Source: Caballeronia telluris (GTDB lineage Bacteria; Pseudomonadota; Gammaproteobacteria; Burkholderiales; Burkholderiaceae). Taken from it: a DNA stretch of 64,000 nt. The position numbers and the translations under genes are program-made. Of the stretch, positions 1-64,000 are shown piece after piece. Where the stretch lies: positions 496,001 through 560,000 of the forward strand of contig NZ_FCNZ02000001.1 of NCBI RefSeq assembly GCF_001544495.1. The letters run 5' to 3'. Each line of letters opens with the position of its first letter. The first letter of the stretch is position 1. The notes beneath the pieces are model-generated. The model did no database searches. It was not told where the DNA came from and saw only the letters and a list, made by a program, of their open reading frames with translations.

Positions 1-1
1 C

Positions 2-694
2 GGCGTGGCGCGCGATGCGCTCTCGTGGGTGCGGCGCGACGTCGAGAACGAGCTCAACAGCGCGAACGACAATCCGCTGATCGATCCCGACACCGGACGC
101 GTGCTGCACGGCGGCAACTTCTACGGCGGCCACATCGCGTTCGCGATGGACGCGCTCAAGACCGCCGTCGCGAATCTCGCGGACCTGATGGACCGCCAGT
201 TCGCGCTTCTCGTCGACGACAAGTTCAACAACCGTCTGCCGCGCAATCTGTCGGGCGCGACGGCGGAGCGGGCGCCGGTCAACCACGGCTTCAAGGCCGT
301 GCAGATTTCGTCGTCGGCGTGGACGGCCGAGGCGCTCAAGCTGACGATGCCGGCGAGCGTGTTTTCGCGTTCGACCGAGTCGCACAATCAGGACAAGGTG
401 AGCATGGGCACGATCGCCGCGCGCGACTGTCTGCGCGTGCTCGAACTCACGGAGCAGGTCGCGGCGGCGCACACGCTCGCGACCGTGCAGGCGGCGCGTC
501 TGCGCTTGCGGATCGACGGCGCGACGCAAGTGCCCGCGCCGCTGCGCGATTTCATGGAAAGCGTGACGCGCGCCTCGGCGTTCGTCGACGAAGACCGCGC
601 GCTGGAAAGCGACCTGCGCGCGCTGACGGCGCGAATCGCGGCATGCGGACTGGTCGATGCCGAAGCCGCTGGCGAGCACGGAGGCGCGGCATGA
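2..694 (+). CDS. Aromatic amino acid ammonia-lyase (HAL/PAL/TAL family), 3' part only
   Basis: C-terminal 230 residues of a histidine/phenylalanine/tyrosine ammonia-lyase family enzyme; the reading frame is open through the left edge, so the start and the MIO-forming Ala-Ser-Gly triad lie outside the window. Visible family signatures are NELNSANDNPLID (about residues 15-27 of the fragment), GGNFYGGH, and the C-terminal SHNQDKVSMG stretch. The family is usually 500-560 residues, so about 40% is seen. It is the first visible gene of the aryl polyene operon and its stop overlaps the next start. Inference: it deaminates an aromatic amino acid and so could feed an aryl starter unit. Substrate (His, Phe or Tyr) cannot be judged because the selectivity residues are upstream. 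Confidence 0.9.
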   Translation, partial: GVARDALSWVRRDVENELNSANDNPLIDPDTGRVLHGGNFYGGHIAFAMDALKTAVANLADLMDRQFALLVDDKFNNRLPRNLSGATAERAPVNHGFKAVQISSSAWTAEALKLTMPASVFSRSTESHNQDKVSMGTIAARDCLRVLELTEQVAAAHTLATVQAARLRLRIDGATQVPAPLRDFMESVTRASAFVDEDRALESDLRALTARIAACGLVDAEAAGEHGGAA

Positions 695-1122
695 TCGGCG
701 AGAAACGTTTGCTCGCCGCCAGCGCACGCGTCGAAGTGCCGTTTCACGACGTCGATGCGATGAACGTCTGCTGGCACGGACATTATCTGAAGTACTTCGA
801 GATCGGCCGGGCGGCGCTTTTGCGCGCGTTCGACTACGACTATCGCGAGATGCAGGCGTCGGGTTATCTGTGGCCGATCGTCGAGGCGCATCTGAAGTAC
901 GTGCGGCCGGCCGTGTACGGCCAGGAGATCGAAGTGCGCACGCAACTGCTGGAGTTCGAGAACCGCCTGAAGATCGGCTACGAGATCGTCGATCCGGCGA
1001 CGGGCGTTCGGCTCACGCGCGGACACACGATCCAGGTCGCGGTCGATGCCGCGACGCGCGAGCTTCAGTTCGTGTCGCCGCCGGTCGTGTTCGAGAAGCT
1101 GGAGCGCGCATGGGCTCGCTGA
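691..1122 (+). CDS. Acyl-CoA/ACP thioesterase, 4HBT hot-dog family
   Basis: 143-residue single hot-dog domain protein. The N-terminal FHDVDAMNVCWHGHYLKYFE stretch (about residues 18-37) matches the 4-hydroxybenzoyl-CoA thioesterase/YbgC pattern, with the catalytic-type Asp in HDVDAMN. ATG at 691 overlaps the lyase stop (ATGA), which suggests translational coupling. In aryl polyene clusters a thioesterase of this type sits just before the LolA-like gene, as here. Likely role (inference): releasing or editing acyl-ACP or acyl-CoA intermediates in the cytoplasm. Substrate not determinable. Confidence 0.88.
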   Translation: MIGEKRLLAASARVEVPFHDVDAMNVCWHGHYLKYFEIGRAALLRAFDYDYREMQASGYLWPIVEAHLKYVRPAVYGQEIEVRTQLLEFENRLKIGYEIVDPATGVRLTRGHTIQVAVDAATRELQFVSPPVVFEKLERAWAR

Positions 1123-1748
1123 CGCGCTGGATCGCGGTGTCGGCGGCGGCGTTGTCGCTCGCGGGCGGCGCGTGGGCGGCAGAAACCGCGCAGGACGCGG
1201 CGCTCGTCTCCGGTGTCGCGCGACATCTGGCCGAAACGGGCGGCGTGCGCGCGCAGTTCAAGCAGACGCGCACGCTCGCCGCGATGAAAGCGCCGCTCGT
1301 CAGCACGGGCTCGATCCTGTTCGTGCGCGAGCGCGGCGTGATCTGGCACGTCGAGACGCCGTACAAGGCAACTTACGCGATCACCGATGCGGGCATGCGC
1401 GAGATCGGAGCGAACGGGCAGCCGGGCGCCGCGCGCGGCAACGACGCGCGCGGCGCGGCGCAGGTGTCGCGGATGATGCGCGCGATGCTCGGCGGCGATC
1501 TGTCCGGTCTCTATTCGCAGTTCGACGTGAAGGCGCATGGCACGCCGTCGAACTGGCGGATCGAACTGACGCCCAGCCAGCCGCAACTCGCGCAGTCGGT
1601 CAGGCGTCTCGACATGAACGGCGGCGATTTCCTGCAAGGCTTGCGCATCGTGCTCGCCAATGGCGACGCCACGCAGATCGACTTCACCGGCAGCGCGCCG
1701 GCGGGCGAACTCTCGCCGGCTGAACGCGCGCAGTTCGGAGCGCCGTGA
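1110..1748 (+). CDS. LolA-like outer-membrane lipoprotein carrier family protein
   Basis: 212 residues. The N-terminus has a signal peptide ending near AGGAWA-AE (about residue 22), so the mature protein is periplasmic. The body resembles the LolA fold: early VRAQFKQTRTL, a central GVIWHVETPYKATYAI segment, then a C-terminal lipid-binding half. LolA-like proteins occur in aryl polyene clusters next to an RND/MMPL exporter and are thought to carry the hydrophobic product across the periplasm. The ATG at 1110 lies 13 bases inside the thioesterase gene; a longer in-frame extension exists upstream but has no signal peptide. The stop overlaps the exporter start (TGATG). Role as pigment-lipid shuttle is inference. 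Confidence 0.85.
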   Translation: MGSLTRWIAVSAAALSLAGGAWAAETAQDAALVSGVARHLAETGGVRAQFKQTRTLAAMKAPLVSTGSILFVRERGVIWHVETPYKATYAITDAGMREIGANGQPGAARGNDARGAAQVSRMMRAMLGGDLSGLYSQFDVKAHGTPSNWRIELTPSQPQLAQSVRRLDMNGGDFLQGLRIVLANGDATQIDFTGSAPAGELSPAERAQFGAP

Positions 1749-4147
1749 TGGAAATCCTGCAACGGCCCTCGTCGCGACAGATCTGGACCATGCGTTTCGC
1801 GTGGCTGCTGTTCGCGCTCGTCGCGGTGTCGTATTGCGGCTGGCGCTTCGCCGGGCCGTCGCCGTTGCAGACCAATCTCCTCGCGCTGTTGCCCGCGACC
1901 GAAGTCGATCCCGTCGCCGAAAAAGCCGCCGACAAGATGGCCGCCGCGCTCGGCGATCGCACGGTCTTCATCGTGACGAGCCCGGACGCGGAACACGCGA
2001 AGGCCGCGGCGAAGCAACTCGGCGCGACGCTGCGAACGAGCGGCGCGTTCCGCTCGGTGATCGCGACGCTGCCGCCTTTCGATGTCTCGTCGATCGGCGC
2101 GCTTTATCTGCCGTACCGCTTCGGCCTGCTCGCGCCCGCCGATCGCGCCGCGTTGCAGGACGGCTCGTTCGTCGCTCGCGAAGCGCTGCTTCAGCGTCTC
2201 TACAACCCGCTCGACAGCGGCCTCTCGACGCCGCTCGCCGACGATCCGTTCGGCTGGCTGCAACGCTATCTCGGCGGTCTGCCGCTCGCGACGTCGAATC
2301 TCGAACTCGAAGACGGCCTGCTCGTCGCGCATCGCGGCAATACGACCAGCGTGCTCGTCACCGCGACGCTCAACGGATCGGCGTATGAATCGGGCGTGCA
2401 GCGTACGGTGCGCGATGCTCTCGCGCGCGCCAAGGCTTCGCTCGGCGAGGCGCATCCCGACGTCACGCTCGATCGCCTGGGCGCCGTCTTTTATGCCGAA
2501 GCCGCGCGTAGTGCGTCGGAACGCGAAGTGCATCTGATCGGGCTGGTGTCGCTATGCGGCATCGGGCTTCTGATGCTGTGGGTGTTTCGCTCGCCGCGGC
2601 TCATCATGCTCGGTTTCCTGTCGACCGCACTCGGCATCGTCGCCGCGCTCGCCGTGACGATGCTCGTATTCGGCCAGCTTCATCTGCTGACGCTCGTCTT
2701 CGGCGCGAGTCTGATCGGCGAGGCAGTGGACTATTCGATCCAGTATTTCGTCGTCTATCTCGGCGCCGGGCGCGACTGGGACGCGGTCCAAGGCGCGCGC
2801 AAAGTGCGCCCGGCGCTCGCGGTCGCGCTCGCGACGAGCCTGCTCGGCTACGCGGTGCTGGCGTGCGTGCCGTTCCCCGCGCTCGAACAGATCGCGTGCT
2901 TCGCGATGGCGGGCATTCTCACGGCGTTCGCCTCGGTCGTGTGGCTCCTGCCGACGATGCTGCCGCGTCCGCCGAAGCATCGCCCGCGCTCCCTCTTCGA
3001 TGCAGCCGGCAAGCTGCTCGCGATCTGGCGGCGCGCATTCGGCGCACGCACCGGCTGGATATTCGCGCTGCTGCTGGCGATCGTCGCGGTGCCGGGCTGG
3101 CTGCGCCTGTCGAGCGACGACGACATCCGCCTGTTGATCCAGCGCGATCCCGCGTTGATGGCCGAGGAGCGCGCGGTGCGTGCGGCGGTGGGCATCGACG
3201 ATGGCGCGCAGTTCTTCGTCGTGCGCGGCGAGACGCCGGAGATCGTGCTGCAACGCGCCGAGGCGCTCGGCGCGCGGCTCGACGCGCTGCAAGGCGGCGA
3301 GCGGCTGCGCGGCTGGCAGTCGCCGGCGTCGTTCGTGCCGTCCGCGCGGCGTCAGCGCGAAAATCGCGCGCTTCTTGCACAGCGCCTCTTCGACGATCCC
3401 GCGAAGCTGCGCGCGACGCTCCTCGAAGCGGGTTTCCGCGATAACGTCGCCGACGCATGGATCGCGGCCGCGCGATCCAGCGACGCGATCCTGACCGTCG
3501 ACGCGTGGCTCGACGCACCGTGGTCGCGGCCGTTTCGCCATCTGTGGCTCGGCGAAGTGGATGCGTCGGCGCGCACGTATGCGGCCGTCGTCATGCCGCA
3601 GGGCGTGACGCCCGCGAACGAAGCCGCGCTCGTCAAGGCGGCGCGCGCGGTGCCGGGCGCGAGTTTCGTCGACAAGGCCATGAGCGTGTCGAAACTGTTC
3701 GGTGCCTATCGAATCGACAGCGGCGCATGGCTCGCGGGCGCGACGCTCCTGGTCGCCGCGTTGCTGTCGTGGCGCTATGGACTGCGCGGCGGCATCGCGA
3801 CGACGCTGCCCGTCGTGCTCGCGATCGGCGTGACGCTCGCTGTGTTCGGTTATCTGCGCGTGCCGTTCAATCTCTTCAACTGCCTCGCGCTGATGCTCGT
3901 GCTCGGCGTCGGCGCGAACTACGCCGTGTTCCTGCGCGAAGGCGCGTTGCGCGCGGCCGGCGACCTGGGCGCGGTGTGGGCGGGCGTGCTGCTCTCGGCG
4001 GCGACCACGCTGCTGTCCTTCGGCATGCTCGCCTTGAGCGCGATGCCGGCGCTGCAAAGCTTCGGCGCGACGCTCGCGCTCGGCATCGCGGTCTCGGTGA
4101 TGCTTGCGCCGATCGGCATGCCATCGAAACGAGGGGACCTCTCATGA
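1748..4147 (+). CDS. MMPL/RND-superfamily exporter
   Basis: 799-residue membrane protein in the two-repeat RND/MMPL layout: one TM helix near residues 15-35, a large periplasmic loop, a bundle of hydrophobic segments (about 250-400), a second TM plus loop, and a C-terminal bundle (about 640-790). Polar RND-type patterns include SLIGEAVDYSIQYF in the first half and LGVGANYAVFLREG in the second. Such exporters neighbour LolA-like proteins in aryl polyene clusters and are thought to move the finished polyene-lipid out of the inner membrane. An in-frame GTG at 1745 precedes the ATG; I chose ATG 1748 because it gives the TGATG overlap. Substrate assignment rests on context. Confidence 0.9.
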   Translation: MEILQRPSSRQIWTMRFAWLLFALVAVSYCGWRFAGPSPLQTNLLALLPATEVDPVAEKAADKMAAALGDRTVFIVTSPDAEHAKAAAKQLGATLRTSGAFRSVIATLPPFDVSSIGALYLPYRFGLLAPADRAALQDGSFVAREALLQRLYNPLDSGLSTPLADDPFGWLQRYLGGLPLATSNLELEDGLLVAHRGNTTSVLVTATLNGSAYESGVQRTVRDALARAKASLGEAHPDVTLDRLGAVFYAEAARSASEREVHLIGLVSLCGIGLLMLWVFRSPRLIMLGFLSTALGIVAALAVTMLVFGQLHLLTLVFGASLIGEAVDYSIQYFVVYLGAGRDWDAVQGARKVRPALAVALATSLLGYAVLACVPFPALEQIACFAMAGILTAFASVVWLLPTMLPRPPKHRPRSLFDAAGKLLAIWRRAFGARTGWIFALLLAIVAVPGWLRLSSDDDIRLLIQRDPALMAEERAVRAAVGIDDGAQFFVVRGETPEIVLQRAEALGARLDALQGGERLRGWQSPASFVPSARRQRENRALLAQRLFDDPAKLRATLLEAGFRDNVADAWIAAARSSDAILTVDAWLDAPWSRPFRHLWLGEVDASARTYAAVVMPQGVTPANEAALVKAARAVPGASFVDKAMSVSKLFGAYRIDSGAWLAGATLLVAALLSWRYGLRGGIATTLPVVLAIGVTLAVFGYLRVPFNLFNCLALMLVLGVGANYAVFLREGALRAAGDLGAVWAGVLLSAATTLLSFGMLALSAMPALQSFGATLALGIAVSVMLAPIGMPSKRGDLS

Positions 4148-5355
4148 ACCTGCCTCGCGTTTATCTGCACGCGCTCGGCATGCTCAACGCGCTGGGCAAT
4201 GATGTGCCGACGATCGTGAACGCGCTCGCCACGTCGAGCGCGCCCGGCATGGGCACGCTGCCCGATCGTGACGCACGTGACGCACATGACGCACGCGGCG
4301 CCGCCGTCTTCGCAGGCCGCGTGTTCGCGCCGCTCGACGTCGCGCCGCCTGCCGCGCTCGCGGCCTTCGACTGCCGCAACAACCGGTTGCTGCTGGCCGC
4401 GCTCGCGCAGATCGCGCCCGCCGTCGACGACGCTCGCGAGCGTTTCGGCGCGCATCGTATCGGCGTGGTGCTGGGAACGAGCACGTCGGGCATCGCGGCG
4501 GCGGAGGCGGCGCTCGCGCATCGCGCGCGAACCGGCGCGATGCCGGACGGCTTCGACTATCGGCAGATGGAAATCGGCACGGCCGCGCCGTTCGCGGCGG
4601 CGGCGCTCGGTCTCACCGGGCCCGCTTACACGATTTCGACCGCCTGCACGTCGAGCGCCAAGGCGTTTGCGTCGGCAAGACGCCTCTTGCAGTTGCATCT
4701 CTGCGATGCGGTCGTGGTCGGCGGCGTCGACTCGCTGTGCGAACTGACGCTTGCGGGTTTCGCGTCGCTCGAATCGACGTCGCCGGCGCGCGCGAATCCG
4801 ATGAGCCGTAACCGCGCCGGTATCAATGTGGGTGAGGGCGCGGCCGTGTTCCTGATGAGCCGCGAAGAGGCGCCCGTGTTCGTCGCGGGCACCGGCGAAT
4901 CGAGCGATGCGTATCACATCTCGTCGCCGGACCCGCAGGGCGTCGGCGCCGAGCGTGCGTTGCGCGCGGCGCTCGCGGATGCGCAGATCGACGCGCGCTC
5001 GATCGGCTACGTCAATCTGCACGCCACCGCCACGCGCAAGAACGACGAGATGGAAGCGCATCTGATGGCACGCGTCTTCCCGGGCGGCGTGGCCGCGAGC
5101 GGCACCAAGCCGCTGACGGCTCATCTGCTCGGCGCGGCCGGCGCAACCGAGCTCGGCTTCGCGTGGCTCACGCTCGCTTGCGAGGGCATGGCGTTGCCGC
5201 GTCACCTGTGGGACGGCGAGGCGGACAGCGCGCTGCCGCCGCTCGATCTCGTCGAAACGGAGCGCCCTCTGCGCGCCGTCGCGGGTCGGCGTTACGCGAT
5301 GAGCAATTCGTTCGCATTCGGCGGCAGCAACGCCAGCCTGATCCTCGGTGCATGA
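4144..5355 (+). CDS. Beta-ketoacyl-ACP synthase (first KS of the cluster)
   Basis: 403-residue KAS II-like (FabB/FabF) ketosynthase that condenses malonyl-ACP with an acyl chain. The active-site Cys is in STACTSSAKAF, the first His in NLHATATRKND, and the Lys/second His region is GTKPLTAHLLGAAG. The full Cys-His-His set is present, so it should be catalytic rather than a chain-length factor, which lacks the Cys. It starts with ATG overlapping the exporter stop and ends overlapping the dehydratase. The order KS-dehydratase-ketoreductase-KS matches the tail of the E. coli and Vibrio aryl polyene operons as I remember it. Which chain length it serves is unknown. Confidence 0.92.
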   Translation: MNLPRVYLHALGMLNALGNDVPTIVNALATSSAPGMGTLPDRDARDAHDARGAAVFAGRVFAPLDVAPPAALAAFDCRNNRLLLAALAQIAPAVDDARERFGAHRIGVVLGTSTSGIAAAEAALAHRARTGAMPDGFDYRQMEIGTAAPFAAAALGLTGPAYTISTACTSSAKAFASARRLLQLHLCDAVVVGGVDSLCELTLAGFASLESTSPARANPMSRNRAGINVGEGAAVFLMSREEAPVFVAGTGESSDAYHISSPDPQGVGAERALRAALADAQIDARSIGYVNLHATATRKNDEMEAHLMARVFPGGVAASGTKPLTAHLLGAAGATELGFAWLTLACEGMALPRHLWDGEADSALPPLDLVETERPLRAVAGRRYAMSNSFAFGGSNASLILGA

Positions 5356-5834
5356 CGATGCCTTTCGATACTTCCGGACCATTCCCGCCGATCGACACGA
5401 TCCTGCCGCATCGCGGCACGATGCTTCTGCTCGATTCGATCGTCGCGCTCAGCGACGAGTCGCTTCGCGCTCACGCCACGGTTCATGGCGACGCCTGGTA
5501 CGCCGATGCGAAAGGCGCGATGCCAGCGTGGATCGGCATCGAACTGATGGCGCAGGCGATTGCGGCGCATGTCGCGCTGATCGCGATGCGCAAGGGCGAG
5601 CAGGCGCGGCCCGGCGTGCTGCTCGGATCGCGCAGCTACGAGGCGCTTCGGCCGTCGTTCGCGCGCGGTTCGCGGCTCGTCGTCAGCGCGACGGAACTGT
5701 TGCGCAGCGAAGCGGGCCACGGCGCGTACGAATGCGCCATCGCAATCGACGACGTCTGCTGCGCGCAGGCCGTCGTCAAGGTGTTTCAACCGACCGATTT
5801 CCGGTCTTTCATCGAAGGAAGTGTCAGCTCATGA
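5352..5834 (+). CDS. 3-hydroxyacyl-ACP dehydratase (FabZ/FabA-type hot dog)
   Basis: 160-residue hot-dog dehydratase. LPHRGTMLLLDSIV (about residues 20-33) has the catalytic His position of FabZ-type enzymes, and WIGIELMAQAIAAH carries the acidic residue and hydrophobic helix of the family. It would dehydrate the 3-hydroxyacyl-ACP made by the adjacent reductase to the trans-2-enoyl-ACP. No enoyl reductase is visible in the cluster, which fits retention of conjugated double bonds in a polyene. ATG at 5352 overlaps the KS stop; the alternative ATG two codons later is equally possible. Confidence 0.9.
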   Translation: MTMPFDTSGPFPPIDTILPHRGTMLLLDSIVALSDESLRAHATVHGDAWYADAKGAMPAWIGIELMAQAIAAHVALIAMRKGEQARPGVLLGSRSYEALRPSFARGSRLVVSATELLRSEAGHGAYECAIAIDDVCCAQAVVKVFQPTDFRSFIEGSVSS

Positions 5835-6556
5835 ACCGGCGTGTTCTCGTCACCGGAGCGAGCCGCGGCATCGGCCGTGCGATCGCTTATCAGCTCGCAA
5901 CAGACGGCTTTGCCGTGACGGTGCATTGCCGCACCGGCCGCGCGGAAGCGGACGCGGTCGCGACCGGCATCGCCGCGCAGGGCGGCGTGTCGCGCGTGCT
6001 GCAGTTCGACGTGCGCGAGCGCGCCGCCTGCCGCGCCGCGCTCGAAGCCGATGTCGCGGCGCACGGCGCGTACTACGGCATCGTCTGCTGCGCGGGCGTG
6101 ACGCGCGACGCCGCGTTCCCCGCGCTGACCGACGAGGACTGGGACGTCGTCATCGAGACCGGCCTCGACGCGTTCTACAACGTCGTTCATCCGCTGACCA
6201 TGCCGATGGTGCGCGCGAAGCAGGGCGGGCGCATCGTGACGATCGCGTCGGTATCGGGCGTGACGGGCAATCGCGGGCAGGTCAACTACAGCGCGGCGAA
6301 GGCCGGCGTGATCGGCGCGACCAAGGCGCTCGCGGTGGAACTCGCCAGCCGCCACATCACCGTGAATTGCGTCGCACCGGGGCTGATCGAAACCGGCATG
6401 CTCGACCAGATGCCGCTCGAAAGAGCGCTGCAAAGCGTGCCGATGAACCGCGTCGGACAGCCCGCCGAAGTCGCCGCCGCCGTGAGCTTTCTGATGTCGG
6501 ATGCGGCGTCCTACATCACGCGTCAGGTGCTCGGCGTGAACGGCGGGATGATCTGA
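5831..6556 (+). CDS. 3-oxoacyl-ACP reductase (FabG-like SDR)
   Basis: 241-residue classical short-chain dehydrogenase. The nucleotide-binding glycine motif is TGASRGIG near residue 8, and the catalytic Ser (IASVSG) and YSAAK motif follow. The C-terminal ends in QVLGVNGGMI, like FabG. It should reduce the beta-keto group made by the neighbouring ketosynthases with NADPH. The ATGA overlap with the dehydratase and the 1-base overlap with the next KS place it in the same transcript. It is the dedicated reductase of this cluster, not the housekeeping fabG, because no fabD/acpP/fabF neighbours are present. Confidence 0.92.
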   Translation: MNRRVLVTGASRGIGRAIAYQLATDGFAVTVHCRTGRAEADAVATGIAAQGGVSRVLQFDVRERAACRAALEADVAAHGAYYGIVCCAGVTRDAAFPALTDEDWDVVIETGLDAFYNVVHPLTMPMVRAKQGGRIVTIASVSGVTGNRGQVNYSAAKAGVIGATKALAVELASRHITVNCVAPGLIETGMLDQMPLERALQSVPMNRVGQPAEVAAAVSFLMSDAASYITRQVLGVNGGMI

Positions 6557-7782
6557 TGAAGCGCGTTGTCGTAACAGGAATGGGCGGCGTGACCGCGCTC
6601 GGCGATCAGTGGAGCGAGATCGAAGCCGCGCTCGAAGCAGGGCGCAACGCCGTGCGCCGCATGCCCGAATGGGACTACTTCGAGTCGCTGCATACGCGGC
6701 TCGCGTGCCCGCTGCCGGGTTTCGTCGCGCCCGCGCACTATCCGCGCAAGAAGACGCGCTCGATGGGACCCGTCTCGCTGTATTCGGTGCGCGCGAGCGA
6801 ACTCGCGCTCGCCGATGCGGGCCTGACCGGCGACACGAGCATCGCGGACGGCCGCATGGGCGTGGCGTATGGATCGTCGTCGGGATCGGTCGAGCCGATA
6901 CGCGCGTTCGGCACCATGCTGTCGACCGGTTCGATGAGCGAAGTCACGTCGAACAGCTACGTGCAGATGATGCCGCACACGAGCGCCGTCAACGTGAGTC
7001 TCTTCTGGGACCTGAAAGGGCGGATCGTGCCGACGTCGTGCGCGTGCGCATCGGGCAGCCAGGCGATCGGCTACGCCTACGAAAGCATCGCGACGGGCAA
7101 GCAGGCGATGATGCTCGCGGGCGGCGCGGAGGAACTGTCGGGACCGGCGGTCGCGGTCTTCGACACGCTGTATGCAACCAGCACGCGCAACGACGAGCCG
7201 CATCTCACGCCGCGTCCATTCGATGTCGCGCGCGACGGTCTCGTCGTCGGTGAAGGCGCCGCGACGCTCGTGCTGGAGGAATACGAGCACGCCGTCGCGC
7301 GCGGGGCGCGCATCCACGCGGAGATCGCGGGCTTCGGCTGCAATTCGGACGGCGTGCACATCACGCAGCCGACCGCCGCGACGATGGCCCGCGCGATGCA
7401 GCTCGCACTCGACGACGCGCATCTCAAGCCCGAAGCGATCGCGTATGTGAACGCGCACGGCACGTCGACCGATCGCGGCGACCTCGCGGAGAGCCACGCG
7501 ACGGCGCAGGTCTTCGGCGAGCGCATGCCGATCAGTTCGCTCAAGAGCTACGTCGGGCATACGCTCGGCGCGTGCGGCGCGCTCGAAGCGTGGTGGACCA
7601 TCGAAATGATGAAGCGCAACCGCTACGCGCCGACGCTCAATCTGACGCAGCCCGATCCCGCCTGCGCGCCGCTCGACTACATCATGCACGAGGCGCGCGC
7701 GATCGACGCCGAGTATGTGATGAGCAACAACTTCGCATTCGGCGGGATCAATACGTCGCTGATTTTCAGGCGCGCGCCGTGA
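6556..7782 (+). CDS. Beta-ketoacyl-ACP synthase (second KS)
   Basis: 408-residue KAS II-like enzyme beginning MKRVVVTGMGGVTALG. Active-site Cys in TSCACASGSQAIG, first His in NAHGTSTDRGD, Lys and second His in SSLKSYVGHTLGACG, so the catalytic set is complete. The C-terminal NNFAFGGINTSLIF is typical of elongating ketosynthases. Start ATG 6556 shares a base with the preceding TGA. By position (KS-DH-KR-KS) it corresponds to the distal KS of classical aryl polyene operons. Together with the other two KS genes it implies a division of labour between initiation and elongation that cannot be resolved from sequence alone. Confidence 0.92.
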   Translation: MKRVVVTGMGGVTALGDQWSEIEAALEAGRNAVRRMPEWDYFESLHTRLACPLPGFVAPAHYPRKKTRSMGPVSLYSVRASELALADAGLTGDTSIADGRMGVAYGSSSGSVEPIRAFGTMLSTGSMSEVTSNSYVQMMPHTSAVNVSLFWDLKGRIVPTSCACASGSQAIGYAYESIATGKQAMMLAGGAEELSGPAVAVFDTLYATSTRNDEPHLTPRPFDVARDGLVVGEGAATLVLEEYEHAVARGARIHAEIAGFGCNSDGVHITQPTAATMARAMQLALDDAHLKPEAIAYVNAHGTSTDRGDLAESHATAQVFGERMPISSLKSYVGHTLGACGALEAWWTIEMMKRNRYAPTLNLTQPDPACAPLDYIMHEARAIDAEYVMSNNFAFGGINTSLIFRRAP

Positions 7783-9050
7783 GTAGTATCGCGCGTCGCG
7801 GCGTGTCGCGCGTGGTCGTGACCGGCATGGGCATCGTGTCGTGTCTCGGCAATTCGCTCGACGATGTGTCGTCGCGTTTGCGCGCCGGACGCTCGGGGAT
7901 CACGCGCGTTCAAGCATGGCGCGAGCGCGGCTTCGCGAGCCAGGTGGCGGGCGTCGCCTCGGTGGGCGACGAAGCGCCGTTCGATCGAAAGATCGAGCGT
8001 TTCATGGGCGACACCGCGCGCTTTGCGTGTCATGCGGCGCGCAAGGCAGTGGAAGACGCCGGCCTCGATCCGCATGCGTTGCGCTCGCCGCGCGCCGGGG
8101 CGGTGATCGGCTCGGGCATCGGCGCGATGGCCGCCTATGACGCCGCGATGAAGACGGCCAACGCGCGCGGCATCGACAGGGTGCCGCCGTACACGGTGCC
8201 ACAGGCGATGAGCAGCACCGCGTCCGCGAGCGTCGCGCAACTGTTCGGCATCGAAGGCGCGAGCTATTCGCCTTCGTCCGCGTGCACGACGTCCGCGCTT
8301 GCGATCGGCCAGGCGATGCAACTGATCGAGAGCGGCCGGCAGGACATCGTGCTCGCGGGCGGCAGCGAGGCGCTGCACGACAACATGACGCTGATGTTCG
8401 ACGCGATGGGCGCGTTGTCGCGGCGTTTCAACGACACGCCGGAGCGCGCGTCGCGTCCCTACGACACCGCGCGCGACGGCTTCGTGATCGCGTCCGGCGG
8501 CGGCGTGCTGGTGCTCGAATCGCTCGATCATGCGCTCGCGCGCGGTGCGCGCATTCACGCGGAACTGACCGGCTTCGGACATTGCACCGACGGCGCGGGC
8601 ATGATCTCGCCGAGCGCGCCGGGAATCGCACGGGCGATGCGCGCGTCGCTCGATGACGCGGGCGCGTATCCCGACTACGTCAACGTGCATGCGCCATCGA
8701 CCGTGAGCGGCGACCGCGAGGAAGCGCACGCGATGACCGACGTGTTCGGCGCGCTCGTCCCGCCGTTCTCCGCGACCAAGCGCTGGACCGGGCATCCGCT
8801 GGGCGCGTGCGGCGCGCACGAAGCGATCTACACGCTTCTCATGATGCGCGATGGGTTCATCGCCGGAACGGGCGATATCGACGCGCCGGATGTCTGTATA
8901 AGCGGACTTCCGCTGGTCACGGCGTCGCGGGCGACGCGGATTCGCCGCGCCATGTCGGTGTCGTTCGGCTTCGGCGGAAGTTGCGCGAGCCTCATGTTCG
9001 AAGCCTGGGCGCAAGCCGAACCAAAAACTTTTCTACACAACAAGGAATAA
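7779..9050 (+). CDS. Beta-ketoacyl-ACP synthase (third KS)
   Basis: 423-residue KAS II-like protein. Cys in SSACTTSALAIG, first His in NVHAPSTVSGD (Ala-Pro replaces the usual Gly-Thr), and Lys/second His in SATKRWTGHPLGACG. The start is a GTG at 7779 overlapping the previous stop (GTGA); an internal ATG would cut into the conserved VVVTGMG strand, so GTG is preferred. The Cys means it is not an obvious chain-length factor, although the altered NVHAPS segment sets it apart from its two neighbours. It may handle the aryl starter or extend a different acyl-ACP (inference). Confidence 0.88.
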   Translation: MSSIARRGVSRVVVTGMGIVSCLGNSLDDVSSRLRAGRSGITRVQAWRERGFASQVAGVASVGDEAPFDRKIERFMGDTARFACHAARKAVEDAGLDPHALRSPRAGAVIGSGIGAMAAYDAAMKTANARGIDRVPPYTVPQAMSSTASASVAQLFGIEGASYSPSSACTTSALAIGQAMQLIESGRQDIVLAGGSEALHDNMTLMFDAMGALSRRFNDTPERASRPYDTARDGFVIASGGGVLVLESLDHALARGARIHAELTGFGHCTDGAGMISPSAPGIARAMRASLDDAGAYPDYVNVHAPSTVSGDREEAHAMTDVFGALVPPFSATKRWTGHPLGACGAHEAIYTLLMMRDGFIAGTGDIDAPDVCISGLPLVTASRATRIRRAMSVSFGFGGSCASLMFEAWAQAEPKTFLHNKE

Positions 9051-9052
9051 CG

Positions 9053-9481
9053 ATGAGAAGCACATACTGGGTGAGCATGCTGGCGGCAACCGTCGCGCTG
9101 AGCGGCTGCGGGACGAGCTTCATGTCGCTGCCGGCCCAGCCGGTCGCAGACCAGGCGACGATGCCGGACGCGAAGGTCGCGCTCTATCTGAAGTCGCAAG
9201 CGCATCCGGCTGTCGTGAAGGTGATCGGGCGCGTGGAGCATTCCGTGCGCATCGCGCGCAACACGGACGACAGCGCGACCGCATGCAGACGCGCGTTCGC
9301 GGAAGGGCTGCAGAAGCTGCGAGTGAACGCGCAGGACCGCAACGCGAACGCGGTCGTCAACATACGGACGTCGTTCCACGCGAACGATCCGGAGATGGCC
9401 ACGGACTTCGCGTGCGGCGTGAGCCCGAGTGCCGCATCGCTGAAAGTGGCCGGCGATCTGGTCGTGATCGGCGCTCGCTGA
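9053..9481 (+). CDS. Small lipoprotein at the end of the aryl polyene operon
   Basis: 142 residues with a lipoprotein signal: a hydrophobic stretch ending LSGC, lipidated Cys at about residue 16. The mature part has two further Cys and a segment NANAVVNIRTSFHAND recalling small heavy-metal-binding/YbjQ-like folds; I do not recognise a defined function. Databases sometimes label similar genes as excinuclease-like, which the sequence does not support because there is no ATPase motif. It follows the third KS by two bases, so it is probably the last gene of the operon. A role in the envelope with the polyene product is inference from location. Confidence 0.75.
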   Translation: MRSTYWVSMLAATVALSGCGTSFMSLPAQPVADQATMPDAKVALYLKSQAHPAVVKVIGRVEHSVRIARNTDDSATACRRAFAEGLQKLRVNAQDRNANAVVNIRTSFHANDPEMATDFACGVSPSAASLKVAGDLVVIGAR

Positions 9482-9509
9482 CGCGACGCGCTTCGCCGCG
9501 CCGCGTTGC

Positions 9510-10295
9510 TTAACGCTCGTCGTCGGCTTGCCTGATGGCCGCCACGTTGACGAGCGTCTCACGCCGCTTGCCGGGCTTCGGGCGATGCAGCCCGAGCCGC
9601 TCGAAAAGGCCGAAATCGGCTGCGCGGCTCCACCAGAGATAGGGAAGCGAGACGTTGCGCGGCTCGAACGCGAAGCCGGCGGCGCGGATCATGTCCAGAT
9701 AGGCGCCGGCGCTTTTTTGCACCTGCATCGGATGGCGGAACAACAGGCGGATGACCCACGACTTGATGTAGGCATCCGTCGATTCCGCGAACAGCAGCAC
9801 GCCGCCCGGCTTCAGCACGCGCCGGAATTCCGCAAGCGCGTTCGCCTGATCGACGAGGTGGTGGAACGTCTGGTGGCAGAACACGATGTCGGCGCTCGCG
9901 TCGGGCAACGGCAGCTTCGCGCAGTCGCCATGCAGCAGTTCGATCTCGCAGCGCGCGCCGCTTTGCGCGCGGCAGGCGTCGGCCGCTTGCGCCGCGACGC
10001 GCAGCGACGGCTCGTGGTAATCGACGCCCACGATGCGCGCCGGCTTGAACGCATCGGCGAGGAGCCGGAACGATTTGCCCTGTCCGCAGCCGACATCGAC
10101 GATGACGGGCGATACCGGACGCCGGTCGCCGATGAGCCGCGTGAGGTCGTTGATCGCCACGCGAAGGACGTGATGCTCCCAGGTATGCGTGCGCAGGAAC
10201 CAGATGCCGAACGCCGTCTCGGGCACGAAGGGAACGCGATGAATTTCGGATGGCGACACGTCTTGGCTCCGTCGGCGGGGTGCGTGGTTAAGCAA
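9510..10295 (-). CDS. Class I SAM-dependent methyltransferase
   Basis: 261 residues. Motif I is VIVDVGCGQGKS (about residues 63-74), followed by VGVDYHEPSL, the ADIVFCHQTFHHL segment and the post-motif LKPGGVLLFAES, a Methyltransf_11/25-type Rossmann methylase. It is convergent to the aryl polyene operon and divergent from the halogenase-like gene. Aryl polyene head groups are often methylated, so this enzyme may modify the pigment (inference); equally it could be a separate small-molecule methylase. The ATG at 10295 gives the whole domain plus a short N-terminal tail. Confidence 0.85.
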   Translation of the reverse strand: MLNHAPRRRSQDVSPSEIHRVPFVPETAFGIWFLRTHTWEHHVLRVAINDLTRLIGDRRPVSPVIVDVGCGQGKSFRLLADAFKPARIVGVDYHEPSLRVAAQAADACRAQSGARCEIELLHGDCAKLPLPDASADIVFCHQTFHHLVDQANALAEFRRVLKPGGVLLFAESTDAYIKSWVIRLLFRHPMQVQKSAGAYLDMIRAAGFAFEPRNVSLPYLWWSRAADFGLFERLGLHRPKPGKRRETLVNVAAIRQADDER

Positions 10296-10365
10296 TGCGC
10301 CATTGTAGGTGTTGGCACTCGTGCCGCGACAGCGTTACATCACCCGTGCATTGAAAGAGGTCAAA

Positions 10366-11625
10366 TTGAATACGAGTACGCTGGATCATCGGAACGTCGA
10401 CGTTGACGTGGACGTCGCCATCATCGGCGCGGGACCTTCGGGCGCGGTTGCGGCAGCGATGCTGCGCAAGGCCGGCCGCTCCGTGCGCGTGCTGGAGCGG
10501 CAGCAATTCCCGCGCTTTTCCATCGGCGAGAGCCTGCTGCCGCAGAGCATGGCGTATCTCGAAGAGGCGGGCATGTTGCGGGCGGTCGTCGAAGCCGGCT
10601 TCCAGTACAAGAACGGCGCGCGGTTCGTGCGGCGCGACGAAACGTCGGCCTACGATTTCCGCGACAAACATTCGCCGGGATGGGGCACGACCTATCAGGT
10701 GGAACGCGCGACGTTCGACGATCTGCTGATCCGCTGCGCGGCGGCGCAGGGCGCCGACGTCCGCTTCGGCCACACCGTGCACGCGATCGAAACGGGCGAG
10801 CGTCCGGCGCTCGACGTCACCGATGAAAACGGCACGCCGTATCGCCTGCAAGCGCGCTTCGTGCTCGATGCGAGCGGCTTCGGGCGCGTTCTGCCGCGCC
10901 TTCTGAACCTCGAAACGCCGACCGGCTTGCCGACGCGCGCCGCGCTCTTCACGCATGTGCGCGACGACATGCCGCTCTGCGCGATCGATCGCGAGAAGAT
11001 CAGCGTGGTGGTGCATCCCGAACACGGCGACGTCTGGTACTGGATGATCCCGCTCGCGGGCGGACGCGCATCGGTCGGATGCGTGGCCGAAGGCGATTTC
11101 CTGCAATGCGCGGAAGACGAGCGCGAGAGCCGGCTGCGTTCGCTGATCCGGCAGGAGCCGACGCTTGGCGCGTGGTTCGGCGACGCGCCTTTCCTGATGC
11201 CGGTACGAACGATCGGCGGTTACTCGGCCAACGTCGAGCGCTTGCATGGGCCCGGTTATGCGCTGCTCGGCAACGCGGGGGAGTTTCTCGATCCGGTGTT
11301 TTCGTCGGGTGTGACGATCGCGCTGCGATCCGCGCATCTCGCCGCTCGCGTGCTCGTGCGGCAACTGTCGGGCGAGACGGTGGATTGGCAAGTCCAGTAC
11401 GACGATGAACTGCGTCGCGGAATCGACGTGTTTCGCGCGTTCGTCGAGCGGTGGTACTCGGGCGAGTTGCAGGCGATCCTGTTCTATCCGGAGCAGACGC
11501 CGCAGATCCGGCGCATGGTCAGCGCCGTGCTCGCGGGATACGCATGGGACGAGACGAATCCGTTCGTCAGGGACGCGGCGCGTCGGCTCGACGCGCTTTA
11601 CGAGGTCTGCAAGACGAACGGTTGA
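10366..11625 (+). CDS. Flavin-dependent halogenase-like FAD enzyme
   Basis: 419 residues. The FAD-binding GxGxxG is GAGPSG at residues 21-26. Two features point to the halogenase branch of flavin monooxygenases: WYWMIP at residues 224-229, a perfect WxWxIP motif, and Lys82 in FQYKNGARF, which lines up with the lysine that carries hypohalous acid in known halogenases. No ATG lies near the conserved N-terminus; a TTG at 10366 follows an AAAGAGG ribosome site (10354-10360), so I use it. A GTG at 10309 would add 19 unlikely residues. It is divergent from the methyltransferase and next to the polyene cluster. Brominated aryl polyenes (xanthomonadins) are known, so halogenation of this pigment is a reasonable inference; a plain FAD oxidoreductase is the alternative. 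Confidence 0.8.
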   Translation: MNTSTLDHRNVDVDVDVAIIGAGPSGAVAAAMLRKAGRSVRVLERQQFPRFSIGESLLPQSMAYLEEAGMLRAVVEAGFQYKNGARFVRRDETSAYDFRDKHSPGWGTTYQVERATFDDLLIRCAAAQGADVRFGHTVHAIETGERPALDVTDENGTPYRLQARFVLDASGFGRVLPRLLNLETPTGLPTRAALFTHVRDDMPLCAIDREKISVVVHPEHGDVWYWMIPLAGGRASVGCVAEGDFLQCAEDERESRLRSLIRQEPTLGAWFGDAPFLMPVRTIGGYSANVERLHGPGYALLGNAGEFLDPVFSSGVTIALRSAHLAARVLVRQLSGETVDWQVQYDDELRRGIDVFRAFVERWYSGELQAILFYPEQTPQIRRMVSAVLAGYAWDETNPFVRDAARRLDALYEVCKTNG

Positions 11626-11932
11626 TGCGCGAGCATCGTCCGCAATCAAGTGGGTATCGAGCGCCGTTCTTTCATGGCGTTCGGCGAACCTCCAGATACC
11701 CGCTTGGCGTTTCCCCGAGAACGCGACGAAATGCCGATGCGAACGCGCTGGGGCTTGCGTACCCCAGATCAAGCGCAACGCGGGTGACGGCCTGACCTTC
11801 GCTCAAGCGTTCCTTTCTTCTCGATGCAATAACCGTCGCCGATCCGAACGATCTCGTCGAGTTTCCAAAAAATCGGGATTCGTCTGAAATGTTAAGGTAG
11901 TGGTCGGATTATTTTGAGATGGAAACCGCAGG
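11626..11932. other. Intergenic stretch holding an AraC remnant
   Basis: About 300 bases between the halogenase-like gene and a lipoprotein gene. The only structure I find is the reverse-strand AraC C-terminal fragment listed separately. The segment from about 11825 to 11932 is more AT-rich and probably holds the promoter of the lipoprotein gene at 11933. Confidence 0.5.
11672..11821 (-). pseudogene. 3' remnant of an AraC/XylS-family regulator gene
   Basis: Reading the reverse strand to a TGA at 11674-11672 gives about 49 residues, including VTRVALDLGYASPSAFASAF followed by RRVLGETPSGY. This is the second helix-turn-helix and the family signature of AraC/XylS C-terminal domains. Upstream on that strand no sensible N-terminal domain or first helix-turn-helix continues in any frame and no start is found, so the gene is a fragment of a protein normally near 250-330 residues. 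It probably marks an old deletion or rearrangement at the edge of the pigment locus. The reading is by eye, so a frameshift boundary near 11820-11830 is approximate. Confidence 0.72.
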
Positions 11933-12448
11933 GTGATTTTCTTCCGACGTTTGACAGTGTTTGGCGCGGCGATGGTCGTATTGAGCGCGTGCGCGCCACT
12001 TCCCCCGAATGCCGACGGCAGCGCCCCGGCGGCAGCGCCCAACGCCGCCTCCGCAACCACGACGCTGGTCGGCCCGCCCGTGCCGGCGGGGCCGCCCGGC
12101 GAAACGCGCATCGTGGTCGGCGGCTCGGGCGGCTATCACGTGACGCTCAAGCTCGTGCCGCCGTCGCAGGTCTGCGACAGCGACGCTTTCGCCGATGGCG
12201 TGCGCTACGGCTACGCGCTGACCTGGAACCGTCTGATCATGGAGCAGGCGCGCGATTCCGGCGCGAAGACGCCGCCAAAGCGCAAATTCGACGCGTCGAG
12301 CCTCCAGTCGCACGAGGATCAGTACAAGATCCAGTGGAACGGCAACGAGCGCACGAACGCGTGCGCGGCGGATGGGTATCTGATCGGGCGCATCGTCGGG
12401 ACGCATCAGGCGAGCGTCGATCTGCACGGCGGCAAGGTCGCTTCCTGA
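11933..12448 (+). CDS. Hypothetical lipoprotein
   Basis: 171 residues starting with GTG (an ATG at 11919 in another frame stops after five codons). A signal peptide with lipobox VLSAC places the lipidated Cys at residue 20, followed by a Pro/Ala-rich linker (about 22-55) and a compact domain with two Cys (CDSDAF and NACAAD). I do not recognise the family. It is the first gene after the pigment region and converges with another small lipoprotein gene. Confidence 0.7.
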   Translation: MIFFRRLTVFGAAMVVLSACAPLPPNADGSAPAAAPNAASATTTLVGPPVPAGPPGETRIVVGGSGGYHVTLKLVPPSQVCDSDAFADGVRYGYALTWNRLIMEQARDSGAKTPPKRKFDASSLQSHEDQYKIQWNGNERTNACAADGYLIGRIVGTHQASVDLHGGKVAS

Positions 12449-12473
12449 CGCCCGGAACCACCCGGAACGCCGC

Positions 12474-12833
12474 TCAGTCGCAGGTGTGGGCGGCCGCGAC
12501 GTAGCGGCTCGCCGCTGCCACGTCGCCGTAGATCGTGTAGCCGGTCGTGCCCGCCGCCGAAGGCTGCGCGTAAAGCAGCACCGAGTCTCCGCTCGTCGCG
12601 CCGCGCACGGCGAGGACCTGGCCGTCGGCATCGGGCGAATACTGGCGGAGGCGGCCCGCCTGCGGCGTCCATTTCGCCTTCACGCATTCGACGAACGGAT
12701 AAATGTCGAGATGCGACGTCCCAGCGCCGACCGGCACGTTTTTCATCAGATTGCTGTCGTCCATCGAGGCGGCGCAGCCGGAAAGGACGAGCGCGAAAGC
12801 GGCGGCAGTCGATGCGAGAGCGGGAAAGTTCAT
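12474..12833 (-). CDS. Hypothetical lipoprotein
   Basis: 119 residues with a clear lipoprotein signal (lipobox LSGC, Cys at residue 20). The mature part has one Cys near FVECVKAKW and one in the last residues (HTCD), which could form a disulfide. No family recognised. It converges with the preceding lipoprotein gene with 25 bases between stops. Confidence 0.7.
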   Translation of the reverse strand: MNFPALASTAAAFALVLSGCAASMDDSNLMKNVPVGAGTSHLDIYPFVECVKAKWTPQAGRLRQYSPDADGQVLAVRGATSGDSVLLYAQPSAAGTTGYTIYGDVAAASRYVAAAHTCD

Positions 12834-13278
12834 GCGTTCAGTGGTTTCCAGGTAGGGGCCGCGCGTAAGCGCCGCCGCGGTTCGAGGCGAATCGACGTCC
12901 CGATCCTAACTGCTCGCCGGGCGAACCGCAAAGCCGGCTGCTAGGGTCATCGCGTATGATCGCGGGTCGCCTGTCGGGGGCGTCGGCGGCTCCGATGCGC
13001 CCGATTGGCACGAAAAGCTCGGAAATGCCGGCGAAATCCGACGAAATTTCATCAAAGTTCGATAATTCGTCCAATTCCGACATCCGGCCCCGGCCGCCTT
13101 TCTTACCATTTGCTTAAGTCAGGTCAACGAACGCCGTTATACAGGCGTTTCTTATTGCGCAGCGATCCGCCGCGAACAACGGCCGGTAAAGCGCTGACGC
13201 CCACAATAAATCTGAGTTGCCGCACCAGTCCCGACTTCCGGGCCACGCTGCGGCTGCTCTGCAAGTCTGGTTGAACGC
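12834..13278. promoter_or_regulatory. 445-base intergenic region upstream of mprF
   Basis: Divergent spacer between the small lipoprotein gene and mprF. The part from about 13000 to 13150 is less GC-rich than its surroundings, as expected for a promoter. A short inverted repeat AACGCC-N8-GGCGTT lies at 13130-13149. I could not find a convincing -35/-10 pair and see no gene in the stretch. Regulation of mprF by envelope stress or low pH is known in other bacteria but nothing here proves it. Confidence 0.4.
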
Positions 13279-15873
13279 ATGTCTCGCAGAAAGTTGGTCG
13301 ATCCCGCCCGCGTGACCGCGACACTGAGTCGATGGTCCAAAGCACGTGGCGTGCAGCGTTTCGCTGCGCCGCTCGTGACGGTCGTCGTGTGCGCATTGCT
13401 TCTCGCCGTGTTCCAGCATCTGTCGCAGGCCGTCGACTACAAATCGGTGATGCGGCAGTTGCGCCATCTTCCGCTCGATGCCTGGGGCGCCGCGCTCGGC
13501 GCGACCGCGCTCAGCTTCGTCGCGCTGATCGGCCGCGATGCCGTCGGGCTGCGGCATATTGGCGCGACGGTGCCGCGCTCGCTCCTGTGGGTCGGCGCGA
13601 CGGTCGGCTCGGCGCTCGGCAACGCGACCGGCTTCGGCGCGCTGACGGGCGGCGCGGTGCGCTGCCGCGTCTACGGCGCGGCGGACGTGACGCCGGCGCA
13701 GGTCGGGCGGCTGACGGTGTTCACCAGTGTCACGCTCGCGCTCTCGCTCGTCCTGATGGCGGCGGCCGGCATGGTCGTGTCCGCCGACACCCTCGCGCGC
13801 ATGATGCCGCTGTCGCCCGCGACGCTTCGCGCGACCGGCGCGGCGCTCGTCCTCGCGATGGCGGCGCTCGTCGCATGCTGCGGGAAAACGCCGCGCACGC
13901 TGAGTTCGCGCTGGACGTGGCTGCGTTTCACCGTGCCGGCGCGCCGCGATTTCGTCGCGCAGATCGCGCTCGCGGTCGTCGACGTCATCGCCGCCGGTCT
14001 TGCGCTGTGGGCGCTGCTGCCGCACGCGCAAGTCGGTTTCGGCGATTTCCTCACCGTCTATTCCGCCGCGATGCTGCTCGGGATGATCGGCCATACGCCG
14101 GGCGGCGTCGGCGTGTTCGAGGCGTCGATGGTGTTCGCGCTCGGCGGCAGCGTGCAAACGCCGGAAATGGTCGCGGCGCTGCTCGCGTACCGCGCGATCT
14201 ATTTCGGCGTGCCGCTGATCCTCTCCGCCGGCGTGATGGCCGCGTTCGAAGGCCGCGCGCTCAAGGGCCGCTTCGCGTTCCTGCGCCCGGGCCACGTGTC
14301 GCAACTCGCGCCGCTGTTCCTCTCCATCGTCACGTTCGTGGCGGGCTCGATGCTCGTCATTTCCGGCGCGACGCCCGCGTTCGCGAAGCGCATCGCGACG
14401 CTCCAGGCCATCCTGCCGCTTTGGGTGCTCGAAGGCTCGCAACTGCTCGGCAGCGTGCTCGGCGTGCTGCTGCTGTTCGTCGCGCGCGGTCTGTTGCGGC
14501 GTCTCGACGCCGCGTGGTGGCTCGCGCTGATGCTCGCGCTCGCGAATCTGGCGCTTTCGCTGGCGAAGGGCCTGGCGTTCATCGAGGCCGGCGTGCTCGG
14601 TTTCCTGATCGTCCTCCTGCTCGCGACGCGCGATCGCTTCAATCGCCGCTCGTCGCTGTTCGCCGAGCGTTTCACGGCGACCTGGCTCGCGTCGGTGGGC
14701 GTCGTGATGGTGCTCGCGGTGTGGATCATGTTCTTCGCATTCCGCGATGTTCAATATAGCGGCGACCTCTGGTGGCAGTTCGCGTTCGATCACCGCGCCC
14801 CGCGCGCGCTGCGCGCGACGCTCGCCGCCGTGCTCTTCGCGGCCGTGTTCGCGATGTGGCAACTGCTGCGTCCGGCCGCCGGCCGCTTCGTCAAGCCGGC
14901 GCCGCAGGATCTGGCGGACGCCGCGCGCATCTTCCGCGCGCAGGAGCGCAGCGACGCCGGCCTCGCGATGATGGGCGACAAGAGCTTCCTGTTTTCCGAA
15001 TCGCGCGAGGCGTTCCTGATGTACGCGAAGCACGGCCGCACGTGGGCCGCGCTGCACGATCCGGTCGGCCCGCGCCGTGAATGGGCGGAACTGATCCGCA
15101 AGTTCGTCGAACTGGCGCATTCGCACAACGGCCGCGCCGCGTTTTACCAGGTGCGCGCCGACGCCCTGCCGCTCTACCTCGACGCCGGCCTCACGCTGAT
15201 GAAGCTCGGCGAGGAAGCGCACGTCGTGCTCGACGACTTCGACCTGAAGGGCTCGCACCGCGCGCATCTGCGCTATGCGTTGAAGCGCGGCGAGCGCGAC
15301 GGTTTCGACGTCGAAGTGATCGAGCCGCCGCAGGTGCCGGAAAGCGTGGCGATGCTGCGCGAAATCTCCGACGCCTGGCTCGAAAGCCGTCTCGCGCGCG
15401 AGAAGAGCTTTTCGGTCGCGGCGTTCAACGAGGCGTATCTGGCCGCGCAGTCCGTGTTGCTCGTGCGCCAGGCGGGCGTGCCGGTCGCGTTCGTCACCTT
15501 CATGACGACCGACCTGAACACCGAGGCGACCGTCGGCGTGATGCGGCATTTGCCGAGCGCGTCGCCCTACGCGATGGAATATCTCTTCACCAAGCTCGCG
15601 CTGCATCTGAAGCAGGCGGGGTTCAAGTCGCTGTCGCTTGGCATCGCGCCCTTGTCCGGCATGCAGCCGACGCCGCTCGCGTCGTACTGGCACCGGCTCG
15701 CCGGGCTGGTCTGGCGGTTCGGCGGCCGTTTCTACAATTTCCGCGGCCTGCGCGGATTCAAGAGCAAGTTCCAGCCGCGCTGGGAACCGCGTTATCTCGC
15801 GGCGTCCGGTTCGGTCGGAGTGTTTTTCACGTTGGCTGATCTTTCCCTGCTGGCCGGAGGCTGGCGTTCATGA
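13279..15873 (+). CDS. mprF: Lysylphosphatidylglycerol synthase/flippase MprF (LpiA)
   Basis: 864 residues in the two-part MprF layout. The N-terminal ~510 residues form a polytopic membrane flippase with hydrophobic segments throughout, including the conserved GHTPGGVGVFEA motif near residue 275. The C-terminal ~330 residues are the cytosolic DUF2156 aminoacyl-phospholipid synthase domain, with segments such as GDKSFLFS, AMEYLFTKLALHLK and KFQPRWEPRYL. The enzyme transfers lysine (or alanine) from aminoacyl-tRNA to phosphatidylglycerol and flips the product, lowering negative surface charge and raising resistance to cationic peptides. Its stop overlaps the acvB start (ATGA), the known lpiA-acvB arrangement. 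Confidence 0.95.
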   Translation: MSRRKLVDPARVTATLSRWSKARGVQRFAAPLVTVVVCALLLAVFQHLSQAVDYKSVMRQLRHLPLDAWGAALGATALSFVALIGRDAVGLRHIGATVPRSLLWVGATVGSALGNATGFGALTGGAVRCRVYGAADVTPAQVGRLTVFTSVTLALSLVLMAAAGMVVSADTLARMMPLSPATLRATGAALVLAMAALVACCGKTPRTLSSRWTWLRFTVPARRDFVAQIALAVVDVIAAGLALWALLPHAQVGFGDFLTVYSAAMLLGMIGHTPGGVGVFEASMVFALGGSVQTPEMVAALLAYRAIYFGVPLILSAGVMAAFEGRALKGRFAFLRPGHVSQLAPLFLSIVTFVAGSMLVISGATPAFAKRIATLQAILPLWVLEGSQLLGSVLGVLLLFVARGLLRRLDAAWWLALMLALANLALSLAKGLAFIEAGVLGFLIVLLLATRDRFNRRSSLFAERFTATWLASVGVVMVLAVWIMFFAFRDVQYSGDLWWQFAFDHRAPRALRATLAAVLFAAVFAMWQLLRPAAGRFVKPAPQDLADAARIFRAQERSDAGLAMMGDKSFLFSESREAFLMYAKHGRTWAALHDPVGPRREWAELIRKFVELAHSHNGRAAFYQVRADALPLYLDAGLTLMKLGEEAHVVLDDFDLKGSHRAHLRYALKRGERDGFDVEVIEPPQVPESVAMLREISDAWLESRLAREKSFSVAAFNEAYLAAQSVLLVRQAGVPVAFVTFMTTDLNTEATVGVMRHLPSASPYAMEYLFTKLALHLKQAGFKSLSLGIAPLSGMQPTPLASYWHRLAGLVWRFGGRFYNFRGLRGFKSKFQPRWEPRYLAASGSVGVFFTLADLSLLAGGWRS

Positions 15874-17138
15874 AATCGTTCTTCAAAGCCGCGGCGCTTT
15901 CGCTCGCGCTGTTGTCCACCGCCCACGCGGGCACGATCCCCGGCGGCCGTTACGGCCAGGTCACGCTGACGAAACCCGTCGGCGACATGCGCGGCTTCGT
16001 CGTGCTGTTTTCGGAGAAGAGCGGCTGGAGCCCCGCCGACCAGCAAGCCGCCGACGCGCTCGCGAAGAACGGCGCGATGGTCGTCGGCGTGGACACGGAG
16101 CATTACGCCGCGCGCCTGCACTCGCCGGCGGAGAAGGAAAGCTGCCATAACCTCGTCGGCGATGCGGAAGCCGTGAGCCATCAGCTTGAACGCGGCGTGC
16201 AGACGAGCCGCTATTTCGCGCCGATCGTCGCGGGCACGGGGCAGGGCGCCATTCTCGCCGAGCGCATTCTGGCGCAGGCGCCGGAAAACACGGTCGCGGG
16301 CGCCGTTTCGCTGGACGCCGACAAGCAGCTCGACGCGCGCTTTTCGCTGTGTCCGCCCGACCCGACGATCACGCACGGCAGGGGCCTGCCGGGCTTCGTC
16401 GAGCGCGGCGGGATGCAGCCGGGCCGCAACAAGGCCGACGCGCTCACCGCGATGACGGCGCCACATCTGAAGGCGCAGGCCGAGCACGAGGAAGACGTGT
16501 CCGACCTGCCGCTGATCGAACTGCGCGCGGCGCGCCCGACCGACATGCTCGCGATCGTGATTTCCGGCGACGGCGGCTGGCGCGATCTCGACAAGACGAT
16601 CGCCGAAGCGTTGCAAAAGGACGGCGTCTCGGTGATCGGCATCGATTCGCTGCGCTATTTCTGGAGCGAGAAGTCGCCGCAGCAGACCGCGCAGGACCTC
16701 GCGCGCGTCATCCAGACTTACGGCGCGCGCTGGCACACGAATCACGTCGCGCTGATCGGCTATTCGTTCGGCGCGGACGTCATGCCGTTCGCCTACAACC
16801 GTCTGCCCGACGCGATGCGCGCGAAGGTGTCGTACGTTTCGCTGATGGGCTTCGCGCCGTCCGCCGATTTCCAGATTCGCGTGACGGGCTGGCTCGGCAT
16901 GCCGGCGAGCGACAAGGCGCTGCCCGTGAAGGGCGAACTCGCCAAGCTGCCGCCCGCGATGGTCCAGTGCATCTACGGCGAGAAGGAAGAGGACACGCTG
17001 TGCCCGAAGCTGACGAAGACGGGCATCGACGTGATCAAAACGCCGGGCGACCACCACTTTGGCGGCGACTACGACGCGCTGGCAAAGCGCATCCTCGGCG
17101 GCTGGCAGAAACAGATCGCGGTGCGCGGCGGGGTCTGA
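15870..17138 (+). CDS. acvB: AcvB/VirJ family periplasmic lysyl-PG hydrolase
   Basis: 422 residues with a signal peptide ending around STAHA-GT (residue 20). Two alpha/beta-hydrolase-like halves are visible. The second is the VirJ domain, with LAIVISGDGGWRDLD (about residue 230) and the nucleophile elbow GYSFGAD; a late catalytic His is in TPGDHHFGGDYD. AcvB in Agrobacterium is a periplasmic hydrolase of lysyl-phosphatidylglycerol encoded with lpiA, so this gene probably reverses the MprF product. Translational overlap with mprF supports a single operon. AcvB/VirJ are also linked to virulence and acid tolerance in plant-associated bacteria. Confidence 0.9.
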   Translation: MKSFFKAAALSLALLSTAHAGTIPGGRYGQVTLTKPVGDMRGFVVLFSEKSGWSPADQQAADALAKNGAMVVGVDTEHYAARLHSPAEKESCHNLVGDAEAVSHQLERGVQTSRYFAPIVAGTGQGAILAERILAQAPENTVAGAVSLDADKQLDARFSLCPPDPTITHGRGLPGFVERGGMQPGRNKADALTAMTAPHLKAQAEHEEDVSDLPLIELRAARPTDMLAIVISGDGGWRDLDKTIAEALQKDGVSVIGIDSLRYFWSEKSPQQTAQDLARVIQTYGARWHTNHVALIGYSFGADVMPFAYNRLPDAMRAKVSYVSLMGFAPSADFQIRVTGWLGMPASDKALPVKGELAKLPPAMVQCIYGEKEEDTLCPKLTKTGIDVIKTPGDHHFGGDYDALAKRILGGWQKQIAVRGGV

Positions 17139-17180
17139 AGCGCACAGGCTCCGGGTTCGCCGCCATCCGCGATCCGGGGC

Positions 17181-17690
17181 TTACTTGAGCGGGCCGAGAT
17201 AGTCGCGCTTGCCGATCGGCACGCCGAGATGGCGCAGGATGTCGTAGGCCGTCACGACGTGAAACTGAAAGTTCGGCAGCCCGAAGCCGAACAGATAATC
17301 CACGCCGTTGAAGCTCGGCTCGAAGTCCTTGAACTTGAGCGTGATCGTGCGCGTTTCGGCGTCGTCCAACTGCTTCGCGTCGATGCTCTTCAGATACGCG
17401 ACCGTCTTCGCGATGCGTTCCTGCAAGTCCGCGAAAGTTTCCTCGTTGTCCTCGAACTTCGGCGCCTCGCCGCCCGCGAGCCGCTGCGCCGAGAGCTTCG
17501 CCGTGTCGCTCGCGCGCTGGATCTGCGCGGCGAAGGCGAGCATGTCCGGCGCGAGCCGGGCGCCGATGATGTCGGCGTGCGCGATGTTCTTTTCATCGGC
17601 GAACGCGACCGCCTTTTCCAGCAGCGAAGAGAGCACGGTAAGGCCGCGAACGAACACGGGAATCGATGCGCGATACATCGTCAGGGACAT
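17181..17690 (-). CDS. DUF1993 family protein
   Basis: 169 residues, all-alpha, with segments LLEKAVAFADEKNI, ARLAPDMLAFAAQIQ and a C-terminal FQFHVVTAYDILRHLGVPIGK, matching the DUF1993 family of four-helix DinB-like proteins. No catalytic function is established for the family. I chose the ATG at 17690 because GGAGAC sits just upstream; the longer frame to 17726 lacks a ribosome site. It converges with acvB. Confidence 0.85.
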   Translation of the reverse strand: MSLTMYRASIPVFVRGLTVLSSLLEKAVAFADEKNIAHADIIGARLAPDMLAFAAQIQRASDTAKLSAQRLAGGEAPKFEDNEETFADLQERIAKTVAYLKSIDAKQLDDAETRTITLKFKDFEPSFNGVDYLFGFGLPNFQFHVVTAYDILRHLGVPIGKRDYLGPLK

Positions 17691-17760
17691 GAATGTCTCC
17701 GTCGTTTGACAAGGGGTGTCAAGCATAGCGCTTCGCCCCTTTTGCTGCCCACACGCGGCC

Positions 17761-17931
17761 TCACCGCTTCGCGCGGCGGTCTTCCCATGCCTTCAGCGCC
17801 GCTTCGTAGCGATCGAGCGCGTCCTCGTACAGATCGAACACGCACGGATCGCAGCCGCTCTGGCAGCACTCGTCGGGCGCGGGGCGCTCGGGCGGAACTG
17901 GGCGGGGATCGGGGTCCGGGGCGTCGGGCAT
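17761..17931 (-). CDS. Small Cys-rich protein (oxidoreductase-like, N-terminal domain)
   Basis: 56 residues: a Pro-rich N-terminus, then ECCQSGCDPCVFDLYEDAL. The C-C-x3-C-x2-C arrangement followed by an acidic/aromatic helix matches the short oxidoreductase-like N-terminal domain (PF09791) found as a free-standing protein in many proteobacteria. Role unknown; the cysteines could bind a metal. ATG 17931 is the closest start to the conserved part. The upstream extension of the frame to 18207 is an artefact of GC-rich sequence. Confidence 0.72.
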   Translation of the reverse strand: MPDAPDPDPRPVPPERPAPDECCQSGCDPCVFDLYEDALDRYEAALKAWEDRRAKR

Positions 17932-18175
17932 TTTTCCGAAAGTGAAAGACGACCCGCCATTGTGCCCCGATCGCCCCGATCGCCGCGCGCGGACTCCGGC
18001 GGCTAGGTTTTGGCGGCGCCCGACGATTCGCCCGATGGCATACTTCCCGCAGCAGTCACGAGCCGTGGCGGACGAATCACGCGGGAGAGGCCCGCCACGA
18101 GTCATTTCCTGCTCGCCGCGCACGATGGCGTCAAGCCGGGCGAGCCGCATCTCGAACGAATTAAAGGTTCCTTCG

Positions 18176-20647
18176 ATGAACAAGACCGCCAGGTTCGCCG
18201 CCGCCACGGTGCTCGCGGGTATCGTGCTGGCCGGGTGCGTCCAGCCCCAGCCGAATCTGTCCGGTGCGCCCGACGCGCCCTACAGCGCCGAAATCCGCCG
18301 CACGCAGGCGGGCGTGCCGCACATCAAGGCCGCGGACTGGGGCAGCCTCGGTTATGGCTACGGTTACGCGCAGGCGCAGGACAACCTGTGCACGCTCGCC
18401 GATGCCTTCGTCACCTATCGCGGCGAGCGCTCCGCCTGGTTCGGCCCCGACGCGCGGCCGCCTTCGGGCGCGAGCTTCGGCCAGCCGCGCAACCTGGACG
18501 CGGACTTCTTCTTCCGACTCGTCGACGACGCCGCCGCCGTCGAGCGCTACCGCTCGGCGCAGCCGGCGACGCTGCAAAGCCTGATCGAAGGGTTCGCCGC
18601 GGGCTACAACCGCTATCTGGGCGACCTCGACGCCGGCCGGTTCCCCAGCGCGCACGCCGCCTGCAAAGGCAAGCCGTGGGTCGGGCGGATCACGTCCGCC
18701 GACGTCTATCAGCGCCTGATCGCGGCGAATCTCGGCGGCGGCGCGACGCGCTTCGTGCAGCAGATCGCCAATGCGCGGCCGCCGCGCGCGTCGTCGGCCG
18801 CCGCGCCGGGCGAGGACGAAGCCACGCAGCAGACGGCCCTCGACGACGACCCGTCGCGCTTCGACGTCGGCACGACGCCCGGCATTGGCAGCAACGCGCT
18901 CGCGTTCGGTGCGCCCATCACGCACGACGACCAGAGCCTTCTCTTCGGCAACCCGCACTGGTTCTGGCGCGGGCCGGACCGCTTCTATCAGGCGCAGCTG
19001 ACGATTCCGGGCGTGGTGAACGTCGCGGGCGTGTCGTTTCTCGGCGTGCCGGTGATCGTGCTCGGCTTCAACGACAACGTCGCGTGGACGCACACCGTCT
19101 CCAGCGCGCGCCGCTTCGGCATCTTCCAGCTGACGCTCGACCCGGCCGATCCGACGCGCTACGTCTACGACGGCCGCCCCGAGCCGATGACAGCCGTGCC
19201 GATCACCGTGCAGTCGCGCCGCCCGGACGGCTCGTCCGAAACCGTCACCCGCACGCTCTACCGCACGCGCTTCGGGCCGGTGGTGGACCTGTCGCCGCTC
19301 GCGCCGGGGCTCGGCTGGACCGCGCAGCGCGCCTACGCACTGCGCGACGTCAACACCGACAACGACCGCGCGTTCCTCAACTTCTTCGCGTGGAACCAGG
19401 CGCGCTCGCTGAACGATTTCATCGCGATCCAGAAGCGCTTCGCCGCGATGCCGTGGGTGAACACGTTCGCGATCGGCCGGGGCGACGCGCGCGTCTGGTT
19501 CGCCGACATCGGCCCGATGCCGAACGTGCCGGATTCCCTCGCCGACGCCTGCACGACGCCCGCCGGCCGCGCCTTCAGCGGCCGCGTGCCGGGCGTGCCG
19601 TTCCTCGACGGCTCGAAGAGCGCGTGCATGTGGCGCGCGGACGCGTCGGCGGTGCAGGCGGATTCGCTGCCCGTCGAGCAGATGCCGAGCATCGCGCGCG
19701 GCGACTACGTCGGCAATTTCAACGACAGCTACTGGCTCACCAACGCGAACGCGCCGATGACAGGCTATCCGCGCATCGCGGGCGCAACCGGCACGCAGCA
19801 GTCGCTGCGCACGCGCTACGGGCATCTGCTCGCCGCCCAGCTTCAGCGCGAATCGGGCGGCGTCACGCGCGACGCGCTGAAGTCGGCGGTGCTGGAAAGC
19901 GGCTCGCTGTCAGAGCGCCTCTTTCGCAAGCCGCTGCTCGACGCCGCCTGCAATTTCGGCGATCCGGCCAACACTCTGCGCGAAGCCTGCGACGTGCTGC
20001 GCGCCTGGGACGGCACCGCGAACATCGACGCGCGCGGCGCCAACCTGTGGGACGAATTCTGGGTGCGCGTGACGCGCATCGCGCCCGAGCGTCTTTACGC
20101 GAACGGGTTCGACCCGGCCGCGCCGCTCGCGACGCCCGGCGGCTTCAACACGTCGAATCCGGCGGTCGTGCAGGATCTGAAGCAGGCGCTCGGCGGCGCG
20201 GTGCTCGCGCTCAAGCTCAACGGTTTCGCGCTGAATTCGCGGCGCGGCGACATCCTCTATTCGACGCGCAACGGCGCGCGCGTGCCGCTCTACGGCGGGT
20301 GCGACGAAGCGGGCTATTTCACGGTCGTCTGCGCGCGCCGGCCGCTCGACGCGCGCGGCTATCCGATGGACTTCAACGGCCACGGCGACAGTTATTTACA
20401 AGTGGTGTCGTTCGGGCAGCAGGGCGTGGAGGCCGACACGATGCTCGCGCACGCCGAATCCGACGATCCCGCCTCGCCGCATTCCGGCGACGGCACGCGG
20501 CTTTTTTCGTCCAAGACGTGGCAGCGCTTCCCGTTCACCGATCAGGCCATCGACGCCGATCCGGCCATCGAGCGCACGACGCTCACGGGAGAGCGCCGTC
20601 CGGAGCCGGTCGTGCGCGCGGTCGGACCGAGGCGCGTGCCGCAGTAA
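18176..20647 (+). CDS. Penicillin/AHL acylase family lipoprotein (Ntn-hydrolase)
   Basis: 823 residues. The N-terminus is a lipoprotein signal with lipobox LAGC (Cys near residue 21). The alpha-chain region is followed by the autocatalytic cleavage site in TPGIGSNALAFG, giving Ser239 as the N-terminal nucleophile of the beta chain. Downstream GNPHWFWRGPDRFYQAQL and GVPVIVLGFNDNVAWTHT are hallmark beta-chain segments. The family cleaves amides such as penicillins, aculeacin and acyl-homoserine lactones; PvdQ and QuiP are relatives. A quorum-signal or lipopeptide acylase in the periplasm is inferred; substrate cannot be read from sequence. The linker before the Ser, about 30 residues of Ala/Asp/Glu, is the expected spacer peptide. 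Confidence 0.9.
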   Translation: MNKTARFAAATVLAGIVLAGCVQPQPNLSGAPDAPYSAEIRRTQAGVPHIKAADWGSLGYGYGYAQAQDNLCTLADAFVTYRGERSAWFGPDARPPSGASFGQPRNLDADFFFRLVDDAAAVERYRSAQPATLQSLIEGFAAGYNRYLGDLDAGRFPSAHAACKGKPWVGRITSADVYQRLIAANLGGGATRFVQQIANARPPRASSAAAPGEDEATQQTALDDDPSRFDVGTTPGIGSNALAFGAPITHDDQSLLFGNPHWFWRGPDRFYQAQLTIPGVVNVAGVSFLGVPVIVLGFNDNVAWTHTVSSARRFGIFQLTLDPADPTRYVYDGRPEPMTAVPITVQSRRPDGSSETVTRTLYRTRFGPVVDLSPLAPGLGWTAQRAYALRDVNTDNDRAFLNFFAWNQARSLNDFIAIQKRFAAMPWVNTFAIGRGDARVWFADIGPMPNVPDSLADACTTPAGRAFSGRVPGVPFLDGSKSACMWRADASAVQADSLPVEQMPSIARGDYVGNFNDSYWLTNANAPMTGYPRIAGATGTQQSLRTRYGHLLAAQLQRESGGVTRDALKSAVLESGSLSERLFRKPLLDAACNFGDPANTLREACDVLRAWDGTANIDARGANLWDEFWVRVTRIAPERLYANGFDPAAPLATPGGFNTSNPAVVQDLKQALGGAVLALKLNGFALNSRRGDILYSTRNGARVPLYGGCDEAGYFTVVCARRPLDARGYPMDFNGHGDSYLQVVSFGQQGVEADTMLAHAESDDPASPHSGDGTRLFSSKTWQRFPFTDQAIDADPAIERTTLTGERRPEPVVRAVGPRRVPQ

Positions 20648-20739
20648 ACGCCGGAAAACGGGCACGGCGCGGCGAAACTCGCGCCGAAAAGGCCACAAAC
20701 GCGTCTATCATTGAGCTTTATCCGGATGGAACTACCGTC

Positions 20740-22188
<1,449 letters not shown>

Positions 22189-22205
22189 CCGTTTGGCGTT
22201 TCAAG

Positions 22206-22238
22206 GAAAGCGCGCATCGACTGCGCGCTTTTTTTTTC
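22206..22238 (+). terminator. Rho-independent terminator after the M20 peptidase gene
   Basis: A GC-rich hairpin GCGCGC/GCGCGC (AAGCGCGCATCGACTGCGCGCTT) is followed by a run of eight or nine T. It lies 20 bases after the peptidase stop. Confidence 0.85.
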
Positions 22239-22341
22239 GACGTCGCGCGCGGACAAAGTGGTAAGGCCAGTTGATCGTCTGTAGAGTGTGGGAAGCGCGA
22301 AAAGCGCGCATTTCAACCCTCGAAAGGAGACGAAAGCAGCA

Positions 22342-23445
22342 ATGAACGACATCAAAACGTCCGCCGCGCCCGAACTGCGCATTCCCGCCGAAGCCCTCCA
22401 CGCCTACGTCCGCGCGATTTTCGAACGTGCCGGCAGCGCGCCGCGCGAGGCGGAACTCGTCGCCGACCATTTGGTGATGGCGAACCTGTCAGGCCACGAT
22501 TCCCACGGCGTCGGCATGATCCCGCGCTACGTCGCGTCGCTCGCGGACGGCCAGTTGAAACTCAACGAACACGCGCGCATCCTGCGCGACGCGGGCGCCG
22601 TCTTGTCGATCGACGGCGTCAAGGGCTTCGGCCAGGTCGTCGCCTACGAGGCGATGGAGCACGGCATCGAGCGCGCGAAAAAGCTCGGCGTGTGCGCGGT
22701 CGGCTTGCGCAACGCGCACCACATCGGCCGCATCGGACACTGGGCCGAGCAGTGCGCGAAGGCCGGTCTCGTGTCGTTTCACTTCGTGAACGTCGCGGGC
22801 GATCCGCTTGTCGCGCCGTTCGGCGGCATCGACCGGCGCTTCGGCACGAATCCGTTCTGCGCGGCGTTTCCGCGCGAAGGAAAGACGCCGCTCGTGCTCG
22901 ATTTCGCGACAAGCGGCATCGCGTACGGCAAGACGCGCGTCGCGTACAACAAGGGCGTGAAGGTCGCGCCGGGCTATCTGATCGAACACGACGGCACGCC
23001 GACCGTCGAGCCAAAGGTGATGCACGAGGAGCCGTTCGGCTCGCTGCTGCCGTTCGGGCTGCACAAGGGATTCGGGCTCGCCGCGATGTGCGAGATTTTC
23101 GGCGGCGCGCTGTCGGGCGGCTACACGACGCGCGAAAGCACGCTGGAGACATCGAACGCGATCATCAACTGCATGACATCGGTGATTCTCGACCCGAACG
23201 CCTTCGACGCCCCCGCCGCGCAGGCCGAAGCGGACGCGTTCGTCGACTGGGTGAAGGCGTCGCGGTTGCAGGAAGGCGTCGAGCGCATTTACGCGCCGGG
23301 CGAGCCGGAAGAAGCGCGTCGCGCGGAACGCGGCGCCAGCGGCCTGCCGATCGACCCGACGACGTGGCAGCAGATTCGCGACGCGGCCCGGACCTCGGGC
23401 ATGCCGGCCGACGAAATCGAAGCGTTCGCGGCGCAACTGCGTTAA
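22342..23445 (+). CDS. Malate/L-lactate dehydrogenase (LDH2/MDH2) family oxidoreductase
   Basis: 367 residues. The LDH2 fold is shown by the early GHDSHGVGMIPRYV (about residues 50-63), the AHHIGRIGHWAEQ segment with conserved His, FGTNPFCAAFP, and the LPFGLHKGFGLAAMCEIFGGALSG region. Members reduce 2-oxoacids or delta-1-piperideine/pyrroline carboxylates with NAD(P)H, for example ureidoglycolate, malate or DpkA-type enzymes. Substrate cannot be told from sequence. AAAGGAG lies 12 bases before the ATG. It stands alone between two terminators. Confidence 0.9.
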   Translation: MNDIKTSAAPELRIPAEALHAYVRAIFERAGSAPREAELVADHLVMANLSGHDSHGVGMIPRYVASLADGQLKLNEHARILRDAGAVLSIDGVKGFGQVVAYEAMEHGIERAKKLGVCAVGLRNAHHIGRIGHWAEQCAKAGLVSFHFVNVAGDPLVAPFGGIDRRFGTNPFCAAFPREGKTPLVLDFATSGIAYGKTRVAYNKGVKVAPGYLIEHDGTPTVEPKVMHEEPFGSLLPFGLHKGFGLAAMCEIFGGALSGGYTTRESTLETSNAIINCMTSVILDPNAFDAPAAQAEADAFVDWVKASRLQEGVERIYAPGEPEEARRAERGASGLPIDPTTWQQIRDAARTSGMPADEIEAFAAQLR

Positions 23446-23447
23446 AC

Positions 23448-23490
23448 GCAAAAAGCCGCGCCGGGCGATTCGCCCGGCGCGGCTTTTTGC
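23448..23490. terminator. Bidirectional Rho-independent terminator
   Basis: Near-perfect palindrome: GCAAAAAGCCGCGCCGGGCGA mirrored by TCGCCCGGCGCGGCTTTTTGC. The A-run on one side and T-run on the other let it serve both the LDH2 gene and the convergent epimerase gene. Confidence 0.92.
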
Positions 23491-23510
23491 TTAGCGAGCC
23501 TTCAGAAGCC

Positions 23511-24404
23511 TCAGATCATCTCTTTCTTGATCCACTCGACCACCGACGTGTGCTTCGGCGTCCATCCGAGCAGTTCGCGCGCGTGCCGGCCGCGCACGCG
23601 GCTGTTCGAGCCGAGCCCATACGACGCCATCTCGTAACCCCATTCCTGCTTCGCGTCTTCGAGCGGCCAGTCCTGCGGCGCGCCCAGACCGAGCACTTTG
23701 GCCATCGCGGTCGTCATCTCGCGAAACGACGCCTCGCCGCTTTCGACAAAATAGAACGTGCCGGCCGGCGTCTTGTCGAGCGCGCGGCGATAGACGTCCA
23801 CCACGTCGTCGATATGCACGTTCGACCAGATGTTGCGGCCCGGCCCCACATGGCGCACGACGCCGCTTTTCTGCGCCTGTCGCAGAAGGCGCGGCAACTG
23901 CACGCTCGCGGCCGTCGGAATCGCGCCGTGTCCGTAGATCAGCGTGTTGCAGAGCACGGCCGAGCGCACGCCGCGCTTCGCCGCGTCGAGCACGAGCCGG
24001 TCGATGGCGACGCGCGGCGCCTTGTCGGCGGTCGGCTCGGGCAGGTTGTCCTCGGCGTAGATCGCGTCGGACGACTCGCCGCCCGACGCATCGCCGACGA
24101 TGCTCGAACCGCTCGTGTGCAGAAACGGCTTGTTCGAGCCTTCGAGCCCTTCGATCAGCGCTTCGACCGCGCCGCGATGGTCGCTGCTGGCGGCGTTGAC
24201 GACGGCATCGGCCGCCCGCGCTTCGGCGACGAGCAACGCGCGGTCGTCGAGACTGCCGAGCACCGGCTCGATGCCGAGGCGCTTCAGTTCGTCCGATTGC
24301 TCCGCGCGGCGCACGAGCCCGCGCACCTGATGGCCGTCGCGCGCGAGACCCGCCGCGATCGAACCGCCGATGAAACCGCCTGCGCCTGTGACAAAAATTC
24401 TCAT
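23511..24404 (-). CDS. NAD-dependent epimerase/dehydratase (extended SDR)
   Basis: 297 residues. The N-terminal Rossmann motif is TGAGGFIGGSIA (about residues 6-17), with VVNAASSDH and HTSGSSIVGD at the active-site region; the canonical YxxxK is not obvious, so it may be an atypical reductase. The C-terminal half has the NAD epimerase pattern VHIDDVVDVYRRAL. ATG 24404 is preceded by CGGAG and followed directly by the glycine motif; upstream codons are not conserved-looking. It is divergent from a LysR regulator, a common arrangement for a regulated oxidoreductase. Confidence 0.87.
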   Translation of the reverse strand: MRIFVTGAGGFIGGSIAAGLARDGHQVRGLVRRAEQSDELKRLGIEPVLGSLDDRALLVAEARAADAVVNAASSDHRGAVEALIEGLEGSNKPFLHTSGSSIVGDASGGESSDAIYAEDNLPEPTADKAPRVAIDRLVLDAAKRGVRSAVLCNTLIYGHGAIPTAASVQLPRLLRQAQKSGVVRHVGPGRNIWSNVHIDDVVDVYRRALDKTPAGTFYFVESGEASFREMTTAMAKVLGLGAPQDWPLEDAKQEWGYEMASYGLGSNSRVRGRHARELLGWTPKHTSVVEWIKKEMI

Positions 24405-24487
24405 GATGCTGCTCCGGTGAATGAGTCGATGGAGGCAGTATCCGTCCATTCGACTTTCGCAAAAACCGTGCTAGTCTCAAATCAATC

Positions 24488-24502
24488 TTGATTCAGAATC
24501 AA
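24488..24502. promoter_or_regulatory. Perfect 15-base palindrome at the lysR start
   Basis: TTGATTCAGAATCAA is a perfect inverted repeat around one central base. It ends two bases before the ATG of the LysR gene, inside the 100-base divergent spacer, where it would cover the ribosome-binding region. It is likely an operator for the LysR protein acting on itself and on the epimerase gene (inference). Confidence 0.6.
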
Positions 24503-24504
24503 CA

Positions 24505-25395
24505 ATGAAGACGAACACCGACGAGTTGCAGGTTTTCGTGAGCGTGATTGACTGCGGGTCGATTACGGCGGCGGCGGAAGCCTTGCAGCAAACCGTTTCC
24601 GGCGTGAGCCGGGCGCTCACGCGGCTCGAAAGGAAGCTCGACGCCACGCTAGTGCGCCGCACGACGCGCCGTCTGCAATTGACGGACGAAGGCGAACTGT
24701 TCCTCACCCGCGCCCGCGCGATCCTCGCCGCAATGGACGACGCCGAGGAGTCGATCGCGCGGCATCGCGAGCGGCCGGCGGGGCGGTTGCGTGTCGATGC
24801 CGCGTCGCCGTTCATGCTGCATTGCATCGTGCCGCACGTGAAGACGTTCGCCGCGCTGTATCCCGAAATCGGGCTGGAGCTGACGAGCAACGAACGCATC
24901 GTCGATCTGATGGAGCAGCGCGTGGACATCGCGATCCGGCTCGGCGCGCTACAGGATTCGACGTTGCACGCGCGGTCGCTCGGCAGCACGCGCTGGCGCG
25001 TGCTCGCGAGCCCGGGCTATCTGGCCGAGCACGGCGAACCGCGTGACGTCGACGAATTGCTGCGTCAGCGGCTGATTGGTTTCACGGCGCCGGAAAGCCT
25101 GAACGACTGGCCGTTGCGCGACGGCCGCGGCGGCACGTTTGTGAGCATCACGCCGAGCGTGGCGGCGTCGAGCGGCGAAACGATCCGGCAACTGGCGTTG
25201 TTCGACGGCGGGATCGCGTGCCTGTCGGAGTTCATGACGGCCGCCGACGTCGCCGCCGGCCGCCTGCGCCCGCTGCTCGACCACGCGCTCGCGGACGTCC
25301 GCTTGCCGATCAACGCGGTGTATTACCAGAGCGCGTCGATGGCGGCGCGCGCGCGTGCGTTTCTCGATTTTCTCGCGGCGAAGCTGGCGGCGTGA
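24505..25395 (+). CDS. LysR-family transcriptional regulator
   Basis: 296 residues. The N-terminal winged helix-turn-helix covers residues about 5-64, with GSITAAAEALQQTVSGVSRA as the recognition region. The LysR substrate domain follows (about 90-295), with DIAIRLGALQDSTLHARSLG typical of the DhcR/CrgA-like subgroup that regulates neighbouring oxidoreductases. It is divergent from the NAD-epimerase gene, which it probably controls. The effector is unknown. Confidence 0.93.
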   Translation: MKTNTDELQVFVSVIDCGSITAAAEALQQTVSGVSRALTRLERKLDATLVRRTTRRLQLTDEGELFLTRARAILAAMDDAEESIARHRERPAGRLRVDAASPFMLHCIVPHVKTFAALYPEIGLELTSNERIVDLMEQRVDIAIRLGALQDSTLHARSLGSTRWRVLASPGYLAEHGEPRDVDELLRQRLIGFTAPESLNDWPLRDGRGGTFVSITPSVAASSGETIRQLALFDGGIACLSEFMTAADVAAGRLRPLLDHALADVRLPINAVYYQSASMAARARAFLDFLAAKLAA

Positions 25396-25438
25396 GACGC
25401 GGCTGCGTATGCTTTTCCTTCCGACCTGACCGAGCGCC

Positions 25439-25831
25439 ATGACGATGATCGAAGCCATCAACGCCCCCGACCTGCCGGTGCCCGCCGGCCACTACAGCCA
25501 CGCGACACGCGCGGGCAATCTGGTCTGCGTGTCCGGCCAGTTGCCGATGCGCCCCGACGGCACGCACACCGGTTCGGAACCGTTCGCCGTGCAGGCCGAG
25601 CAGACCTTGTCCAATCTGCGCACGGTGCTGGCGGCGGCGGGCGCGGAGTTGAAGGACTGCATCGAGGTGACGGTTTATCTCGTTGGCGTGGAGCACTGGC
25701 AGGCGTTCAACGAGATCTACGCGCGCCATTTCGGCGACTGGAAGCCGGCGCGGGCGGTCGTGCCGGTCGGCGCGCTGCACTACGGCTACCTGCTGGAGAT
25801 CGCCGCGCGGGCGTGGGTCGAGCGCGATTAG
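25439..25831 (+). CDS. RidA/YjgF family protein
   Basis: 130 residues, a single YjgF/RidA domain with GNLVCVSGQLPM, the central LSNLRTVLAAAGAELKDCIEVTVYL and the C-terminal RAVVPVGALHYGYLLEIAARAW. RidA proteins deaminate reactive 2-aminoacrylate-type enamines; several subgroups act in catabolic pathways. The Arg that binds the carboxylate in RidA proper corresponds to the PARAVVPV position. It follows the LysR gene by 43 bases on the same strand, so it may be co-transcribed. Confidence 0.9.
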   Translation: MTMIEAINAPDLPVPAGHYSHATRAGNLVCVSGQLPMRPDGTHTGSEPFAVQAEQTLSNLRTVLAAAGAELKDCIEVTVYLVGVEHWQAFNEIYARHFGDWKPARAVVPVGALHYGYLLEIAARAWVERD

Positions 25832-25901
25832 TTTTCGTTCAGTTTGGCGCGGCCGAACGGCGCTCTTATCATTCCGATGTCCAGTCACTACGGGTTGCTT
25901 T

Positions 25902-27356
25902 ATGGTTCAGCTCGTCATGCTTCTCCTCGGCGTCGACTATCTGCGCAAGCGCTGGCGCACGCTTTTCGTCGTCGGGCTCATCTGGCTCGTGACGGGCGTG
26001 GGTCTTTTTGTCGACGCACTCGACGACGCCATTTACTTCCCGATGCAGCTGCTCGCCTATCTGCTGCTGGCGGAAGGGCTCGCCACGCTCGCGGTCGCCT
26101 GGACGGGCGCGGGCGGGCAACGCGTGCTGCGCTACGTGAAGGGCGTCGCCGTGGTGTTCGCGGCGGCGCTGATCCTCGCGGGACATCACCACGGCAACTT
26201 CGTGCTCTCGATGATCTTCGGCACGCTCTTTCTCGCCGATGGGTTGTTGCAGGCCGCATCGGCTTACGTCGTGCGCTATCCGCGCTGGCGCGTGGTGCTG
26301 ACGCTCGCGGTTGTCGAAATCCTGCTCGCGATATTTTTCTTCCAGCCGTATCCGACGCATTACGTCGGCACGGCGCCTTACTGCCTGGGTCTCGGCCTCG
26401 CGTTCGGCGGCTGGAACCTGCTGTGGATCGCGCTGCGCGTGCGTGCGCTGCGGCGCCTTCCGGCGGAACGCAAGCGCACGCTGCGTTTATCCGACGACGT
26501 GATCGCCGATCATACGATCGCCTCCCGATCTGCCGAGGCGCGCGCCGCGACCGCCACCGATGCTGCCAACGCCGACGCCGGCGCCGATACGCCGTTCGAA
26601 TGGGACGGCCCGCCCGGGCCCGATGAAAAAGCGCTGACGGTTCACGTCTGGACGCCGGTCGGATCGGCGCGCACGCAGGCGCAGCGCGCGCTCATCGTCG
26701 ATCGCTACATCGCGGCGGTCGATGCCAACGGCGTGATCTCGACCGGACACGCGGCGCTGGAGTCGCCCGAGGGCATTTACATCAGCCTGTATCCGGGCGT
26801 GGAGATCGACCGCTCGCCGGACGAATTCGGCCGCATCCTGCGCGCGACCCGTGAAAACGACGTGCCGGGCATCTTCCAGCCGGACTACGCGACGGAATCG
26901 AAGGCCTGGTGCGAATCGACGACGAAGGTGCGCATTCGCAATTACAGCCCGGCGCGCCTCGATGAATTCTGGGACGCGTACCGGCAGGACCTGACCTACA
27001 ACCTCACGTACCGCAACTGTTCGAGCACGGTGTCGAATGCGCTGGAAGCGGCGCTCGAAGGCTCGGTCGGCAACTTTCATGGCCGCGACACGGGCTGGCG
27101 CGCGTTCTGGCGGCTCATCGTGACGCCGGAACTGTGGGTCGCGGCGCAACTGCGCAAGCGCGCCGCGACGATGGCCTGGACGCCCGGCCTCACGCTCGAC
27201 TACGCGCGGGCGCTCAGCATGCTCGCCGATCCCCGCCCGTTCGGCTGGCTCAAGATGGCGCGGCTCGCGCTGCGGCGGATGATGCGCACGCGGCGCGGCT
27301 GGCGGCAGGAAGCCGTCGATGCGGCGGACGCACGAGCGGGGCGGGCTTCGTCATAG
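25902..27356 (+). CDS. HdeD-like membrane domain fused to a probable permuted papain-fold (DUF4105-like) domain
   Basis: 484 residues. Residues 1-190 carry about six hydrophobic segments resembling the DUF308/HdeD acid-resistance membrane domain. A low-complexity Ala/Asp-rich linker (about 205-240) joins a soluble C-terminal domain. There, His283 in STGHAALES comes before Cys373 in YRNCSSTVSNALE. The order His then Asn-Cys is that of circularly permuted NlpC/P60 or LRAT-like folds, so a thiol hydrolase is possible. ATG 25902 starts the first TM segment; an ATG at 25877 is in another frame. No function is proven. Confidence 0.75.
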   Translation: MVQLVMLLLGVDYLRKRWRTLFVVGLIWLVTGVGLFVDALDDAIYFPMQLLAYLLLAEGLATLAVAWTGAGGQRVLRYVKGVAVVFAAALILAGHHHGNFVLSMIFGTLFLADGLLQAASAYVVRYPRWRVVLTLAVVEILLAIFFFQPYPTHYVGTAPYCLGLGLAFGGWNLLWIALRVRALRRLPAERKRTLRLSDDVIADHTIASRSAEARAATATDAANADAGADTPFEWDGPPGPDEKALTVHVWTPVGSARTQAQRALIVDRYIAAVDANGVISTGHAALESPEGIYISLYPGVEIDRSPDEFGRILRATRENDVPGIFQPDYATESKAWCESTTKVRIRNYSPARLDEFWDAYRQDLTYNLTYRNCSSTVSNALEAALEGSVGNFHGRDTGWRAFWRLIVTPELWVAAQLRKRAATMAWTPGLTLDYARALSMLADPRPFGWLKMARLALRRMMRTRRGWRQEAVDAADARAGRASS

Positions 27357-27385
27357 CACGCCCGCGTTCGCGCTGACGCCGCCCG

Positions 27386-29068
27386 CTACGCCAGATCCAG
27401 TGCCGATGTCATGTCGCCGAGCGGCGCTTCGCCATTCGCGGCGAACGCGCGGTCGCGCGCCGCCACGCCTTCGAGCGGCGGGAGATCGTGCACGCGCGAG
27501 ATGAAGCGCAGGATCGAGTTCGTGTCGTAGACCGTATGGTCGACGAAACCCTTCTTCGCGTAAGGCGAGATCACGAGCGCGGGGATGCGCGAACCCGGTC
27601 CCCAGCGATCGCCCTTCGGCGGCGAGACGTGGTCCCACCAGCCGCCGTTTTCGTCGACCGTGACGATCACCACGGTGTTTTCCCACTGCGGCCCGCGCCG
27701 GATATGCTCGATCACGTTCGCGATATGCCGGTCGCCGGACTCCACGTCCGCGTATCCGGCGTGCATGTTCAGATTGCCTTGCGGCTTGTAGAACGTGACG
27801 GCGGGCAGGCGGCCGGCGTCGATGTCGGCGAGCAGTTTGTTGGTCGACGGATCGTCGCCGATACCGCCGTCGCGCAGATGCTGCGCGCGCGCCTGCGTGC
27901 CCGGCGCGAAATTGCGGAAGTAGTTGAACGGCTGGTGGTGATACTGGAAATCGGGCACCGAACCCGTGTCCGCATGGTCGAGCGCGTACTGCCACGCGCC
28001 GCTGTACCACGCCCAGTCGACGCCCTTGGCCGAAAGCCGGTCGCCGATCGTCGCGTAATCCTGCGGCGGCAGCACGCGCGGATTCGCAGGATCGGCGACC
28101 ATCGGATCGCCATGCTCGGCCGGGCGCACGTTGCTCGGCTGAAACGGCGGCGCCATTGTGTTGACTGCGTAGCCGTCCGCGGTCAGCGCGCCGTCGCGCA
28201 CGAATTTGGGCGGCCCTTCGAGCGCCGATTTTGGCGAATCGGGTGCGAGCTTCAGGCGCGTGCCGGTGAGATCGCCGCCTTCCACGATCGAAACGAGCTT
28301 TGCCGCAGGTCCGCTCTCCACGTTCGGGTAAAACGGCGCCTGCGCCGAAATCAGGAAAATGTGATTGAGCCACGAGCCGCCGAACGCAGACATGAAGAAG
28401 TTGTCGCAGAGCGTGTACTGGCTCGCCAGGCCCCAGAGGCGCAGCGTATCGGCGGAATTGCGGTAGTGGCCCATCACGAGGCCGCCGGAATCGCCCCACG
28501 CGGCGAACTGGTTGTTGCGCCCCGCGTTGATCTGCATCTGGTTCTGATAGAAGCGATGGACGAGATCCCGCGTGATGACGCCGTTCGGCAGCGGCTCGCC
28601 CTGGGCATCAACGAGGCGGAACGGCGAATTCGCGAGCCCCGCGATCTGCTTCTCCGAGATCGCATAGCGCTTGCCGTTCACCTCCTGCGCCTCGGGCACG
28701 AGGCCGCCCCAGATGGCCGGCAGCGTGGGAAGCGGCGTGCGGCCGTCGCGGTCGAGCTGGACATAGCGCGCTTGCGGCACCGACGCGAGCGGATACTGAA
28801 CGCCCGGAAAGTCGCCGTACAGGTTCGTGAAGCTGCGATTTTCCGCATAGATCACGACGATGCGGCGCACCTTTGCCTGTAGCGTGCGGTCGAGCGCGAG
28901 ATCGGCGGCGGTCTTGGGCGCGGCCGGCTTCGGCTCGAACAGGTTGCAGCCGCCGATCGACAAGCCCGCGAGACCGACGCCGGCGGCAAGCAGGCGCCGG
29001 CGCGCGGGGTCCGCGGGCGCGTCGCTTTCAGGAGGGAGGTCGTCACGCGGATCGTCGTTCTGGCTCAT
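27386..29068 (-). CDS. Tat-exported phosphoesterase (phospholipase C / AcpA-type acid phosphatase)
   Basis: 560 residues. The N-terminus has a twin-arginine signal ARRRLLAAGVGLAG ending in a lipobox-like IGGC, so it may be an exported lipoprotein. The PF04185 phosphoesterase domain starts with VVIYAENRSFTNLYGDFPG (Glu-Asn-Arg-Ser-Phe metal site). It continues with FFMSAFGGSWLNHIFLISA and ends with VTVDENGGWWDHVSPP and a DHTVYDTNSILRFI segment. The length, shorter than the ~700-residue PlcC with its extra C-terminal domains, is closer to AcpA acid phosphatases. ATG 29068 has AAGGAG seven bases upstream; the 31-residue extension above it lacks a ribosome site. Confidence 0.9.
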   Translation of the reverse strand: MSQNDDPRDDLPPESDAPADPARRRLLAAGVGLAGLSIGGCNLFEPKPAAPKTAADLALDRTLQAKVRRIVVIYAENRSFTNLYGDFPGVQYPLASVPQARYVQLDRDGRTPLPTLPAIWGGLVPEAQEVNGKRYAISEKQIAGLANSPFRLVDAQGEPLPNGVITRDLVHRFYQNQMQINAGRNNQFAAWGDSGGLVMGHYRNSADTLRLWGLASQYTLCDNFFMSAFGGSWLNHIFLISAQAPFYPNVESGPAAKLVSIVEGGDLTGTRLKLAPDSPKSALEGPPKFVRDGALTADGYAVNTMAPPFQPSNVRPAEHGDPMVADPANPRVLPPQDYATIGDRLSAKGVDWAWYSGAWQYALDHADTGSVPDFQYHHQPFNYFRNFAPGTQARAQHLRDGGIGDDPSTNKLLADIDAGRLPAVTFYKPQGNLNMHAGYADVESGDRHIANVIEHIRRGPQWENTVVIVTVDENGGWWDHVSPPKGDRWGPGSRIPALVISPYAKKGFVDHTVYDTNSILRFISRVHDLPPLEGVAARDRAFAANGEAPLGDMTSALDLA

Positions 29069-29403
29069 CGCTGGCTCCTTACGCTGGTCCCAAGCAAGAT
29101 TTTGCGTGGACGCGCGGCGGCGCGCGCCAGGCATTATGGTCAATCCGGCCCGACGCGCCAACCGATCAGAACCCGGTGCTTACCCCGGCGCGCCGCCCGC
29201 AACAGCAGGTGAACCGCATCTTGCCCGGAAAGCGCGGCGCCGAAAAGCTGGCCGAATGGAGTACGCCAAAATGCACAAAAGCGTCCAGAAGCGCGCAAAA
29301 GTCAAAAATTCGAAACGAATGTGCGATTCGCCTATGCCTTTTGGCTGACTGGAAACCGTCATCGCACGCGACTACTATCAACCAAGCGACCGAATTCGGC
29401 TGA
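29069..29403. other. 335-base intergenic region, no gene found
   Basis: Lies between the TauE/SafE gene and the phosphoesterase gene, both on the minus strand. The part from about 29270 to 29400 is AT-richer than the flanks and likely holds the promoter of the phosphoesterase gene. I see no conserved reading frame, hairpin with T-tract or RNA gene. Confidence 0.4.
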
Positions 29404-30198
29404 TCAACTGAGCACGAGCTTCACGCCAACCAGAAGGAGCGTCGCGGCAAGCACGTTGCGCAGCAAGGCTTCCGGCGCCTTCGAAGAGAGCATGCTGCCG
29501 ATCGCGATGCCGGGCAGCGAGCCGACGAGGAGCGAAGCGAGCAGCGCCCAGTCGACCGAACCGAGCAGCCAGTGGCCGGTGCCGGCGATCAACGTGAGCG
29601 GCACGGCGTGCGCGATGTCGGAGCCGACGATGCGCGCCGTCGCGAGGCGCGGGTAGAGCAGCAGGAGCACGGTCACGCCGATCGCGCCCGCGCCGACCGA
29701 CGTGATCGAAACGAGCACGCCGAGAATCGCGCCGGTCAGCATGGTCCACGCGGCGGTGCGCTGCGGATGTTCCGGGCGGCCCGTTCCCTTGCGATAGGCG
29801 AGGCGCGCGAGTTGCGGCCGGAACACGAGCGAAACGGCGGTGATGAGGAGCGCTGTGCCAAGAATCAGCTGGATCACGCGGGCTGCGCCGGGCGAGTGCG
29901 CGCCGTAGTAGTGCAGCAAAACGAGCGTGATCGCGGCGGCTGGCACACTGCCTGCGGCGAGCCGGCCGGTGATGCGCCAGTCGACCGAGCCCTTGATGCC
30001 GTGCACGAGCGTGCCGGCCGTCTTGGTCGCGGCGGCGTAGAGCAGGTCGGTGCCGACTGCGGTGGCCGGGTGGATGCCGAACAGGAGGACGAGGAGCGGC
30101 GTCATCAGCGAGCCGCCGCCCACGCCCGTCAGGCCGACGAGAAACCCGACGGCCAGCCCGGACGCAGAATAAAGTAAGTCGATATGCGGAAATGACAT
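29404..30198 (-). CDS. Sulfite exporter TauE/SafE family permease
   Basis: 264 residues, about eight TM helices arranged as two related halves. The N-terminal GFLVGLTGVGGGSLMTPLL and the second-half GVLVSITSVGAGAIGVTVL are the family's repeated Gly-rich motifs. Members move anions such as sulfite or sulfonates, but specificity is not deducible. ATG 30198 precedes the first TM directly; upstream codons are not conserved and the gene lacks a strong ribosome site. It is divergent from the debranching enzyme gene. Confidence 0.9.
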   Translation of the reverse strand: MSFPHIDLLYSASGLAVGFLVGLTGVGGGSLMTPLLVLLFGIHPATAVGTDLLYAAATKTAGTLVHGIKGSVDWRITGRLAAGSVPAAAITLVLLHYYGAHSPGAARVIQLILGTALLITAVSLVFRPQLARLAYRKGTGRPEHPQRTAAWTMLTGAILGVLVSITSVGAGAIGVTVLLLLYPRLATARIVGSDIAHAVPLTLIAGTGHWLLGSVDWALLASLLVGSLPGIAIGSMLSSKAPEALLRNVLAATLLLVGVKLVLS

Positions 30199-30433
30199 TC
30201 GCGCGGAGAACCCGTTAGGCGTGAGCCGGTCGAAAAACCGTCGATGATAGCCGGTCGGCGGCCTGCCCGCTCCCGGTGGGCCGGAGTTGGCCTGCGCGGG
30301 CCCGATGCAGGGCAGCGGCCGACGGCTTCTTGTGCGCAAGCCAATCCGAGCCGGCAAGCGCGCGCCAAGGCGCAGAATAGGGCGACTCGACGCGCGGTTT
30401 CGCGCTCGTTCACGATCATGCAGGAAGGTGCAA

Positions 30434-32644
30434 ATGGAACCAAAGCAACCCACGCCGCATCCCGACGACGCGTTCATTCCGACGGAGCACGCGAATATCG
30501 CGAGCGAGCGGCAGTTCGTGCTGAAATCGGGCAACACGTTCGCCGTCAACGATGCGAACGGCGACATCCGCGGCACCGACGACGGCCTGTTCGTCAACGA
30601 TACGCGCGTGCTCTCGGAACTGGTGCTGACTTTCGGCGGCCGCGCGCCGTCGCTGCTGTCGGGCAGCGTGTCGAGCGACAACGCCGTCTTCACCGCGCAT
30701 CTGACCAACAATCCGCTGCCGCCCATCGGCGGCGCGCGTACGCCCGAGGGCGTGATCCACGTCGAGCGCAAACGGGTGCTGTCGCGTCACGTGCTGCACG
30801 AAAGCATCGTGCTCACCAATTACGGAACAGAGCCGGCCACTGTGCCGCTGTCGATTTCGTTCGCCGCCGACTTCCTCGACATGTTCGAAGTGCGCGGCGC
30901 CACGCGCAAGAAGCGTGGCACGGTGCGGCCGCCCGTCGTCGAGAATGGTGAGGTCGTGCTGCAATACACGGGCCTCGACGAAGTCGAACGCACCGCGCGC
31001 ATCCAGTTCACGCCGTCGCCGGACGCGCTCTCGCCGAGCCGCGCCGACTACACGCTCGACATCCAGTCGGAAACGGCAATTTCCATCTATCTTTCGGTCA
31101 CGGCCGTCACCCGCGCGCTCAGCGACGCAAGCGAACAGAGCAAGCTGAACGCCGCCGAAGCGCCGGAATGCGCGCCCGAATCGGGACGTTCGGCGATCCG
31201 CGAGGCGCTTGCCGAGGCGCATCAGCGCATGCGCGAGCGGCGCCGCGCGACGGCGCGGGTGAGGTCGAGCAATCCGCTTTTCAGCGAATGGATCGACCGC
31301 TCGCTGTCCGATCTGGGCCTGCTCACCACCGATCTGGAAACGGGCCCCTATCCCTACGCGGGCATTCCGTGGTTCTCGACGGCGTTCGGGCGCGACGCGA
31401 TCATCACGTCGCTGCAGATGCTGTGGCTGCAGCCGTCGCTTGCGCGCGGCGTGCTGCGCTTTCTCGCGGCGCATCAGGCGCGCGAGGACTCGGCGTTTCG
31501 CGACGCCGAAGTCGGCAAGATCATGCACGAAACGCGCAAGAGCGAAATGGCCGCCACCGGCGAGGTGCCGTTCGCGATGTACTACGGCGGCGTCGACAGC
31601 ACGCCGCTCTTCGTCGTCCTCGCGGGCGCCTATGCGGAGCGAACCGGCGACCGCGCGCTCGTCGACGAACTGTGGCCGTCGCTGCAACTCGCCACGCAAT
31701 GGATCGCGCGCCACTGCGACAAGAACGCGTTCGGCCTGCTCGATTATCAGCGCGCGTCCGAACACGGTCTCGCGAACCAGGGCTGGAAGGACAGCCAGGA
31801 TTCCGTGTTTCACGCAGACGGCCGCTTCCCCGACGGCCCGATCGCGCTCGTCGAGGTGCAGGGTTACGCGGCGACGGCCTTCGCGACGATGGCGCGTCTC
31901 GCCCGCCAGCGCGGCGCCAAGGACGACGCGATCGAATACGAGGCGCGCGCGCAGAACATCCGCGATCGCGTCGAGGCGATGTACTGGATGCCCGAGTCGC
32001 AGTTCTACGGCATCGCGCTCGACGGTCACGGCGAGTTGTGCCGCGTCCTGGCGTCGAATGCGGGGCATCTGCTCGCGTTCGATCTGGTCGAGCGCGAGCG
32101 CGGCGAAGCGGTTGCGCGGCAACTGGAATCGACGCTGTTTCACACCGGCTGGGGCGTGCGCACGCTGGCCGCGAGCCAGCCGCGCTTCAATCCGATGTCG
32201 TATCACAACGGCTCGGTCTGGCCGCACGACACCGCGATGTGCGCGCGAGGCCTGGCCCGCTACGGCGATCGAGGCGGCGCCGTGCGGCTGTTGCAGGCGT
32301 TGTTCGAAGCGGCGGTGACCTTCGACATGAGGCTGCCCGAACTCTTCTGCGGCTTCACGCGCCAGCGCGGCGAGAAGCCGATCGCTTATCCGGTCGCGTG
32401 TTTGCCGCAGGCGTGGGCGGCGGGCGCGCCGTTCATGATCCTGGAAGCGTGTCTCGGCCTGACGATCGACGCCGCGCGCGACGAAGTGCGGATCGACCGG
32501 CCGCAACTGCCGGATGGCATCGACTGGCTGGAAATCGGCGATTTGCGCGTCGGCGAGCGGACCGTGTCGATCACGTTCCGGCGCGTGGGCGGGCAGGTCG
32601 TGCCGTCGGTGGAGGGGGACGTGCGCGTTATCGCGCTGCTGTAA
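30434..32644 (+). CDS. Glycogen debranching enzyme-type amylo-alpha-1,6-glucosidase
   Basis: 736 residues. The N-terminal glycogen-debranching N domain (about 20-230) shows FAVNDANGDIRGTDDGLFVNDTRVLS. The C-terminal alpha/alpha-toroid resembles GH63/GH133 glucosidases, with PWFSTAFGRDAIITSL and NQGWKDSQDSVFHADGR holding acidic residues, and the late YHNGSVWPHDTAM. It is likely involved in glycogen or trehalose-related glucan metabolism. ATG 30434 follows AGGAAGG. It stands alone, divergent from the permease gene. Confidence 0.88.
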   Translation: MEPKQPTPHPDDAFIPTEHANIASERQFVLKSGNTFAVNDANGDIRGTDDGLFVNDTRVLSELVLTFGGRAPSLLSGSVSSDNAVFTAHLTNNPLPPIGGARTPEGVIHVERKRVLSRHVLHESIVLTNYGTEPATVPLSISFAADFLDMFEVRGATRKKRGTVRPPVVENGEVVLQYTGLDEVERTARIQFTPSPDALSPSRADYTLDIQSETAISIYLSVTAVTRALSDASEQSKLNAAEAPECAPESGRSAIREALAEAHQRMRERRRATARVRSSNPLFSEWIDRSLSDLGLLTTDLETGPYPYAGIPWFSTAFGRDAIITSLQMLWLQPSLARGVLRFLAAHQAREDSAFRDAEVGKIMHETRKSEMAATGEVPFAMYYGGVDSTPLFVVLAGAYAERTGDRALVDELWPSLQLATQWIARHCDKNAFGLLDYQRASEHGLANQGWKDSQDSVFHADGRFPDGPIALVEVQGYAATAFATMARLARQRGAKDDAIEYEARAQNIRDRVEAMYWMPESQFYGIALDGHGELCRVLASNAGHLLAFDLVERERGEAVARQLESTLFHTGWGVRTLAASQPRFNPMSYHNGSVWPHDTAMCARGLARYGDRGGAVRLLQALFEAAVTFDMRLPELFCGFTRQRGEKPIAYPVACLPQAWAAGAPFMILEACLGLTIDAARDEVRIDRPQLPDGIDWLEIGDLRVGERTVSITFRRVGGQVVPSVEGDVRVIALL

Positions 32645-32649
32645 CGGTG

Positions 32650-32681
32650 GGTGGCTGCGCACGGGAACGTGCGCAGCCACC
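32650..32681. repeat. 13-base perfect inverted repeat between convergent genes
   Basis: GGTGGCTGCGCAC and its exact complement are separated by six bases, inside the 44-base gap between the debranching and pobA stops. Neither side has a T-run, so it is not a canonical Rho-independent terminator, but the position suggests it blocks read-through in both directions. Confidence 0.7.
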
Positions 32682-32688
32682 GTCGCGG

Positions 32689-33960
<1,272 letters not shown>

Positions 33961-34776
33961 CTAATTTTGAGATAAAGGGGTGCGGCGCGCGATGAAGCGC
34001 ACGATCATATCGACCAGCGCCTCTCTGTTCGCGGGCGGCGCGGGCGGGATTTCCAGCGGGCAGGCGCGTGTTGCATGCAGCCGAAGCGCATCGAGATGAC
34101 GGGCGGTGCCGTGGTCCTCGTCGGCGTTCGCGGAAAGGGCGAGCAGTGGGCAGCGGACCGCATCCAGTTCGCTTTCGAGGTTCCAGTTGACGAGCGATGG
34201 CTCGGGCGGCGTCTTCGCGGGCGGGGCGTCATGTGTCGCGAGGGCATCGCCGTGGAAGCGCCCGAGGCGTTTGTGCAAATTCGTCGTTTCGAAGGTGGCG
34301 CGCGCGCCGAGCAAGTCCTCCGTGCGCGCCGGTTCCGCGAAAACCTGCGGCGCGATCAGTGCCGCGCCCGCCAGCGCGTCTGGATGCGCGATCGCATAGA
34401 GCAACGCGATCGTGGCGCCGTCGCGCGCGCCCACGATCCACATGCGGCGTCGGCACGCGGGGTCGATATCGAAGGCGTCGAGCAGTCCGGGCAGGATGTC
34501 GCACGCTTGCTGGCGCAGCAGGTCGATCGGCCAGGAGTGCGGGTGAGCGTGTACCGAAGCGGGCCAGCCGCTGTCCGGCCGGCGAAGAACCAGCCCCCGA
34601 ATGCCAAGCGCGCGATTCAGCGCGCGGCCGAGCGCGATCGGCCAATCATCGGGCGCGCCGCCTTCGTGCAGCAACACGGCGATGGGCGCGTCGCGGCTCT
34701 CGTCGGCGAGCCATTCGTATTTGACCGTAACGGCGTCGCGTGAAACGGTCGCGGCAAGGGTGACGGAATCGGTCAT
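33961..34776 (-). CDS. Alpha/beta hydrolase family protein
   Basis: 271 residues. The serine-hydrolase elbow is atypical: the expected G-x-S-x-G position reads VGARDGATIALLYA, where an Asp replaces the nucleophilic Ser, as in haloalkane dehalogenase-like or inactive members. The strand before (RPDSGWPASV) and the late PLLALSANADEDHGT fit the fold. I take the ATG at 34776 because the upstream extension to 34881 has unconserved Arg-rich sequence. Co-transcription with pobA is possible. Function unknown. Confidence 0.78.
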   Translation of the reverse strand: MTDSVTLAATVSRDAVTVKYEWLADESRDAPIAVLLHEGGAPDDWPIALGRALNRALGIRGLVLRRPDSGWPASVHAHPHSWPIDLLRQQACDILPGLLDAFDIDPACRRRMWIVGARDGATIALLYAIAHPDALAGAALIAPQVFAEPARTEDLLGARATFETTNLHKRLGRFHGDALATHDAPPAKTPPEPSLVNWNLESELDAVRCPLLALSANADEDHGTARHLDALRLHATRACPLEIPPAPPANREALVDMIVRFIARRTPLSQN

Positions 34777-34907
34777 GCGTGAGGTTCGCGCCCATTCGAG
34801 GAGGTTGCGTATCAACGAGTCTAGGCGTTCGGCGCGACCGCGACAGGCCCGGCGCTTGCTGAAAACAGGTCCGGGTATCACTTCGACAACCGATCAGGAG
34901 AACCGCC

Positions 34908-35774
34908 ATGACCGAGCATTCCTATCCGACCCCGCCGTTTCCCGATCAGCAGCAGGACCGCCAGCCCGGCCTGACCGCGCCGATGAACCCGCAGCCCGAC
35001 CACGGCGAGAAATCCTACAAGGGCAGCGGACGCCTCGCCGGAAAAGTCGCGCTCGTCACGGGCGCGGACAGCGGCATCGGCCGGGCGGTCGCGATCGCCT
35101 ACGCGCGCGAAGGCGCCGACGTCGCCATCGCCTATCTGAACGAAGACGACGACGCGCAAGAAACCGCGCGCTGGGTCGAGGAAGCGGGGCGCCGCTCGCT
35201 GCTTTTGCCCGGCGACATCACGGATCGCGCGCACTGCCGCGATCTGGTCGCGAAAACGGTGGAGAAGTTCGGCGGCATCGACGTGATCGTGAACAACGCG
35301 GCCTATCAGATGACCTACGACGGCCTCGAAGACATCAGCGACGACGAGTGGGACAAGACCTTCTCGACCAACATCGGCGCGATGTTTCGCATCATCAAGG
35401 CCGCGCTGCCGCATCTGAAGCCGGGCAGCGCGATCGTCAACACGAGTTCGGTCAACGCCGACGCGCCGAATCCCGGCCTCATCGCCTACGCGACGACCAA
35501 GGGCGCGATCCAGAACTTCACCGGCGGCCTCGCGCAACTGCTCGCCGAAAGGGGCATCCGCGCGAACTGCGTCGCGCCGGGTCCGATCTGGACGCCGCTG
35601 ATTCCGTCGACGATGCCGCCCGAGAAGGTCAAGAATTTCGGCTCGCAAGTGCCGATGAAGCGCGCCGGCCAGCCGGCCGAACTCGCCGCCGCCTACGTGA
35701 TGCTGGCCTCCGACGAATCGAGCTATACCTCGGGCGCGACGGTCGCCGTGACGGGAGGCAAGCCGATCATCTGA
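34908..35774 (+). CDS. Short-chain dehydrogenase/reductase (YghA-like)
   Basis: 288 residues. A Pro/Gln-rich N-terminal tail of about 40 residues precedes the Rossmann domain, with [20 protein letters not shown] near residue 51, NNAAYQ, catalytic Ser in NTSSVNA, and YATTKGA (Y-x3-K). The long tail and the [16 protein letters not shown] start match the YghA/general stress SDR subgroup, often induced by oxidative or osmotic stress. An AGGAGAA site lies just before the ATG. The substrate is unknown. Confidence 0.92.
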
Positions 35775-35826
35775 GAAAAATGGCGCCACCCGGTATGATG
35801 ACCAGCCTCAATGCCCAGGTGACGCC

Positions 35827-36288
35827 ATGCAAATTCTCGTCGATGCCGACGCGTGTCCCGCCGTCGTCAAGGACATCCTGTTTCGAGCGGGGCCGCGCGT
35901 CGAGGTGTCGGTGACGCTCGTCGCGAACCAGTATTTGCGCACGCCGCCGTCGCCGTTCATCCGCTCGGTGCAGGTGCCGTCGGGCTTCGACGTGGCCGAT
36001 GCGCGCATCGTCGAGATGGCGGCGCCGGGCGATCTCGTGATCACCGCCGACATTCCGCTGGCGGCGAGCGTGCTCGCGAAGGGCGCGCATGCGCTCGACC
36101 CGCGCGGCGAATGGTTCAGCGCGGAGAACATCGAGGAGCGGCTGACCATCCGTTCGATGATGGATCAGTTGCGCAGCACGGGCGTCGAGACGGGCGGTCC
36201 GTCGCCGTACAGCCCGCGCGACGGCAAGCAGTTCGCCGCGCAACTTGACCGCTTTCTGTCGAAGTACCGCGCATCCCGGCCGAAATGA
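35827..36288 (+). CDS. YaiI/YqxD family protein (DUF188)
   Basis: 153 residues beginning [18 protein letters not shown], the acidic active-site-like motif of the DUF188 family, a PIN-like fold of unknown function. Further conserved parts are [22 protein letters not shown] and [14 protein letters not shown]. It starts 52 bases after the SDR gene. Its last bases overlap the acetyltransferase remnant. Confidence 0.9.
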
Positions 36289-36448
36289 ACGGGTCCGCAT
36301 TCACGTCGCGCCGGACAACGAAGCGGCCATCCGGCTCTATCGCGCGGCGGGTTTCGAGCCGTTCGCCCGCGAACCGCGCGCGCTCAAGATCGACGGCGTC
36401 TATCACGATTCGCTGCTGATGACGCTGCCGTTCGGCAAAATGGCTTAA
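36284..36448 (+). pseudogene. C-terminal remnant of a GNAT acetyltransferase
   Basis: Fifty-four residues in a frame different from the DUF188 gene read [20 protein letters not shown] followed by AAGFEPFAREPRALKIDG and a terminal YHDSLLMTLPFGKMA. The N-x2-A-I-x-L-Y-x3-G-F pattern is motif B of GNAT N-acetyltransferases plus the usual last strands. The acetyl-CoA-binding motif A and everything before it are missing, and the frame runs into the DUF188 gene without a start. It is the tail of a deleted gene whose end also overlaps the aldo/keto reductase stop by four bases. Confidence 0.75.
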
Positions 36449-37497
36449 TAATCAGCCGCTTCTCTCAACTGCTTGAAACGGTATTCGCCGACGCGCGCCA
36501 GCATCCAGCCCGGATATTCGGCCGGCAACTGGCTCACTTCATCGAGCGCGGCGAGTTCGTCTTCGTTCAGGCGCACGCGGGTCGCGGCGATGTTGTCGTC
36601 GAGTTGCTCGACGCGCTTCGCCCCGATGATCACGCTCGTCACCGCCTTCTGATGCAGGAGCCACGCGAGCGCGATCTGCGCGACCGAGACGCCTTTCGCT
36701 TCGGCCATTCCGCGCATCGCGTCGATGCAGTCGTAAGCGCGCTCGACGTTCACCGGCGGGAAATCGAACTTGGTGCGGCGGCTGCCTTCTTCCTTGCCGC
36801 CTTCGCGCGTGTACTTGCCCGAGAGCAGGCCGCCCGCGAGCGGACTCCACACCAGCAAGCCGACGTTCTCGCTGTTCAGGAGCGGCACGACTTCGCGTTC
36901 CAGGTCGCGCCCGGCGATCGTGTAATACGCCTGTAGCGACTCGAAACGCGCCAGCCCGAGCCGCTCGGAAATGCCGAGCGCCTTCGCGATCTGCCACGCC
37001 GCCCAGTTCGACACGCCGATGTAGCGCACATGGCCGTGCTGCACGAGATTGTCGAGCGCGCGCAGCGTCTCTTCGATCGGCGTGGCCGGATCGAAGCCGT
37101 GAATCTGATACAGGTCGACGTGATCGAGTTGCAGGCGCTTGAGACTCGCCTTCACGCCGTCCATGATGTGAAAGCGCGAGCCGCCGCGCGAATTCACGCT
37201 TTTCGTGCCGGTTTCGCCGTGAATCTTCGTCGCGACGACCACGTTCTCGCGCGGCACCTTGAGGTTTTTCAGCGCTTGGCCGGTGATGATCTCGGACTGG
37301 CCGTCGGCGTAGACATCGGCGGTATCGATGAAATTGATGCCCGCGTCGAGCGAGCGGCCGATCAGCGTGTCGGCGTCCGCTTGCCGGAGCTGACCGATGT
37401 TGTCCCAAATGCCGCCGCTGCCGCCGCCGAAGGTCATGGCGCCGAGGCACAGTTCCGAAACGAAGAGACCGGTATTGCCGAATTTTCTGTAGCGCAT
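36445..37497 (-). CDS. Aldo/keto reductase
   Basis: 350 residues, TIM-barrel AKR. The catalytic tetrad is visible: Asp in FIDTADVYADGQSE, Tyr four residues later, Lys in VVATKIHGE, and His in LYQIHGFDPATP. The C-terminal VTSVIIGAKRVEQLDDN is the NADPH-binding segment. It likely reduces aldehydes or ketones; members near YghZ/Tas act on methylglyoxal or steroids, but nothing here fixes the substrate. ATG 37497 has GGAG upstream. It is divergent from an AraC regulator, which probably controls it. Confidence 0.92.
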   Translation of the reverse strand: MRYRKFGNTGLFVSELCLGAMTFGGGSGGIWDNIGQLRQADADTLIGRSLDAGINFIDTADVYADGQSEIITGQALKNLKVPRENVVVATKIHGETGTKSVNSRGGSRFHIMDGVKASLKRLQLDHVDLYQIHGFDPATPIEETLRALDNLVQHGHVRYIGVSNWAAWQIAKALGISERLGLARFESLQAYYTIAGRDLEREVVPLLNSENVGLLVWSPLAGGLLSGKYTREGGKEEGSRRTKFDFPPVNVERAYDCIDAMRGMAEAKGVSVAQIALAWLLHQKAVTSVIIGAKRVEQLDDNIAATRVRLNEDELAALDEVSQLPAEYPGWMLARVGEYRFKQLREAADY

Positions 37498-37751
37498 GGA
37501 CTGCTCCTCAATGGCTGACGGGGGATGCCGTCCGGGTGACATGGCCGCGTCGCCGCGACGTTGCGCGTGCTGAATGCGGGCATGGCCGGACCGGCGCCCG
37601 TGCAGTATCGTCCCGCCGATGGCGGCGGCCATAGCCTGATCCTGTCGGATCATTGCCTGTTCCTGCAAAGCCAGCGGGGCGCGGTGAGCGAACTCGCGCA
37701 CGCGCGAGTAAGCTACCTACAGTCCCTGAAACCTCCTTCTTTCGCGAAACC

Positions 37752-38774
37752 ATGGCACTGAACGAGACCCTTTCGCACGACCAGCCGCATCCCCTGAACG
37801 GCCACGACGGCCACGACGGCCACGACAGCCACGACAGCCACGACAGCCACGATCCCCACCGCGCGCCCGATCCGTCCCTCGACGGCGCACGGCTCGAACT
37901 CGTCGCGCTGCTCGACCGCTTTACCGTCGGCTGCGAAGGCACCGTCGAGACGTCCGTGCCCGGCTTTTTCCTGCATCGCGTGATGAATCCTGGCGGGCCG
38001 AAGCACGGCATCCAGACGCCCGCGCTCGCGCTGATCGCGCAGGGTTCGAAGCGCCTGATGGTCGGCGACGACGTGTACGTCTACGATCCGCTGCACTACC
38101 TCGTTTCGTCAGTCGATCTGCCGGTGATGGGGCAAGTGACCGTCGCGAGCGAAACCGAGCCGTATCTCGGGCTGCGGCTCGACCTCGACGTCGAGGCGAT
38201 AGCCGAGCTGATCCGCGACGAAAACCTGCCGCCCGCCTCGCACTCGGACGCCGCGCGCGGGCTGTACGTCAACCGGCTCGGCGCGTCGATGCTCGACGCG
38301 GTGCTGCGCCTGTTGCGCCTGATCGACACGCCCGAGGACATCCCGATCCTCGCGCCGCTCGTGAAGCGTGAAATCCTGTATCGCCTGCTGATGAACGGGC
38401 AGGGCGCGCGGCTGCGCCAGATCGCGCTCACCGACAGCCAGACGCAGCGCATCGCCCGCGCGATCCTGCTGCTGCGCCAGAACTTCGACCAGCCGCTGCG
38501 GATCGAATCGATCGCGCGCGACGTGCATATGAGCGTGTCGTCGCTGCATCATCATTTCAAGGCCGTCACGGCGATGAGTCCGCTGCAATACCAGAAGCAG
38601 TTGCGCTTGCAGGAAGCGCGGCGGCTGATGCTGCTCGATATCGCCGATGCCGCGACCGCCGCGCATCGCGTGGGTTACGAGAGCGCGTCGCAGTTCAGCC
38701 GCGAGTACAGCCGGCTGTTCGGCGCGCCGCCGCTCAGGGACACGCGTCGCTGGCGCGAAGAGGCGGGCGCGTAA
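37752..38774 (+). CDS. AraC-family regulator with AraC_N domain and His-Asp repeat tail
   Basis: 340 residues. Residues 15-35 are a repeated Gly/Ser-His-Asp stretch not seen in typical relatives. The AraC_N (cupin-like) ligand domain spans about 45-200, with FFLHRVMNPGGPKHGIQTPA. The C-terminal AraC HTH covers about 235-335: IESIARDVHMSVSSLHHHFK for the first helix-turn-helix and AAHRVGYESASQFSREYSRL for the second. The subgroup typically regulates an adjacent aldo/keto reductase or oxidoreductase, matching the divergent neighbour. ATG 37752 starts upstream of the repeat; a later start would drop it. Confidence 0.92.
   Translation: MALNETLSHDQPHPLNGHDGHDGHDSHDSHDSHDPHRAPDPSLDGARLELVALLDRFTVGCEGTVETSVPGFFLHRVMNPGGPKHGIQTPALALIAQGSKRLMVGDDVYVYDPLHYLVSSVDLPVMGQVTVASETEPYLGLRLDLDVEAIAELIRDENLPPASHSDAARGLYVNRLGASMLDAVLRLLRLIDTPEDIPILAPLVKREILYRLLMNGQGARLRQIALTDSQTQRIARAILLLRQNFDQPLRIESIARDVHMSVSSLHHHFKAVTAMSPLQYQKQLRLQEARRLMLLDIADAATAAHRVGYESASQFSREYSRLFGAPPLRDTRRWREEAGA
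37800..37853 (+). repeat. Six tandem 9-base units inside the AraC gene
   Basis: Three GGCCACGAC units followed by two AGCCACGAC and one AGCCACGAT, encoding Gly-His-Asp x3 then Ser-His-Asp x3. The unit is a multiple of three, so copy-number change would keep the frame. It may be variable between strains. Confidence 0.9.
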
Positions 38775-38889
38775 GGGTTTGCGCGCCCCGGGAACTCGGT
38801 CAGAGCGGAACGCAGCTTTTTTTCGTCAACTGCGGAATAGTTCGGCGCCGCCGAACGTTCTACGGTTACTTCACCAGAGAGGAGATGAA

Positions 38890-39264
38890 ATGAAGAAGCC
38901 AATCGCGATGGCTGCAACGGGAGGTCTCTTGAGCGCGCTGATTCTGTCGGCGAGCGCTTTCGCGGCGCCGCCGAAGGCGGACAACGGGATGTTCGTCGAC
39001 GAAAAGGGCATGACGCTCTACACCTTCGACAAGGACACCAAGGGCGGTCCGAGCGCGTGCTCGGGCGGTTGCGTGCAAGCGTGGCCCGCTGCCATGGCGA
39101 CCGATTCCGACCAGCCGTCGGGCAAGTGGACGACGGAATCGGCCGAGGGCGGCAAGCAATGGGCCTACGACGGCAAGCGGCTCTACCGGTTCGCGAAGGA
39201 CACGAAGCCAGGCGACAAGAACGGCGACAACTTCCGCGACGTATGGCACGTCGCCAAACCCTGA
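38890..39264 (+). CDS. Secreted Yx(FWY)xxD-repeat protein (COG4315 type)
   Basis: 124 residues with a signal peptide ending near ASAFA-AP (residue 25). The mature part has two copies of a short repeat: MTLYTFDKDTKG near residue 41 and KRLYRFAKDTKPGD near the end, i.e. the Tyr-x-aromatic-x2-Asp pattern. Between them are two Cys in SACSGGCVQAWPAA. This is the secreted-repeat family often encoded next to ECF sigma factors in beta-proteobacteria. GAGGAG precedes the ATG. It is the first gene of a run ending in sigma/anti-sigma. Confidence 0.88.
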   Translation: MKKPIAMAATGGLLSALILSASAFAAPPKADNGMFVDEKGMTLYTFDKDTKGGPSACSGGCVQAWPAAMATDSDQPSGKWTTESAEGGKQWAYDGKRLYRFAKDTKPGDKNGDNFRDVWHVAKP

Positions 39265-39285
39265 GCGTTGAGTGAAGAGGCGGAC

Positions 39286-39441
39286 ATGCTGCGATCGATC
39301 AGAATTCTCGCGTTGGTGTCGGCGCTCGGCCTGGCGGTGCTCGCGGCCGCGTGTGCGAGCGGCACGGTGAGCGGCGGCGTGAGCAGCGGCGGCGCTAACG
39401 GCCCCGGCAACGTGCCGAAAATGGGCGGCGGCGGGTACTGA
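39286..39441 (+). CDS. Tiny lipoprotein, 51 residues
   Basis: Reading ATG 39286 to TGA 39441 gives a hydrophobic N-terminus with lipobox LAAAC (Cys at residue 23). A mature tail of 28 residues rich in Gly, Ser and Asn follows, ending KMGGGGY. AAGAGG lies upstream. Too short to assign a family. Its place between the secreted-repeat gene and the ECF sigma gene suggests it belongs to the same envelope-stress unit. Confidence 0.65.
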   Translation: MLRSIRILALVSALGLAVLAAACASGTVSGGVSSGGANGPGNVPKMGGGGY

Positions 39442-39466
39442 CAATGCGTCATGTCTGCGCTCACGC

Positions 39467-40036
39467 ATGCAAGCTGGCGGGCGGTGCGTCTTGAGTTTCG
39501 AGACCGAACTGCTCGCCCATCTGCCGCAGCTGCGCCGCTACGCGCGCGCACTGACGGGCGACCGCGCCTGGGCCGACGATCTCGTCCAGGACGCGACCGA
39601 ACGCGCGCTTGGCCGCTCGAAGGCGTTTCGCGCCGGGACCAATCTGCGCGCGTGGCTGTTCACGATCATGCGCAATCTGTATATCGACCAGTTGCGCGGC
39701 CGCCGCGACATCGCGGTGGACGACGAAACCGCGCCGTGGCGGCAGATGGCGGCGCCGGTCGGCGAAGTCGATGGGCTCGTGCTGCGCGACGTGCAGCGCG
39801 CGCTCTATTGCCTGCCCGTCGAGCAGCGCGAGGTGATGCTGCTCGTGTGCGTCGAGGAAATGAGTTATCAGGAGGCTTCCGTGGTGTTGAACGTGCCGGC
39901 CGGAACCGTGATGTCGCGGCTTTCGCGCGCGCGCGAACACATGCGCGTGCTGCTCGGTGAAGAACCGCAGCGCCGCGGGTCGTCGTCGGTGTCGCCGGCG
40001 TCGGCTTCGTCGTTGAAAGTGGTGAATCGCACATGA
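39467..40036 (+). CDS. ECF-type RNA polymerase sigma factor
   Basis: 189 residues. Sigma region 2 is RRYARALTGDRAWADDLVQDATERAL with the -10-recognition part TNLRAWLFTIMRNLYIDQLR. Region 4 is LYCLPVEQREVMLLVCVEEMSYQEAS, whose helix-turn-helix continues as VPAGTVMSRLSRAREHM. A C-terminal Ser-rich tail of 25 residues is unusual. Start is uncertain: ATG 39467 or a TTG at 39491 just before SFETELL; I list the ATG. It overlaps the anti-sigma gene by four bases, so the two are co-translated. Confidence 0.93.
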   Translation: MQAGGRCVLSFETELLAHLPQLRRYARALTGDRAWADDLVQDATERALGRSKAFRAGTNLRAWLFTIMRNLYIDQLRGRRDIAVDDETAPWRQMAAPVGEVDGLVLRDVQRALYCLPVEQREVMLLVCVEEMSYQEASVVLNVPAGTVMSRLSRAREHMRVLLGEEPQRRGSSSVSPASASSLKVVNRT

Positions 40037-40812
40037 CGACTCCGGACCGCCCCGACCGTCCTGACCCGCCCGAGGAGAGGCAGGATCTCCAGCCGTTGTC
40101 GGCGTATCTCGACAGCGAACTCAGCGACGAACAACGCGACGCCGTGGCGGAGCGCATCGCGCGCGATCCGGCGAGCGCCGCGACCGTTTCGGCGTATCGC
40201 GCGCAGGACAATGCGCTGCGTGCGCTCTTCGCAAGCGAGGCCGTGGAGCCGCAGGTCGTCGTGATGCGTCCGCGGCGGCGCGAGCGGTTCCTGATGGCGG
40301 CGTGCTGGGCGTTCATCGGCGTGGCTTGTGGCTATTTGTTACACATGCTGCTGCCCGCGCTCCACGACGAACGGCCTCCGTTCGCGCAGCGTGCCGACAT
40401 CGCGTACGCGGTCTATGCGCCCGAGCAGCGTCATGCGGTGGAGGTGGTGGCGGCGCAGCAGGATCATCTGGTCAACTGGCTGTCGAAGCGGCTCAATCGC
40501 ACGCTCACGATTCCGTCGCTTGCCGAATATGGATTCCAGCTCGTCGGCGGGCGCTTGCTGCCCGGCGAGGAAGGGCCGGCGGCGCAGCTCATGTATCAGA
40601 ACGCGGCCGGCGAGCGCATCACGCTCTACACGACGACCGTCTCGCGCAACCAGTCGAAAATCCGCATGCTGCGCGACGGACCGCGCACGACGTATTACTG
40701 GGCGGCGAATCGCGCGGGCTATGCGCTTTCCGGACAGATCGGCGAAGAGAAGCTGCAGGCCATCGCCTACGACACCTGCAAGGAACTCGGCGGCGATCCG
40801 AAGAGCTGGTAA
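40033..40812 (+). CDS. Transmembrane anti-sigma factor
   Basis: 259 residues. The N-terminal cytoplasmic part has the anti-sigma helix LSAYLDSELSDEQRDAVAER (about 22-41) without the zinc-binding His-x3-Cys-x2-Cys motif. One TM segment lies near residues 85-108 (FLMAACWAFIGVACGYLLHM). The periplasmic part (about 110-259) looks like a sensing domain. It should hold the partner sigma factor at the membrane and release it on an envelope signal. ATGA overlap with the sigma gene supports the pairing. Confidence 0.9.
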   Translation: MTTPDRPDRPDPPEERQDLQPLSAYLDSELSDEQRDAVAERIARDPASAATVSAYRAQDNALRALFASEAVEPQVVVMRPRRRERFLMAACWAFIGVACGYLLHMLLPALHDERPPFAQRADIAYAVYAPEQRHAVEVVAAQQDHLVNWLSKRLNRTLTIPSLAEYGFQLVGGRLLPGEEGPAAQLMYQNAAGERITLYTTTVSRNQSKIRMLRDGPRTTYYWAANRAGYALSGQIGEEKLQAIAYDTCKELGGDPKSW

Positions 40813-40827
40813 CGACGCGCACGCATG

Positions 40828-40853
40828 CAAAAAGCCGGGACACGTCCCGGCTC
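40828..40853 (-). terminator. Rho-independent terminator for the minus-strand gene at 40871
   Basis: AGCCGGGA-CACG-TCCCGGCT hairpin with an A-run on the plus-strand left side, i.e. a T-run when read on the minus strand. It ends the small exported-protein gene. On the plus strand there is no T-run, so it is not a strong stop for the anti-sigma gene. Confidence 0.8.
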
Positions 40854-40870
40854 ATCGAAGCATCAATGCA

Positions 40871-41101
40871 TCAGTAGTAGCGATGCGTCGGCGCGTGATG
40901 GTAGCTCGTCGGATGACGGCGCTCCCAGTCGTGGCGCGACCAGTAGCGATGGCCGTCCCAATAGCGGTCGCCGTGCCAGCCTTGTGCGACGGTATGGACG
41001 TAGCCGGGGCGGTGATCGTCGGCCGAGGCGACGTTCATCAGTCCCATGCCGAGTGCGGCGGCGAGCGTGGCGAGCAACAGGCTTTTCTTCGTCTTGTTCA
41101 T
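40871..41101 (-). CDS. Small exported His/Trp/Tyr-rich protein
   Basis: 76 residues. Signal peptide to about residue 27 (NVASA-DD); the mature 49 residues are rich in His, Trp, Tyr and Arg (GWHGDRYWDGHRYWSRHDWE). Small proteins of this composition are common in Burkholderia envelopes and may bind metals, but no function is known. A terminator follows. It is on the opposite strand from the sigma/anti-sigma genes. Confidence 0.72.
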   Translation of the reverse strand: MNKTKKSLLLATLAAALGMGLMNVASADDHRPGYVHTVAQGWHGDRYWDGHRYWSRHDWERRHPTSYHHAPTHRYY

Positions 41102-41140
41102 GGTCGATCTCCCTGAAGGTGTGTGGGTGCGCGTGATGTC

Positions 41141-41257
41141 TTAGCGGTACCAGTCGTGATGATGGTGATAGCCACCGCCATCCGGCACGATGATGCAGCC
41201 GCCGAGCGAAGTGCCGAGCAAGGCGGCGAGCGCTGCGAGGATCGCTAGTTTTTTCAT
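41141..41257 (-). CDS. Tiny His-rich lipoprotein, 38 residues
   Basis: ATG 41257 with GGAGA upstream gives a classic lipoprotein signal (MKKLAILAALAALLGTSLGG then Cys21). A mature tail of 18 residues contains four consecutive His and a terminal Trp-Tyr-Arg. It lies 39 bases upstream of the small exported-protein gene on the same strand. Function unknown; the His cluster could bind a metal. Confidence 0.68.
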   Translation of the reverse strand: MKKLAILAALAALLGTSLGGCIIVPDGGGYHHHHDWYR

Positions 41258-41340
41258 TGGTTTCTCCGTGTAGATCAGTTTGAATCCGCGTGTGATTGCG
41301 TGAAGCCAATTTAGCCAAACGGCAAATGACAAGCGGTGTG

Positions 41341-41356
41341 CGTTTGTAAGCAAACG
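41341..41356. promoter_or_regulatory. Inverted repeat in the rrf2/lipoprotein divergent spacer
   Basis: CGTTTG-TAAG-CAAACG is a perfect 6-base inverted repeat about 75 bases before the Rrf2 start, in an AT-richer stretch. It could be an operator for the Rrf2 protein or for another regulator. Confidence 0.4.
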
Positions 41357-41431
41357 TGTGGTTTGAAATATTCGGGTTGTTCCAGCAAGCGACCTCGGCG
41401 TGAATGAGGAAACCAGTCGACCGGAGTGGAC

Positions 41432-41971
41432 ATGTCGCACATCAGCACGGGCGTGGAGTACGCGTTGCATTGCATGCTCTATTTGACGGAGCCGCCGCAC
41501 GGCGTGCGCGATGCCAGCGTGCGCGATCTCGCGGAGCTGCAAGGCGTGCCCGTCGATTACGTCGCGAAGCTGTTCACCAAGCTTCACAAGGCGGGACTCG
41601 TGATCGCGACCGAAGGCGCGAAGGGCGGCTTCGCGCTCGCGCGGCCGCCCGCGCAGATCAGCGTGCTCGATGTCGTCGATGCGATCGACGGCGACAAGCC
41701 GATCTTCGAATGCAGGGAGGTTCGCGCGCGCTGCGCGGTGTTCGACGAGGACCCGCCGCCGTGGGCGACGAGCGGCGTCTGTGCGATTCACGCGGTGATG
41801 AGAAACGCGGAGAAGCGCATGCGCGAGGCGCTGGCGGGCGACTGTCTCGCCGATCTGGCGACGCGCATCGTGGCGAAGGCGCCGCGGGGTTATGGTCCGC
41901 AGGTGGTCCGGTGGCTCGATGAGCGCTCGTTCAACAAGCGGGTTGCGCGCAGTGAGCAGGATGGGGCGTGA
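41432..41971 (+). CDS. Rrf2-family transcriptional regulator
   Basis: 179 residues. N-terminal winged helix (about 1-75): TGVEYALHCMLYLTEPP, VRDLAELQGVPVDYVAKLFT and GLVIATEGAKGGFALARP, the last being the typical Rrf2 wing. Three cysteines sit between residues about 90 and 120 (ECREVRARC, then a Cys in SGVCAIH); spacing x6 then x15 is not that of IscR, but could hold an Fe-S cluster or act as a redox switch. CGGAG precedes ATG 41432; a GTG two codons earlier is possible. It may control the divergent small lipoprotein genes. Confidence 0.9.
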   Translation: MSHISTGVEYALHCMLYLTEPPHGVRDASVRDLAELQGVPVDYVAKLFTKLHKAGLVIATEGAKGGFALARPPAQISVLDVVDAIDGDKPIFECREVRARCAVFDEDPPPWATSGVCAIHAVMRNAEKRMREALAGDCLADLATRIVAKAPRGYGPQVVRWLDERSFNKRVARSEQDGA

Positions 41972-42019
41972 GGCTTTGCGCTGCTCGCTGGTCGTTCCAC
42001 CGAAGCGCAGAGGCCACGG

Positions 42020-42436
42020 TCATCGAACAACGATGGGCTTGACGTTCGGCGTCAGCGAAACCCCGACCACGTGACCATCGCGCACACCGCACTTGCTATC
42101 GACGCGTGTCCACTGCGGCTTGCCGCGCGACTTCGCGAACGCGCGCATCACGATTATCTTGTCGACGGGAATGGGATTGCCGACGCTGAAGATCGGCGAG
42201 TCGCTTTCGATCTTCGCCGCGAGCACGCGGCGATCGGGCACGATGAACGTGTCGTACTTCGGCGTGAGTTCCACCCAGTGATCGAACGCGGCGACGCATT
42301 GAATGACCGCGCTCGGCACGTGCATGCGGGTGAGGTAGTCATAGTCCTTCGACAGATCGGGCGATTCCTGCGCGTGTACTGCCTGGTACAAAAAAGCCGA
42401 CAGCGCCAGCGCGACGAGCGGAAAGAAAGCTTTCAT
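42020..42436 (-). CDS. Exported protein of unknown function (BspC-like)
   Basis: 138 residues with a signal peptide ending near AVHA-QE (residue 22). Mature part has two Cys (VIQCVAAFD and SKCGVRDG) that may form a disulfide, and repeated Val/Asp-rich strands. It recalls small Burkholderia proteins annotated with a BspC domain, which I mention with caution. No function recognised. It converges with the Rrf2 gene and is divergent from the glycolipid-binding gene. Confidence 0.72.
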   Translation of the reverse strand: MKAFFPLVALALSAFLYQAVHAQESPDLSKDYDYLTRMHVPSAVIQCVAAFDHWVELTPKYDTFIVPDRRVLAAKIESDSPIFSVGNPIPVDKIIVMRAFAKSRGKPQWTRVDSKCGVRDGHVVGVSLTPNVKPIVVR

Positions 42437-42599
42437 GCGATGAGGAAACTCGTTTGAATGAAGCGTGACATGGAGACGGAGTATACCGCGCGAATCTTTC
42501 CACTGACCTTCGTTCGCTGAAAAAGTGCCTGTATCAAGGCACTTTCTTCGATCTCGCCGCGTCATACGCGTGAAGCTTCGCCACGAATGGAGACGCGCG

Positions 42600-43130
42600 A
42601 TGAAGACGATCCGATGGGAGCCCGCCGACGGCAACGGTCTCGAACATCTCGAAGTCGATCTTCGGCGCGAAGGCATCGTAGCGGAGAGCGCGCTCGCCAG
42701 CGAGGGCTTCGGCGCGGTGTACCGGATCGAATGCGACGCAGCATGGAATGTCACGCGAGTCGTCGTTAAGCGCATCGGCGGCGGCACGCTCGACCTGCTG
42801 AGCGACGCGCAAGGCCACTGGACCGACAGCAACGGCACGCCGCGCGACGACCTCGCGGGCTGCATCGACATCGACATCTCGGCGACACCCTTCACCAACA
42901 CGTTGCCGATCCGCCGCCTGAAACTAGCCGAAGGCGAACGCCGCGTGATCCGCGTCGTGTATATCGCGCTGCCCGAACTCACGGCGGCGCCCGTGGAGCA
43001 GGCCTACACCTGCATCGAGCGCGACCGGCGCTATCGCTATGAAGGCATCACGTCGCGTTACACGGCCGAGCTTCCCGTCGATACAGACGGCTTCGTCATG
43101 GATTATCCCGCGCTGTTCCGGCGCCTCTGA
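42600..43130 (+). CDS. Putative glycolipid-binding domain protein (DUF1089)
   Basis: 176 residues. Starts MKTIRWEPADGNGLEHLEV and has the PF06475-like segments GFGAVYRIECDAAWNVTRVVV, DLAGCIDIDISATPFTNTLPI and RYTAELPVDTDGFVMDYPALF. The family has a crystal structure (a PA1994-type protein) and was proposed to bind glycolipids; the function remains open. ATG 42600 is the start of the conserved part. It stands alone before selD. Confidence 0.8.
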   Translation: MKTIRWEPADGNGLEHLEVDLRREGIVAESALASEGFGAVYRIECDAAWNVTRVVVKRIGGGTLDLLSDAQGHWTDSNGTPRDDLAGCIDIDISATPFTNTLPIRRLKLAEGERRVIRVVYIALPELTAAPVEQAYTCIERDRRYRYEGITSRYTAELPVDTDGFVMDYPALFRRL

Positions 43131-43203
43131 AGCGTGGCGCCGGGCGGCCTCCGCCGCGAGCGGCGATAATATGGCTTTATCTCCACGAGCCGAACGCCGC
43201 CCG

Positions 43204-44268
43204 ATGAACGACACCACGCAGACTCCCCGCACCGCGCCCCGCCTGACGAGCCTCTCGCATGGCGGCGGCTGCGGCTGCAAGATCGCCCCCGGCGTGCTCG
43301 CCGATCTCCTGAAGCGCAGCACGCCGATGCAGGCGTTTCCGAACCTGATGGTCGGCAACGACACCGCCGACGACGCCGCCGTCTACAAGCTCAACGAAGA
43401 ACAGGCGATCGTGGCGACGACCGACTTCTTCATGCCGATCGTCGACGATCCGTTCGACTTCGGCCGTATCGCCGCGACCAACGCGCTCTCGGACGTCTAC
43501 GCGATGGGCGGCAAGCCGATCCTCGCGCTCGCGCTCGTCGGCATGCCGATCAACGTGCTGCCGCATGAAGTGATCGCGGAGATCCTGAAGGGCGGCGAGT
43601 CGGTGTGCGCCGAGGCGGGCATCCCGGTGGCGGGCGGCCATTCGATCGATTCGGTCGAGCCGATCTACGGCCTCGCCGCGCTCGGCATCGTGCATCCGAA
43701 GCTCGTCAAGCGCAACGCGGCCGCGCGCGCGGGCGACGTGCTCGTGCTCGGCAAGCCGCTCGGCGTCGGCGTGCTGTCGGCGGCGCTGAAGAAGGAGCAA
43801 CTCGACGCGGCCGGCTACGCCGCGATGATCGCCGCGACGACCAAGCTCAATCGCCCGGGCGCGGACCTCGCGCTGCTCGAAGGCGTGCACGCGCTCACCG
43901 ACGTGACGGGCTTCGGCCTGCTCGGCCACACGCTCGAACTGGCGCGCGGCGCGGGACTCACCGCGCGCATTCGCTATGCGGACCTGCCGTGGTTGCCGGG
44001 CGTCGAGGCGTTCGCGAATGCGGGCGTGTACACGGGCGCGTCGGGACGCAACTGGAGCGCGTATGGCGCGGCCATCGGACTCGCGTCGTCGCTCGACGAT
44101 GTGGCACGCGTCCTGCTCACCGACCCGCAGACCTCCGGCGGCCTGCTCGTATCGTGCGCGCCGCAAGCGGTGGACGAGGTGCTCGCGATCTTCCGCGCGG
44201 ACGGTTTCAATGATGCTGTCGTGATCGGCGAAATGATCGACGGCGCGAGCCGCGTCGAGGTCGCCTGA
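43204..44268 (+). CDS. selD: Selenide, water dikinase (selenophosphate synthetase)
   Basis: 354 residues. The active-site loop GGGCGCKI has Cys23 and Lys26, matching Cys17/Lys20 of E. coli SelD; it is Cys, not selenocysteine. ATP/metal-binding residues are in DTADDAAVY, TTDFFMPIVDDPFDFGRIA and TDPQTSGGLL. It makes selenophosphate from selenide and ATP for selenocysteine or 2-selenouridine. No selA, selB or tRNA-Sec gene is visible in this window, so the user of selenophosphate lies elsewhere. It is followed after 25 bases by a CDF transporter gene. Confidence 0.96.
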   Translation: MNDTTQTPRTAPRLTSLSHGGGCGCKIAPGVLADLLKRSTPMQAFPNLMVGNDTADDAAVYKLNEEQAIVATTDFFMPIVDDPFDFGRIAATNALSDVYAMGGKPILALALVGMPINVLPHEVIAEILKGGESVCAEAGIPVAGGHSIDSVEPIYGLAALGIVHPKLVKRNAAARAGDVLVLGKPLGVGVLSAALKKEQLDAAGYAAMIAATTKLNRPGADLALLEGVHALTDVTGFGLLGHTLELARGAGLTARIRYADLPWLPGVEAFANAGVYTGASGRNWSAYGAAIGLASSLDDVARVLLTDPQTSGGLLVSCAPQAVDEVLAIFRADGFNDAVVIGEMIDGASRVEVA

Positions 44269-44293
44269 TCGCAGCCTCAACTCAAAGGACCTC

Positions 44294-45217
44294 ATGAACG
44301 ACGAATCGCCGAAGGCCATCTTTTATGCGCTCGCCGCCAACTTCGGCATCGCCGTGTGCAAGTTCGGCGCCGCGGCGTTCACCGGTTCGGGCTCGATGTT
44401 CGCCGAGGCGATTCACTCCACCGCCGACTGCGGCAATCAGCTTCTGCTGCTGTTCGGCCTGAAGCGCGCGCAGCAGCCGGCCAACGCGCTGCATCCGCTC
44501 GGCTCGGGGCGCGAGATCTATTTCTATGCGCTGATCGTCGCGTTGCTGCTGTTCTTCGTCGGCGGCGCGTTCTCGGTGTACGAAGGCGTGCATCGCATGC
44601 TGCATCACGAACCGTTGAGCAATCCAATCGTCGCGCTCGTGATCCTCGGCATCTCGGTCGTGCTCGAAGCGTTGTCGCTTGCGGGCGCGCTGCGCGAGAT
44701 CCGCAAGGGCGCGCCCGACAAGGCTCTGTGGCGCTGGTTTCGCGAGACGCGCGAGTCGGAACTGCTGGTGGTCGCGGGCGAGGACGTCGCGGCGCTCGCG
44801 GGTCTCGCCATCGCGTTCTGCGCCGTGCTGCTCACGATGATTACCGGCAATCCCATGTGGGACGCGGCGGGTTCGATCGGCGTCGGGCTGCTGCTGATGG
44901 TGGTCGCCTACGTGGTCGCGCGCGAAGTGAAGTCGATGATTGTCGGCGAATCGGCGAGTCCGGAAGTGCGCCGTGCCATCGACGCGCATCTGCGCGCGCG
45001 GCCCGAAATCCTGCGCATCATCAGCCTCATCACGCTGCAATGGGGCAAGCATGTGGTGGTCGCCGTGCAGGCGGAGATGATCGACTATCCGAGCGGCCGC
45101 GCGCTGATCGATGCGATCAACGTCATCGAGGACGACTTGCAGAACACGTTCCCGCAAGTGCGCTGGGTGTTCTTCGAGCCGGACATCGTGCGTGAAGGCG
45201 CGCGCGCGGGCGCCTGA
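44294..45217 (+). CDS. Cation diffusion facilitator (CDF) transporter
   Basis: 307 residues. CDF signatures: AEAIHSTADCGNQLLLLFG with the metal-site His/Asp in TM2 and GEDVAALAGLAIAF with the Asp in TM5, five to six TM helices, and a cytosolic C-terminal domain (about 215-307). It moves divalent cations such as Zn, Mn or Co outward using the proton gradient; the ZnT9-like pattern does not settle the metal. It probably shares a transcript with selD (25-base gap). Confidence 0.9.
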   Translation: MNDESPKAIFYALAANFGIAVCKFGAAAFTGSGSMFAEAIHSTADCGNQLLLLFGLKRAQQPANALHPLGSGREIYFYALIVALLLFFVGGAFSVYEGVHRMLHHEPLSNPIVALVILGISVVLEALSLAGALREIRKGAPDKALWRWFRETRESELLVVAGEDVAALAGLAIAFCAVLLTMITGNPMWDAAGSIGVGLLLMVVAYVVAREVKSMIVGESASPEVRRAIDAHLRARPEILRIISLITLQWGKHVVVAVQAEMIDYPSGRALIDAINVIEDDLQNTFPQVRWVFFEPDIVREGARAGA

Positions 45218-45459
45218 ACGCGACCGCGTTTCGCGCACCGTGAAACGGGGCGGGCGCGCGACGTGCTACCGCAGAACTACCTCCGTTAACGGACTCGACG
45301 CGCGGCCTTGCCCGAGAATCCGGCTGCGTCACCCGGCTGCACCATCATGGCAGTTCCTCGATCCTTATTCGATCGAAGCCGTCTAGCACGATTCGTTCCG
45401 GCTCGAGCCGATCGACATCATCCGTCGAGTCCCTGAACCCTGAGTTCCTTATCTGGCCC

Positions 45460-47979
45460 ATGCGCAAATCCCTGCTCGTCCTCGTTCTCCTTGCCCTGTC
45501 GATGCTGACTCCGGCGCTCGCCAACGCTGCGGCGGGCCATGCGAATCCGGCCAGTTCCGCGAATCCCGCGGCGCCCGTCACGCTCACGCCGCAACAGGCC
45601 CGCGACGCGCTCGCGGTCCTCAACGACCCGGCTCGCCGCGCGCAATTCGCGGATACGTTGCGCGCGCTCGCCGCAGCCGGCGCGCTCGCCACGCCGCCGC
45701 AGGCGGCGTCGGCTTCGGGCGCGTCGTCGGCCGAACCGGCGAGCGGCGCGTCGAGCGTGCTCGCGAAGTCGCTGACGAGCAACGGTCTCGCTTCGCAGAT
45801 TTCGCATCAGGCCAGCCACTGGCTCGTGCAGTTCGGCTCGGGCCTGCGGCATTCGATGTCCGCGCTGCTCGACTACGGATCGGTGCTCGAATGGTGGCGC
45901 GAACGCACCGCGACCGCCGACGCCCGCCAGTTGCTCGAACACGTCGCGTGGACCGTGCTGGTCTCGCTCGTGCCCGCCCTGCTGCTGGAACTGCTCGCCG
46001 TGCGCTTGCTGCGCGGTCCGCGCGGCCGGATCGCGGCGCGCGGCATCGTCGATGTCGACGAGGAGAGTCCCGACCTGGCCCGGCAGGAAAACGCAGCGGT
46101 GCGCGAAGAGGCCGCCGCCGAGCGCCGTGGCGACGAAGCCGCGCTGCATGTCGCGGAGAAGAAGACGGACACGGTGCGCGGCAAGCGTCATGCCGCGCGG
46201 CACTGGACGCTCCTGCAACGCCTGCCGAGCGCGCTCCTGCATGCGTTCTTCTCGGTCGTGCCGCTCGCCGTGTTCGTCGCGGCGGCGACGCTCCCGATGT
46301 CGGTCTTCATCGACGACAACACGCCCGAAGCCCGCGTGGCGGGCGCGCTGATCGACGTGTACCTCGTGTGCCGCGCGATCCAGATCGTCAGTCTCTTCTT
46401 TCTCGCGCCGCGCGCGCCGGGCTTGCGGCTCATTCAGATGCGCGACCGCTTCGCCGCGTTCACGCACGGCTGGGTGATGCGCATCGTCTGCGTGGGCGGC
46501 GCGGGCGTCGCGATCGCGAATGCCGCAGAGCCGCTCGGTCTCTCCGACGAAGCCCACATCGCGATCCTGAAGGCGGTCACGTTCGTCGTGCACGCGATGA
46601 TCGCGTATGTGATCTTCGAATGCAGGACGCCGGTCGCGGCGCGCATCCGCCAGCGCATGCAGGGGCATCGCCCGGTGTCGCTGGTCGGCAACTGGATCGC
46701 GGACATCTGGGCCGGCGTCGCGATTTTCTTCGTGATGGCGCTGTGGTTCGTGTGGGCGCTCGACGTGAGGAACGGCTATCAGACGCTGTTCCATCTCGGC
46801 GGTCTCTCGGTGGCCGTGCTGGTGGCGGCGCGCGTGGTCGCGATCGTCGCGTTCGGCGGGCTCGGCCGCGTCTTCCGTAGCGATGCGGAAGATGGCTACG
46901 CGAGCCAGTCGATCGCGCATCGCCACGCTTACCGCTATTACCCGATGCTGCGACGCATCGTGCAGACGGTGATCGCGGTGGCGACCGTTGTCGCGCTGTT
47001 GCAGGTGTGGGGCATCGACATCATCGGCTTCTTCACCTCGGGCGGCGTCGGCAACCGGCTCGCCTCGGCGCTGATCACGATCGCGATCGCGGCGGTGTTC
47101 GCGGTGCTCGTCTGGGAAGCGGCCAACGTGATGGTCGAGCGCCGCCTCGAAGCCTGGACGACGAGTGGCGAGCGCCTGCGCGCGGCGCGTCTGAGAACGC
47201 TGCTGCCGATGATGCGCACGGCGCTCTTCATCGTGATCGCGCTGGTGGTCGTGCTGACAGGATTAAGCGAGATCGGCGTGAACACGGCGCCGCTCTTGGC
47301 GAGCGCGAGCATCTTCGGCGTCGCGCTCGGCTTCGGGTCGCAGAAGCTCGTGCAGGACCTCATCACCGGCATCTTCCTCCTGATGGAGAACGCGATGCAG
47401 GTCGGCGACTGGGTGACGCTCGCGGGCGTATCGGGCACGGTCGAGTATCTGTCGATCCGCACGGTGCGTCTGCGTGCCGGCGACGGTTCGCTGCACACGG
47501 TGCCGTTCAGTTCGGTATCGACGGTGAACAACACGAATCGCGGCATCGGCAATGCGGCGGTGCGCGTGTCCATCGCGCTCGGCCAGGACGTCGATCTCGC
47601 GATCTCGACGCTCAAGGACATCGGCGCGTCGCTCCAGCGCGACGATGCGTTCAAGGACGGCATTCTCTCGGACTTCAGCTTCTGGGGCGTCGATGCCGTC
47701 GACGGCTCGACCGTCACGCTCGCCGGACAGATCCAGTGCCGCGACAGTTCGCGCTGGCCGGTGCAGCGCGAATTCAACCGGCGCATCCTCAACGAGTTCA
47801 CGGCGCGCGGCATCGAGATCGCGAATCCCCAGCGCAACTTCGTGATCATCGACGGCGGCGAGCCGCAGGTGAAGGACGAAGCGCAGGCGTCGGCGGATCA
47901 GCGCGCGGAGCCGTCGCGAGCCGCGCAGCATCCGACGGCGGAAGCGTCGGCGGGCAATTCGGGCAGCGCAGCCGTTTGA
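45460..47979 (+). CDS. Large mechanosensitive ion channel (MscS family)
   Basis: 839 residues. A signal peptide (to about residue 24) precedes an Ala-rich periplasmic domain (about 25-130). Several TM helices run to about residue 600, and the MscS pore helix and beta domain follow: GVALGFGSQKLVQDLITGIF (Gly-rich pore-lining helix) then ENAMQVGDWVTLAGVSGTVE and RTVRLRAGDGSLHTVPFSSV. The C-terminal tail is Ala/Ser/Gln-rich. It is much longer than MscS (286) and resembles the MscM/YbiO-type large channels that open on osmotic downshock. Confidence 0.92.
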   Translation: MRKSLLVLVLLALSMLTPALANAAAGHANPASSANPAAPVTLTPQQARDALAVLNDPARRAQFADTLRALAAAGALATPPQAASASGASSAEPASGASSVLAKSLTSNGLASQISHQASHWLVQFGSGLRHSMSALLDYGSVLEWWRERTATADARQLLEHVAWTVLVSLVPALLLELLAVRLLRGPRGRIAARGIVDVDEESPDLARQENAAVREEAAAERRGDEAALHVAEKKTDTVRGKRHAARHWTLLQRLPSALLHAFFSVVPLAVFVAAATLPMSVFIDDNTPEARVAGALIDVYLVCRAIQIVSLFFLAPRAPGLRLIQMRDRFAAFTHGWVMRIVCVGGAGVAIANAAEPLGLSDEAHIAILKAVTFVVHAMIAYVIFECRTPVAARIRQRMQGHRPVSLVGNWIADIWAGVAIFFVMALWFVWALDVRNGYQTLFHLGGLSVAVLVAARVVAIVAFGGLGRVFRSDAEDGYASQSIAHRHAYRYYPMLRRIVQTVIAVATVVALLQVWGIDIIGFFTSGGVGNRLASALITIAIAAVFAVLVWEAANVMVERRLEAWTTSGERLRAARLRTLLPMMRTALFIVIALVVVLTGLSEIGVNTAPLLASASIFGVALGFGSQKLVQDLITGIFLLMENAMQVGDWVTLAGVSGTVEYLSIRTVRLRAGDGSLHTVPFSSVSTVNNTNRGIGNAAVRVSIALGQDVDLAISTLKDIGASLQRDDAFKDGILSDFSFWGVDAVDGSTVTLAGQIQCRDSSRWPVQREFNRRILNEFTARGIEIANPQRNFVIIDGGEPQVKDEAQASADQRAEPSRAAQHPTAEASAGNSGSAAV

Positions 47980-47986
47980 GCGGTTT

Positions 47987-48370
47987 TCAGCGCGGCGAGC
48001 GCACGAGCACGGGCGAGCCTTCGAACTCGCCGCCGCTGCGCTCGAACCCGAGCCGCTCGTAGAACGCTTCGAGCGCGGCGGCATCGGGCGCATGGCGATC
48101 GACCGGTGGCGCGTGCACGCCGTCGCCCTTCACGTCGAGCGGACGCGGCACCAGCGTGATCATCACGCGATGCGCGTCGGCGAGCCCGACGAGCCGCTCC
48201 ATCGCGACGCGCGCGTGTCCGCGATGATGCGCGCCTTCCGACCAGATCGCTTCCAGCGCGATGGCGCAGTCGCCGGTTTCTTCGAGCCACAACTCGACCT
48301 GCTGTTCATCTTCGACGCGCGTGCGATGGAACGCGTCGATCATCGTGGCGGCGGTGGAGGGCGAAGGCAT
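47987..48370 (-). CDS. Small GNAT-like acetyltransferase domain protein
   Basis: 127 residues. LEAFYERLGFERSG near the C-terminus matches motif B of GNAT enzymes, and ALEAIWSEGAHHRGHARVAMERL matches the acceptor-side helix and motif A region, although the Q/RxxGxG loop is degenerate (EGAHHRGHA). The protein is shorter than usual (about 150). It may be active on a small amine or be a degenerate copy. ATG choice (48370 or 48343) is uncertain. It converges with the MscS gene, eight bases apart. Confidence 0.68.
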   Translation of the reverse strand: MPSPSTAATMIDAFHRTRVEDEQQVELWLEETGDCAIALEAIWSEGAHHRGHARVAMERLVGLADAHRVMITLVPRPLDVKGDGVHAPPVDRHAPDAAALEAFYERLGFERSGGEFEGSPVLVRSPR

Positions 48371-48527
48371 CGGTTCGAGTCGCGTGACCGGAAAGCCGCA
48401 CTATAGCGTGGGCGGCCCAGGCTCGCGCGGCGTATATCCGCTTTAGCGATTTCGATCGGAAAATCGCTTCGTAGACCCGCGACGTTACGCCTTCTATGAT
48501 GGCCTTCACTTGAATCAGGAGAGGGCG

Positions 48528-48572
48528 ATGAATCGTCTGCATCTGCACTGTCGGCGCTCGACCGGCAACTAG
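48528..48572 (+). CDS. 14-codon leader ORF upstream of metQ
   Basis: ATG 48528 to TAG 48572 encodes MNRLHLHCRRSTGN. A strong ribosome site (CAGGAGAGGG, 48516-48525) sits six bases before it, better than that of the metQ gene itself, and the ORF ends 65 bases before metQ. Short Cys/His/Arg-rich leader peptides of this kind occur upstream of sulfur and amino-acid operons in several bacteria and act as attenuator sensors. No clear terminator/antiterminator pair could be folded by eye. It is too short to score as a normal gene. Confidence 0.6.
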   Translation: MNRLHLHCRRSTGN

Positions 48573-48637
48573 CTTCGCGTTTCATTCATCCTTGCGCAAC
48601 GTCGCGCGCTCATCGTTTTCCTTTGGACGAGTCCATC

Positions 48638-49474
48638 ATGAAGAATGCCAATGCCGCATTGCGCGGCGTGTCCCGGCGCGTGCGCGCCACCCTGCTCGTC
48701 GTTGTCGCGGCGTTCGCGATGTCGTTCGCCGCTTCGTCGTTCGCCGCCGATGCCACGCTGAAAATCGGCACCGCGACGAGTCCGCAAATCGATGCGCTGA
48801 AGGTCGCCGTGAAGGAAGCCAGGGCGCAAGGGCTGGACGTGAAGCTGATTGAATTCACCGACTGGAACACGCCGAACGCCGCGCTTGCGAACAAGGACAT
48901 CGACGTCAACTACTTCCAGCACGTGCCGTTTCTGGAGAACGCGAAGAAGCAGGGCGGCTACGACTTCGTCGCGATCGCGCCGGGCACGATCATGAAGATC
49001 GGCCTCTATTCGAAGAAGGTGAAGCGCTTCGACGAACTGAAGGACGGCGCGAGCGTCGCCATCGCGAACGATCCGGTGAACGGCGGGCGTGGCCTCTTGC
49101 TGCTGCAGCGCGCGGGCCTCATCAAGCTGAAGCCGGGCGCCGATTACCGCGCGACGACGCTCGACATCGTCGAGAACCCGAAGCATCTGAAGATCGTGCA
49201 GCTCGAAGCCTCGCAACTCGCCCGCTCGCTCGACGACGTCGATCTCGCGCAAGGCTATCCGAGCTTCATCAAGCTCGCCGGCACGGCCGATCCGAACAGC
49301 GCGCTGCTCTTCGACGGCGTCGAGAACAAGCTCTTCGCGATCCAGTGGGTCGTGCGTCCCGACAGCGTGAACGATCCGCGCATCCGCAAGTTCATCGCGA
49401 TCTACCAGCAGTCGCCCGCCGTGCGCGCCGCGCTCGACCAGGCGTTCGGCACGCTCTACGCGGTCGCGTGGTGA
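48638..49474 (+). CDS. metQ: Methionine ABC transporter substrate-binding protein (MetQ/NlpA family)
   Basis: 278 residues. NlpA/MetQ features: GTATSPQIDALKVAVKEA, NKDIDVNYFQHVPFLENAKKQ, VAIANDPVNGGRGLLLLQ and the late KFIAIYQQSPAVRAALDQAFG. The signal peptide ends SSFA-AD with no lipobox Cys, so it is predicted soluble in the periplasm, unlike the lipid-anchored E. coli MetQ. A TTG five codons upstream is in frame but unlikely. Together with metN and metI it forms a methionine (or methionine sulfoxide/related sulfur compound) importer. Confidence 0.92.
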   Translation: MKNANAALRGVSRRVRATLLVVVAAFAMSFAASSFAADATLKIGTATSPQIDALKVAVKEARAQGLDVKLIEFTDWNTPNAALANKDIDVNYFQHVPFLENAKKQGGYDFVAIAPGTIMKIGLYSKKVKRFDELKDGASVAIANDPVNGGRGLLLLQRAGLIKLKPGADYRATTLDIVENPKHLKIVQLEASQLARSLDDVDLAQGYPSFIKLAGTADPNSALLFDGVENKLFAIQWVVRPDSVNDPRIRKFIAIYQQSPAVRAALDQAFGTLYAVAW

Positions 49475-49497
49475 GTCGTTCAACGGAGGCTTGCATC

Positions 49498-50616
49498 ATG
49501 GCGGATGTGATCATCGAGGAACCGCGCGTGAGCGAAGCGCGTTCCGGCACACAGGCGAAAAGCGTCGTGTTCGCGGACGTCGGCAAGGTGTTCGGCGGAT
49601 CGACGGCGGCGCTCTCGGGCGTCGATTTGTCGGTCGCGAGGGGCGAGGTGTTCGGCATCATCGGACGCAGCGGCGCGGGCAAGTCCACGTTGCTGCGGCT
49701 CGTGAACGGCCTCGAAAAACCCACGCGCGGCGAGGTGCGCGTGAACGGCGTGTCGGTCGGCGCACTCGACGAACGCGGGCTCGTCGGGTTGCGGCGGCGC
49801 ATCGGCATGGTGTTCCAGCACTTCAACCTGCTGTCGGCGAAAACGGTGCGCGAGAACATCGCGCTGCCGCTGAAGATCGCGGGCGTCGACAAGCGCAGCA
49901 TCGACGCGAAAGTCGATGTGCTGCTCGAACTCGTCGGCCTCACGGCGAAACGCGATGCGTATCCGCGCAGTCTTTCCGGCGGCCAGAAGCAGCGCGTCGG
50001 GATTGCGCGGGCGCTGGTTCACGACCCCGACCTCCTGCTCTGCGACGAAGCCACGTCCGCGCTCGATCCGGAAACCACGCAGCAGATTCTCGCGCTGCTT
50101 CGCGACATCAACCGACGCCTCGGCCTCACGATTCTTCTGATCACGCATGAGATGGCGGTGATCCGCGAAGTCTGCGATTCCGTCGCGGTGATCGAGGCGG
50201 GCGAAGTCGTGGAGACCGGTGCGGTGTGGCGCGTGTTCGGCGACCCGCGCCACGCGGCCACTCAGGCGCTCTTGCGCACGCTCGTGCACGATTTGCCCGC
50301 CGATCTCGCCGCGCGGCTCGCGAGTGCGCCGCGTGACGATGCCGACGTGCTGCTCGACGTGCGCTTCACCGGCGAGTCGCGGCACGAGCCCGATCTGGGC
50401 GCGCTCGCGGTGGCGCTCGGCGCGCTCGGCGGACGCGTGAACTTCGTGCATGGCGGCATCGACCGGATTCAGGGGCATGCGCAGGGACGGCTCGTCGTCG
50501 CGGCGCATCTGCACGCGCACGGCGCGAACGAAGCGGGGCTGCGCGCGCATGTCGAGGCGCTCGTCGCCGGCGCGCGGCGTCACGCGGACAAAGTGGAGGT
50601 GCTCGGCTATGTTTGA
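49498..50616 (+). CDS. metN: Methionine ABC transporter ATP-binding protein
   Basis: 372 residues. Walker A GRSGAGKST, Q-loop FQHFNLL, signature LSGGQKQRVGIARAL and Walker B LLLCDEATSALDPE are intact. The C-terminal ~95 residues are a NIL-type regulatory domain that in MetN senses intracellular methionine, though here it is somewhat diverged (DVLLDVRFTGES onward). It follows metQ by 23 bases and overlaps metI by eight. Confidence 0.95.
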   Translation: MADVIIEEPRVSEARSGTQAKSVVFADVGKVFGGSTAALSGVDLSVARGEVFGIIGRSGAGKSTLLRLVNGLEKPTRGEVRVNGVSVGALDERGLVGLRRRIGMVFQHFNLLSAKTVRENIALPLKIAGVDKRSIDAKVDVLLELVGLTAKRDAYPRSLSGGQKQRVGIARALVHDPDLLLCDEATSALDPETTQQILALLRDINRRLGLTILLITHEMAVIREVCDSVAVIEAGEVVETGAVWRVFGDPRHAATQALLRTLVHDLPADLAARLASAPRDDADVLLDVRFTGESRHEPDLGALAVALGALGGRVNFVHGGIDRIQGHAQGRLVVAAHLHAHGANEAGLRAHVEALVAGARRHADKVEVLGYV

Positions 50617-51268
50617 AATCTGGCTGCCCGAATTCCTCGACGCGATCCGCGACACCGTCGTGATGGTCGGCGTCTCGGCGCTGATCGCGCTCGTCGCCGG
50701 CATTCCGCTCGCGCTCGTGCTCGTCACGACGACGAAGGGTGGCATTTTCGAGCGGCCGGCCGTCAATTCGACGCTCGGCTCGGTCGTCAACGCATTGCGC
50801 TCGACGCCCTTCATCATCCTGCTCGTCGCGCTCTTGCCGTTGACGCGCCTTCTCGTCGGCACGACCATCGGCGTGTGGGCCGCGATCGTGCCGCTTTCGA
50901 TCGCCGCGACGCCGTTCTTCGCGCGCATCGCCGAGGTGAGCCTGCGCGAAGTCGACCGCGGGCTGATCGAGGCCGCGCAGGCGATGGGCGCCGAACGCCG
51001 CCATATCATCCGGCACGTGCTCCTGCCCGAAGCGTTGCCGGGGATCCTCGGCGGCTTCACGATCACGGTGGTCGCGATGATCGGCTCGTCGGCGATGGCG
51101 GGCGCGGTCGGCGCGGGCGGTCTCGGCGATCTCGCGATACGCTACGGCTATCAGCGCTTCGACACGACCGTGATGGTCACGGTGATCGCGCTGCTGATCG
51201 TGATCGTCAGCGCCGTGCAGTGGGGCGGCGATCGCCTGGTGCGGCGCATCACCCGGCGCACGGGATGA
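50609..51268 (+). CDS. metI: Methionine ABC transporter permease
   Basis: 219 residues, five TM helices of the MetI type, with the EAA loop EVDRGLIEAAQAMGAERRHIIR (coupling helix) and NALRSTPFIILLVAL. It forms the membrane channel of the MetNIQ importer. Its ATG is inside the metN stop region (8-base overlap), so the pair is translationally coupled. Confidence 0.94.
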   Translation: MFEIWLPEFLDAIRDTVVMVGVSALIALVAGIPLALVLVTTTKGGIFERPAVNSTLGSVVNALRSTPFIILLVALLPLTRLLVGTTIGVWAAIVPLSIAATPFFARIAEVSLREVDRGLIEAAQAMGAERRHIIRHVLLPEALPGILGGFTITVVAMIGSSAMAGAVGAGGLGDLAIRYGYQRFDTTVMVTVIALLIVIVSAVQWGGDRLVRRITRRTG

Positions 51269-51302
51269 TAATGACGGCAACCGCATCGACACCGGAGACA
51301 GC

Positions 51303-52478
51303 ATGAACGCCCCTCATCGGCCCGATTCCCTGCCATTGACCGAACTGCTCGCCGCGTTGCGCGAGACCGCCGAAGCGCGCGACCGCGAAGGCGGTCACGC
51401 CGCGCGCGAAAAGCAGCTGATCGCCGACGCGGGCCTCCTGACGATCGCCGTGCCGCGCGAATACGGCGGCGAGGGCGCGCCCTGGGTCCACGTGTATCAG
51501 ACGATTCGCGCGATCGCACGCGTCGACGCCGCGCTGGCCCATCTGCTCGGGTTCACTTGCCTGCAGGTGGTGAGCGTCGCGGTGTGGGGCAGCGAGGCTC
51601 AGCGCGAGCGGTATCTGCGCGGCACGGTCGAAAACCGCTGGTGGTGGGGCAACGCGGTGAATCCGCTCGATACGCGGCTGATCGCGCATGCGACGGGCGA
51701 CGGCGGCTATCGTCTGTCGGGCCAGAAGGGCTTTTGCTCCGGTACGCGCGGCTCGCAGATGATGACGCTCTCCGCGCAGGACCCGGCCACGGGCAAGCCG
51801 GTGTTCGGCGTCGTGCCGACGGGGCGCGCGGGCATCACGGTCAACGAAGACTGGAATCCCATCGGCCAGCGTCAGACGGACAGCGGCAGCGTGGCCTTCG
51901 ACGACGTCGAATTGCGTGCCGAGGAAGTGCTGCACCGCTCCGAGGCGCCGCCGACGCCGCGCGGCTCGCTGCGCACGCTCGTCTCGCAACTGGTGCTGAC
52001 GAACCTCTTCGTCGGGATCGCGGAAGGCGCGCTCGCGGAGGCGCGCGAGTATGTCGCGAAGTCCGGACGGCCGTGGATTCATTCGAACGTGGCGAGCGCC
52101 GTCGACGATCCGTATCAGTTGCATCGGTTTGCGGAGATGCGGCTGAAGGCCGTGAGCGCGGAAGCGCTCGCGACGCGCGCCGCCGGGGCGCTCGACCGCG
52201 CGTGGGATCGCGGCGACGCGCTGACCGCCGAGGAGCGCGCGCACACGGCGCTCGCGGTGGCGGAAGCGAAGGTGCTGGCGCACCGCGCGGCGCTCGACGT
52301 CAGCGAGGCGCTCTTCGACGCCTGCGGCGCGCGCTCGACGCACGGTCCGCTCGCGCTCGACCGCTTCTGGCGCAACGCGCGCGTGCACACGCTGCACGAT
52401 CCGCTCGATTATAAACTGCGCGACATCGGCCGGTTTGCGCTCGCGGGCGTGCTGCCCGAGGCGAATCTGTACAGCTAG
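51303..52478 (+). CDS. Acyl-CoA dehydrogenase-like flavoprotein (SfnB/DszC type)
   Basis: 391 residues. N-terminal all-alpha domain (about 1-120) with AVPREYGGEGAPWVHVYQ, a central FMN/FAD-binding beta domain with WWWGNAVNPLDTRLIAHATG, and a C-terminal helical bundle with the ARVHTLHDPLDYK tail of monooxygenase-type members. Two-component flavin monooxygenases of this branch act on organosulfur compounds, and SfnB is tied to dimethylsulfone use. Its place after metQNI suggests a sulfur-scavenging role (inference). It follows metI by 34 bases, so one operon is likely. Its stop is four bases from the convergent mntH stop. Confidence 0.85.
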   Translation: MNAPHRPDSLPLTELLAALRETAEARDREGGHAAREKQLIADAGLLTIAVPREYGGEGAPWVHVYQTIRAIARVDAALAHLLGFTCLQVVSVAVWGSEAQRERYLRGTVENRWWWGNAVNPLDTRLIAHATGDGGYRLSGQKGFCSGTRGSQMMTLSAQDPATGKPVFGVVPTGRAGITVNEDWNPIGQRQTDSGSVAFDDVELRAEEVLHRSEAPPTPRGSLRTLVSQLVLTNLFVGIAEGALAEAREYVAKSGRPWIHSNVASAVDDPYQLHRFAEMRLKAVSAEALATRAAGALDRAWDRGDALTAEERAHTALAVAEAKVLAHRAALDVSEALFDACGARSTHGPLALDRFWRNARVHTLHDPLDYKLRDIGRFALAGVLPEANLYS

Positions 52479-52481
52479 GCG

Positions 52482-53813
52482 TCAGCCGGTTACAAAACCG
52501 ACCGTCTGCACCACGAGCCAGAGATTCGCCGCGCTGATCACGCCGAACAGCATCCACGCGACGCCCTTCGTCCACGCGCGGTTGGCGAATTCGCCCATCA
52601 GCCGACGGTCGCTCGTCATGCGGATCAGCGGGTAGAGCGCAAACGGCAGTTGCAGGCTCAGCACGACCTGGCTCGCGACCAGCAGCTTGCCGACCGCGCC
52701 GTTGCCCATCATGCCGACGCCGATCAGCGCCGGAATCAGCGCGAGCGCGCGCGTGATGAAGCGCCGCTGATAGCACGGAATCTTCAGTTTCAGGAAGCCT
52801 TCCATGATGACCTGCCCGGCAATCGTGCCGGTGAACGTCGAGCTCTGGCCCGACGCGAGCAGCGTCACCGCGAAGAGAATCGCGGCAAGCCCGGTGCCGA
52901 CGATCGGCGCGAGCAGCCGGTACGCGTCCTCGATTTCGGTGACCTGCGTGTGCCCCGTCGCGTGGAACGCCGACGCCGCGAGAATCAGGATCGCCGCGTT
53001 GATCAGGAGCGCGAGGAAGAGCGAAACGATGGTGTCGAGCCGCGACAGACGGATCGCCGACAGCAGGCTCGCTTTCGTGCGCGAGACGATGCGCGTCTGC
53101 ACGATCGACGAATGCAGGTAGAGGTTGTGCGGCATCACGGTCGCGCCGAGGATGCCGATCGCGAGATAGAGCGGCTCGCGTTCGGAAATCGCGTGCCACG
53201 ACGGCACGAGCCCGCCGAAAACCGCCGGCCAGTGCGGCTTCACCAGCGCTAGTTCGACGATATAGCCGAGCCCGATCGTCGCGATGAGGCCGAGCATGAT
53301 CGCTTCCAGATCGCGGAAGTTCTTGCCTTTCAGGCCGAGCACGATGAGCGTGTCGAACGCCGTGAAGATCACGCCCCACATCAGCGAGCAACCGAACAGC
53401 AGGTGAAACGCGAGCGCGCCGCCGAGCACCTCCGCGAGATCGCACGCGATGATCGAAATCTCCGCGAGCGCCCACTGCACGCGCGCGACCGGTTTCGAAT
53501 AACGCTCCGACGACAGCTGCGCGAGATCGCGTCCGGTCACGATGCCGAGGCGCATCGCGAGACACTGGAGCGCCATCGCGGCAAGGCTCGACAGCACCAC
53601 GACGAACAGCAGCGTGTAGCCGTAGCGCGAGCCGGCTTCGATGTCGGTCGCCCAGTTGCCCGAGTCCATGTAGCCGATCGAGACGAGCAGGCCCGGCCCG
53701 GCAAACTGCGCGAGCTTCTTCCAGAGCGGCGCGCCCGCGGGCACGTCGACGGAACCCTTGACCTCGGACGGGCAAAACGGAGCGGTGGCGGTGGTCGGCA
53801 GCTTGAACGGCAA
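52482..53813 (-). CDS. mntH: Nramp-family divalent metal transporter (manganese)
   Basis: 443 residues, eleven TM helices. The TM1 metal motif, normally DPGN, reads MDSGNWATDIEAGSRYG (Pro to Ser), and the TM6 motif MPHNLYLHSS is intact. It imports Mn(II) with protons. No ATG lies near the conserved start. I prefer TTG 53813 because GGGGA sits eight bases before it and the N-terminus (LPTTATAPFCPSEVKGSV) matches the form I remember for this subgroup; a GTG at 53879 is the alternative. Further upstream the frame runs through terminators of flhDC and cannot be coding. Confidence 0.88.
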   Translation of the reverse strand: MPFKLPTTATAPFCPSEVKGSVDVPAGAPLWKKLAQFAGPGLLVSIGYMDSGNWATDIEAGSRYGYTLLFVVVLSSLAAMALQCLAMRLGIVTGRDLAQLSSERYSKPVARVQWALAEISIIACDLAEVLGGALAFHLLFGCSLMWGVIFTAFDTLIVLGLKGKNFRDLEAIMLGLIATIGLGYIVELALVKPHWPAVFGGLVPSWHAISEREPLYLAIGILGATVMPHNLYLHSSIVQTRIVSRTKASLLSAIRLSRLDTIVSLFLALLINAAILILAASAFHATGHTQVTEIEDAYRLLAPIVGTGLAAILFAVTLLASGQSSTFTGTIAGQVIMEGFLKLKIPCYQRRFITRALALIPALIGVGMMGNGAVGKLLVASQVVLSLQLPFALYPLIRMTSDRRLMGEFANRAWTKGVAWMLFGVISAANLWLVVQTVGFVTG

Positions 53814-53866
53814 TGGTGAAGTCCCCGTCGGTTCGATGGTGCGGCGGCGCTCGCTGGATAAAGGCG

Positions 53867-53884
53867 ATGCCGGAATCACGGCAT
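53867..53884. promoter_or_regulatory. Inverted repeat upstream of mntH
   Basis: ATGCCG-N6-CGGCAT, perfect over six bases each side, about 55-70 bases before the chosen mntH start. It could be an operator for a metal regulator or a leader hairpin; it does not match the Mur/MntR box I know. Confidence 0.3.
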
Positions 53885-53936
53885 TATTGTCGAAAAGAAC
53901 GGAACGCGTGGCGCGCGCGCCGCCTGCGCGCCGACG

Positions 53937-53969
53937 AAAAAAAGGGCCCGCCGAGATCGGCGGGCCCTT
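53937..53969 (-). terminator. Rho-independent terminator of flhDC
   Basis: GGGCCCGCCG-AGAT-CGGCGGGCCC, ten perfect pairs, with a seven-base A-run on the plus-strand left side, i.e. a T-run on the minus strand. It lies about 95 bases past the flhC stop. Confidence 0.9.
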
Positions 53970-53992
53970 CAGAGAATTCGGTCGAGAAGGAA

Positions 53993-54063
53993 AACGGTAG
54001 CGGCATTGCCGGCTGTCCACCGCCCGAGAGCGGTCCTCGAGGACGGCCGGCGCCGCTACCGTT
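53993..54063. repeat. Long imperfect hairpin at the flhC stop
   Basis: AACGGTAGCGGC at 53993-54004 is mirrored exactly by GCCGCTACCGTT at 54052-54063, with further pairing inside (GCCGGC and GTCC with GGAC-GGCCGGC). The right arm ends on the last base of the flhC stop codon. It precedes the main terminator and may stabilise the 3' end of the flhDC mRNA. Confidence 0.75.
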
Positions 54064-54725
54064 CAAGCAGCCCGTGCGACCGGGCCTTGTGTGCGCGGCG
54101 TAAAGAGCGCCGCATTGTCGAGCACCGATGATTCGTCCGGCACTTCATTCTGGCTCACCACCTCCAGAGCGGCTTCTTCGGTCGCCTGACGGGCGGCCGC
54201 CGCTTTCTTGGTCTTCCCCGCGCGTGACGGCGGCTGGCAGGCCCCGCACACCACGTTATTCTGCAAATCATGTTTGTGCGCAACGAACTTGCCGGTGCAG
54301 CGGCAGCAGCGCGTGAGCTGCAGCATGTCGGCGTCGAAGAAGCGCACGAGAGTCCAGGCCCGCGTCAAATCCAGTACAGCCTCGGCGCCGCTATGGTTGC
54401 AGTGCTCGAGATACAGCCGGTAACCCTTGGTCAATGCGTCGAGGTGCGAGCAGCCCGCTTCGTTCTTCAAGAACACGTAGGTGTTGTAGAACAGCGATGC
54501 GTGGATATTCGCGAGCCACGTCATGTACCAGTCTGCCGAGAAGGGCAGCATGCCCTTCGGCGGCGATACGCCCTTCACTTCGCGATAAAGACGGATCATG
54601 CGGTCGCGCGAGAGCGTCAATTCGCTTTCCAGAACCTGCATCCGCGCGCCGAGTTCGATCAGTGCGATAGCGCGGAACACTTCCTGTGCGTCTTCGGTCA
54701 GGCTTTTCTTCAGCATCGTGGTCAT
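54063..54725 (-). CDS. flhC: Flagellar master regulator subunit FlhC
   Basis: 220 residues. FlhC features: EVFRAIALIELGARMQVLE, GVSPPKGMLPFSADWYMTW, and the zinc site with paired cysteines CCRCTGKFVAHKHDL...VVCGACQ. A C-terminal tail of about 40 Ala/Gln/Glu-rich residues extends beyond the E. coli length (192). FlhC with FlhD forms the FlhD4C2 activator of class II flagellar genes. ATG 54725 follows the flhD stop after 13 bases. The longer frame upstream overlaps flhD and is not real. Confidence 0.95.
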   Translation of the reverse strand: MTTMLKKSLTEDAQEVFRAIALIELGARMQVLESELTLSRDRMIRLYREVKGVSPPKGMLPFSADWYMTWLANIHASLFYNTYVFLKNEAGCSHLDALTKGYRLYLEHCNHSGAEAVLDLTRAWTLVRFFDADMLQLTRCCRCTGKFVAHKHDLQNNVVCGACQPPSRAGKTKKAAAARQATEEAALEVVSQNEVPDESSVLDNAALFTPRTQGPVARAA

Positions 54726-54738
54726 GGCTGGTCCCGTC

Positions 54739-55056
54739 TCAAGCGAACTGTTCGGCCGGCTGGCCGGCGAGCAAGATGGCTGCGTGCGTCGACGCAATGT
54801 CCGCGTGCTTCGCGGGTTGCGTCAATGCCGACAGCATCGTGTGATCGTTGAAGCGGAAAAAGCACAAGAGCTGGTCCGATCCCGCGAGCTTCACGACTTG
54901 CGGCAGCGTGAGGCCGGCCAGCAGATCGGCGAGCTCGGCCGACAGGCCAAGCCGGAACATGCCGATGGCACGATCCTCGCGCAACATCCGCTGCGCGAGC
55001 ATGATGTACGACAGGTTGATTTCGCGAATCGATTCCAGCGTTTCACGACCGTTCAT
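54739..55056 (-). CDS. flhD: Flagellar master regulator subunit FlhD
   Basis: 105 residues, typical FlhD length. IREINLSYIMLAQRMLREDRAIGMFRLG covers the N-terminal helices, and LPQVVKLAGSDQLLCFFRFND the C-terminal DNA-binding helix-turn-helix-like part. It pairs with FlhC encoded immediately downstream. The 5' UTR contains a hairpin at 55126-55143, about 70 bases before the ATG. Confidence 0.95.
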   Translation of the reverse strand: MNGRETLESIREINLSYIMLAQRMLREDRAIGMFRLGLSAELADLLAGLTLPQVVKLAGSDQLLCFFRFNDHTMLSALTQPAKHADIASTHAAILLAGQPAEQFA

Positions 55057-55736
55057 AATTTTGCTACTTCCAGTAATTCCCCGAACCTGGCCGGCATTTT
55101 TTGCCGATATCTTTTTTTCTGCCTTGCCGGACTCTAGTCCGGCCGGCTACTTCAATTTTGATACAGCGTGTTACAACTTGTAACAACACTGTGAAACGGA
55201 TTGTAAGTACCGCCAGATGGGAAATCAAGCACATCTCAATAATAATTTGACAGAAAACAACACGTTGATTCGGTAAGTTTTTCAGTCGTTTAACACGGGT
55301 TTGTAACAGGAAAAAGTAACCGATCCCTTTTACTTTTTTTGCCCGTTCGTTATGTCATTACCGAGTGTCTGTAACAAGGTGCAAACTGGTAATTTCAAGA
55401 CAGAAACGACGCGATTGGCCGGCGCGTTGACAAAGTGAAAAAGAATTAGCGGGGCCGGAAGGCCGAATTACCAAAAGCGCCGCGCGGGGCCTAATTAAGC
55501 AAGTCAATCCGAGGCGGGACGATAAGACGAAGGTATTGGAGACGCGTTGCAATGAGGGCTTCCCGCCGGAAGGCAAAAGGTGGAACGCAGGCGCCGTCTG
55601 ACGCGCCGCGTCACGGGCTTTGGCCGGACGGACGTTCGATAGGCCCGGAATATGCGCGCAAATGGTATCTTCGACGACGGCCAGCGTAGTTCCGGCCGCT
55701 CCATTCCGAATACTCACAAGCAAAACAGGATTCGTA
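55057..55736. promoter_or_regulatory. 680-base AT-rich flhDC upstream region
   Basis: Divergent spacer between flhD and the CheB-CheR kinase gene, visibly less GC-rich than any neighbour. It holds a perfect palindrome GTTACAACTTGTAAC (55170-55184), three copies of TGTAACA (55179, 55302, 55370), and a hairpin GCCGGACT-CT-AGTCCGGC at 55126-55143 in the flhD leader. No gene is convincing here. Such long upstream regions are where enterobacterial flhDC collects CRP, OmpR and RcsB inputs; which proteins bind here is unknown. Confidence 0.7.
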
Positions 55737-58700
55737 GTGACCGATAACACTACAACGCCGGAGCCGCCCCTCGATCCATCCGAAACCGCTGACGCCGGCG
55801 ACACCGCGCTCACCCGAAGCGCGCTCGATTTCCCCGTCGTGGGGCTCGGCGCCTCGGCGGGCGGCTTGCAAGCCCTGATTCGCTTCTTCGAGAACGCGCC
55901 CGCCGACATGGGCATGGCGTTCGTCGCGGTATTGCATCTGTCGCCGAATCACGTCAGCACCGCCGACGAAGTGTTGCGCCGCGCGACGCGCATGCGCGTC
56001 GTCCAGGTCAGCGGGCCGGTCCGGATCGAGCCGAACCACGTCTACGTGATCGCACCGGCCAAGAGCCTGACGATGATCGACGGCCATCTGCGCGTGCGCG
56101 ACGCGGCGCCGTCGGGCGGGCGTCCGGTCACCATCGACACGTTTTTCCGCAGTCTCGCCGACGCGCACGGCCAGCACGCGATGAGCATCGTGCTTTCGGG
56201 CACCGGCAGCGACGGCGCCGTGGGCCTCGCGCGGGTGAAGGAAGTGGGCGGGATCACGTTCGCGCAGGAGCCCAACGACGCCGAATACGGCGAGATGCCG
56301 CAGAGCGCGATTGCGACGGGCCAGGTCGACCTGGTGCTGCCAGTCGTCGAGATGCCGCAGAAGCTGCTCGACCTCTGGGCCAATGCGAAGCGCATCAGCC
56401 TGCCCGCGCTCGAACCGCGCACGGCGAAGGCGGCGCCCGGCACGGACCCCGGCGCGCACGCCGAAGCAGCGTTGCAGGACATTCTCACGAGCCTGCGCGC
56501 GCGCACCGGCCACGACTTTCGCCACTACAAGCGCGCGACGATGCTGCGCCGGATCGAACGGCGGCTGCAGGTGAACGCGCTGCCCGATCTCGTCACGTAT
56601 CGCGATTTTTTGCACGGCAATCCGCGCGAAACGGGCGCGCTCCTCGCCGACATGCTGATCGGCGTGACCAATTTCTTCCGCGACCGCGAGGCGTTCGAGG
56701 CTTTCGCGCGCGACGTGCTGCCCGACATCTACGAGCGCAAGCGCGATCACGACCAGGTGCGCGTCTGGGTGGCGGGGTGCTCGTCGGGCGAAGAGGCGTA
56801 TACGCTCGCGATGCTCTTCACCGAGTACCAGAACGCGGCGCGCTCGCCGGCCGCGCTCCAGGTTTTCGCCACCGACATCGACGAGACCGCGGTCGCGAAG
56901 GCGCGCACCGGCGTCTATCCGGACTCGATCGTCACCGACGTCCCGCCGGACATCCTGCGCCAGTTCTTCGCGAAGAGCGCGAGCCGCTACGAAGTGCTGA
57001 AACCGGTGCGCGAAAAGATCCTGTTCGCGCTCCACAACGTGCTGCGCGATCCGCCGTTTTCGCGGCTCGACGTCGTGTCGTGCCGCAATCTGCTGATCTA
57101 TCTCGACCGCACGGTGCAGCGCCAGGTGCTGGAGATGTTCCACTTCGCGCTCTATCCGAACGGGTATCTGTTCCTCGGCAGCTCGGAATCGGCGGATTCG
57201 GTGGAGGACCTCTTCAGCGTCGTCGACAAGAAACACCGCATCTATCGCGCGAAGGCGGTCGCGCACCCGCGCCGGCCCTCGATGATGCCGCCCGCCAGGG
57301 CCGGCGAGCCGGCGCAGCCCGCCGTCGCCGATCCCGCGTCCGCGCTGATTCCCGCGCGCCGCAACTTCTCGTTCAGCGCGCTGCACCAGCGCGTGCTGGA
57401 GCAGTACGCGCCGCCCAGCATCATCGTGAACCGCGATTCGAAGATCGTGCACATGTCCGAGAACGTCGGACGCTTCTTGCGCTATGTGGGCGGCGAGCCG
57501 TCGAGCAACGTGATCGCGCTGGTGCTGCCGGAACTGCGGCTCGACCTGCGCACCGCGCTCTTCCAGGCGCTGCAGACGGGCAACAGCGTCGAGGCGCGGC
57601 GCGTGCGCCTCGTGCGCGACGAGCGCCCGTGCTACGTGACGATGACGGTACGTCCCTTCCACGACGCCGACGCCGACGCCGATTTCGTGCTCGTGCTGTT
57701 CGACGAAGTGCAGGAGGCCATGACCGACGGGCCCCCGACGACCGATCAAATCGGCGCCGATACCGTGCTGATGCAGCTCGAACGCGAGGTCCAGCGCAGC
57801 AAGGAGCAGTTGCAGCGCACGATCGAACAGTACGAGACGTCCACGGAAGAACTGAAGGCGTCGAACGAGGAATTACAGGCGATCAACGAGGAGCTGCGCT
57901 CGGCGACCGAGGAACTCGAAACCAGCAAGGAAGAACTGCAGTCGGTGAACGAGGAACTGGTCACCGTCAATAGCGAGCTGCAATCGAAGATCGAGGAAAC
58001 CGGCAAGGCCAACGACGATCTCCAGAACCTGATCGCGTCGAGCGACATCGCGACCATCTTCGTCGACCGCGCGATGCGCGTGAAACGCTATACGCCGAGC
58101 GCGACGGGCGTCTTCAACCTGATCGGCGCGGACGTGGGCCGCTCGCTCTTCGACATCACGCACCGGCTGCATTACCCCGAACTCGCGGAAGACGTCGCCG
58201 CGACCTTCCAGTCGCTGCGGCTGATCGAACGCCAGGTGGCGAGCCGCGACGAGCGCTGGTTCATCGCGCGGCTCCTGCCGTACCGCACGGGCGACGATCG
58301 CATCGACGGCGCGGTGCTGACGCTGATCGACATCACCGCGCGCCGGCGCGCCGAGGAAGAAGCGCGCGAAGGCGCGGAGCGGCTGCGGCTCGCGGCCCAG
58401 ACGACCAACGACTACGCGATCATCGTGCAGGACCCGGAAGGCGTGATCCAAAGCTGGAACGCGGGCGCCGAGCGCGTGTTCGGCTATACGGAGAGCGAGG
58501 CGGTCGGCCGCAACATCGAGATCATCTTCAGCGCCGAGGACCGCGCGCAGGGCGTGGCCGCGCGCGAGCGCGAGACGGCCGCCGCAGAAGGCCGCGCCGA
58601 CGACGAGCGCTGGCACGTCGCGAAAAGCGGACGCCAGGTGTTCTGCAGCGGCGTGGTGACGCCGTTGTCGGACCCGAAATTCACCGGCTTTGCGAAGATC

Positions 58701-59915
58701 GCGCGCGATCTGACGGACCGCAAGTCGGTCGAGGACCTGCGCCAGGTGCAGCTTTCGCAGGAGCGGCTCGTGCGCGAGCGCGCCGAAGCCGCGAATCGTC
58801 TGAAGGACGACTTCCTCGCCGTGCTCTCGCACGAACTGAAACATCCGCTCAATCTCATCAACGTGAAGGCGCAAATGCTGCCGCGCCTGCCGGAGTCGCG
58901 CGGCGCGCCGGCGATCGTCGAGGCTGCGGACGCGATCCAGCGCGCGGTGCTGAGTCAGGCGCAGATCATCGACGACCTGCTCGACCTGTCGCGCGTGCGC
59001 ACCGGCAAGCTCGCCCTGACGCTCGCGCTCACCGATCTGGCGCCGACACTGGCGTCGATCTGCGATGCGATGGAAGGCGACGCCGCCGCGCGCGGCGTCG
59101 CGCTGTCGCTGACGGCCGCCGCTCAACCGGCGCTCGCGAAAGTCGATCCGGTGCGCTTCGAACAGATCGTGTGGAACCTGCTCAGCAACGCGCTGAAGTT
59201 CACGCCCGCGGGCGGCAAGGTCACGATCGGCCTGACGCGCGACGGCGCGGACCTGTGCATCGAAGTGGCGGACACGGGCGAGGGCATCGAGCCGGAATTC
59301 CTGCCGCACATCTTTGACATGTTTTCGCAGGCGAACGAGGCGCGGCGCAAGTCGGGCGTCGGGCTCGGCATCGGACTCGCGCTCGTGAAGCAACTGGTCG
59401 AGATGCATGCGGGGCGCGTCGCGGTGCGCTCGGACGGCCACGGCAAGGGTACGTGCATCACGGTGTGGCTGCCGCCCGCAAGCGACGACGCCGCGCTGCC
59501 CGGCGCGCTGCCGGGCGAATCGAGCGTGCTCGCGGGATTGTCGCTGCTCGTCGTCGACGACGATGCCGAAACCGGCCACGCGCTCGGCTCGCTGCTGACG
59601 CTGGAAGGCGCGCGGGTGGCGACGGCCACGAACGGCGCCGAAGCGCTCGCCGCGCTCGGCCGCGAGCGCTACGACCTGCTCGTCTGCGACGTGGGCATGC
59701 CGGTGATGGACGGCTATCAGCTGATGCGCGAAGTCCGCTCGACCTCCGTGCTCGCGGGACTTCCGGCCGTCGCCGTGACCGGATACAGCGGCGTGGCGCA
59801 GGAACAGAAGACCTTCGACGCGGGGTTCGACGCGCATCTGACCAAGCCGGTTTCGCTCGCCGCGTTGATCGGCGCCGTGGAGCAGGTCATGCTGAAGCGG
59901 CCGGCGAGTGCCTGA
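55737..59915 (+). CDS. CheB-CheR-PAS hybrid histidine kinase with receiver domain
   Basis: 1392 residues. Order: CheB methylesterase (about 30-215; Ser40 in GLGASAGG, His in LHLSPNH, Asp in GTGSDGAVGL), then CheR methyltransferase (about 240-510; SAM motif VWVAGCSSGEEAYTLA, CRNLLIYLD). A PAS-like domain follows (about 560-670), then a Glu/Leu/Asn-rich coiled coil (about 680-760) and two PAS domains (about 770-1000). Then come HisKA with His1032 in SHELKHPLN, HATPase (LLSNALKFTPAGG, DTGEGI, GVGLGIGLALVK) and a receiver with Asp1318 in CDVGMPVMDG. GTG 55737 with CAGGA upstream is preferred to the in-frame start at 55620. Output targets are not encoded nearby except flhDC, which is divergent. 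Confidence 0.93.
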   Translation: MTDNTTTPEPPLDPSETADAGDTALTRSALDFPVVGLGASAGGLQALIRFFENAPADMGMAFVAVLHLSPNHVSTADEVLRRATRMRVVQVSGPVRIEPNHVYVIAPAKSLTMIDGHLRVRDAAPSGGRPVTIDTFFRSLADAHGQHAMSIVLSGTGSDGAVGLARVKEVGGITFAQEPNDAEYGEMPQSAIATGQVDLVLPVVEMPQKLLDLWANAKRISLPALEPRTAKAAPGTDPGAHAEAALQDILTSLRARTGHDFRHYKRATMLRRIERRLQVNALPDLVTYRDFLHGNPRETGALLADMLIGVTNFFRDREAFEAFARDVLPDIYERKRDHDQVRVWVAGCSSGEEAYTLAMLFTEYQNAARSPAALQVFATDIDETAVAKARTGVYPDSIVTDVPPDILRQFFAKSASRYEVLKPVREKILFALHNVLRDPPFSRLDVVSCRNLLIYLDRTVQRQVLEMFHFALYPNGYLFLGSSESADSVEDLFSVVDKKHRIYRAKAVAHPRRPSMMPPARAGEPAQPAVADPASALIPARRNFSFSALHQRVLEQYAPPSIIVNRDSKIVHMSENVGRFLRYVGGEPSSNVIALVLPELRLDLRTALFQALQTGNSVEARRVRLVRDERPCYVTMTVRPFHDADADADFVLVLFDEVQEAMTDGPPTTDQIGADTVLMQLEREVQRSKEQLQRTIEQYETSTEELKASNEELQAINEELRSATEELETSKEELQSVNEELVTVNSELQSKIEETGKANDDLQNLIASSDIATIFVDRAMRVKRYTPSATGVFNLIGADVGRSLFDITHRLHYPELAEDVAATFQSLRLIERQVASRDERWFIARLLPYRTGDDRIDGAVLTLIDITARRRAEEEAREGAERLRLAAQTTNDYAIIVQDPEGVIQSWNAGAERVFGYTESEAVGRNIEIIFSAEDRAQGVAARERETAAAEGRADDERWHVAKSGRQVFCSGVVTPLSDPKFTGFAKIARDLTDRKSVEDLRQVQLSQERLVRERAEAANRLKDDFLAVLSHELKHPLNLINVKAQMLPRLPESRGAPAIVEAADAIQRAVLSQAQIIDDLLDLSRVRTGKLALTLALTDLAPTLASICDAMEGDAAARGVALSLTAAAQPALAKVDPVRFEQIVWNLLSNALKFTPAGGKVTIGLTRDGADLCIEVADTGEGIEPEFLPHIFDMFSQANEARRKSGVGLGIGLALVKQLVEMHAGRVAVRSDGHGKGTCITVWLPPASDDAALPGALPGESSVLAGLSLLVVDDDAETGHALGSLLTLEGARVATATNGAEALAALGRERYDLLVCDVGMPVMDGYQLMREVRSTSVLAGLPAVAVTGYSGVAQEQKTFDAGFDAHLTKPVSLAALIGAVEQVMLKRPASA

Positions 59916-59929
59916 CGCGGGCTCGGCGC

Positions 59930-61201
59930 TCACTTGTGCAGCGCGTGCCGGAGTGTGGTCACGTCGCGCTGGGTGACGGGGCGCGCGTCGTTGCCCCACG
60001 ACGTGCGCGCGAACGTAATCACCTGTGCGATCTGCAAGTCGGTCAACTGGCCGGCGAACGACGGCATTTTTTCGCGCTTCGGCCCGCCTCGGGTTTCCGG
60101 GCTGTTTCCGCCTTCGACGAGCAGACGCACGAGCGACGTCGTTTCGGCGGAAAGCACGGCCGGATTGCCCGCGAGACGCGGATACTTGCGCGGCTCGCCG
60201 CCGCCGTCCGCCCGATGACATTTCGCGCAATAGGCGAGATAGATGCCCGCACCGGGCCGCGCCGGTTCGCCCGTGCGAAGCGCCTGCGCGCTGACTTTCG
60301 CCGCGAGCGAACGCGGCGCGTAGGCCCCGGCGCTTTCGCGCGCGGGCAGGCTCTTCAGATAGACGGCGATTGCGTTGAGATCGTCGTCGTTCAGATACTG
60401 CGTGCTGTCCTCGACCACCTGCACCATGCTGCCGAACGCGACTTGCCCGCCGCCGTGGCCGCTCTTCAGGAACGCCGCAATATCCGCCGCGCCGAGCCTT
60501 CCCAAGCCCGCGCCGGGGTCGCCCGTGAGGTTGGGCGCGAACCAGTGATCGTTCGTTCCGCCCGTGAGAAACCGCCGCGACGACTCCGTATAGCCGCGCT
60601 CCTCGAACGCCGGGCCGCGCGGCGTGTGGCACGCGCCGCAATGCCCGAGCGACTGCACGAGATACGCGCCGCGGTTCCATTGCGCGTCGCGGTCGGTGCG
60701 CGGCGCGTAGCGGCCCGACGGCGCGAACGCGAGATTCCACAGCGCGAGCGCCCAGCGCTGGTCGAACGGAAACGGCAGGCGCGTCGGCGGCGCGGCGACC
60801 GGCACGGGCGCGACGCCGTGCATGAAATACGCGTAGAGCGCGCGCATGTCGTCGTCGTCGATTTTCGAGAACGACGGGTAGGGCATCGCGGGGTAGAGAT
60901 GCTTGCCGTCCGGCGCCACGCCTTCGCGCAACGCCCGCGCGAAATCCTCGAAGCGGTACTTGCCGATGCCCGCGACGGGGTCCGGCGTGATGTTGCTCGT
61001 CATGATCGTGCCGAACGGCGAGCCCATGCCGAGCCCGCCCGCGAACGGCGCGCCGCCTTTGGGCGCGGTGTGGCAGCCAGCGCAGTCGGCGGCTTTCGCG
61101 AGATAGGCGCCGCGCGCGACGAGCGCCGCGTCCTCGGCGCCCGCGACGAGCGGCACAAGGAGCGTCACGGCGAGCAGCAGGTAAAGCACGGCGCGCTTCA
61201 T
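59930..61201 (-). CDS. Triheme membrane/periplasmic cytochrome c
   Basis: 423 residues with a signal peptide (to about residue 22). Three CxxCH heme sites: DCAGCH (about residue 43), HCGACH (about 190), and YCAKCH (about 325), each followed by a distal Met region. This is the layout of the cytochrome c subunit of membrane alcohol/aldehyde dehydrogenases. Here it sits at the end of the oxidase cluster, so it may be an electron donor to the oxidase. A dehydrogenase large subunit is not visible. ATG 61201 begins the signal peptide. Confidence 0.9.
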   Translation of the reverse strand: MKRAVLYLLLAVTLLVPLVAGAEDAALVARGAYLAKAADCAGCHTAPKGGAPFAGGLGMGSPFGTIMTSNITPDPVAGIGKYRFEDFARALREGVAPDGKHLYPAMPYPSFSKIDDDDMRALYAYFMHGVAPVPVAAPPTRLPFPFDQRWALALWNLAFAPSGRYAPRTDRDAQWNRGAYLVQSLGHCGACHTPRGPAFEERGYTESSRRFLTGGTNDHWFAPNLTGDPGAGLGRLGAADIAAFLKSGHGGGQVAFGSMVQVVEDSTQYLNDDDLNAIAVYLKSLPARESAGAYAPRSLAAKVSAQALRTGEPARPGAGIYLAYCAKCHRADGGGEPRKYPRLAGNPAVLSAETTSLVRLLVEGGNSPETRGGPKREKMPSFAGQLTDLQIAQVITFARTSWGNDARPVTQRDVTTLRHALHK

Positions 61202-61206
61202 CGCGA

Positions 61207-61653
61207 TCACCACGGCTTGCAAGGCGACACGATCAGCGCCGCCGCCGCCGTGGCCAGCACGCCGAGCACGAAGATCGAACTCGCGATCACGCCGACGAGC
61301 GCCAGAAAGCGCATCGGCCCCTGGATCGGCTGCGCGGTGCGTGCGCTCGCGAGCTTCGCCTCGCGTTGGGTGGCGCGCAGGTTACCCCACGCGGTGGCGA
61401 ATCCGCCGAACGCGACGGCGAGGCATACCGCGCTGACGCCGCCGATCAGCGGAGCGAGCGACGGCACGACGGGCCGCGCGAGCGGTGTCTGGAGCGGATA
61501 GCACGTCTGCGCGGCGAGCGCCTCGCACACGCAGATCTGCACGATCCACGCGAGCGGCGCGCCGAGCAGACCGTACAAGAGGCTCAGCCAGTGCGAAGAC
61601 GTGTGCCGGATCGCGAATCGGGAGCCGGGCGGCCGGGCGGATGGCGGATTCAC
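61207..61653 (-). CDS. Small membrane protein of the oxidase cluster
   Basis: 148 residues with three hydrophobic segments (about 22-48, 68-95 and 110-140) and Cys residues in the first and last. No family name is certain; by position it is the accessory subunit (subunit IV-like) of the oxidase. The start is GTG 61653, preceded by GAGGAG at proper spacing; the longer frame upstream overlaps the subunit III gene and is excluded. Confidence 0.72.
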   Translation of the reverse strand: MNPPSARPPGSRFAIRHTSSHWLSLLYGLLGAPLAWIVQICVCEALAAQTCYPLQTPLARPVVPSLAPLIGGVSAVCLAVAFGGFATAWGNLRATQREAKLASARTAQPIQGPMRFLALVGVIASSIFVLGVLATAAAALIVSPCKPW

Positions 61654-61664
61654 GAACGGTCTCC

Positions 61665-62273
61665 TCAAAGGACGAAGGGGCTCAGATACAGCGTCGAAAA
61701 AATGAACAGCCAGACGATGTCGACGAAATGCCAGTACATGCCGCCGATCGTGAGTGGCGCGTGGCGCGCTTCGTCGAAGTAGGCGAGCGCCGTCCAGACG
61801 AGAAGCAGCGTCAGCACCACGAGTCCGACGATCACGTGCGCCATGTGAAAGCCGGTGATCGTGAAGTAAAGCGACCCGTAGAGATGCGTCGACGGCCCGT
61901 AAGGATGGTCGCGCCACTCCTTCAATTGCACGCCGACGAACACGATGCCGAGCACGATCGCAACCAGCATCGCGCAGGCGGCGTGCTTCGGCCTGCCGCG
62001 CACGACGAAGCGCTCGCACAGCCACACGAAGCCGCTGCTCGACAGCAGCACGACCGTATTCCACGCGGCGGGTGCGATCTTCGGAAGGCCTTCGGGCGGC
62101 CAGTGCGTGCCGCTTTGCGAATAGAGGTACAGATACGAGAAGATCAGATAGCCGAACAGCGCGGCTTCGGTGCCGATCAGCGTCCACATGCCCCAGTAGC
62201 CGCCGGGCCGGCGTCCCACGCTGCCGACGGGCAACGCGCGCGAAGGATCGTATGCGCCGAGCGGTTCAGCCAT
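61665..62273 (-). CDS. Cytochrome c oxidase subunit III
   Basis: 202 residues, about five to seven TM segments. Key parts: GMWTLIGTEAALFGYLIFSYLYL, the Glu region near TM III, and the C-terminal FTITGFHMAHVIVGL and YWHFVDIVWLFIFSTLYL, both family signatures with conserved His. It surrounds subunit I and stabilises the D-channel. ATG 62273 has GGAGG upstream and overlaps the subunit I stop. Confidence 0.93.
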   Translation of the reverse strand: MAEPLGAYDPSRALPVGSVGRRPGGYWGMWTLIGTEAALFGYLIFSYLYLYSQSGTHWPPEGLPKIAPAAWNTVVLLSSSGFVWLCERFVVRGRPKHAACAMLVAIVLGIVFVGVQLKEWRDHPYGPSTHLYGSLYFTITGFHMAHVIVGLVVLTLLLVWTALAYFDEARHAPLTIGGMYWHFVDIVWLFIFSTLYLSPFVL

Positions 62274-64000
62274 GCGCGCCTCCATGCACTTTTACGCCTT
62301 CCGGTTCGCGTTGATGCAGCGCGCGTTCAGGCCACAGCCAGGCGATCAGCGACGCCGCGCAGCCGACGATCGACAGCGCGCACCCCGTCCATGCATGCAA
62401 GGCCATCGCGCCGAAGAGACACGCCGCGAACACGCCCAGCACGAACGGCGCGAAGGAGTCGGACGGCATGCGCAGGATCGCGTCGGGACGCGCTTCGAGC
62501 GGCGTGGTCGCGAGCGCTTCGCGGCCGTGGTCGAGGATATAGCCTTCGTCGAGTTGCGAGCGCGCCGCGCCGGACGGCGTGTCGAGCCGGTCTTCCCACA
62601 GCGGATGACGGCTCGCGACGAAAGGCAGCGTCGCGAAGTTGTACGGCGGCGGAGGCGAAGCGACGGACCATTCGAGCGTCGGTGCGTCCCACGGATTCGC
62701 CCCCGCGAGCGGTCCGCGCCGATAGCTCCACGCGACATCGACGATGAAGACGAGCACGCCGAGCGCAAAGACGAACGAACCGATCGAGGTGAGCAGGTTG
62801 ACCGTGTTCCAGCCCATGTCCGGCGCATACGTATAGATGCGGCGCGGCATGCCGAGCAGCCCCGCGATGTGCATCGGAAAGAAGCCGAGATTGAAGCCGA
62901 TGAACATCGTCCAGAAGCCGAGCTTGCCGAGCCGCTCGCTCATCATGCGGCCCGTGAACTTCGGAAACCAGTAGTAGACGCCGCCGATCACCGGAAACAC
63001 GTTGATGCCGAGCAGCACGTAGTGCAGGTGCGCGACGACGAAGTAGGTTTCGTTCAGTTGCCAGTCGAGCGGCACGGCGGCCGTCATCACGCCCGACACG
63101 CCGCCGATCACGAACAGCAGGATGAAGCCCGCAAAGAAGTAGAACGGTGTCTTGAAGACGGGGCGTCCGGTCCAAAGGGTCGCGAGCCAGGCGAAGGTCG
63201 CGACCGCGCTCGGGATCGCGATCACCATGCTCGCCGAGCCGAAGAACGCAAGCGCGAGCGCGGGAATGCCGGTCGCGAACATGTGATGAATCCACACGAT
63301 GAAGCCGATCACCATCGTCGCGACCGTCGAGAGCGCGACCGGCGTGTAGCCGACGAGCGGTCGCCGGCAAAAGACCGGCAGCGCATCGGAGACGATGCCC
63401 ATCGCGGGTAGCACGATCGCATAGACCCACGGATGCGCGAACATCCAGAAGAGATGCTGCCAGAGGAGCGGGCGCCCGCCGTTCAATACGTCGAAGAAAT
63501 GCGTGCCGAACTGACGGTCGAACCAGAGCAGCAGGAACGCGAGACTCACCGCAGGCACCGCGAGCAGGTTGCCGCCCGATGCCGTTAGCGTGCCCCATAC
63601 GAGCACCGGCACGCGGTCGATCGACATGCCGGGCGCGCGCATGCGCAATAACGTGACGACGAAGTTCGCGGAACCGACCGTCGTCGAGATGCCGAGCAGG
63701 ACCATGCCGAGCGCGTAGATATCGATGTTGGGACCGCTGTTGTATTCGAGGCCCGCAAGCGGTACGTAGTTGAACCAGCCCGCGTTGGGCGCCTGCCCGA
63801 ACGGAAAGCTCGCATAGAGGAAGACGCCCGCAAACAGAAAGAGCCAGTACGAAAGCGCGTTCAGGCGCGGGAACGCCATGTCGCGCGCACCGAGCACAAG
63901 CGGCCAGATGTAGTTCGAGAAACCCGAGAGCACCGGCAGCGCGTAGAGGAAGATCATCGTGACGCCGTGCATCGTGAAGAGCTGGCTGTACTGCGCGGGC
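62266..64000 (-). CDS. Heme-copper oxidase subunit I (alternative aa3 type), 5' end beyond window
   Basis: At least 570 residues visible; the start is past base 64000. Cu-B/heme ligands are present: His in FAHPWVYAI, His pair in VWIHHMFATG, and the two His in VVAHLHYVLLG. The HPEVY motif of standard aa3 enzymes reads HPWVY (63421-63435), so the proton-relay Glu is replaced by Trp, and the YS pair of the A2 type is also absent. A C-terminal extension (about 120 residues) adds two TM segments like fused subunits of caa3 enzymes. Genes for subunit III, a small membrane subunit and a triheme cytochrome follow in the same direction, resembling the CoxMNOP alternative oxidases. Confidence 0.92.
   Translation of the reverse strand, partial: PAQYSQLFTMHGVTMIFLYALPVLSGFSNYIWPLVLGARDMAFPRLNALSYWLFLFAGVFLYASFPFGQAPNAGWFNYVPLAGLEYNSGPNIDIYALGMVLLGISTTVGSANFVVTLLRMRAPGMSIDRVPVLVWGTLTASGGNLLAVPAVSLAFLLLWFDRQFGTHFFDVLNGGRPLLWQHLFWMFAHPWVYAIVLPAMGIVSDALPVFCRRPLVGYTPVALSTVATMVIGFIVWIHHMFATGIPALALAFFGSASMVIAIPSAVATFAWLATLWTGRPVFKTPFYFFAGFILLFVIGGVSGVMTAAVPLDWQLNETYFVVAHLHYVLLGINVFPVIGGVYYWFPKFTGRMMSERLGKLGFWTMFIGFNLGFFPMHIAGLLGMPRRIYTYAPDMGWNTVNLLTSIGSFVFALGVLVFIVDVAWSYRRGPLAGANPWDAPTLEWSVASPPPPYNFATLPFVASRHPLWEDRLDTPSGAARSQLDEGYILDHGREALATTPLEARPDAILRMPSDSFAPFVLGVFAACLFGAMALHAWTGCALSIVGCAASLIAWLWPERALHQREPEGVKVHGGAHG

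Follow-up and report, generated by a model that had tools for sequence, protein, structure and literature searches.

Several described pigment systems resemble the locus studied here. The aryl polyene (APE) cluster of E. coli (apeA-R) encodes acyl carrier proteins (ACPs), an acyl-ACP synthetase, ApeI and ApeP dehydratases, a glycosyl/acyltransferase, a thioesterase, LolA, an exporter, ketosynthases (KS) and a ketoreductase, and its 18-gene table contains neither an ammonia lyase nor an FAD enzyme (PMC8253772). The ring of the flexirubins comes from tyrosine, and chlorinated rings are known among them (PMC3992019). Halogenase genes have been reported both within xanthomonadin clusters, in two Xanthomonas species, and next to related genes of other genomes (PMC3691225). 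The arc genes of Azoarcus include arcA, annotated as a halogenase, arcB, a chorismatase, and arcC, an outer membrane (MltA-interacting) protein; the arcuflavin described with them is given as C41H52O4, halogen-free although the cluster has a halogenase gene (PMC3949708). A halogenase gene in such a cluster is therefore no guarantee of a halogenated pigment. As for the enzymes, the WxWxIP motif of halogenases has been proposed to block hydroxylation and their lysine to hold HOX (PMC10696468), a Lys-to-Ala change abolished the activity of BrvH (PMC5945002), and FxxPxxSxG is used in halogenase mining (PMC12645471).

The window, by which we mean the whole stretch of 64,000 nucleotides analysed, opens inside a polyene operon that starts about 7 kb upstream in the same contig DNA and ends at 9481. 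Its features around the FAD gene are as follows:

5-694, plus strand: aromatic amino acid ammonia lyase, 3' part (whole gene L006:13087-14694)
691-1122, plus strand: 4HBT-type thioesterase, in the ApeK place by gene order
1110-1748, plus strand: LolA-like carrier, in the ApeL place by gene order
1748-4147, plus strand: MMPL-family exporter, in the ApeM place by gene order
4144-5355, plus strand: beta-ketoacyl synthase KS1, in the ApeO place by gene order
5352-5834, plus strand: ApeP-like dehydratase (PF22817)
5831-6556, plus strand: ketoreductase, in the ApeQ place by gene order
6556-7782, plus strand: beta-ketoacyl synthase KS2, in the ApeR place by gene order
7803-9050, plus strand: beta-ketoacyl synthase KS3
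9053-9481, plus strand: putative lipoprotein, without a Pfam match
9510-10259, minus strand: SAM-dependent methyltransferase (Methyltransf_11), pointing away from the FAD gene, 106 bases from it
10354-10360, plus strand: putative ribosome-binding site AAAGAGG, five bases 5' of the TTG at 10366
10366-11625, plus strand: type A halogenase-like FAD protein, TTG start, 419 residues

Upstream of these genes the order runs from a ketosynthase-N-domain protein in the chain-length-factor place (PF13723) through an acyltransferase, two carrier proteins (PF00550), an ApeG-place protein without a Pfam match, and an AMP-binding synthetase fused to an ApeI-like dehydratase domain to an ApeJ-like glycosyltransferase/acyltransferase, and then the lyase. 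The gene set of an ammonia-lyase-type APE cluster is complete: ACPs, ApeH-like synthetase, ApeJ-like protein, lyase, thioesterase, LolA, exporter, KS, ApeI/ApeP and ketoreductase. It shares the core of the E. coli cluster and differs in having both the lyase and the FAD enzyme. The original prediction had set the gene beside a polyene operon and a methyltransferase, and these are indeed its neighbours. The divergent arrangement of methyltransferase and FAD gene recurs at six loci (L089-L092, L096 and L098). A scan of the 19 cluster proteins found no flavin reductase among them. The cluster lyase has Gln where the histidine-lyase-like proteins of the same genome have Glu; Gln at this position marks the tyrosine/phenylalanine type, and the flexirubin lyase FlxA, of the same type, prefers tyrosine (PMC3992019). 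Because of this signature, the product of the cluster likely has a 4-hydroxyphenyl (phenolic) head group.

Two smaller observations concern the gene content of the window. Between the exporter and the first ketosynthase (1748-5355) a DUF3261 (ApeN/LolB-like) gene would not fit, unlike in the Pseudoalteromonas and Acinetobacter clusters, which do have one; the lipoprotein at 9053-9481 might take the DUF3261 role. Just 3' of the FAD gene, at about 11668-11800 on the minus strand, lies a C-terminal fragment of an AraC-type helix-turn-helix protein, ending in ...VALDLGYASPSAFASAFRRVLGETPSGYLEVRRTP and then a stop, which, lacking the N-terminal part, we judge by eye to be a gene remnant.

The FAD gene translates from 10366 to 11625 into 419 residues without an internal stop, and its longest open frame begins at a GTG at 10309. 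The original prediction had started the protein at the TTG behind a good AAAGAGG site. Both elements are present, and a TTG occupies the matching place in all 10 near relatives whose start codons were compared. It is the sole in-frame ATG, GTG or TTG between the upstream stop and the conserved Ile19 in four of them (L008, L009, L021 and L040), while four (L011, L012, L013 and L015) have one extra start upstream of it and two (L010 and L014) have later starts besides. The TTG start is thus plausible, being common to the near relatives, yet other relatives have ATG or GTG near the matching site; with alternative starts in 6 of the 10, the predicted start stands with a qualification, and the longer GTG start is possible.

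In Pfam, the window protein scored 80.8 bits for PF04820 (Trp_halogenase; cut-off 21) and 70.2 bits for FAD_binding_3. It is encoded by the sole PF04820 gene found in the genome, where two matching stretches belong to one ORF. None of the NCBIfam models listed (25 of 124) reached its own cut-off: the CmlS halogenase model scored 138.8 against 900, the QhpG flavin monooxygenase model (NF049967) 113.7 against 240 bits, and the geranylgeranyl reductase model (TIGR02032) 108.4 against 158.8 bits, which leaves the protein outside the latter two families. The QhpG and geranylgeranyl reductase models do match all 51 family members at E up to 1e-10.

We then looked at the halogenase motifs. The protein carries GxGxxG (residues 21-26), Lys82 within GFQYKNGARF, WYWMIP (224-229) and FLDPVFSSG (307-315), and in the PDB alignments Lys82 falls on the lysine of PltA, ChlB4, 5buk and CndH. 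For conservation we used 122 loci with a hit, 121 of which had a long enough frame (L033, whose frame is broken, was dropped), giving 101 distinct sequences, among which the window protein stands for its own locus. We gave the name type A to those with 45% or higher identity to the window protein (n=92) and type B to those at 32-36% (n=9). G21, G23 and G26 of GxGxxG are invariant in 92/92 type A sequences, and Lys82, W224/W226/I228/P229 and F307/P310/S313/G315 (FxxPxxSxG) are invariant in all 92 type A and all 9 type B sequences; the 51-row alignment A2, made of the window protein and the named loci, has the same invariant residues. Such invariance across relatives means that Lys82, WxWxIP and FxxPxxSxG are not chance occurrences, and both the exact WxWxIP motif and the halogenase-type lysine of the original prediction hold up. 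Two other positions set type A apart: Asn303, found in 92/92, replaces the Asp shared by type B and the aligned halogenases, and Glu306, found in 91/92, occupies a site with other residues in both of those groups. WxWxIP and FxxPxxSxG are absent from the four other FAD-protein loci of the same genome in which they were sought (L240, L242, L244 and L246) and from the UbiH-like L245.

A PDB search with a profile of the 51 family members returned 16 distinct chains at E up to 1e-10. The first was 3nix (485.1 bits), followed by 13 halogenase chains from ChlB4 (206.7 bits) down to PltM (85.2 bits); a geranylgeranyl reductase came 15th with 53.3 bits, and a flavin monooxygenase was also among the 16. 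Eleven of the 13 chains after 3nix have 'halogenase' in their names, the other two being ChlB4, which we take to be a halogenase, and 'Alkylhalidase CmlS', which NCBIfam names a halogenase. The window protein alone gave 3nix with 360.9 bits, then 5buk, ChlB4, CndH and further halogenases. The halogenase likeness that had been proposed is thus borne out, with halogenases heading the ranking after 3nix and every signature residue in place, and the best matches are not all geranylgeranyl reductases lacking halogenase residues. No chain named as a tryptophan halogenase is among the 16 matches to the family profile, so the protein is not closest to the solved tryptophan halogenases, as the public label 'tryptophan 7-halogenase' would suggest.

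The best match, 3nix, presumably from the distant bacterium Cytophaga hutchinsonii, is a 'Flavoprotein/dehydrogenase' in its record. It shares the lysine, WxWxIP and GNA-EFLDP-FSSG with the window protein and falls within the type A clade (100/100), where its partner is an Aureispira protein (99/96); a full-text literature search by PDB code yielded papers which, to judge by their titles, all deal with battery or ceramic materials. PltA (5dbj), ChlB4 (7fco) and 5buk, which we take to be carrier-protein-dependent pyrrole halogenases, rank directly behind 3nix, with 192.7-206.7 bits against the family profile. They have the lysine, WxWxIP and FxxPxxSSG as in type A, but GDAARF where type A has GNAGEF. 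CndH (3e1t) and CmlS (3i3l), which presumably belong to other pathways, scored 188.7 and 177.5 bits with the same profile, and the motifs of CndH are those of the window protein.

In a midpoint-rooted tree of 44 proteins, in which long branches meet, type A together with 3nix and the Aureispira protein (28 rows) was separated from the rest by a branch with 100/100 support and a length of 3.93. Type B (11 rows, 100/99, with identities as low as 31%), the CndH/CmlS-like proteins, and ChlB4 and 5buk lay on the other side, so that the latter two are split from type A by a long, fully supported branch (PltA was outside the tree). A second tree, of 21 proteins with a UbiH-like outgroup from the same genome, also kept type A together (100/100) and placed it with 5buk, CndH and CmlS-like rows (94/95), but its outgroup branch amounts to 10 changes per column, an outgroup too distant for the root to be trusted. 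Type B formed one group in 14% of the bootstrap trees there, as against 100/99 in the 44-protein tree. QhpG proteins, sought as an outgroup, were not found among 143 genomes, in a search that cannot show absence. Judged by its sequence and signature, the window protein is a member of the halogenase superfamily, in a clade separate from the characterised halogenases in the 44-protein tree.

How widespread is this clade? Within the genus, 38/58 genomes have matches at E up to 1e-20; 27/58 carry a type A gene, which in G051 is interrupted by stops, and the other 11 have only 32-34% matches. Across the family, 96/249 genomes in 10/25 genera carry one. A phylum-wide sample gave matches at E up to 1e-50 in 52/398 genomes, 47 with type A and 5 with type B, and ApeJ is also present in 46 of the 47 type A genomes (the exception is G082). 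Conversely, 33 of the 79 ApeJ-bearing genomes of this sample, a set that also takes in a few of type B kind (G630, for example), have no type A gene, and all 11 listed f18 genomes are among these 33; this optional presence fits a tailoring step. The named type A loci, the best 80 of 539, include Vibrio, Photobacterium, Shewanella, Methylobacter, Marinobacter and Cupriavidus, and records in the plasmid collection with type A genes come from Burkholderia multivorans, Acinetobacter and Pseudoalteromonas. The original prediction had implied that such genes are rare in Burkholderia relatives, and this part of it failed: with 96/249 family genomes carrying them, and Vibrio, Shewanella, Acinetobacter and Pseudoalteromonas as well, type A genes in Burkholderia relatives are not new.

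The surroundings of these genes are recurrent but not uniform. Of the named loci (the best 80 of 539), 75 have at least two other APE genes nearby; of the remainder, L143 has one other APE gene, and at L150, L156, L180 and L200 the FAD gene stands alone. At 29 of 31 further type A loci there are again at least two, while L094 and L097 show one. The order exporter-FAD-KS1 occurs at 16 of these 31 loci and at 36 of the 80 named ones (best 80 of 539). Instead of it, the window and its near kin have the FAD gene divergent from the methyltransferase. In Vibrio it stands at the opposite end of the cluster, again in divergent orientation, and in the Pseudoalteromonas and A. baumannii records it sits between the gene in the exporter place and that for a DUF3261 protein. 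Public labels for the orthologues in these last records are 'tryptophan 7-halogenase' and 'NAD(P)/FAD-dependent oxidoreductase'. A strict coupling of FAD gene and ammonia lyase can be rejected: among 20 ApeJ loci taken from genomes that lack type A, 7 have the lyase (L211, L214-L217, L225 and L226), at least two of the 20 being contig ends too short to judge (L228 and L229), and several type A loci have no lyase match (e.g. L090, L102, L106 and L119). Type A is a common, optional member of APE clusters.

Some individual records deserve mention in their own right. The broken gene of the same genus (G051:C106:2834-3990, L033), in a genome of 3.9 Mb, is an orthologue split by stops into three matching pieces. 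A type A relative in Neisseria gonorrhoeae (about 52% identity) is in three pieces in both NZ_CP119140.1 (158264-159454) and NZ_CP119142.1 (157392-158582), and may be decayed. In Methylovulum, L193 and L196 show two FAD protein matches within one APE cluster, perhaps a duplicated gene. 'Tryptophan 7-halogenase' genes of Paraburkholderia tagetis have been filed under plant growth promotion (PMC10110911); if any of them is type A, the label misleads. Finally, two contigs of genome G000, C11 and C19, contain matches in mirror pairs on opposite strands. The C11 pairs (62615/169516, 63991/168140, 5830/226301 and 6750/225381) each sum to 232131, and the C19 pairs (49000/75159 and 49089/75070) to 124159. 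Each contig has the look of a long inverted duplication, possibly an artefact of assembly.

The comparison with xanthomonadin is best made through type B, the proteins of xanthomonadin-like clusters, which are 31-36% identical to the window protein in a compared set without a named Xanthomonas sequence. At L115 the type B gene adjoins an FkbO/Hyg5-type chorismatase. A MipA protein and an acyltransferase are the neighbours at L109, and in Azospirillum we found MipA, an acyltransferase, a glycosyltransferase, FabG, a dehydratase and a chain-length factor. This order resembles that of the arc genes, from which arcA (azo3921) would be type B. No such cluster was seen within 8 kb of the Variovorax type B gene (L233) among frames from simple prediction, and L114 and L117 have no other APE match at the locus, so not every type B gene was seen to be cluster-bound. 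Other species of the genus have a type B FAD gene in another polyene cluster (L034-L036 and L109-L111), in some genomes (e.g. G004, G016 and G017) in addition to type A.

From the observed sequence, motifs, clade and recurrent cluster context we infer a scheme in which the window protein would be an FADH2-dependent halogenase-type tailoring enzyme of the APE cluster, acting on the phenolic head group; we put its probability at about one half. The ammonia lyase would convert tyrosine to 4-coumarate. Once attached to an acyl carrier protein, this starter would be elongated by the type II synthase. The FAD enzyme, supplied with FADH2 by a reductase encoded elsewhere, would make HOX at its flavin, and Lys82 and the WxWxIP strand would steer this to the phenolic head group, at the carrier-bound stage or on the finished polyene. 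The product would have a chlorinated (or brominated) ring, with the halogen probably ortho to the hydroxyl. The PDB ranking (3nix, then halogenases), the invariant Lys82, WxWxIP and FxxPxxSxG, the APE-cluster setting and the Tyr/Phe-type lyase all argue for halogenation. Against it stand the 3.93 branch that parts type A from both the characterised halogenases and type B, Asn303 and Glu306, the lack of a flavin reductase among the 19 cluster proteins scanned, and the QhpG and reductase models that match every member. The halogen-free arcuflavin also speaks against it, though that gene order resembles type B, as does the halogen-free flexirubin of Chitinophaga pinensis, C43H54O4, for which the pigment formula alone was considered (PMC3992019). 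What tells most against halogenation is that type A lies far from proven halogenases and has two altered flavin-site residues. Our search of the aryl polyene, flexirubin and xanthomonadin literature, with most subscription journals outside it, found no paper on the function of a type A enzyme. We know of no product of any type A cluster.

The main rival is hydroxylation: type A might have arisen from the halogenase fold as a flavin monooxygenase and hydroxylate the polyene or its aryl head group; from the latter a catechol, for instance, could be formed and then be methylated by the methyltransferase encoded next to it. We regard this as possible but hold it tentatively. The separation of type A from characterised halogenases would suit it, as would Asn303 in place of their Asp, the methyltransferase adjoining the FAD gene at six loci, and the match, below its cut-off, to QhpG, a flavin monooxygenase with a halogenase-like structure. 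Weighing on the other side are the presence in 92/92 sequences of Lys82 and of WxWxIP, a motif proposed to prevent this very reaction, and a PDB list headed after 3nix by halogenases, not hydroxylases. A non-oxygenating flavoenzyme (a reductase, dehydrogenase or isomerase) working on the polyene, in the manner of geranylgeranyl reductases or MenJ, seems improbable. It could draw on the TIGR02032 matches in 51/51 members, but it would leave the strict conservation of the halogenase lysine and WxWxIP unexplained, the window protein scores well under the TIGR02032 cut-off, and the best reductase structure ranks next to last in the PDB search; the latter two scores rule out membership of the geranylgeranyl reductase family itself.

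Very improbable, in our view, is a xanthomonadin-type brominase that would give a brominated aryl polyene exactly as in Xanthomonas. The Pfam family PF04820, the motifs and lysine (9/9 in type B) and a polyene cluster are common to both, which is what the original comparison with xanthomonadins had built on. That link proved weak: type B, in the set without a named Xanthomonas protein, is distant in identity and lies across the fully supported branch from type A, its genes stand by a chorismatase (L115) or in MipA/acyltransferase clusters whereas the window cluster has an aromatic ammonia lyase, and no second PF04820 gene was found in the genome. Tree position and different starter genes together disfavour the brominase.

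Altogether, the window gene is an unremarkable further member of a widespread and already annotated clade whose function is uncharacterised in the sources seen, and the idea of a halogenated aryl polyene matters more for the whole type A clade than for one strain. If the type A enzyme is not a halogenase, then three halogenase motifs and the lysine do not prove halogenation. If it is one, halogenation of membrane pigments would be common in many genera, and not peculiar to Xanthomonas and some flexirubins. As a tentative suggestion from sequence comparison, type A enzymes may be true halogenases forming a lineage with its own flavin-site signature (Asn303 and Glu306), in which case a large share of bacterial APE clusters (46/79 ApeJ-bearing genomes in the phylum sample) might make halogenated pigments that have been overlooked.
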